Source of the DNA: Liolophura sinensis
Taxonomy: Eukaryota > Mollusca > Polyplacophora > Chitonida > Chitonidae
Assembly: GCF_032854445.1 (NCBI RefSeq)
Contig: NC_088301.1
Coordinates: forward strand, 28,814,402 to 28,878,401
Reading direction: 5' to 3'
DNA length: 64,000 nucleotides
A model generated the notes under the pieces. It saw nothing but the letters and a program-made list of their open reading frames with translations, made no database searches and had not been told where the DNA came from. The position numbers and the translations under genes were made by a program. Below, in pieces: positions 1-64,000 of this stretch; position 1 is the stretch's first letter, and the number at the start of each line of letters is the position of its first letter.

Positions 1-1825
1 CCCACAAGATTAAATCGTTTGCCTTTGAACGGCTCCACGGGTCACCCATGGCGTGGGCTCAATAACATTCTGGGACTGGGAAATTTCAGAATATTCCTTC
101 TTCAGTTGTTCGCCTATTTAATTCTGCATGGTGGAATCTTGGTGACAGTAGGCCTACATGAGGTCCATATGTCGTTCCATGTGTCTGTTTTCACGGCTTA
201 ATGTTCGTTGAAAGCAACTTGTTTTCCAACATTGTTTTGTGCATATCTGCATATATATTATGTGGGAAAGTTTGTCAGTAATTTGCCAAAAGTCGATTGT
301 TTTCCTTGACCCATAATAGGCCTGTATACTGACCTCCACCCTATGTGCGAAAAATTCTTGACTATGGTGTGATGTAAACGCTTTCTTTACTCTAGACGAT
401 TTGGTGGGTAGAAATGATCGACAGCACTGTCTCGTGCATGTGGGCCCTCGTACATGAACCTCGTTGAAGACCTCCCGGCTTTCCCCAATAAGATATATGG
501 ATCTATATATGTCGTATGTTAGCTAGTTTGCCCCAACTTTGTCAAAGGTGCCTGGTTTATGCATGCATCTAAGCTACATGTCATACACCTAAGCATAAAT
601 AATTGCCCTTTATCGTATATGAATGAAAAATTCTTATGTGTACATGAAAAGTGTTGCGCTAATCACCAGTCAGTTAAAATAAGCTAAATTTACGCGTGTG
701 GCAGATTCAATTCCCGCTCCTGCCTGCAATGTTGATGTCAAGGGGTTTGACATTTCCACAAAGATGTTTTTGATTGAAAATCTGAAGTAGGCCTAGGTCG
801 AACTTACAGTTAATGAAGTCTCCACCCAGGATTAAAAGACCTAGAGATATAGGACTCAAGTCAGAAAATACGTGCTGGCCTATAAAACACCGTTCCATTG
901 CCCCGGCTCTTACATGTAGTAAGCCTACACTCGGACATATCGGATATCCGACACTCCCAATGGCTATAAAATTTCTTTCTTAAAATTATTATTAGGTTTC
1001 AAAGTGACCACAAGTAAATGCATTTGGAAAGTACTTGAAGTGCTCTCTTCCGAATCCGTTAACCCGGACTGTTGTGTGTATTAGCTATAAATAACGGAGT
1101 TAATGTGGTACCAGTAGTGTAGGCTGTGTTGCAGACGCAACAGTGTGAGTGGTCAGTAGGCAAGGCATGGGAGGTTCAAACGGAGTGGGTGGTGATCACG
1201 CCGTAATTTAAAGAAGTAAGGAATATATGAGTAAGCATTTTGTGAAAAGGTAGTTACCAAGCACTACAGAAAAGAAATAAGACAAGTAAAATGAGAATAT
1301 TACATTATCTAGCCTGACAGATACATGTATTCGATACCTGTAGACCCGAGCAGAAAAAGAAAAAAACAATCCGCCCATCTAGAGCCTCGGAGAATAAAGA
1401 TATCCAATGACTAGCACGGTTATCAACAAGCTTGTCATTCGCCCTTATTTTTCGGCGTAGTGATACATAATAATTTAACCACAGCGGGTGATACTTTAGG
1501 GATGTGTATATGTTTTAGTGAATTATACAACACGGTGAAACCTTCTAAAGATACCATGGATAATTCATTTTAGTAAGGTACTGTGTGGTCAAATTATTGT
1601 GGAACTACATAGCTAGTCGAAGTAGGTTTCCGGATGGTAGTGCTTGGGCTCAGTCTGTGGAAGTAAACTGACATCATTATGTACTGATCGACTCGGCGAT
1701 TTTGTCAAATTTGTGATGCGTTTAGGCCTGTAAATCCTGAGAACACCTCTAAATGTGAGTGTTTGTGTCTTTTTTGTTCTGAGTGACGGCACAGGGACGA
1801 GCGCCGGCTGTTGTTGGCCGTCATA
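1..1825 (+). other. Upstream region and 5' UTR of the Src-type kinase
   Basis: No coding exon of a recognisable protein lies here on either strand. The last 200 bases or so before the ATG at 1826 are relatively G+C-rich and are probably 5' UTR or the tail of a first exon. I see no TATA box at a fitting distance. A separate upstream non-coding exon would be invisible by eye. No start codon lies in frame upstream of 1826 without an intervening stop; the in-frame codons just before it (from 1811) are TTG TTG GCC GTC ATA. Confidence 0.5.
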
Positions 1826-29767
<27,942 letters not shown>

Positions 29768-30236
29768 CTGCCATATATAAAGCAACGGCAACAAAGGCCT
29801 GAGGGTGCAATATATAACGTCTACACAAAGTGAAGAACAGACTGCATGTGCGTAGATGACAGACAGGAGTTGGGCACGACCATTATTAGTCATGACATTT
29901 CACATCTCGGTGGACCAAGAGGCCTGGGAGAGATATTGTGAGGCGTGCGAGACTCGCATTGTTTTCTGCTGTGTTTTACATGACGCTGACTACTATTTTC
30001 CACTGTGTCGTGTCTGCGTGGCCCTTGCTGACGTTATTTGCTGTATGTCCTGTATAAACTGTGGTGCCCTTCACTCATTTTAGACAGCATGGTTGAACTT
30101 CCAGTGTGTCTGCATATAGTGACTGAAGTTGGTGGGCAAGTTTATCATCACTGACGTTTTATTATTCCTGCTTGACCTGGTACAAGCAACTGAAGTATTT
30201 TATGGGTGTATTAGTAAGATCTACATCTAGCCCAGT

Positions 30237-30242
30237 AATAAA
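30237..30242 (+). terminator. Candidate poly(A) signal, proximal
   Basis: AATAAA 470 bases after the kinase stop codon, in A/T-rich sequence. Confidence 0.4.
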
Positions 30243-31930
30243 TAATGTATATATACGCCATACATTTTTGATTTGCTCCTGAAAATGTATACCTAATTTT
30301 CCAACAATTTAGAGAAGCAAAGTTAATGTGGTTATACATAATTCTATTCCCAGCTTCCTGATAAGTCTGCCTCGTTGTTGTCTGTCCATGGTTTGTCCAT
30401 CCACATAAGTTTTTGTTTTGTTGGAGATACTGTATCCCTGAAACCTAGCATATTATTTACCTGTTCAGCTGGATAAAGTGAGGTAAAATGTAATACAGGT
30501 CCAATTAATTTTGTATATTGTAGAATTATATTTATGCAATTGTCAGTGGTCTGATACATGTATGTGCACGCTCCCGTTGGTTTTCTCTGGTTTTTCTTAC
30601 AATTGGTTTATTGCTACCTGTAATATTTATACATAAGGAACGTAAGAATGTCAGTGTTGTGCATTATGCACACATTTGCTGTCTGTACAAGATAAATGTA
30701 TTTTCATAATACAAGCACTTCTGAAACATGCTTTTAGCTGAAGAGAGTATTATTAAGGCATCATTAGAAGCAATGGTGCCTAAATGTCAATCAGCATGTT
30801 TTGGTACACCAACATGTACATGTGTATTTAAGTGTAAATTCTTTTTTACAGCTCTTTGTAAGCATTCCAGCTTAAGGAATACCGACAAAAATGAGCAGTG
30901 CAAAATACAGATTTTATAATAGCATTTGGCAATACATTATTACGTGAACCTCATGGGAAACCTTTGCCTTGCATCTTTCAGTTGAGGAGCTTTGAACAAT
31001 ATGATATTGAAGTTATGATGTCCCTCTTGTGTGTACCTCCCAACAGTCATGATCTTACAGCAGGAGGCTAATCTTCACACTTCAAACAATGCCTCTGTTT
31101 AATATTGATCACAAAGAAACTGAAGTACAATGAATTCTGTTACAAGCCTGTCATTACAGTAAGTGACCAATAATATACCTACATGTACTCAGCCTTGTCC
31201 ACAATATAGTCACAAATAATAGTTCACAGATATACATGTAGGTAAACCTGTAAAATTAAAGGGAATAAGCAAGTCCAGTATGAAGTAGGAAATGTTGCCT
31301 GCTGATAGAAATGTGCGAAACCCAAGCTAGGTTATTCGATCAAATTAATGTTATGTTAGTACCATGCATTTACATTTTAACAAGGAGTGGTTTCCTCATC
31401 TTGACCAGTCTACTTTATCTGATTTCCTAAAAACAACAGATTTGAAGTTTGTAGAATAGGCCAGATGGTGGTTTGGAGTACACATCAGTGTTTATTCAGT
31501 ACCTAAACTGATTGATACCGGTCATACAACATTGACGACTTTCGACAGTATACCAGAATATTCCTTTACATGTAGTTTTTTTTTTTTTTTGTAAAGATGT
31601 AACTATACTCTAGCCCATGTTGAATTTCAGGTCCCACAAAGACTCACATAAATTGTGTCTGCCTAGGGTGGTGATGTTGCTTTAGATGTACCATTATTTA
31701 CCTGCCCTAAACCCATGTGCACTCAAAACCACTATTTAGCTTACCTTTTTTACAAACTCCTGCAAGAACGTACGGGCCTGGCAGTGTGGTAATGTTGTCA
31801 TGGCTGCTGTGTGCTAAGTTGTCTGCACTATGCACACATTTACACCTAACTGGATACTGTTTTGAGGAATGCAAGAGGGATGTGTACAGATACATTTATA
31901 TTTAAGTTCTTCTTCGCATTTTCTCTGGGT

Positions 31931-31936
31931 AATAAA
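31931..31936 (+). terminator. Candidate poly(A) signal, distal
   Basis: AATAAA 2.16 kb after the kinase stop, followed by a T-rich/GT-containing stretch (gttatttatttgtta). Confidence 0.4.
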
Positions 31937-32438
31937 AGTGAAACCTGAATATAAGCAGCAGTGTTATTTATTTGTTATGTATTGAATAGGAATTAGCATA
32001 ATAGTGTTAATTTGATAATGTTTCACTTACATGAAGGCAGTAAGGCTTATGGTCAGATATATCGCCTCTTCGCTTCGAAATCCAGATTTAACAAGAAAGT
32101 GACCTAGTTTATTAGGTGGTTCATTTCTGACCTTGATGACATTACAGGATTCCTAGTTCTAACCAGTTCTCGCAAAAATATGGCTGTTTCTATGATGCCA
32201 AGCCTCGATTATTCTTTGGTCAAAGATGTAAAGAATGGTGCAACCACATTGCTCTCCAAGCTACCACAGTTTTAGCTCTAGAGAAGTTCAAAACATTGAT
32301 GATGTCGTCTTGCAAAGACCAGCAACAAGTCTGTACTTCTAAGAAACGAAACGAATTCTTTAAACACGTGTTAATTGTTTGCATTGGTCCTTATCAATTA
32401 CTGACTTATTTATATGGTTCATTGTTGAAATAACTTTT

Positions 32439-32760
32439 CAGCTCGCCTGTATTTTGTACAGGTGTAGTTTGTCATACCCAGTGCGTCGGTGTGGATATCC
32501 AATAATAGGGAAAGCAATGTTAGAGAAAAAGTTAGGGGTGGTATCTTAAATTTAAGAGTACTGCACTTATTGAGATCAGGGTATTGTATATTAGAATCAG
32601 AATTAAACAAAATGTTAGAGGTGGTATCTAAAAAAAACCGAATTAACCTGAAATTTTACATGCATTTAAAGCACTATTACACAATGCAGATGTTCCATCA
32701 CTGATTCTCTGTGAGCATGTTTATTGCCAATTGCCAAATTCATGATTTCAGTTATTTTTG
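32439..32760 (+). repeat. Dispersed repeat D, copy 1
   Basis: Starts cagctcgcctgta..tgtacaggtg. Contains aatgttagaggtggtatct, attagaatcag and gatgttccatcactga, all shared with 34889-35200 and, inverted, with 35735-35900. Confidence 0.65.
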
Positions 32761-32834
32761 TATTGAGCTGAATTTTTATATGCCCGTGCCAATAGGAGGA
32801 GGGCATTATGTTCTACCGATTTTGTCCGTCAGTC

Positions 32835-33200
32835 CGTATTCGTGCCCGGGCTATAACTCCAACAGTTTTCCACTGAGTTTTAATTTTTGGTGGATACATA
32901 GATGATGTGTGGTTACTCACATTTGTCTATTTTCGGAGTTGTCATGGTAACCAGATAGCCATTTTCCTTATATATACTATTTAAATATATATGATTTTGT
33001 ATATACTGTTTTCTGAGTTTTTGGTGGATACATACATACACAGATGACAATGTGTTGCAACTCACATTTCTTCAGTTCTGCGGTTGTCGTAGTCACCAGA
33101 TCGCCAGTTTCTCTATATATACTATACAGATAGATATGATTTCGTGTCTGGGCTATCTCCAACTGATTTTCGCATAAAGTTTTCACTTGTGGTGGACACG
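32835..33200 (+). repeat. Imperfect direct repeat, about 125 bp x 2-3
   Basis: ttggtggataca, gtt..ctcacatttnt, gttgtc.tggtaaccagat and atatatactat recur in order at about 32888 and 33018. A third partial start is at 33150 (gggctat.tccaactgattt matching gggctataactccaacagtt). It follows the motif ttttgtccgtcagtccgtat. Confidence 0.6.
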
Positions 33201-33699
33201 TCTGTCCACTTGCATCAATGTCATTGTAAACACATACCTATCGTCTGCACCCATTAAGATTCCCCTCAGGGGTTATACTGCATTTCAAACAAAAGCATTT
33301 GTTTGGGCATATGTTGTGTTCACCTGAACTCTTGTTGCATTCATGTGCCTCCTACGGACAAGCTCTTTGGTAGACTTGCTTTATAAATGGCAGTATCAAA
33401 TACACTAGATTTCCCATATACAAACATTGCGAGATGTTAGTGCATGTTCACATTGGCGCTAGCTTTTCCCTTGTCTTGGAAGTAACACAACTGACCAGCC
33501 ATTGAAACACAATCCATACACAAACACAGACATCTTAGTACATGTATGTCTACTATACTGAACTGAAATATAAGCACTAAACCAAATTTTATTGGGTATT
33601 GGCAGTGCAGAACATTGACACTCAGATAAGACAGTTACGCATCAGCAATGACTTTTGTCATCAGAAAGTACACAATTTTAATGTACAGGAAATAGAACA

Positions 33700-34280
33700 C
33701 ACAAGAGGTTCAAAGACAAAGCCATTACCTGGCATGGCCACCCCTGTTTGTAATGCATGCCTTCTCATGTACGCTATCAGTCTCTGGATAACAGCTTGTG
33801 GTATCCTACGGCACTCACGTTGTAGCCTAGGACAAGTGAGAGATCTCTAACGTTGGCGATTTGGGGTTGACGTTCCGTAAGTGCTCTTTAGGTGACAGAT
33901 TGGGAGGTACATGTAAGGCAGGCCATGAATTAAGATGTACATTACTCTGTGCCAGGAAGTCCATAGAAGCACGTGCTGTTTGTGCTGTGTTGTTGTCCTC
34001 TTGAAAAGTATGCAGCTGGTGGTGTCGACCGAAACAGGGTACAACGCGACATTTTAAAATGGAAGCCATGTGGTAAACTGCATTAACACAACCAATGCAT
34101 ATGTGGAGCTGTGTTCTGTGGTGAAGAGTGATTGCGCCACAAACCGTATCAAACTTCGGCCGCCCCATCGATCTGTTTGCACAACACAATCATCAACATA
34201 ACATTTACCACCACGACTACAGAGAGATAAACTTTAGCATGGATCATGCAGGTCTCCGAGCTCAATCTGCGGTAGTACGA
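33700..34280 (-). pseudogene. Degenerate Tc1-like transposase
   Basis: Minus-strand reading gives transposase DDE-domain pieces in order: YVDDCVVQTDRWGG, then AITLHHRTQLHICIG, VVPCFGRHHQLHTFQ followed by EDNNTAQTARASMDFL, SWPAL, LSPKEHLRN and, in another frame, RRIPQAVIQRLIAYMRRHAL. They match the Tc1 consensus around QDNA-x-x-H-TAR and DLSPIEHLWDEL. Frame shifts are needed to join the pieces, the catalytic EHLWDEL is broken, and the N-terminal helix-turn-helix is not found. Inactive relic. No terminal inverted repeats were identified. Confidence 0.8.
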
Positions 34281-34489
34281 ATGAATCTGCACAAAATTTT
34301 ATCAAAATGGAACAAGTTTGGATTAACAGATGGACAGAAGCGTGGGATAAAACAAAACTAAGGAGAAAGGATAATTGTTTTCTACATATATCTAAACTAT
34401 AGCTGCCCAGTCACACAGAATGACAAACTCTGGCAAGAACCAGCAGGGCTGATACTCTTGTTCTATGGCAAAACAACATGAGTCCCAGA

Positions 34490-37400
34490 TCTTATGTTTA
34501 CAACATTTTATTTTATATCAATGTCCTAATTTCACAGAAAATGAGACTGGTGATGTGAATGAATCGTACAAAGAGATGAGGATGCATTCATTATATGTGC
34601 AGTATTTAATACCCATGACAAAGTCTCATTCTGTGATGTTTTTGAAGATTGTCTCCGCAATTTCTGCCAGCCCGATCTCTCTCAGGGCAATCTTCAGGGC
34701 CCCTGGTGTTGCTCTCTCACCTTCATTTTCCTGAAACAAATTATGAATTAAAGGCCAATTCAAACACACAGTTTTCAAGTTACGCTATTATGGCAACAGA
34801 GTGGCATACCAGTACCAAATCACGAATACAGCTACTAGCCTATCTTTTAACATGGCAGTGTTCAAGTTTAGATAGAACTAGAATATCATTAGCTCGCCTG
34901 TACAAAGCACAGGTTTAGCTTATATCACACCCAGAGCAGTGGTGTACAATAACAGGGGAAGTGCTGTTAAGGGAAATGTTAGGGGTCTAAAAAAAGTAAT
35001 GCACATGCTGAGCTCAGGTTTTCTACACAAAGCAGAGCACAATAACACCAGGGGGGATGTTCCCTCAATGATGTGCTGAGAGAATATTAATTGCCGTAAA
35101 TTACAAAATTCGTGAACTGGTTCATTGTGTACCGTATTAGAATCAATGTTAGGAACTTAGGGGTGGTAGGTTAAAAAGTGTTGCATACATGTATATAGAG
35201 CTGAGGTTTTCATATGACATGAGGGTGTAATGACATAGGGTGGAGTGAAGGGGTGGGGGGGGGGGTGCTAGATGTTCTACCGTTGATGCGCTGTGTGCAT
35301 ATTAATTACCGTAAATTAAACATAAGTGTATTGTGTATTAGAATCAACGTTAAGGTAATGGAATAGCTCATACAGTAAGTTGGAATGGCAAAACTGACAA
35401 CCTGGCATGCTGATGTACAATGCATGCCATTCGTATCCAATCTCGAGGAACTGTTCAGGTAAGGGAAGAGTTCGTAAGTTATAACCTCAAACAAGCAATC
35501 GCGTATAAATCCAAGGTTACATACTGGATATTATGTGCGGCTTGGAGGGAAACCCACGACCATCCGCAGATTGCTGGTAGACCTTCCCACGTACAGCCGG
35601 AGAGGAAGCCAGCATGAGCTGGACTTGAACTCACAGCGACTGCATTGGTGACAGACTCCTGGGTCATTACGCTGCGCTAGCGCACTAACCAACTGAGCCA
35701 CGGAGGCCCCCATATGCATGTAAAATCTCAGGATAATACATGTTGTGCTGAGATACCACACCTAACATTTTGTTTAACATTGATTCTACTACGGCATACA
35801 ATGAGTCGTGAATTTTGTAATTTATGGTACCTAATATGAACACAGCGAACAACGGTGGAACATCCCTCTTGTGTTATTGTGCTCTACGTTGTAATGGATT
35901 TTTCTTTTACTCTGGCAAACTAGAACAACCAAATGCTGCTGCATGGCAGCCATCTCTAGAAAAACTCTAATGAATCTCTCTACATGAGCAAATTACTAGA
36001 AATCATGAAAGAAAAACTGAAATGAACATGGGAATCCCCTTTTGATCTTATGAACCCATCGATTACTCAACATCTTCCAGCAGCTATATGTGGGTTATAT
36101 CCTCAGTGTAATCAAACTATTAAGAAGTAAGGCCCATACTGAATCTCAACTGGAAACTTGAATGATGTATTTATTCTAATATGAAACAACTCAAACTTTA
36201 GATGGTTTAAATGATAAAATAAGTTCAGTTATAGTTTCAGAGTTTTGAAGTTTTGCAAAAGTTCAGTTCAGTTCTGTAAATCCTATTGTGTTTTAGTGTG
36301 TAGCCTAAGATTCTCTATGATGTAATGAGAGTGTGTTCAGGATCCGATCAAAAACTGATGATCGTCACATGTACACTGAATCCAGCCTATTAATGATCCA
36401 ACCATTCCACTGCATTTCCAAACTGGAGGTCTTCACAATCTAAATGATTAGACTGACAATTCCAAGATCATGGGCAAGGAACTAGTTCAGTAAAACCATC
36501 TGACCATCTGGAGTTTTACTTCCCATTGGGTGCAAGAGTTATGAATCTGCTTGCCCTTTACCGCCCCTTCAGGCCACCATCCAGCAGAATGAATGTCGCC
36601 CCTTTTATACCTTCGGAGCCAAAGACAGATTTGACTGTCTGACAGTTAAAGAATTTAAGCATGTCCATGGATCCTAATAGATGAATTTCATGCCTAAAAT
36701 GTTGAGAACATGTTTTTGTGGGCAATGCTTTCCACTCATGCATTTATATTCCTTACCTGCCATTTTGTCAACATCTTTATAGCTTGTGCTGATACCTCTG
36801 TGGTTTCACTCTCAAAATACAAAATTTCGTCATCTAGGAAGTTTAACTCGGTGGCCAGCTTCTTCCAGTCTGAATCAATCTTGTCACTCACCAGCTGAAT
36901 CTGTTGTGCACTCAGTTTTTCAACGACCTCTGCAGGACCTAGCACAACAAAATTATTCCACTCTTGATTCTGTAGTTGTGTCACCATGACATTACTTGCC
37001 AATGATGTAGTTTCTTACTTCTGAGAGTCAAACTTACTACATGTACTCATTTCCAGTCTGCAATTAATATATTCTGCAAAAATTATCTACTTCTTGGTGG
37101 CAGTTTGTAGAAGTTATTTTACAAACTTATCAACTTACTGCCATCTAGCTATTTGATCTGATCAATTTATATTCTATTTGATCTAGCTGATTTACTTATC
37201 CGTGTCTTTTTGAACAAATTACTTTATTTGTGTCTATTTTATCTGATTAACTTAATGGTGTCTATTTGAGCAAAATTAACTTACTGGTGTCTATTTGAGC
37301 AAAATTAACTTACTGGTGTCTATTTGAGCAAAATTAACTTACTTGTGTCTACTTGAGTAAAATAACTTGTCTCTGCATGTATTTGAGATGATTATTAATT

Positions 37401-40400
37401 TACTGGTGTTAGTCTGTTTGAGCTAACAACTTAACTTGTGTATGTCCATTTGAACGGATTAATGTATTTGAGTTAATAACATATTGGTGTCTATCCACTT
37501 CACCCGATCAAATGAAAATGACTTGTGTCAGTCAATTTGAACTGATAACTTACTGGTGTCTATCCACTTCACCCGATCAAATTAAAATTACCTTGTGTCA
37601 GTCAATTTGAGCTGATAACTTACTGGTGTCTATCCACTTCACCCGATCAAATTAAAATTACTTGTGTCAGTCAATTTGAGCTGATAACTTACTGGTGTCT
37701 ATCCACTTCACCCGATCAAATTAAAATTACTTGTGTCAGTCAATTTAAGCTGATAACTTACTGGTGTCTATCCACTTCACCCGATCAAATGAAAATGACT
37801 TGTGTCAGTCTATTTGAACTGATAACTTACAAGTTGACCCCATCTGAGCTGATAAACTTACTAGTGTCTGTATGTTTCAGATTATCCACCTCATCTGGAG
37901 TATCCTTTAATTCTTCCTCATCTTCAATCTGGGTCTTCACTTCCTCGGCTGGCTGTTGAGCAAAAAGTTAGTTTTCCTTAAGGAAAAAATGTATAAGTTG
38001 CATGAAGCGAATATGTTACACAATCTACAAAGTTCAAAACTGCAGTTGTAATACAAGGATGTAGAAGGTTTCCTGTTTTTTCTTGTACATAATATATATG
38101 GTAATTGAAACTAATGTGGTATGTTGTTGTTGTTTAACGAACCACGTGTCCAGATACAAAAGTCTGGAATGTATACATATATGCATGTATGCTTGAGGTT
38201 TACATTGTACTTAACAATTTTTCAGTCACATGACAAAGACTCATCAGGTGAGTGTACATACAATGTGTGTTCTTATGGCAGGTTGAGTTCATGCCGCCAA
38301 AATGATACTGCTACTGAAGTATCATCTCGTTGAAAACACCAGATATGACACCTCACCCTATCACATTATATTGACACCAGGCCAGCTAGACATGTTTTCT
38401 TGCTCTAACCTCTCAGTGCCGAGCATAAAGCGAGGTAGCGACAAGTATCATCTTTACAGTCTTTGGTATGACCTGACCTAGGTTTTATCGCAGGTCTCCC
38501 GACTTTGAGGCAGACGCCCTAGCCATTGAAGCTTCATCGGTTTTAAGTTTTCAGTGCGAGTTAAGTACTAATCATTTCCCAGCTGTGGTGGAGTTAAGTA
38601 TTTCCCTAAACCCTGTATTATGTACATGTAGCTGCACAGTTCTGTGGCCCTTACTGGCATCTCCTTGGCCAGTTTAGTAACCATCAGTTCCAAGTATGCA
38701 GGCAAGGCCATGGCCGGCTGGTTGGTGTGTGTGAAAAAATGGGGACTTCTCCTGGCCAGCAGACGCAGAGCTCTCCACTGGAAGTTTATGTTGTTTACAA
38801 GTCTGTCAAAAAAAAAAAAACAAATAAATATCTTGAAATTTAAAGTTGACACATGTAAATACCGTCAACCTTTTCAACCACTAACACACTTTTTTCAGTG
38901 GAATTTATGTATACCATTATTATGAAAATAACACTAAAAATGACTTGTTTTTGTCATCAAAGTTGCAAGCTTCATAAAACTATGCAAATTATTTTTCTAC
39001 ACCCCATAGTTCTGTCAGAATGTTTCAAAATATTGGTTGCAGGGGCAGTTGAACAAAAAAGAGTACAGTAAATGATGCAAAACTTCACCCCAAAAAGTGA
39101 ATGTTTAGAGGCTAATAAATGTCATAAAGTATTACTTTTGGAGCTGAAACGTACACAATTTCACCATCCTTTCACTATAAATCTTTTCACACTTTTCTCA
39201 GATGAACAGAACTGTCAAAATACGTTAAAATGTGCAACATTTACGTCAAAATTTTTCTTAATTAACCTTGATTAATTAATTTGTTATAAACATTAAACCC
39301 ACATACTAAGTCATATTAGATCAACCGTTTTTCATGAAATATTCCATATACAAAAAGTCACGGAAAGCACATGGCATGAACGGGAAGGCAATACACCATA
39401 TTCCATGTATAGTTTAGCCAATTATTCTGCTAAGTGTATCCCATGATTCCTTCTGCCCGGTTGTGAATCTTCGTAACTGAACACAGCTGAGGGGCAGTTG
39501 GGTCAGAGAAGTGTATTCACGGAATTGTGCATATATACATGACAAACCCAATAAACACGCTCAAACTTCACTGAGCAATGAAATGTTAGTTCTAGTACCA
39601 TCTCTACAAACATGTGTCTACTACCAGAATGCATGTTTCATGTATGGTCTGTGAGAGTAAGTCATGCCAAAACACACACATTGAAACTGTGGACCGGTCT
39701 AAAGCAAACAAATACCCGAAAGCTAATTTACAAATATAAATACAACATTTCCCTGCTCGGACTTGACACGATTATGTTCTGCTTTACAGGTCTGCTCTTG
39801 CAAGAGTAAAAAATTTCCACCCAGTTTGTTTTCATCAGAACTCATGATAAATATTACCAGTGTATGGAAATTTGGGGGATTTGGAGGTATCAAACTACAA
39901 CTGACTGAGTATTCAGAATCATTCGACTGAGTGGCAGAATCATTTAAACATTATTCATACCTAATTACATAACAAGGTACATCATTTCAATGCCTGGGAC
40001 ACAATCCCTAACTTTACATAAATGGACATAAAACACGGCAACTGTCCAATTATGTAAAGTTGGGTCTTCTGTTGCAGACACTGAAGTTATGTACCTTGTT
40101 ATGTAATTAGGTATAAATAGCAATCCGACAATCCTGCCACCCATGGGAGTTTACCCCATGTGGTGAGTGCTAGCAGCCAGATCCTCACTTGGGATTGCAT
40201 GTGGTGAGTGCCAGCAGCCAGATCCTCACTTGGGATTACATGTGGTGAGGGCAAGCAGCCAGATCCTCACTTGGGATTACATGTGGTGAGGGCCAGCAGC
40301 CAGATCCTCACTTGGGATTACATGTGGTGAGGGCCAGCAGCCAGACCGTCACTTGGGATTGCATGTGGTGAGGGCCAGCAGCCGGATCCTCACTTGGGAT

Positions 40401-43400
40401 TACATGTGGTGAGGGCCAGCAGCCAGAACCTCACTTGGGATTACATGTGGTGAGGGCCAGCAGCCAGATCCTCACTTGGGATTACATGTGGTGAGGGCCA
40501 GCAGCCAGACCCTCACTTGGGATTATATGTGGTGAGGGCCAGCAGCCAGACCCTCACTTCGGATTACATGTGGTGAGGGCCAGCAGCCAGACCCTCACTT
40601 GGGATTATATGTGGTGAGGGCCAGCAGCCAGACCCTCACTTCGGATTACATGTGGTGAGGGCCAGCAGCCAGATCCTCACTTGAGATTACATGTGGTGAG
40701 GGCAAGCAGCCAGATCCTCACTTGGGATTGCATGTGGTGAGGGCCAGCAGCCAGACCCTCACTTGGGATTACATGTGGTGAGGGCCAGCAGCCAGATCCT
40801 CACTTGGGATTACATATGGTGCAGGCCAGCAGACAGATCCTCACTTGGGATTACATGTGATGAGGGCCAGCAGCCAGACCCTCATTTGGGATTACATGTG
40901 GTGAGGGCCAGCAGCCAGACCTTCACTTGGGATTACTGCACAGCTGGGGTTGATCACTCTATCCTGTCATCTCTACCAGCAACTCTAATCAGCTAAACTT
41001 TATGGCTAGAAATTTTCGGCTAAACTATACAAGAAATACGGTAATTACCGCATTTTACCTAAAGCTTGGTTTATACAAACATACTTTCACAAGAATACAA
41101 AGGTCTTAAGCTGACACTTTAAACTTACTCAAACTTCACAAAAAACTCTTACGTGGCCCTATAAAGGTGGATGAATCAGACAGAAACAAGCAAATTACGA
41201 CACCTGAAAAATTTAGGTGAGATACTGTAATGCTGCATCCACATTTTGTAACGGATAATGTGTGAAGAAAAAGTTCTCAACTAACTTGTATTCATCTTCA
41301 ATCATGTTTTCAGGATCAGCTTGTTCAATTGGTTCAGCGAAAAATTCTTCAACACTCGGTAAGAACACCCTGTCAACAAATACACATTTAAGTATCATTA
41401 AAGTCTACATTCACATTCAGGTAGGTTGTGTCAAAAACCTTAAAATGAGATTGTTGTCCACATCATTGCCAGGTTTATATTCCAGATGTACAATGACTCT
41501 TGAGTCGCTCATAAATGTGGTCACCACCTGTCCAACTCATGCTGGCTTCCTCTCCGGCCGTACGTGGTAAGGTCGTCCAGCAACCTGCGCTTGGTCGTGG
41601 GCTTCCCCCAGCTCTGTCCTTCCACCATAATACTGGCTGCCATCGTAAAAGTGAAATATTCTTGAGCAAGGTGTAAAGCACCCATCAAAAATAAATAAAA
41701 CAATGAAAACATTCCAAATTAAACTTCTTGTAAATAAATAAAATTATAAATATATGAAGATTTAAATACAAAAATATATAAATAAATGAATATATTGCAC
41801 ATAAAACTGTCCGTACAAGTAGGTCGTATCAAAGACATATTCTAATCCAATGGAATCTACTGTCCTGAATAAGGGAGAAAACAACTAAACTGTAAATATC
41901 ACATTAACCATCATAAAACTGACCTAACCAATGCAAAAGCACACTGAAACTTGATACATTACGCGCTTATCTGATTGGTGTTTTAGATCAGATTCAAGAC
42001 TAGTTTGCATTTAATAACAGACAGGTTATTGTTGTCCTTTTTCACCTCACCAGGTTAGGCTAATACTGCTGACGGTCGGTTTAGCAAGCATTGACCTGGT
42101 GGGATATTATTTGTTTCATCTTCAAAACCCAGTAATGCAAAAGAGTGTATATGATACAAATCACCAGTACAACAATATGATAAAGATGCCAAATTGTAGA
42201 AGATTAAAGCTTTTGTGGACTCCTTAATAAAACTTGAGCAGGAAACTCCAATGGGTACACGAAGTTATTGTACACATTCTTGTGTTGGAGACAACTAGTG
42301 CCAAAATAAAAGCCCACATACACAGCCAATGGATTTTTTTTTTTGTGGATGTGTGTGGTTACCTGTTGTATGGTAAACTCTCCACTGTGGGTCAGATAAT
42401 TGGTCAATTATTAGTGACCTCCTGGTAGGAAATGCTAACCTTTTGTCTGATTTACATGCTGCCATATTACCAGGACTCAGATTCCAAAGTCTTGTCAACT
42501 CAGCATTCCCCATCTTGATGATTTTTCCTCCAGTAGCTTGAAGATCATCTCCAACACTCTTCCGACTTAGTCTGTAAATGGTACACAACATCTTGTATCA
42601 CCCCAAGCCTGAACGACAATGAGACAGCAATTATATGGGCACAAACAGATTCTAAACTTTTTGGAGCCAAAATTTTATACAAATAATATATAAATGATTA
42701 AAATAACAATTTCTGAAACTTAGACTCAATAGGTTTGTTTGCTTTATTCTCCACAGGAATATGATAATATATGCCTCAAGTATTGAAGATTTACATTGAT
42801 CAAGAATTTAAAAGAGCACTTTCATTTGACAAAAAGGTCCATTTCAACAGATGCCCCTTTTCTCGTAGAATCATGAAGCAGTTTGAGTATACAGACAAAT
42901 TAGAACAAAGATTAAGGTTAGCATGATGCAGAGTTTGGCAATATTCATGTATATTACAGTGTGAGTTTTGATGTGTTTTCATACAGCCTTCTGTCCCCCA
43001 CCCTGGGTGCATTGTCCACATTATTGGCAAATCCCACACATTTTTTAATTTTGTTGTCTTCTTACTTCTGTTTGGTCTGACTACTATCACCTTTACTCCT
43101 CTCAAAACTTGGACACCCTTCATTCTTCCAGCTGTTCCAATTCTCTTCCCGTTTCAGTATATGCTGCAAAAAAAACCAAAACAACCAGCAATGAAATTAC
43201 AGCGTGAAAATGGGAAATATCCTGTAGTAGGCTCAAGATCAGTGAAATTTTGGCTGGGACTGTAATGTTACACAAGTAGTGGTCCTACTGGCCTAGAATT
43301 GATCAACATTCACTTAAGTTACCAGCGACCTTACCTATACAGTGTATGTCACCTAAAAATATGGCTTCCAAAGGATGCTTTAAACTTTTGGTTCCGTCGG

Positions 43401-46400
43401 TTAACTTAACTGAAGGTCATCTCAAAGGACACTAGTGCTGTTGTCCCCGAGACAAAGTAAATTTTTCCCTTCTACTTTGTTTCATACAGGGAAGGCTATA
43501 AAATAAATGAGGATAAAAGTAATTCTTAACACACTGGATCAAACTTCAGCCAAGGCCAACAATATGGCTTTCAACACTGGTTTCCTACAGATATGGCGTT
43601 TGTGAAGTCCCACCATTATTGGATTTTATTATTTATTTGATTGGTGTTTCACGTCATATTCAAGAATATTTCACTTATACAATGACGGCCAGCATTACAG
43701 TGGGAAGAAACAGGGCAGAGCCTGAGAAAAACCCACGACCATCTGCAGGTTGATGCCAGACCTTCCCACATACAGCCAGAGGGGAATTAACCACCATGAG
43801 TTAGACATGGAGAGAGGTTCCTGGGTCATTGTGCTGCACTGGTACATTTACCACCTCTGCCATGAGGGAGGTCCCGATAAGTCCCAATATTAGGCTTCAT
43901 TAACATGAATTTATCAAAAAATCAAAATTTCATCCTGCGCTAAAAAGTGGGTGAGCGTTTCGTGGACTTCTAGGATATCAGCTTGGCACGGATGCAGGGG
44001 AAAGGAAGTTCTTCATCTGATTTTCAATTCGGTGGAGGTGAGACTTTTACTGAGCAGAAATAATACTTTTTAGCAGTTTTACAACACCAGTCCCTTAGGA
44101 TTATACATCCACCAGTCCCTAGATTTATTTATTCAATTATCTGATTGGTGTTTTACACTGTACTCAAGAATATTTCAATTATACGACGGCATTATGGTGG
44201 GAGGAAACAGAGCAGAGCCTAGGGGAAACCCACGACCATTCGCAGATTGCTGATAGACCTTCCCACATACGGCTGGAGAGGGAGCCAGCATGAGTTGGAC
44301 TAGAGGCTGCATTGGTGAGAGACTCCTGGGTCATTACGCTGCGCTAGCATGCTAACCGACTGAGCCACGGAGGCCCCACCAGTCCCTAAGAGCTTGATAT
44401 CTGAGTAACCTGCATGGCAATTAAGAGATGTCTACCTTGATGGCTTGCACAAACTTGTCACCATCAGGAGGTGTCTCCTTTATTAGTCTGTACACCTTCT
44501 CCTGTGTGCTGTCCACCCACTGATTCTGTTCTTCTGTCAGCACAAAGCTAGAACTGCAGGACAAATCAGAACATTGTAGGGATGAGAAAAACTACTGGGC
44601 AGACTTCACAAACCTGAGAAGAAGTGACGAGAAAGTGAGAACCAGATGTAAAATAGGTGAGAACCAGATGCAGGAAGGTGAAAACCAGATGCAAAAAGAT
44701 AAGAACCAGATTCAAAAAGGTAAGAACTAGATGCAGGAAGGTAAGAACCTGATGCAGGAAGGTGAAAACGTGATGTAGGAAGGTGAGAACCTGATGCAGG
44801 TGGGAACCAAATGCAACAAAAAGATGAGAACCATACATAGCAAAAAAGTGAGAACCAGATTCAATATCCAGATGTAAAGGTGAGACATCATATTTAGGAA
44901 TTTTTCATTTTATACACGGGTGGCCAGTATATGGGCGCAGGAAACTTGAGCACCTGGGGTAAACCCACAAGCTTCAGCACATTACTGCTGAGGTTTCTCA
45001 CGTGTGACTAGACACGAAAACGATGCTGGTGGAAGACAAGTAGTCTTTACTGAGCATTAGGCTACCAAGACAGGTATTCTTTATATCACAGCTGATGAGA
45101 TCACAGGGTCTATCAGCTCATGTTGTTGAGGCTTGTCCAGAACAACTTAATGCTATGACTGGCTGTGTTTTTCTTTCAGCACTACAGCATTTAGGAATTC
45201 AATTATATTGCATTTATTCCCTTGATCAGGAGCCCGTATCACAAAAGTCTAAGGGTTAGGCATAGATGGCTAACTCAGTTAGTCATGATTAGCAATTTTG
45301 TCTAGACCATTTCACTGAGAAATGTTTGGTTATCAACTAAAGCTTTTTTGTCTTAGATTTTGAAAATTAGCCAGTAATCCTTGGTCACATCCAAAGGTGA
45401 CTAGGATGAAACAAATACAGATTTGAAACTGAGTTGAGTCCAGTTTGAAAGGAACAAATTAGCTTGTATCAGCAAATAATGGGATTTTTAAAGCTCACAA
45501 ACCACTGAAATTTATCTGTCCTTGTTGTTTAGATTTTACCATCTGTTGAGAGTTATCCCCCTTTGTTTGCAAACTTTGTCAACAATAAAAATGAAGAAGG
45601 AATTACATTTTTGTGTTTTTCATACATAGTACCAGTAATTTAATTTATTTATATTTTGAAGCCAATTTAATAATTATCATCATGGACCCTACCAATCAGA
45701 TTGCTGTAGAGCAGCCACATACAAGACCATGGGAAGCCTTTAGACAGTTTTACATTTGTGAAACGGACTAGTCCATTTTTTTTTCATAGCCTGCTTACTG
45801 TAGTCAGCTAAATGACCCTCAGCTTGTGAAATGGGCCCCACTGTCTCATGAAACGATAATTTTTACTTTAGCACAGTTTATCTCACAAATTTCAAAAACA
45901 CTGTTTTAACAAAGGATCGTATTGAATTGAAACCAGCCATGTAATTGGTTCAGACTTATATATATGAATCCTCTTTGATCAAGGCATTGTAACTACAGTT
46001 TCGATTTCTCCTATAATAAACATTGAAATACCTTTTGAATCTAACAGGTAAGTGGAGATACTGGAAAAGTATCAGGAACTGCACCAGGACGTATCGGCGA
46101 AAATTACTGTCACTAAGCTGCAGGTCAAACAACTGAAACAAAACACGAATAGAGTCAGCATTGTATGGAATGGTGAACCCTAATGTGGCTCATGTCTAAA
46201 TCTTCTGTGACAGGGTGATTTCTACAGAAACAGACCTTAAATTTACATTTATTTGCTTATTTGATTGGTGTTTCACGTCATAATCCAGAACATTTCACTT
46301 ATACGACAACAGCAAGCATTAAGCCAGCGGGAAATCAGGCAGAGCCCAGGGAAAACCCACGACCATCCCCAGGTTGCTGCCAGACCTTACAATGTACGGC

Positions 46401-49400
46401 CAGACAGGAAGCCAGCATGGGAACTCACAGCATTCCTGGGTCATAGCACTGCGCTGGCGTGCCAACCATCTCAACCAAGAAGGTCCCCATTTATATGCTC
46501 ACATATCATATATATTTATCTTGAATATACAAATATATCTTAATTTCTTAAGTAACNNNNNNNNNNNNNNNNNNNNNNNNNNNNNNNNNNNNNNNNNNNN
46601 NNNNNNNNNNNNNNNNNNNNNNNNNNNNNNNNNNNNNNNNNNNNNNNNNNNNNNNNNNNNNNNNNNNNNNNNNNNNNNNNNNNNNNNNNNNNNNNNNNNN
46701 NNNNNNNNNNNNNNNNNNNNNNNNNNNNNNNNNNNNNNNNNNNNNNNNNNNNNNNNAAACTGCCACTGAGGTGGAAAAGATAGCCGTTGTTATCACTCAT
46801 ACATTTTGGTTTTGGACCAAAACTGCTACTGTGGTGGAAAAGATAGCCCGTTGGTATTACTCATACATTTTGGTTTGGACCAAAAATGCCACTGTGTGGA
46901 AAAGATAGCCCGTTATTATTACTCATACATTTTGGTTTGGACCAAAACTGCCACTGTGGTGGAAAAGATAGCACGTTGTTATCACTCATACATTTTGGTT
47001 TGGACCAAAACTGCCACTGAGGTGGAAAAGATGGCCCATTGTTACCACTCATACATTTTGGTTTGGACCACCCTCTCCTCAACATTTTTGCACAATTAAA
47101 TAAGTTTATCTTATTAATGAATCGTTCTAAATACTGTTCATATACTTTGTCTGATAAGAAAGTACTTTATCCTTCTTGTAACACTTTACAAAGCGTACAA
47201 AACCATAAGGCATATTTAGAATGTAAATCACAAAATATTCAGGAATCAAAACTCCTGAATCTACAACAACCGACAAAATTCTCTTTGAGTATTGCACATT
47301 TATATAGCACTTAAGACTATTTCCTTTGAATTGGAAGCTGTCACACCGACAGTTACAGAAAGCAGAAAAAACCTGTGGGAAACCAGACAAGTCAAAACTT
47401 CTGGACATACACCTGGAAATAAGCAAACATGGGCATGTTAAAATCAATGTTGGAATCAGTTAGTAGATAATAAATGTTGGAATCAGTTAGTAGATAATAA
47501 ATGTTGGAATCAGTTAGTAGATAATAAAAGTTGGAATCAGTTAGTAGATAATAAATGTTGGAATCAGTTAGTAAAATAATGACCTCAGATAGGGGGTGAG
47601 TTGCACTGATAGGCCCCCACAACCCACAAGTACTCACTGAAGAGAACTTCTTCCATGGCGCCTTCTCATAACACTGTGTAGGTTTTCTGAAGATATCTTG
47701 CAAGTACCAGAACTTTCTGTACAAGTTGTAATCTATTGGACAGGGATCACTGAAACAAATTCAAGCCCACATATGAAGGACATACATGTAGCAGGGACAG
47801 CTGGAAACAGCAAACAATGCATACACTTATAACATACTAAACAACACATTCATTCTAATCTGATTCAAGAACAAATTAGGTACAATGTATTTCTTGACTG
47901 ATCAATTTACTGTATCACTCTCTGCACTGATTGATAAGCAACAACGTACTAGTCGCAAGCCAATGCGTACAACAACAACTAGACTCTGAACCCACCCTTT
48001 TCTTCTCCAGGACAATCTACCAGCAAATATTGACATTTCTCAATTTTTGCCTAGCCCGATGATTGGCAATTCTTGATTGATGGATGGTTGATTTACTTCA
48101 CTTAAAATACAAGTAGCAATTTTAACAACGCGCCGTGCGTTTTCTGTAGCAGGAGTAAATAAAATATGTACCTCGAGAAAGAGAGATCAGACATTTCTCC
48201 TTCCTCAATCCCTTCCATGCTCTCATTTTTATCTGATCCCTGTTATCACAAAACATAATGAGATAGTTAATATAGGCATGCATAGATTTCTTCACCTTTT
48301 CATGCTCCTTTTATTACGCAGAATTTTGAAAAACGCAAAAGCTATGGTTTTGAAATGCTACCTATCAGAAATGATTTAAAAGGTTTCCAATAAAAATGTT
48401 TCAGTAATCATTTACCAGTCCAAGAGAATCAATCAAAAAAGTCAGCAAGATCACAAATTACTGTTTACTTTAAAATGGTGTCAAAGGTATAACTGCCTGC
48501 TCATTGATCCAGTGAGGTTTGAATTACAACTCTTGGCGGATCCCCTTAGACTCTTCATTCAACAGCCCCTTGTTACCACTAGGACGTGCGAGTATGCTTA
48601 TCACACAAGGCAATCCACCAATAAAACTGACCACAATCCTATCAGTTAAAAATCCTTGAGTCCAGCTATGATATAATGAAACCAATGAAATAAATGACTG
48701 AATGAATAAACCTGGTCAGATACGGACACGACTAACCTTAGGTTTCAGTTCCTCTGGCTCACTCAAGTAAACTGTCACATTCTCCAGGTTAAACTGACTG
48801 GTCAAATTCAGCGCTGAAAAAAAAAAAACCAATCTGGTTTTTGGGGACCTATTCATAAATTCACAACATTTACCTTCCTGGAAGTGAAGACTAATGTGGA
48901 CATCAAACAAGGCATTCAGAGAACACCAGTAGCTCACCTGACTGAGCAGTTTGTAAAACTGCATAATGTTCAAGTGAGGTTATATGTTCAATACTGACCT
49001 GTAAACCAAAATAAAGTAGAATGACACTGTCATACACAGGTATTATTCTCTAATTATACGGTGCTAAGATCTTGTCATTAAATCAACAAGAAAGGCACAC
49101 ATTACTACACTGTCACAACTATGACTGTTCATCGTATGCATAAAGATTGCAGAGCAGTGACTTCGTATGTTATACAGTTGTAAACCATTGCAGTTCTAAA
49201 CTAAATTTGGTGCACTATGGTGGCAATTGCAACCCTATAAATAGCCGAGTAAATACTGAACTATGGTAATAAAAACTTCTTTGTGGGGGGAGTTCAAGCA
49301 CCTGCTCGTTGGAGTGGTCTTTGATTTGAAAATTGCTACTTGGCTATCTGTGTACTATGGGTGGCCACTGCAATCCTATAAATGGCTGAGCAATTACTCA

Positions 49401-52400
49401 GCTGACAAGGCACTGTCTGTGTGGACGGTTTAAACATTCTGTCTCAGTTTAAGAAGGCACATCTGGCTACTAGTCAATAATTTTCCTAGCCTTCATTTTC
49501 AAATGAATTATCATACCAAAGAGCAGCTAACAACATGTGGAAAAACTTCTCATAGCATCTTTTTGATACATAATTTGTACACCCTTGCAAACTGATTTGA
49601 AAATGACTATCTAGCAGTTCATATAATAAGGCAAGCATGCTCCCTCAGATCAACCAAGGTTCGAAGTCAAGACTTCGTTCAAGAAAACACAGTGTGTATT
49701 GGCTCAAATACCAGTTTTAACTCAAGAAAAGTTGTTCGTAATGCATTTGTGATAATTTCATTATACTAGCATGTTGAGTGGTTTATGGCCTGACATTTCC
49801 CGATAACAAACATTTCCACTCGCCCTTAGGGCTTGTGAAAATAATTATTTCTCGAGAAAAGGGCAGGCCATAGACCCACCCTGATGTAGAGTAATATATC
49901 AATGCCTACGTCAGTGCTACAGATAATTTTTTTTTCAGAGGGAGTACAGTAGTCCCGATTTTCCAAGTACACAGCACCGCAGAACACATTTTTCAAATAC
50001 TCAACATTTCACTATTTGGTGTCCCAAGCAATACACCTGGAAAGTGTGAAGTTGATCAGGTGAAAGGGGGTGGAGAAAAGACATACATGTGCATACGTGT
50101 ACATGTAGGCCGACATGTACAGAGACTCTTTCCTTTGTAGTTACATAATACTACACAAGTAGATGGACATGTAAACTCCCCAAAATTTACAACTAGTTAT
50201 AACATTCTAGACTAAAGTAATTATTTCAGCTCTTCCTCAAGAGAAATGAATTTGAATGAAGTTAATACATTTATTTATTTCGCATCAACCTGTGTGAGGC
50301 CTATTTCAATAACTCACTCACTGACTCTTTTATACTCTATTTTTCATTCCTTGTGCTTTGATAGCAGGGGTTGCAGTATTATTTTTTCTATGGTAACCTG
50401 CCTGATGCGACAGGTAAATTTTCTTTTACCTGTCTCAACATTTGTTGGTCCATACAAATTTGCTAACAAATCGTCTTGGGGTCAAAACATGATAAAACAG
50501 TTTTAACTCATAACTAACTCCAAATGTACATTATAAGACAAGAATTTATTATTTTATGCTTTAATTATTGGCAGTATATTGTATAAATCTGAAGTGTTTC
50601 TGTGCATATGTTGCTAGCTGGTCTCATGATATTTTTATTCCATTGCATTCACTTCTCCCATCACAAAGGTACATAGGTACATGAATATGTCAGAAACTGG
50701 ACCTTTAATGATACCGGTACTTTAACATTGTAGACTTTACCGATGATCTGTGTCAAATTGAAATCAAACATTGGAAGTGATGTTAGGATAATTTTGTGCA
50801 ATGCAGTAGCGCACTGTATAGTAACCTAAAATACCATTTTAACCCTTTGCTACATCTTCCTCGTGGCAAACACTCGAGAATTTCACAAAGACATATATGA
50901 TGGTAGGCTTTCTGCACGGCCGTGGGTGGTGGCACAGGAGCTATTTGCTACAGCCTACAGGGTACCATATTTCACCAATAGTTCAGCTGATTTTTCTGCA
51001 AAGTGTATCCCATGATTCCTTGTGTCTGGTGGTGATTCTTGGTAATGGGACACAACAGGGCGGGAGTGTGTTCACGGGTATTGTGCCTACATGTACATGG
51101 GACAAATCCAATAAACACACTCACCCTTCAGTGAGCAATGAAATGTTAGCACTAGTACCACCTCTACATATCTTCTACCAGAAAGCATGTTTCGTGTATA
51201 GTCTGCAAGAATATGTTGTGCGAAAACAGGCAGATTGAGGTTGGATTGACAGTGAAGCGGTAACAAATAGGCCTAAACTGATAAGCGTGCAGGTCTTTCA
51301 AAACATCAACGAACCACAAATATCTGTGTAGAGTAAATAAATACCCATATGCGTTTTACAATCTAATTTACAAATATAAAAACACTAACACTTCACTGTT
51401 CTGACTGCAATTAGGTTCGGTTTTACAGGTTTACCCTTGTTGGAGTGAAAAAAAAACTACGATAACACCTTACTAGTGTACTGTAGGCCTTAATGATCTA
51501 ACAACAGCATTCATTACATGGAAATTTGGGGGGGGGGGGGGGAGGTGCCAAACTATAACCTATTGAGTACCGCCCCCAACTCAGACTGTGCGGAAGTAAC
51601 CGACAAGGGAAATTTGAGACCATTTAGCCTATCACAAGTTATTTCCCGGGTCCCGAAAAAAATTTTTCCGACGACCAACAGACCATACCTCAAGAACGAT
51701 GGCTTTTTAAGGGCAACAAATGCTTTAATGAGGGTCTAGATAGCATAGTGGGCCTACTAATCACCCTTCTCTCAGTTCATGCCTGGGGAGTTTATCCAAC
51801 GTGGCAAGGGCCAGCAGCCAGAACATCACTGGGGATTACTGCACAGCTGGGGGCTCATCACTCTCCTCTGTCGTCTCCTTCAGCAAATCAGATTTGCTGA
51901 GCTTTATGGCCAGAAATTTTCGGTTAAACTCTTCGTTATATACGGTGTGAAAACTAACACATGGGGAGAACGTCAAGCACAGGGTTAACTGTGGAGATTT
52001 ACTTCTGATTTTGACTGGGCTATCTGCCTTAAATTTCACATGTACGCTAACTTTTGGGAACTTTGGCGTACAACACAAATCTTCCGGCATATACAGTACG
52101 CTCCGTTTTAAGTTTAGAAGTGTAACATCTAATTTTCTAAGCATATTTACACCTGTACGCTCTTAATCTGTAGAACTGATACATATTTCAAATTACGACA
52201 TGATTATGACAAAGTGGCCTTTCTAATACCTGACTTCTCTGAGAGGGGAAACAGTCTTGCCAGGAAGAGTTGTATTCTGCCACAGAACACTGTATTGTGG
52301 GCCTTTGACAATCTCCGAAGTAAATCTGAAAACATAACAGTTAAAATATCTCCACATTTTGTTCCGTTCCTTGTGCTTTTGTAATTTCATAATGTGTTCG

Positions 52401-55400
52401 GTTTTATATTATCACATCTGTAACCGTTGTCAGCATGATGGGTTGAGAAAGCTAGAACCAGACCATTGGCTGTAATAAATCTTTGATCTCATGTTAAGTT
52501 AAAGCATTTTATGCCATAAACTGCAAAAAAAAAACTGGTGGTAAAAACTTCTTTGTGGGAAGTTTGAGCACCACCTCGCTGGAGTGGTCTATGATATGCA
52601 AAACCAAAGTGGTCTGTTTTAAATATAAAATCCAAATTATCATAACTGAAGAGACGTGAACCAAAGATTTTATTTGAAATTCCATACATAGGTAAGCTTA
52701 ATAAACAGACTATTATAAACTACTTGCTAATTATACAAAAATAAAAACATACAAAAATATATAAACAATTTCTTACCGTTACACATCCGCAATAAATAGT
52801 TTTTTCCTGCCTCAAAAAACATATCCTGTCAATAAAATATAAATGTTGTGAGTTCCAAATTCTACATACCCCATTGTCATTGGTAGAAAGGTCTCAAAAC
52901 TTTCAATCCTGAGTTTACATTTTTTCATTTATTTGTCTGGTGTTTTACAGTGTACTCAAGAACATATCACTTATATGATGACGATCAGCATTATAGTGAG
53001 AGGGAACAGGACAGAGCATGGGGAAAACCCACATTGTGTTACACTAGCATGGCTAACCAATGGGTCAAGAAGGCCCCCCAAAGTCACACATGTAAAACAC
53101 GGTCCTGAACTCAAGCCATTGATCACAGTAACTATGTAAAAAATACAGAGTATCAAAAATTTCCCTGACCAACAGATATGTCCAGCAATTTAAAAACCGG
53201 ACTGTCACAGCTAAAAATGTCTCACTCACAGACTTCCATAGATACACATTGTCCTCCACCAGGTCAAAGGTCGCTTCGCACACATCCAAGGTCACCATGT
53301 CAAAGAGGTCAGACAGAAGATGGAAGGGGGTGAAAGACGAGCACAGGTCTGACCATAACCAAAAAAAAAAAAAATGAACAAAGCATTCAGAGCAGAGTTT
53401 CATATGTTATAGAGTTGTAAATTGCTGCTGTGGTAAAAGACACCAAATTACAACTCGGAAAAAAGAAATCTTGTGTTCCAACCGGTCTTGGTAGCAAACA
53501 TATTAAAGACCAATTTTAGTTGGAACCTGTATGTTGAGAACAGCCTGTAAACACAGGTAAACAGAATCGCAAAAATGTCAGTAACATAAATGCCAGTGGG
53601 TCCACCTTCCTACTGAAAACTGCAGCAGTGTCTGTCCGGTTGCAAAAAAACAATACAAGTCCTTAGCATGTCCAGCTGGACATATTTTTAAAACATGATT
53701 GTTGTGTTGTCTATCGCCACACTCAAGAATTTTCACTTGTACACTGGCGGTCAGCATCATGGGTGGAGAAAAAGCGAATGCCACAAAAGCATCGTTGACT
53801 GCTTATTGTTACTATGACTCTACAAGCACTGAAAAATACTGAACCTATAAGTTCCTAGTCTAATAACTGGCACCTCATATGGCAGGAAAAAGAAGCACCT
53901 TTAATCACTTGACTACATCACAGCCCATACCATCATATCATGGGACACATATACATGTAGAGTCAGCACATGCATCCAGTATTTTGTGCACTAAACCACA
54001 AAACATATATCAACTTACTTTTTATGGCATCTGCACATAGCAGATGACATGACACAGTGTTACTATGCCCACAGTAGATACAAATGTGTTGAGGCTCAAC
54101 ATTAAACAAAATGTATTTAGAATTTGGAACTGGTCAGCACATTGACATAAAAACTGACACAATCTCGAGAAATATAAACGTGTGAAACACCCCTTCCCTT
54201 GTTTCATGCATATACATGCAAAAAAATTGGGGGTGGTGGGCTCATCGTGGGATATACAAATAATATTATAATGTACGCCTGGTGCTGTTCTGATTGTGCC
54301 ATCATACAGTAGAACATCACAATAACAGATACCAGTAAAGATGCCACATTTGCCAACATAGCATTCTCAGTTCAAAAGATATTTAAATGACTGGGGGTTT
54401 TTTGTTTTGCTTTTTTCGCAATGGCTCAAGCAAAATGGCTGCCGTGGTCTACAGAGAGCATATCTGTGATGGCTCTAGATCTGAAAATCTCCAGGACATA
54501 ACCTACAATTCTGCCAAGTCTTATGCTTTTTTAGGAAAGTGGTCAGTCTTTGCACGCATCGCCTGTACTACTATGGGTGGCAATTGCAACCGTGTGTATG
54601 ACTGAGCAAATGTTGAGCTATGGTACTAAAAAAACATTCCTTGTGGAGGAGTTCCAGCACCAACTCCCTGGAGTGATCTTTCCTAAACCCCAAATTGCTA
54701 CCCAAGATTGGCTATCTGTGTACTATGGGTGGCCACTGCAACCCTATGATTGGTTGAGCTAATACTCAACAGACAACAGTCACAGGGCTCAAAACAGGGG
54801 GCTGCAAACGGCGAAAAGCAGGCCGAAAATTTGCCAAAGAAGGCCCATTTAAAACCGGCCTGCCAAAAAAGAAATCAACAAATAAAATGGCAGGCCGAGC
54901 ATGAGATGTCAATGTATAGACAGATAGTTCTGCTTTCCAATTTAGGGCGGTGTGATAAAAATACAAGGAATTTAATATTCACCGAAAAGGTAGGAAACAC
55001 CGTTCGTGGCTGTTGCAAACCACAGAGAGATGTTACCAGAGATAACCTGAAAATTATTTAATTCAAGGCTGCACATAAAGTCGCAGAAATTGAAATTTTA
55101 AACATTTCAACCTATCAAAAGGCAGTCTTCATAAACAAATTCTAACATAAAATCTTCCCTACCTTGTGTCACTGCATAGGCACTAAGATTAATCACAGTC
55201 TTAAACTTCGCACAATTTCTTTGGACAGCCTACAATGATACAATGAAAGACGACAGGTCACTTCTACAGGTAGCAGATCCACCAGCAATCACTACAGATA
55301 TTGACAGTATGCTGATGCCTTCAACCTATCAAATGTTTTATTCCAGCCACAAAACAACAATAAAATTTAAACAAAACAACAAACAAAAAAAGTGTTATGG

Positions 55401-58400
55401 ACTTAGGAGATTAATAAAGAAGTCTTACGCTGCTTACCACAAGTTCCTTTAAGGCATCTTTGAAAGCTTGATCTAATGTGGCTTTCTTTTCAGCATCACT
55501 GCAAGTAAAACAAAAGCAAATGGTAAAGGCACTTTATTATTTGTGTGCCCATGGAGATAACTTATGTTACTAGTGGCATCCATTGTAGTCTCCAAAGGAG
55601 AAGTCCACTGTAGTCTCCAAAGGAGAAGTCCACTGTAGTCTCCACAGGAGAAGTCCACTGCAGTCTCAAATGGAGAAGTCCACTGTTCCCTCCAAAAGAG
55701 AAGTCAACTGTAGTCTCCAAAAGAGAAGTTCTGTAGTCTCCAAAGGACAAGTCTGCTGTAGTCTCCACAGGAGAAGTCCACTGTAGTCTCCACAGGAGAA
55801 GTCCACTGTAGTCGCCAACATATTATACATATGCAGGGTGAAGTATAGCATTTTTAGCATTCAAATAATGTATGACTTTAACCAAGATGCTACATTGTTT
55901 ACCTTCCTTCGTACTGCTGAACAAAAGTTAACAAATCTTCTTTTTTCTCCACTTTCACAGTGTTTTCGATGCATTTCTGAAACAGAAATATGGGATTCTT
56001 ATACGAGTGGTCCTAATTTTATATTTTCAAGTTGGTTAAATGCTTTCAAGAAAAATATACATTATACATGTCTATTATACATTCCTATTTGTAAATTAAA
56101 AACCAGTGCATGTAGAGAACTCTATGTGTACAATTTCAAAATCCAGGTGCGCAGTGTGCATGTATGTTTTTTTCTTAAATTCACACCCTAAAGTCTCAAC
56201 TTAACAAGGTATTCAAAGAACACCGGCAGCTCACCTGATTGAATAGTTGGTAAAACTGCAGATATTCACAGATATAATCCGTGTGAAATACAGAGCTCTG
56301 AGAACTACATCATCATGATAATGAATGTGTCTTCAGCTTGTATGCAGGATTTATTTATTTTATTTATTTGATTGGTGTTTTACGCCGTTCTCAAAAATAT
56401 TTCACTTCTACGACGGCAGCCACCATTAGGGTGGGAGGAAACCAGACACAGCCCGGGGGGGGGGGGGGGGGGGGGGGGGGGACCCTGACCACCCACAGGT
56501 TGCTGACAGACCTTCCCATGTACAAAAATAATAATCAGACTGTCATTATTATTAAGCATGTACATGTTTAGATGATATACAAGATATAAAAGACATACAC
56601 AAGTTTAAGAGAAATTGTTTGAATACTTTAGCAGGAGTTAACGGGACAAAATCTGCTAGACCTTCCAAGCTGCATAAAAATGCTTTTATGTTCCCTGAAT
56701 CCATTCGGATTGTTTAAAATGTCGAAAACAGAAGAAAAACGGTAGAATTTGGTGAACAAACATCAGAAAATCAACTCTACTGCGATCAAGCCACCGTTGA
56801 CCTTGTGACGCACAGTGGTACATTCCCTGCAGGCATGTGAGGCCTCTCAATGGGTACAACCCACACCACAGGAGACAATCACTATACTTTAACAACTAAT
56901 TTCGAAATTATTCAAGTGTGGCTTTGCGACTGCAGTAACACAACAAAGTTACATACATGGCCTAAAAATGGCACAGATTGAGAAAAAATGGGCCAAATCT
57001 CATATAAAACTTTTTGATTGCTGAGGACTCGATCGCAAGCCTGTAGACCTATCGCTTAACTTGGCTACAAAAAATTACAGTCTGTGAACTGCGAAACCAT
57101 GTCAAATTCTTCACGGTATTATCATACTCCTATCAGACAAACCAGGCGGGAGTGCGTTTGCGTCATCTACGGTGGTTGGCATGTGAGCAGAAATCGGTCA
57201 TGGCATCACCTAGTTGCTATGCTGTACACGCTTTTCCAGGATCTAATACAACTCCGGTATTATTCAAAATATTTGCTGTACAACTGTTTTGCTTTTATGG
57301 TTTTCAGGGTGCTTATTAAGAGGTGTACACACATGGGTAATTACAGATTTTGTCATATGACAGCTTCAGGAAAAGCACACAGTGGGTTGGCCTAATGCCG
57401 GGCTTTTCAATACATAATCCCGACAGATCTTCACGCATGATGTCAACTGACCAGGGTTCCGCAGCCGATAAGATAGACAGACAGTCCAACTTTGATTGTT
57501 TGTTGATAGTTAAAATAAGATTTTTTTAAATGCAGTTTAACTAACATAGCAAAAATATTGAGCATAGGGAATGTTTAGTCTGAAACTAAAAGCCTGCGAA
57601 ATGATACTTTATTGGATTATCATTACAAAACTTTGTGTGGTGAATGGAAGGGGAAATGCTATCACATCCTAAACATGACTTACATGTGATCCTATACTAA
57701 TGTAGCAAAGGTCTAGGGCTAGCCTTTACAGTCTAGCCCTACTGCATCACTATACTTTAACCTGGGAGTAGGTGAGATTGCACTGAAGCGCTCCATCAAA
57801 CTCATGCTCTGAATGCTCCTACATGTATTCTTAGTAAAACCCACATACTGTTTGGTCATTGGCCTACCTACTTAGAAAAAACCAAAAGATAATCATCAAA
57901 ACTCAGGCTCAACTTTTTCCTTCACAACCATGTTTGGCATTGTTTTGACGTGGGTAGCCTACATCTGCTTTAGGAAAACTTTCTACGCCTCCCATACATA
58001 CCCATCCCCATCCCATCCTCCTAGACACACACACCAGCTGTTTACTGTTAGTGATACGTAAAGATTTATTAAGCTTAAAAACCTGCTTTCTGCACCTGTC
58101 ACATCTCCACTATATGCCTCTACTAGCTTTAGAATATACTTATTATAGCCATGAAGGCTTCCACGGCACACGCAGGATATGTGCGTAACTGTTCAACGTG
58201 GCTGCCATGACCGAGGAGAATGTAAGGTGGAAGCCTTCACAGTTAAAATAAATCTATTCAAAGCAAGTTGGGACATATATGCAGGTCTTTTGCTTGGTGT
58301 CTTTTAATTGCACGAGACTTGTTCAATAAAAAAGACAATTGGCCTGGACCTTCATTGAGTAAGAAATTAACACTGTACGCATCAAGATTCCAACGACGCT

Positions 58401-58811
58401 AGGCGTATATAAGAAAAGGAGTTGGGGTCTTTCAGGGCTAGGCAATATGGTTGGGCTAGACTGTAAACATTAGCACTAGAATTCCACTGCCACTGAAACA
58501 AAGGTAATTTTACTTCAAATGTTGGTCAAATAATTGAGGTATTTCAAAGATTTTGTTCAACTGATGAATAAGGCCACAAAATATGTCAGTCATTTCGCGT
58601 CCTCGATGATAACGACAATTGGTCACTGGATAGCGCTTCACGTGCGCGACAAAAGAGACACCTGCTCTGTCTTCGCTTGATTGTTTTCCTCACATTTCGT
58701 GTTTCATTTTTAAAATGCTACAGTTTATGAGTGACTAGAAGGATAAAATGATGAGCTCACCGAAAAATCTTTGCGTGCCGACTCAAAATTGTACAATTCG
58801 ACAGTCGACAT
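34490..58811 (-). CDS. THOC1: THO complex subunit 1 (THOC1/HPR1), 19 exons seen, one missing
   Basis: Subunit of the nuclear THO/TREX complex that couples transcription elongation to mRNA packaging and export. Exons in order: 58811-58761, 55976-55903, 55498-55438, 55229-55163, 53348-53230, 52825-52777, 52325-52230, 48813-48737, 48239-48172, 47749-47638, [gap], 46132-46032, 44553-44436, 43163-43066, 42571-42440, 41369-41286, 38802-38655, 37952-37862, 36938-36757, 34730-34626. CDS sum is 1833 nt (610 aa), with all junctions GT-AG and in phase. Diagnostic stretches shared with human THOC1 (from memory): [76 protein letters not shown] death-domain fold ends the protein (about 516-600). Human THOC1 is 657 aa. 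The 45-residue shortfall falls between exons 47638 and 46132, where the assembly has 200 N. The span includes a probable 3' UTR from 34490. Confidence 0.95.
34507..34512 (-). terminator. THOC1: Candidate THOC1 poly(A) signal
   Basis: AATAAA on the minus strand, about 115 bases after the THOC1 stop. A variant ATTAAA is near 34595. Confidence 0.5.
34626..34730 (-). CDS. THOC1: THOC1 exon 19 as seen (C terminus)
   Basis: Codes [20 protein letters not shown], then [14 protein letters not shown] and TGA at 34628-34626. Aligns with EGVHATPENLINALNKSGLSDLAE of human THOC1. Acceptor gtttcag. Confidence 0.9.
   Translation of the reverse strand, partial: ENEGERATPGALKIALREIGLAEIAETIFKNITE
34889..35200 (+). 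repeat. Dispersed repeat D, copy 2 (two modules)
   Basis: Starts agctcgcctgtacaaagcac like the 32439 copy. Contains aggggtggtaggttaaaaag and gatgttcc..atgatgtgctg. The next module (35200-35360) repeats gatgttctaccgttgatgcg, attaattaccgtaaatta and attagaatcaacgttaa. Confidence 0.65.
35536..35710 (-). mobile_element. V-SINE-like element, family A (5' two thirds)
   Basis: Minus-strand copy whose tRNA-like head, ggcctccgtggctcagttgg, is intact at the right end, with A and B box-like parts. It continues to the conserved aaacccacgaccatccgcag. The 3' tail is missing. Confidence 0.85.
35735..35900 (-). repeat. Dispersed repeat D module, inverted
   Basis: Reverse complement gives gagcacaataacacaagagg, gatgttccaccgttg, ccataaattacaaaattc and agaatcaatgttaa. 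This matches 35030-35160 in opposite orientation and makes an inverted pair around the SINE at 35536. Confidence 0.65.
36757..36938 (-). CDS. THOC1: THOC1 exon 18 as seen (death domain)
   Basis: Codes [20 protein letters not shown], then [18 protein letters not shown] to MLTKWQ, the C-terminal death domain. Two acceptors 9 bases apart are both in frame: ctag at 36939-36942, used here, and gcag ending at 36930, which starts the exon at 36929. Donor cag|gtaagg, phase 0. Confidence 0.9.
37130..37850. repeat. Tandem array derived from the THOC1 exon 17 donor region
   Basis: A 29-30 bp unit (37250-37350, about 3 copies) is followed by a 69-70 bp unit (about 37480-37830, 5 copies) with the core ggtgtctatccacttcaccc and gtgtcagtcaatttgag. 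On the minus strand each unit holds agacaccagtaagttatcag, which matches the real exon 17 end agacactagtaagtttatca. Donor-like motifs recur at 37547, 37617, 37686, 37755 and 37824. Confidence 0.9.
37862..37952 (-). CDS. THOC1: THOC1 exon 17 as seen (acidic linker)
   Basis: Codes [20 protein letters not shown], then [10 protein letters not shown]. An acidic linker sits at the same place in human THOC1. Donor cta|gtaagt, phase 1. The intron side of this junction has been tandemly amplified (37130-37850). Confidence 0.85.
38198..38534 (-). mobile_element. tRNA-derived SINE, family C
   Basis: Minus-strand reading starts gcttcaatggctagggcgtc, tgcctcaaagtcgggagacc, a tRNA-like head. It ends gactgaaaaattgttaagta, the same 3' end as family B. 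The central part also parallels family B. Confidence 0.75.
38655..38802 (-). CDS. THOC1: THOC1 exon 16 as seen
   Basis: Codes [20 protein letters not shown], then HFF, and ends VTKLAKEMP. Acceptor gacag after a T tract, donor cca|gtaagg, phase 0. Confidence 0.95.
38880..39055 (+). repeat. Dispersed repeat H, copy 2
   Basis: Matches 12250-12432: ttttttcagtg, cttcataaaact, ctacaccccatagttct and cagaatgttt. Confidence 0.65.
39960..40112. mobile_element. Hairpin MITE with near-perfect long arms
   Basis: The first 24 or so bases (from 39960) are exactly complementary to the last 24 (ending 40112): cctaattacataacaagg at the left and ccttgttatgtaattagg at the right. Pairing continues with few mismatches for about 70 bases per arm. 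TA dinucleotides flank both ends, as expected of a Tc1/mariner-mobilised element. Confidence 0.85.
40157..40935 (+). repeat. 41-bp satellite, 19 copies
   Basis: Unit catgtggtgagggccagcag, ccagatcctcacttgggatta. 779 bases is exactly 19 x 41, with only point differences between units. It lies in THOC1 intron 15-16 and inside element J copy 1. Confidence 0.95.
41286..41369 (-). CDS. THOC1: THOC1 exon 15 as seen
   Basis: Codes [20 protein letters not shown], then ENMIEDEY. Acceptor tgacag, donor caa|gttagt, phase 2. Confidence 0.95.
41492..41700 (+). mobile_element. V-SINE-like element, family A
   Basis: Plus-strand copy: ctcatgctggcttcctctcc, ggccgtacgtgg, ccaccataatactggctgcc, gtgaaatattcttgagcaag and an ataaataaaa tail. 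The head is truncated and degenerate. Confidence 0.85.
42440..42571 (-). CDS. THOC1: THOC1 exon 14 as seen
   Basis: Codes [20 protein letters not shown], then [20 protein letters not shown]. Basic residues here correspond to the region before [11 protein letters not shown] in human THOC1. Acceptor ttacag, donor aaag|gttagc, phase 2. Confidence 0.95.
43066..43163 (-). CDS. THOC1: THOC1 exon 13 as seen
   Basis: Codes [20 protein letters not shown], then [12 protein letters not shown]. Acceptor ttgcag, donor gaa|gtaaga, phase 2. Confidence 0.95.
43626..43875 (-). mobile_element. V-SINE-like element, family A
   Basis: Minus-strand copy from the tail atttatttgattggtgtttc to a degenerate head ..gagggaggtccc. 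A possible diverged target duplication aagtccca occurs on both sides (about 43600 and 43880). Confidence 0.85.
44122..44377 (-). mobile_element. V-SINE-like element, family A, full length with target duplication
   Basis: Minus-strand copy with an intact head ending tgagccacggaggcccc and a tail of attta repeats. ccaccagtcccta flanks it on both sides (about 44109 and 44376). Confidence 0.9.
44436..44553 (-). CDS. THOC1: THOC1 exon 12 as seen
   Basis: Codes [20 protein letters not shown], then [19 protein letters not shown]. Acceptor ctgcag, donor aag|gtagac, phase 0. Confidence 0.9.
44628..44880 (+). repeat. 21-bp tandem repeat, about 11 degenerate copies
   Basis: Unit ggtgagaaccagatgcagga, with indels. 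Sits 75 bases upstream, in the THOC1 sense, of the exon 12 acceptor. Confidence 0.85.
45228..45842. mobile_element. MITE-like element with short inverted ends
   Basis: The left end ggagcccgtatcacaaaagt and the right end, reversed, ggggcccatttcacaagctg are related. Both resemble the 29236-29450 ends in the TCACAAA motif. Internal sequence is non-coding. Moderately sure. Confidence 0.45.
46032..46132 (-). CDS. THOC1: THOC1 exon after the gap (exon 11 as seen)
   Basis: Codes [20 protein letters not shown], then [24 protein letters not shown] is a THOC1 hallmark. Acceptor gtttcag, donor aaag|gtattt, phase 2. Confidence 0.95.
46250..46489 (-). mobile_element. V-SINE-like element, family A
   Basis: Minus-strand degenerate copy: gattggtgtttcacgtcat, aaaacccacgaccatccc and gaagccagcatgggaactc, with a head ending aaggtcccc. 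Adjacent to the assembly gap. Confidence 0.8.
46557..46756. other. Assembly gap (200 N), probably hiding a THOC1 exon
   Basis: Exactly 200 N, a placeholder size. It abuts a 63-bp satellite array on its right and lies between THOC1 exons whose products are separated by about 45 residues in human THOC1. Both flanking exons are phase 0, so the missing exon(s) should total a multiple of 3. Confidence 0.9.
46757..47070 (+). repeat. 63-bp satellite, 5 copies, running into the gap
   Basis: Unit gtttggaccaaaactgccac, tgtggtggaaaagatagccc, gttgttatcactcatacatt. The first copy is cut by the N gap, so the true array is probably longer. Confidence 0.95.
47446..47578 (+). repeat. 27-bp tandem repeat, 5 copies
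   Basis: Unit atgttggaatcagttagtag, ataataa. It starts about 60 bases after THOC1 exon 10 in the transcript direction. Confidence 0.95.
47638..47749 (-). CDS. THOC1: THOC1 exon 10
   Basis: Codes [20 protein letters not shown], then [18 protein letters not shown]. Acceptor gtttcag, donor tca|gtgagt, phase 0. The next expected residues (KYSEEV.. in human) are not found before the gap. Confidence 0.95.
48172..48239 (-). CDS. THOC1: THOC1 exon 9 (acidic linker)
   Basis: Codes [20 protein letters not shown], then FS. Corresponds to the acidic DVEEGEMGDEE linker of human THOC1. Acceptor aacag, donor cgag|gtacat, phase 2. Confidence 0.85.
48737..48813 (-). CDS. THOC1: THOC1 exon 8
   Basis: Codes [20 protein letters not shown], then EELKPK. 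Acceptor cag after a 13-T tract. Donor aag|gttagt, phase 0. Confidence 0.9.
48914..48990 (+). repeat. Dispersed repeat F, copy 1
   Basis: agagaacaccagtagctcac, ctgactgagcagtttgtaaa, actgca is shared with 56212-56280. Confidence 0.6.
49203..49430 (+). repeat. Dispersed repeat E, copy 1
   Basis: Shares ggtggcaattgcaaccctat, tggagtggtctttgat, ggctatctgtgtactatggg and tggccactgcaatcctat with 54567-54780. It also contains an internal repetition: the ctatgggtggc..attgcaaccctat part occurs twice. Confidence 0.75.
49431..50960 (-). other. THOC1 intron 7 interior without recognised features
   Basis: Between exons at 48813 and 52230. No coding exon. A/T-rich with TACATGTA motifs (50098-50120). Nothing else recognised. 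Confidence 0.5.
50961..51945 (+). mobile_element. Unclassified dispersed element J, copy 2 (one satellite unit)
   Basis: Colinear with 39396-41045 but with a single copy of the 41-bp unit (caacgtggcaagggccagca, gccagaacatcactggggat) and no MITE. It appears to be the unexpanded form. It holds a G-run at 51527-51542. Confidence 0.75.
52230..52325 (-). CDS. THOC1: THOC1 exon 7
   Basis: Codes [20 protein letters not shown], then [12 protein letters not shown], nearly identical to vertebrate THOC1. Acceptor ttttcag, donor cag|gtatta, phase 1. Confidence 0.95.
52535..52612 (+). repeat. Dispersed repeat E, fragment
   Basis: ggtaaaaacttctttgtggg, gagcaccacctcgctggagt, ggtctatgat matches the middle of the 49203 copy. 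Confidence 0.65.
52777..52825 (-). CDS. THOC1: THOC1 exon 6 (49 nt)
   Basis: Small exon coding [28 protein letters not shown] is shared with human THOC1. Acceptor tgacag, donor aacg|gtaaga, phase 1. Confidence 0.9.
52926..53079 (-). mobile_element. V-SINE-like element, family A, internally deleted
   Basis: Minus-strand copy: tctggtgttttacagtgtac, ggggaaaacccacatt, then a jump to the head region ctagcatggctaaccaatgg..aaggccccc. About 90 internal bases are missing. Confidence 0.8.
53230..53348 (-). CDS. THOC1: THOC1 exon 5
   Basis: Acceptor tggtcag. Codes [20 protein letters not shown] to [10 protein letters not shown], aligning with the STPF-x-LL-x-D...VEKNV-x-x-WKS part of THOC1. Donor tct|gtgagt, phase 0. 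Confidence 0.9.
53711..53774 (-). mobile_element. V-SINE-like fragment
   Basis: acactcaagaattttcactt, ggcggtcagcatcatgggtg is the diverged 3' core of family A. Confidence 0.55.
54567..54780 (+). repeat. Dispersed repeat E, copy 2
   Basis: Colinear with 49203-49430, including the duplicated ctatgggtggc segment and ccctggagtgatctttc. Confidence 0.75.
55163..55229 (-). CDS. THOC1: THOC1 exon 4
   Basis: Acceptor ttgtag. Codes [20 protein letters not shown] and TQ. Donor caag|gtaggg, phase 1. Confidence 0.85.
55438..55498 (-). CDS. THOC1: THOC1 exon 3
   Basis: Acceptor cttgcag. Codes [17 protein letters not shown] and KELV, matching the TLDQAF motif of THOC1. Donor gtg|gtaagc, phase 0. Confidence 0.9.
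55575..55815 (+). repeat. 25-bp minisatellite, about 9 copies
   Basis: Unit gtagtctccaaaggagaagt, ccact, with one shortened copy near 55730. It sits in THOC1 intron 2, starting 77 bases upstream (transcript sense) of exon 3. Confidence 0.95.
55903..55976 (-). CDS. THOC1: THOC1 exon 2
   Basis: Acceptor gtttcag. Codes [16 protein letters not shown], then TFVQQYEG. Donor aag|gtaaac, phase 2. Confidence 0.85.
56212..56280 (+). repeat. Dispersed repeat F, copy 2
   Basis: aagaacaccggcagctcacc, tgattgaatagttggtaaaa, ctgca matches the copy at 48914. Both are in THOC1 introns. Confidence 0.6.
56350..56523 (-). mobile_element. V-SINE-like element, family A, with long G run
   Basis: Minus-strand 3' half: gattggtgttttacgccgtt, gggtgggaggaaaccagaca. 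The normally short cccggggg has become a run of about 26 G (56455-56481). Ends at gaccttcccatgtac. Confidence 0.85.
56524..58760 (-). other. THOC1 intron 1, remaining part
   Basis: Non-coding between exons 1 and 2. No transposon or exon recognised. Confidence 0.5.
58761..58811 (-). CDS. THOC1: THOC1 exon 1 (start)
   Basis: The ATG (minus) begins at 58811 with A at -3 (aagATG). Codes [17 protein letters not shown], comparable to the short N terminus of other THOC1 proteins. Donor tcg|gtgagc, phase 0. Confidence 0.85.
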
Positions 58812-59937
58812 CTTCTCAAACTACCAAACGAAAACCCGGTACTAGTCAAAACTCAAAACAGACTTTAAAGAATCCGAATCTGAATTTCAGGCAGTCAACG
58901 GTCTATCAAGTTCATCAGTAATTAGCCAAAGGTCAATGGTTTACTCCAGGCACTTTGGTTACATCTATCAATTAAACAATGTCTTTTGTAATTACTTTGT
59001 GTCCCTATAATTAATTGAGAAAACCCCTCAATTTTGCGACAAATAACTAACTTAATTTGTAATGGTACCTCAGAGAATTCTTAAATGATAATCAACTTAT
59101 GAAAAGAAGCATTTAACAAAGAAAATAATTTGGTACAATCTGAGATACAACAGTGTATCCAATGTAGGCCTATGGCGTGCAAAAGTACATTTTACAAGAC
59201 TTGGAGAGGTGAACTATACTGCATTTGACCTAGATAAAATGTCGCACTGAAAAAGAGCATTTTAGACACAAATAAATGTTATAATATATTACATTTTATG
59301 CTAAAACTTTTATCCACCCAGTAGGATATCATCCTACCGTCCCAAAAAAAAAAAAACATGAGAGCACGTACTTTCGAAATGAAGAGCTAAGGCGAAATGC
59401 GTAACTTATGTCATAGGCGATATGTTAAATCAAGTACAGTACCTATGTCATTTTATTAGATGCTTATAGGTTCTTGAAGTTTTAAGGGGTTTCCTTGATT
59501 GTATCAGTGAGAAAAGTACGAGTGTGAGTCGTGAAATTTTGTGGAATAGCAACAACACAACACGTGTACAGTGTTAGCGTTAGAGTCGGCGATCGCTAAG
59601 AAGATATTGAGAAATTAAGAGTAGACGTTGATGGAAAAAGTATCACATTTAACTGATAGAAATGCATTCAATGTAGTTTAATGTGTGTCGCCTGTCTGTG
59701 CTTTGATTTTTTTACCTGATCATAGCTGATGCGGGTTTATCAGATTGATTGATACAATAATATTAGTTGAGATAGGACAGCTAGTGACAGCTGTTCTAAT
59801 TGTCTGCTTAAGCATTTGTAGGGGGGAAAAAATGATTTTATGAGAAGTGCCAATTCCCCTGCCTGCTCAGCCAGCGGACTTACTTTTGTATTTTACCAGT
59901 TATTAAGCCTTTACAGGCAATTTATAATTGAAGAGAC

Positions 59938-59948
59938 TATATAAATAC
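59938..59948 (+). promoter_or_regulatory. TATA-like box, distal, SLC35B3 side
   Basis: tatataaatac, 168 bases upstream of the SLC35B3 ATG. It would place a start site near 59970. Confidence 0.35.
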
Positions 59949-60022
59949 ACCAAGTCACTTACCACCACCAGTACATGTACGTAGAGTGGTATGAGAGTTG
60001 TCCTTGTGCTCCTTACGAAACC

Positions 60023-60032
60023 TATATAAATA
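60023..60032 (+). promoter_or_regulatory. TATA-like box, proximal, SLC35B3 side
   Basis: tatataaata, about 85 bases upstream of the SLC35B3 ATG. A start near 60055 (tcaacatcag) would give a 5' UTR of about 60 bases. Confidence 0.45.
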
Positions 60033-60115
60033 TCTGTGCCTTGCGGGAAATTAATCAACATCAGACTTAAATAAACATTCAAACGTAATTAAATTAATTC
60101 CAACTCACTGGAACC

Positions 60116-60400
60116 ATGTCAAGACTAAGAAGTAATGATGATGGATCTCGATCAAGCCTGTCTTCAGTCAGCAGACCAAGTGATGCTACCTCATCAAATT
60201 CAAGGACGTTTCTTTCCCCGGCACCATCTGTGCTAATTGACATGTCAAAAGCTGTGCCCAGCCCTGTGGATTCAGTCCAACAGCCTCCTGATGAACTCAT
60301 GTTGTTATGTCTCAATATCACCGAGCTGACTCAAACAACACAATTCACACTGCTGACAACGGCTATTTTCTTTTTCTACTTGATATATGGCTATATGCAG
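60116..60400 (+). CDS. SLC35B3: SLC35B3 exon 1
   Basis: Codes residues 1-95: a Ser-rich cytosolic N terminus, then the first membrane helix ending FFFYLIYGYMQ. Donor cag|gtgagt, phase 0. Confidence 0.9.
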
Positions 60401-60514
60401 GTGAGTGTATTATACATGCTTGTTTGCTGCGAATATTTCTGTACAGAACAGGTCAGTGAATCTCTCTAGGTACAACATGTACAATGACAGAAAGAGAAAC
60501 TATTGCAATACTTT

Positions 60515-60567
<53 letters not shown>

Positions 60568-63500
60568 TTTTCGTTCTCAGTTTTTGTTCCATATTGCCTT
60601 TACGTTTTCATTTGAATAATGATGTGTTTATCCTTGAATGGTAAACAGTAACATGATTAATTTCACTTTTTATATTATACGTCCGTCTAACAGTCTAACT
60701 ACTATACATTGTCTACTATCAGTGAAACTTCTTGATGTAAAGCTGAAGCATTTGAATAAATTACAGTAACCTTAGATTCTATAGTCTGCGAGGCTGGTCT
60801 AATGTATGCTTGTGATTAATATACATTGAATGTCATAAATGAAGTGCCGGTAGTAAACAGAGTATGATAAGATGAGTTTCAGTTAATGGTATTTCTTTCA
60901 TGACAAAATAGTTACATTTGACTTAGACTACAAAAGGCTTTTAGCTCCCGTCTTGATGTGGACAACACAGTCTGTTGAAAAAACAGCACATTGGACTCTA
61001 GAAATTTTGTTTTGAACTACTTAAGATGGAACAGTATTAACCAGATAATGGATAGTACATTTATGTTTTACTGTAGAAATAACAGAAATTGACAGCAGTC
61101 ATTCAGGTAAAGAAAACCTTACACGTTTAACAAAGCATTGGATTGAAATAATTAAGACTGGCCACAAAAAAAAACTCAGTTTTAATGTACAAATAAGAGC
61201 TTTGATCATTTAGAAACAAAACACTTTGTACTTTTTTTTTTTCAGGAGTTGATTTTTAAGCTTGAAGGGTTTCAACCTTACGGCTGGTATCTTACACTTG
61301 TTCAGTTTGCATTTTACTCCATCTTTGGCCTAGCAGAGCTTTCTGTGAAGGAGGACAAGAAGAGAAGGTAAATTCTTAATATTAATAGTTATTTACACAA
61401 TAATGGTCTACATTCTGACCGGCCGTGATAGCACAGTTATCTGGTAGAGCGTCTGCTTCGGGACCGGTAGATCCAGGATCAATCCTTGATCGAGTCACAC
61501 CTAAGACTTTAAAAGAGGAAGTTGTAACTTCCTTGCTTGGTGATCAGCATGAAGGGGATAGTGCAACGACTGGTTGACCCGTATCAATATAATGGCTCGG
61601 GCGGAGCGGCTTACTTGCCTTCGGTAAGTCGTCTGAGTGAAGCAGCACTAAATAAAAGAGCCGTGGAAATCCGTCCTGCAACAAGGAGGCACATTACACG
61701 TACATGCCCCCTAAGGATTCCTTCGTCGTCACATGACTGAAAAATTGTTGAGTACGACGTTAAACCCCAAGCACTCACGCACTCACTCTACATTCTAAAG
61801 TAGGCCTACAATGTAAAACACCAATCAAAGCATTGCTCCAAATTCTACTATATTGAGACCAGTAAAAATACTAGCTAGAGATGGATGCCTAGCCCAACCA
61901 CTCTTACTAAACTAAGGTACCAAGTCAGATGTGATCTTTGAGCAGCTTGCTTGTTATTTCCACTGAAATACAAAGACCTCAGTGAAAGTTGCATTTTTTG
62001 TTTTGTGACCTGTAAGTATTTTAAAAGCCACAACAACCATCGATAGGGAATACATAAATAAAGATTTAATTTTGCAATAACTCGGTATAAAGCGTTAGAC
62101 ACCTTCTTCTGTGTACATTGACAAACTGATGCTCCAAAACAAACTCCATCTCATAACTGTGTCATAACTAATATTCTCAGGGTAATTTGTATCTGGAAAG
62201 ATCTGTGAACATTAAATAGTTCAGTAATACTTGTGTGTCAAAGGTAATAATAATTTTAATCCTTAAAGGTTTCTCACTTCGTTTCTACAGAATTCCATTG
62301 AAGACATATACTTTGCTAGCATTCCTCACCGTCGCCACTATGGGGTTGTCAAACACGTCTGTGGGATATCTCAACTACCCCACTCAGGTTATCTTTAAAT
62401 GCTGCAAACTCATACCAGTACTACTTGGTGGGATATTCATACAAGGTAGGTCTTTGCCCAGCTGAAGTTATCTCCCCTTGTCCAACTTGTCGACTGATGA
62501 TACAAGCACCTACAGGGAGAGAAACGGTGGAACGTTCTAAAAATTTTTTAACGGGGGTGGGGGGGTGTCTGATGCAGCGGAAGTGATATCACTTAGTATG
62601 GCTTAGCCGCCCCACTTTAATTTTAGTGGAGGCTTCAGGCAACGTAAACCAGTGGAAAACACACAAACCAGTGTTGTCCACTCTACAATCAAAGTAGAGA
62701 CATCATTATACAGCTGAAACATTGTCACCAATCAAATAAGTGAATAAATATTTTCATTAAGTTTCTGTCATATTCACATTAATGTGACCAAAATTAATGA
62801 ATCAATCTTCACAAGAATCTCTTAAGCCACCGAAGGTTGGACGAATTGGTCAGAATCAAGGAAAACATGTGACATTTACATGTATACTTTTCAGTGAAGT
62901 TTGGACCTTTTTCCTCTCAGGTAAAAAGTATGGTATATTTGACTACCTCTCCTGTGTGTGCATGAGTGTTGGGCTCATCCTCTTCACCCTGGCAGACAGC
63001 AGTGTATCTCCAAGATTTAACACCTATGGTGAGTATATTTGTAGCCTACACAGCAGAGGGATGTGTACAGAAATAAGCACGGTCATATTTAGTGTCATCT
63101 TACATGAAGCTTAATAGTATAATGGTATTTGAAAGTTTTTTAACTTTGATGAAACATAAATGAAACAAATAAATGTAGTGTTTCCATTCAATGAGGCCTC
63201 TGATGTATTTGCCGACAGGTATTATCTTGATCACGCTGGCCCTGGCAGCTGATGCTGTCATAGGAAATGTCCAGGAGAAGACCATGAAGCAGTTCTCAGC
63301 CACCAACTCAGAAGTGGTGAGTCAGTGATCATGTTACATGGTTGTTGCAATACTTGAAACAATAGTGTTTTTTTCCCAGTGGTGAATCAGTGATTGAGTA
63401 AAAAAAGTGTAAGTTTTGAATTTTTTACTGTATGGCACTGATGCAGTCTTTTTCTGTTGTCCAGAGTGGATCATGGACACACACGTAAGATTTTTGTCTT

Positions 63501-63899
63501 TTAATTCCTCAGACATACAGTGTGACTGTTAGATTCTTCAAGTGGGAGTTTTTCGAGATTCTCTTGGCTGACCATTCTTCTGATGGTCATGGCACCATTG
63601 AGTTGTGGACAGCTCTTGTACATACTCTCCCGCTCTCAAAACGGAACTGAGCCCAGGCAAACCAGATGGGACACTAGTGGGGCTATTGCACACCATGTGT
63701 ACATACTTAACCAGGTGCGGTGATCACCAAGACCTAACTCAATCAAGACGCCGTGGTGGCTTTCAGCACTAGACGCATTATATATGATATCATGTTTGTG
63801 TTGCAGGTATTGTACTCCTACGGAATTGGCTTTATCTATATTCTCCTCGGCCTGTTGGTTTCTGGACAGATTATCCCAGCATTTAAATTTTGTCTGCAG
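60116..63899 (+). CDS. SLC35B3: SLC35B3 / PAPS transporter 2, 5' part (6 exons, 287 aa; continues past window)
   Basis: Golgi multi-pass carrier of the nucleotide-sugar transporter family. It imports the sulfate donor PAPS into the lumen for sulfation of glycans and proteins. Exons: 60116-60400, 61246-61367, 62291-62445, 62921-63028, 63219-63316, 63807-63899, with all phases consistent. The N-terminal 75 residues are Ser-rich, cytosolic and poorly conserved. Transmembrane stretches follow: about 79-94 (ending YLIYGYMQ), WYLTLVQFAFYSIFGLAEL, YTLLAFLTVATMGLSN, VCMSVGLILFTLAD, IILITLALAADAVIGN and YSYGIGFIYILLGLLVSG. Hallmarks shared with human SLC35B3 (from memory): GWYLTLVQFAFYSIFGL, MGLSNTS-x-GYLNYPTQVIFK, CCKLIPV, ADAVIGNVQEK. 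The remaining C-terminal transmembrane helices lie beyond 64000. The ATG has A at -3. Confidence 0.95.
60517..60563 (+). repeat. (TA)n microsatellite
   Basis: About 22 uninterrupted AT dinucleotides in SLC35B3 intron 1. Confidence 0.95.
60564..61245 (+). other. SLC35B3 intron 1, rest
   Basis: Non-coding, A/T-rich, nothing recognised. Confidence 0.5.
61246..61367 (+). CDS. SLC35B3: SLC35B3 exon 2
   Basis: Acceptor tttcag. Codes ELIFKLEGFQPYGWYLTLVQ, then FAFYSIFGLAELSVKEDKKR. Donor aag|gtaaat, phase 2. Confidence 0.95.
61417..61786 (+). mobile_element. tRNA-derived SINE, family B, full length with target duplication
   Basis: tctacattct flanks it at 61407-61416 and 61787-61796. The head ggccgtgatagcacagttat, ctggtagagcgtctgcttcg, gaccggtagatccaggatca is tRNA-like, with A- and B-box-like parts (tagcacagttatctgg; ggtagatccagg). 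The tail is gcactcacgcactcac repeats. Sits in SLC35B3 intron 2. Confidence 0.9.
62291..62445 (+). CDS. SLC35B3: SLC35B3 exon 3
   Basis: Acceptor ctacag. Codes IPLKTYTLLAFLTVATMGLS, then NTSVGYLNYPTQVIFKCCKL, the most conserved part. Donor aag|gtaggt, phase 1. Confidence 0.95.
62921..63028 (+). CDS. SLC35B3: SLC35B3 exon 4
   Basis: Acceptor tctcag. Codes GKKYGIFDYLSCVCMSVGLI, then LFTLADSSVSPRFNTY. Donor atg|gtgagt, phase 1. Confidence 0.95.
63219..63316 (+). CDS. SLC35B3: SLC35B3 exon 5
   Basis: Acceptor gacag. Codes GIILITLALAADAVIGNVQE, then KTMKQFSATNSEV. Donor gtg|gtgagt, phase 0. Confidence 0.95.
63807..63899 (+). CDS. SLC35B3: SLC35B3 exon 6
   Basis: Acceptor ttgcag. Codes VLYSYGIGFIYILLGLLVSG, then QIIPAFKFCLQ. 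Donor cag|gtaagg, phase 0. The next exon is outside the window. Confidence 0.95.
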
Positions 63900-64000
63900 G
63901 TAAGGTATCATGGTTGATTTACAGATGATCAGAACAAGCCATTTTATGTGAAACTACCCCGCGAGCATACCTCTACAGTTTTGGCTCCGGCTGGCATGTC

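What the first reader, a model, noticed from the sequence alone, without database searches (positions are those of the whole stretch)
37130..37862. Intronic tandem array built from an exon-intron junction, carrying repeated decoy 5' splice sites
The real donor of THOC1 exon 17 (minus strand, gacacta|gtaagtttatcag at 37862) is followed into the intron by a tandem array whose unit repeats that junction: agacaccagtaagttatcag. Near-consensus GTAAGTT donors occur at 37824, 37755, 37686, 37617 and 37547 (period 69-70), and in a shorter-period part at about 37337, 37308 and 37278. The array therefore seems to have arisen by amplifying the splice site with the last bases of the exon. This should either titrate U1 snRNP or allow alternative exon 17 ends with 69-nt (23-codon) steps. 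Two-thirds of such extensions would meet stops, so competition is a real question.
Basis: seen in the sequence. Interest (0 to 1): 0.75.

Follow-up and report, generated by a model that had tools for sequence, protein, structure and literature searches.

The report
Splice-site-derived minisatellite in THOC1 intron
In an invertebrate THOC1 gene the start of one intron, together with the last bases of the exon before it, appears to have been copied over and over into a short tandem repeat that fills most of the intron with look-alike splice sites, an arrangement already known from a few human genes.

Summary
The sequence observation holds; the functional reading mostly does not. The gene is THOC1 (minus strand). 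The intron (donor 37861, likely acceptor before 36938, 923 nt) is about 80% spanned by an array of degenerate 29-33-nt monomers, with a young 69-bp sub-array (37466-37830) and three fresh 29-bp copies inside 37202-37368. A profile built from 14 monomers without the exon-intron junction finds the junction as its only significant match in the array-masked 64-kb window (E 7.4e-6; next best 2.7). The likeness covers about 13 exonic and 20 intronic bases. Three genome searches found the unit only here.

The 23-codon-step idea fails. An in-frame TAA overlaps the first decoy, and 0 of 16 tested decoy donors gives an in-frame THOC1; each gives a premature stop of the NMD class. Global U1 titration is implausible.

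Donor-spanning minisatellites are known: ABCA7 intron 18, the CBS 31-bp VNTR and, by title and recall, IFI6. This is a new member of that kind. Best reading: a locally amplified junction, mostly tolerated, with rare decoy use removed by NMD. No RNA data or related species were available.

The parts
38655..38802 (-). Preceding THOC1 exon (ends [15 protein letters not shown]...KLAKEMP), donor CCA|GTAAGG at 38654
   Evidence: Read by inspection; boundaries located. Phase-0 join to exon 17 (KEMP|PAEEVKT) by inspection. Not aligned to a known THOC1 by a tool.
37862..37952 (-).
   Evidence: Aligns with the acidic linker of a solved THO complex subunit 1 chain (7znk_A) when joined to neighbouring peptides; alone it has no relevant match. 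Frame runs on into the next exon.
37842..37874 (-). Junction monomer: 13 exonic + 20 intronic bases, homologous to the array unit; real donor G(+1) at 37861
   Evidence: E 7.4e-6; 19 of 23 flank matches
37827..37829 (-). In-frame TAA met by any extension of exon 17 beyond the first decoy donor
37466..37830 (-). Young 69-bp sub-array, 5.3 copies, carrying GTAAGTT at 37830, 37761, 37692, 37623, 37553
   Evidence: five copies, pairwise 64-68 of 69 bases alike
37369..37465 (-). Old, degenerate monomers between the two sub-arrays, without GTAAGT
37202..37368 (-). 29-bp sub-array, 5.9 copies by TRF: three fresh copies carry GTAAGTT at 37342, 37313, 37284; the further copies are old and have lost it
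37126..37201 (-). Degenerate 3' edge of the array; one fragment still carries GTAAGTT at 37138
36757..36938 (-). Next THOC1 exon (death domain); acceptor tgctag|GTCCTG, alternative in-frame acceptor 9 nt on (exon start 36929)
   Evidence: the acceptor region is not like the array (192 of 500 shuffles reach its score)
34626..34730 (-). Likely last coding exon of THOC1 ([34 protein letters not shown] stop)

Best explanation
This is a locally born minisatellite seeded by the 5' splice junction of THOC1 exon 17. Tandem duplication of about 29-33 bp spanning the junction (about 13 exonic and 20 intronic bases), followed by slippage or unequal exchange, spread monomers over about 80% of the intron. 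Old copies decayed; later bursts (69-bp and 29-bp units) spread fresh copies that keep GTAAGTT. The junction copy at the 5' edge stayed because it is the working donor and codes protein. In splicing, the real donor is inferred to win because it borders the purine-rich exon; occasional use of a decoy gives a frameshift or premature stop, and the mRNA is inferred to be removed by NMD. The array is therefore most likely near-neutral. Shown: homology, register, no other copy found in this assembly, decoy strength by sequence, coding consequence. Inferred: direction of copying, real usage, NMD, neutrality.
For: The junction is the only significant match of a profile made without it; its flanks beat all 7,747 other GT sites examined, 73 GTRAGT sites among them. 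The first decoy is 31 nt from the real donor, in register with the 29-33-nt unit. Three genome searches found the array only here. Donor 37861 joins either of the two likely acceptors in frame to the end of the gene; the entry phase 0 is by inspection. 0 of 16 decoy donors keeps the frame; stops lie 163-971 nt before the last modelled exon junction (acceptor 36938). All seven aligned old monomers lack GTAAGT, and their donor core decayed about as fast as the rest: 9 of 41 against 29 of 180 mismatches, Fisher p 0.37 (one of them, m37444, was aligned there with an extra T treated as an insertion and so counted as core-matching). So there is no sign that decoys are kept. In ABCA7, whose intron-18 VNTR starts with the exon-18 donor, use of the donor one unit in was (taking the paper's figures in order of mention) 2 +/- 1%; its abundance in cell lines did not change with VNTR length, and premature-stop transcripts rose under cycloheximide (PMC5954066, section 21 read).
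Against: No RNA evidence at all. Direction is not proven: the array might have supplied the present donor. A second gene model is in frame to the end of the gene: donor GAG|GTGGAT at 37889 with acceptor ctacag before 36969. Its donor scores 1.1 bits against 3.25, and the acceptor has, by eye, almost no pyrimidine tract; if true, 37861 would itself be a decoy. Equal-strength downstream donors are, from recalled work on duplicated 5' splice sites, often preferred when nearest the acceptor, which would predict heavy decoy use. One decoy (37342, CAA|GTAAGTTA, 5.25) and one array site (37591, AAG|GTAATT, 4.39) score above the real donor with a recalled human donor matrix. The accessibility advantage of the real donor (0.138 against 0.012-0.043 for -3..+6) is absent for the five 69-bp-array decoys when only +1..+6 is scored (0.157 against 0.113-0.191). 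One old edge fragment (37138) does keep GTAAGTT.
Confidence: 0.7

Rival explanations
1. Donor captured by a pre-existing array: the minisatellite was there first and the exon end moved into it, so that the present donor and the last codons are array-derived.
For: Homology itself has no direction; likeness reaches about 13 nt into the exon; the exon end lies in a poorly conserved acidic linker; a weaker upstream donor at 37889 with an acceptor before 36969 is in frame and could be a remnant of an older exon end.
Against: With donor 37861 the protein runs on with S-P where the solved THOC1 chain also has S-P (by eye). The 37889 donor is weak (1.1 bits) and gives a premature stop with both likely acceptors.
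Confidence: 0.16
2. A functional NMD-coupled dosage device: decoy donors divert a fraction of THOC1 pre-mRNA into unproductive transcripts, and array length sets the fraction.
For: Each of 16 tested decoy products carries a premature stop more than 50 nt before the last modelled junction; ten decoys share the real donor's GTAAGTT core.
Against: No excess conservation of the decoy core in old monomers; in ABCA7 the share spliced one unit in did not change with VNTR length. Conservation between species is not testable here.
Confidence: 0.08
3. The intron itself was born by tandem duplication, with donor and acceptor both from the unit.
For: About 80% of the intron is spanned by the array.
Against: The acceptor region is not like the array (192 of 500 shuffles reach its score). 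In the potato RdRp case the new intron is made of pieces of the two copies of the duplicated stretch (PMC4974935, abstract read).
Confidence: 0.03
4. Chance likeness between a generic donor consensus and a minisatellite that happens to carry GTAAGT.
For: GTAAGT is shared by any strong donor.
Against: The likeness outside the donor core exceeds that of 7,747 other GT sites; profile E 7.4e-6.
Confidence: 0.02

Closest known systems
ABCA7 intron 18 VNTR (human; PMC5954066, passages and section 21 read)
   Same: 25-bp unit directly following the exon; the first two bases of the array are the exon donor; retention of one unit through a cryptic donor gives a frameshift and premature stop.
   Different: Unit in a C-rich region and highly polymorphic (about 12 to about 427 units); disease association reported. 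Here the unit is AT-rich, degenerate and includes about 13 exonic bases; polymorphism unknown.
CBS 31-bp VNTR, c.1444_1467+7(16_21) (human; PMC2630376, passages read)
   Same: By its notation (my reading) the unit spans 24 exonic and 7 intronic bases, so each unit repeats the exon-intron junction; period about 30.
   Different: Units invariably 31 bp and polymorphic (16-21); its splicing outcome was not in the passages read. Here mostly intronic and decayed.
[quoted passage not shown] PMC2630376, passage read)
   Same: A duplicated splice junction inside a gene, with one copy strongly preferred (the paper says the more distal one).
   Different: Two copies only and another junction; no array.
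IFI6 (6-16/G1P3) minisatellite providing multiple splice donors (Turri et al. 1995, seen only as a reference title in PMC3618361, PMC2572611, PMC2915984; details recalled)
   Same: Tandem repeat across a donor giving several usable donors.
   Different: By recall its 12-nt unit keeps the frame, giving 4-residue steps; here 0 of 16 keeps it.
[quoted passage not shown]
   Same: Tandem duplication across an exon-intron boundary.
   Different: There a new intron forms; here none is indicated.

Membership tests
Donor-spanning minisatellite/VNTR (ABCA7, CBS, IFI6 kind) | Tandem array directly abutting the exon with the real donor as part of its first unit | tested here: met
   that 37861 is the working donor is a gene-model inference (one search shows a weaker alternative)
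Donor-spanning minisatellite/VNTR (ABCA7, CBS, IFI6 kind) | Units carry donor-like sequences comparable to the real one | tested here: met
   ten GTAAGTT sites; one above, seven within 0.25 bits below and two 1.0-1.2 bits below the real donor
Donor-spanning minisatellite/VNTR (ABCA7, CBS, IFI6 kind) | Length polymorphism between individuals | not testable with these tools
   One assembly only
Donor-spanning minisatellite/VNTR (ABCA7, CBS, IFI6 kind) | Measured use of array donors in RNA | not testable with these tools
   No RNA data
Alternative 5' splice-site array with in-frame steps (IFI6-like output) | Extensions keep the reading frame | tested here: not met
   0 of 16 donors
Intron gain by tandem duplication | Both splice sites derive from copies of one unit | tested here: not met
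   Acceptor versus array: 192 of 500 shuffles as good
Dispersed satellite or transposon-borne repeat | Copies at other loci of the genome | tested here: not met
   matches only at this locus (searches are candidate-limited and skip very common words)
THOC1 | Sequence match to THO complex subunit 1 | tested here: met
   Four PF11957 matches, all in this window (9 candidates scored); PDB chains named THO complex subunit 1

The most novel reading that the evidence does not exclude
The array is a working rheostat: about ten decoy donors with the real donor's core, all leading to NMD, set how much productive mRNA of the RNA-export factor THOC1 is made, and array length tunes it between individuals or species.
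Probability: 0.06. Interest if true: 0.65.

Novelty: new member of a known kind. Interest (0 to 1): 0.33.

Why it matters
It gives, in an invertebrate housekeeping gene, a natural test of how the spliceosome picks one 5' splice site when about ten downstream sites with the same core lie in the same intron, and it suggests that minisatellites seeded by splice junctions are not a human peculiarity. The coding consequence is clean (each of 16 tested decoy products is a premature stop), so decoy use can be read as junction counts with and without NMD.

Tried and rejected
Rejected: 23-codon isoform steps; acceptor derived from the array (192 of 500 shuffles as good); array elsewhere in the genome; array likeness further up the exon (37915-37875: 123 of 500 shuffles as good; whole exon: 289 of 500); selection on the decoy core in old monomers (Fisher p 0.37; +1G was changed in 4 of 6 aligned old monomers, too few to call). 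RNA accessibility as the reason why the real donor would win is only weakly suggested.

Weak or negative gene-model results: exon 17 alone against solved structures found only an unrelated protein at E 0.39; for the death-domain exon the top hit was an unrelated designed protein (E 0.00031), just ahead of THO complex subunit 1 (E 0.00054). The joined query left out the exon at 38655-38802 and holds a few residues read from intron at its first join, so its linker alignment is only supportive.

Species: mitochondrial COX1 reads AGA/AGG at places that look like Ser and AAA at places that look like Lys (judged by eye against recalled sequence), so probably an invertebrate other than an echinoderm; not named further. 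No eukaryote relatives are held in these tools, so the intron could not be compared between species. A paper search for THOC1 with minisatellite listed one review, on R-loops (listing only).

The 16 donors are the sites listed within 1 kcal/mol of the real donor, less the real donor itself and less 36984, which I dropped; it lies beyond the same stop. One search's count (15 GT sites at or below the real donor's duplex energy in 920 nt, against 4.1 expected from the rest of the minus strand) includes five GTGAAG sites whose low energy probably comes from an off-register pairing (not shown by the call). With the recalled donor matrix only 2 sites in the intron score at or above the real donor, against 1.2 expected; so the intron is rich in near-equal donors, not in stronger ones.
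Full report
What the sequence shows. The minus strand from 38.8 to 34.6 kb holds the 3' end of THOC1. PF11957 gives four matches, all inside this window (9 candidates scored in the 609-Mb assembly), and exon peptides match PDB chains named THO complex subunit 1. The exon in question, 37952-37862, is 91 nt long. It is weakly but sensibly aligned to the acidic linker of such a chain when read with its neighbours and has no relevant match on its own. By inspection it enters in phase 0 from the previous exon. It leaves in phase 1 into the death-domain exon, at tgctag|GTCCTG (exon start 36938) or 9 nt later (36929); both run in frame to the end of the gene. The intron is then 923 or 932 nt. A second model, donor GAG|GTGGAT at 37889 with acceptor ctacag before 36969, is also in frame, but has a weaker donor (1.1 against 3.25 bits) and, by eye, a poor pyrimidine tract. 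I keep 37861 as the working donor, as an inference.

The array. Tandem Repeats Finder reports a 69-bp array at 37466-37830 and a 29-bp array at 37202-37368. Iterative alignment lists 23 monomer-like segments from the junction itself (37874) to 37126, about 80% of the intron, so both arrays look like parts of one older array of 29-33-nt monomers. The five 69-bp copies are pairwise 64-68 of 69 alike. In leave-one-out scoring of 14 monomers, seven fresh ones score 22.9-31.4 bits and seven old ones 2.5-15.8 bits; the junction scores 22.8. The seven fresh ones keep GTAAGT and the seven old ones do not; an old fragment at the 3' edge (37138) does. GTAAGTT occurs at ten places in the intron besides the real donor.

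Is the junction part of the array? A profile was built from 14 monomers without the junction. In the window with 37110-37840 masked it finds the junction at E 7.4e-6 and nothing else below E 2.7. Because any strong donor shares GTAAGT, I left out -3..+7 and compared the remaining 23 flanking bases: the junction matches 19; the best of 7,747 other GT sites matches 14, and the best of 73 GTRAGT sites 12. The exonic part by itself (-13..-4) matches 8 of 10, reached by 6 of 7,747 sites and by 1 of the 73 GTRAGT sites. Further up the exon, and at the acceptor, there is no likeness beyond shuffles. Three genome searches found the array only here; they are candidate-limited, so absence elsewhere is likely but not proven.

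What it can do. By core sequence the decoys resemble the real donor (U1 duplex -5.4 to -5.6 kcal/mol for the ten GTAAGTT sites, against -5.6). With a recalled human donor matrix the real donor scores 3.25, seven of the ten decoys 3.04-3.06, one 5.25, and two 2.0-2.3. For scale, the next exon's donor scores 7.39 and the previous exon's 1.84. But exon 17 read into the intron meets TAA at 37829-37827. Of 16 decoy donors tested with acceptor 36938, 15 include this stop and the first one (37830, +31 nt) shifts the frame to a stop early in the next exon; the stops lie 163-971 nt before the last modelled exon junction. With the two other acceptors the first decoy also gives a premature stop. So none of the tested decoys makes a longer THOC1; all make NMD-class transcripts. 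The idea of alternative ends in 23-codon steps is thereby excluded for this allele and gene model, and depletion of cellular U1 by about ten sites on one transcript is not credible (established knowledge). Local competition remains a real question. The real donor is predicted to be more open for -3..+6 (0.138 against 0.012-0.043), but for +1..+6 the five decoys of the 69-bp array are about as open (0.113-0.191 against 0.157).

Compared with what is known. ABCA7 has a 25-bp VNTR whose first two bases are the exon-18 donor; retention of one unit frameshifts the mRNA (PMC5954066, passages). The paper gives its two frameshifting isoforms as 14 +/- 6 and 2 +/- 1%; I take the second to be the one-unit retention by order of mention. 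Neither changed with VNTR length in cell lines, premature-stop transcripts rose with cycloheximide, and it was exon-19 skipping that grew with length (section 21). That last effect, skipping of the next exon, was not considered in my coding test. CBS carries a 31-bp VNTR whose notation c.1444_1467+7 I read as 24 exonic plus 7 intronic bases per unit (PMC2630376, passages). The IFI6 minisatellite is known to me from recall and from its title in three reference lists. The THOC1 array is the same kind of thing in an invertebrate, degenerate, and without in-frame output among the donors tested.

Judgement. The preferred mechanism is a locally amplified splice junction that is mostly tolerated. The novelty is modest: a new member of a known kind, attractive mainly as a natural experiment on 5' splice-site choice. 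Literature statements rest on ten searches of an open-access library, nine with listings (many irrelevant) and one with none; most subscription papers are not held there.

Noticed in passing
window 44631-44860: A pyrimidine-rich 21-nt tandem repeat (TRF 44631-44800; further units by eye to 44860; minus-strand unit CTGCATCTGGTTCTCACCTTC) lies just upstream of what looks like another THOC1 exon (about 44553-44436, by eye and recall), near where a polypyrimidine tract belongs.
   Followed up: partly
window 40157-40936: A 19-copy 41-bp minisatellite between two THOC1 exons carries GTGAGG on both strands in its consensus unit, i.e. another set of donor-like sites.
   Followed up: partly
window 47442-47573: A 27-bp tandem repeat within the THOC1 region has TACTAAC, the classical branch-point consensus (recalled), on the minus strand of its consensus unit.
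   Followed up: no
window 36929-36938: Tandem acceptors 9 nt apart at the death-domain exon; both keep the frame (TDT-SPAEVVEK or TDT-KVVEK).
   Followed up: partly
window about 35540-35710, minus strand: tRNA-derived-SINE-like sequence (TGGCTCAGTTGGTTAGTGCG...GTTCAAGTCC); similar peptide traces recur near 44.3, 43.8 and 46.4 kb. Identification by recall.
   Followed up: no
G000 contig C99: Seven COX1 matches about 15.5 kb apart on one contig, six with the same score and one shorter: head-to-tail mitochondrial copies, probably an assembly concatemer; one more copy on C632.
   Followed up: no
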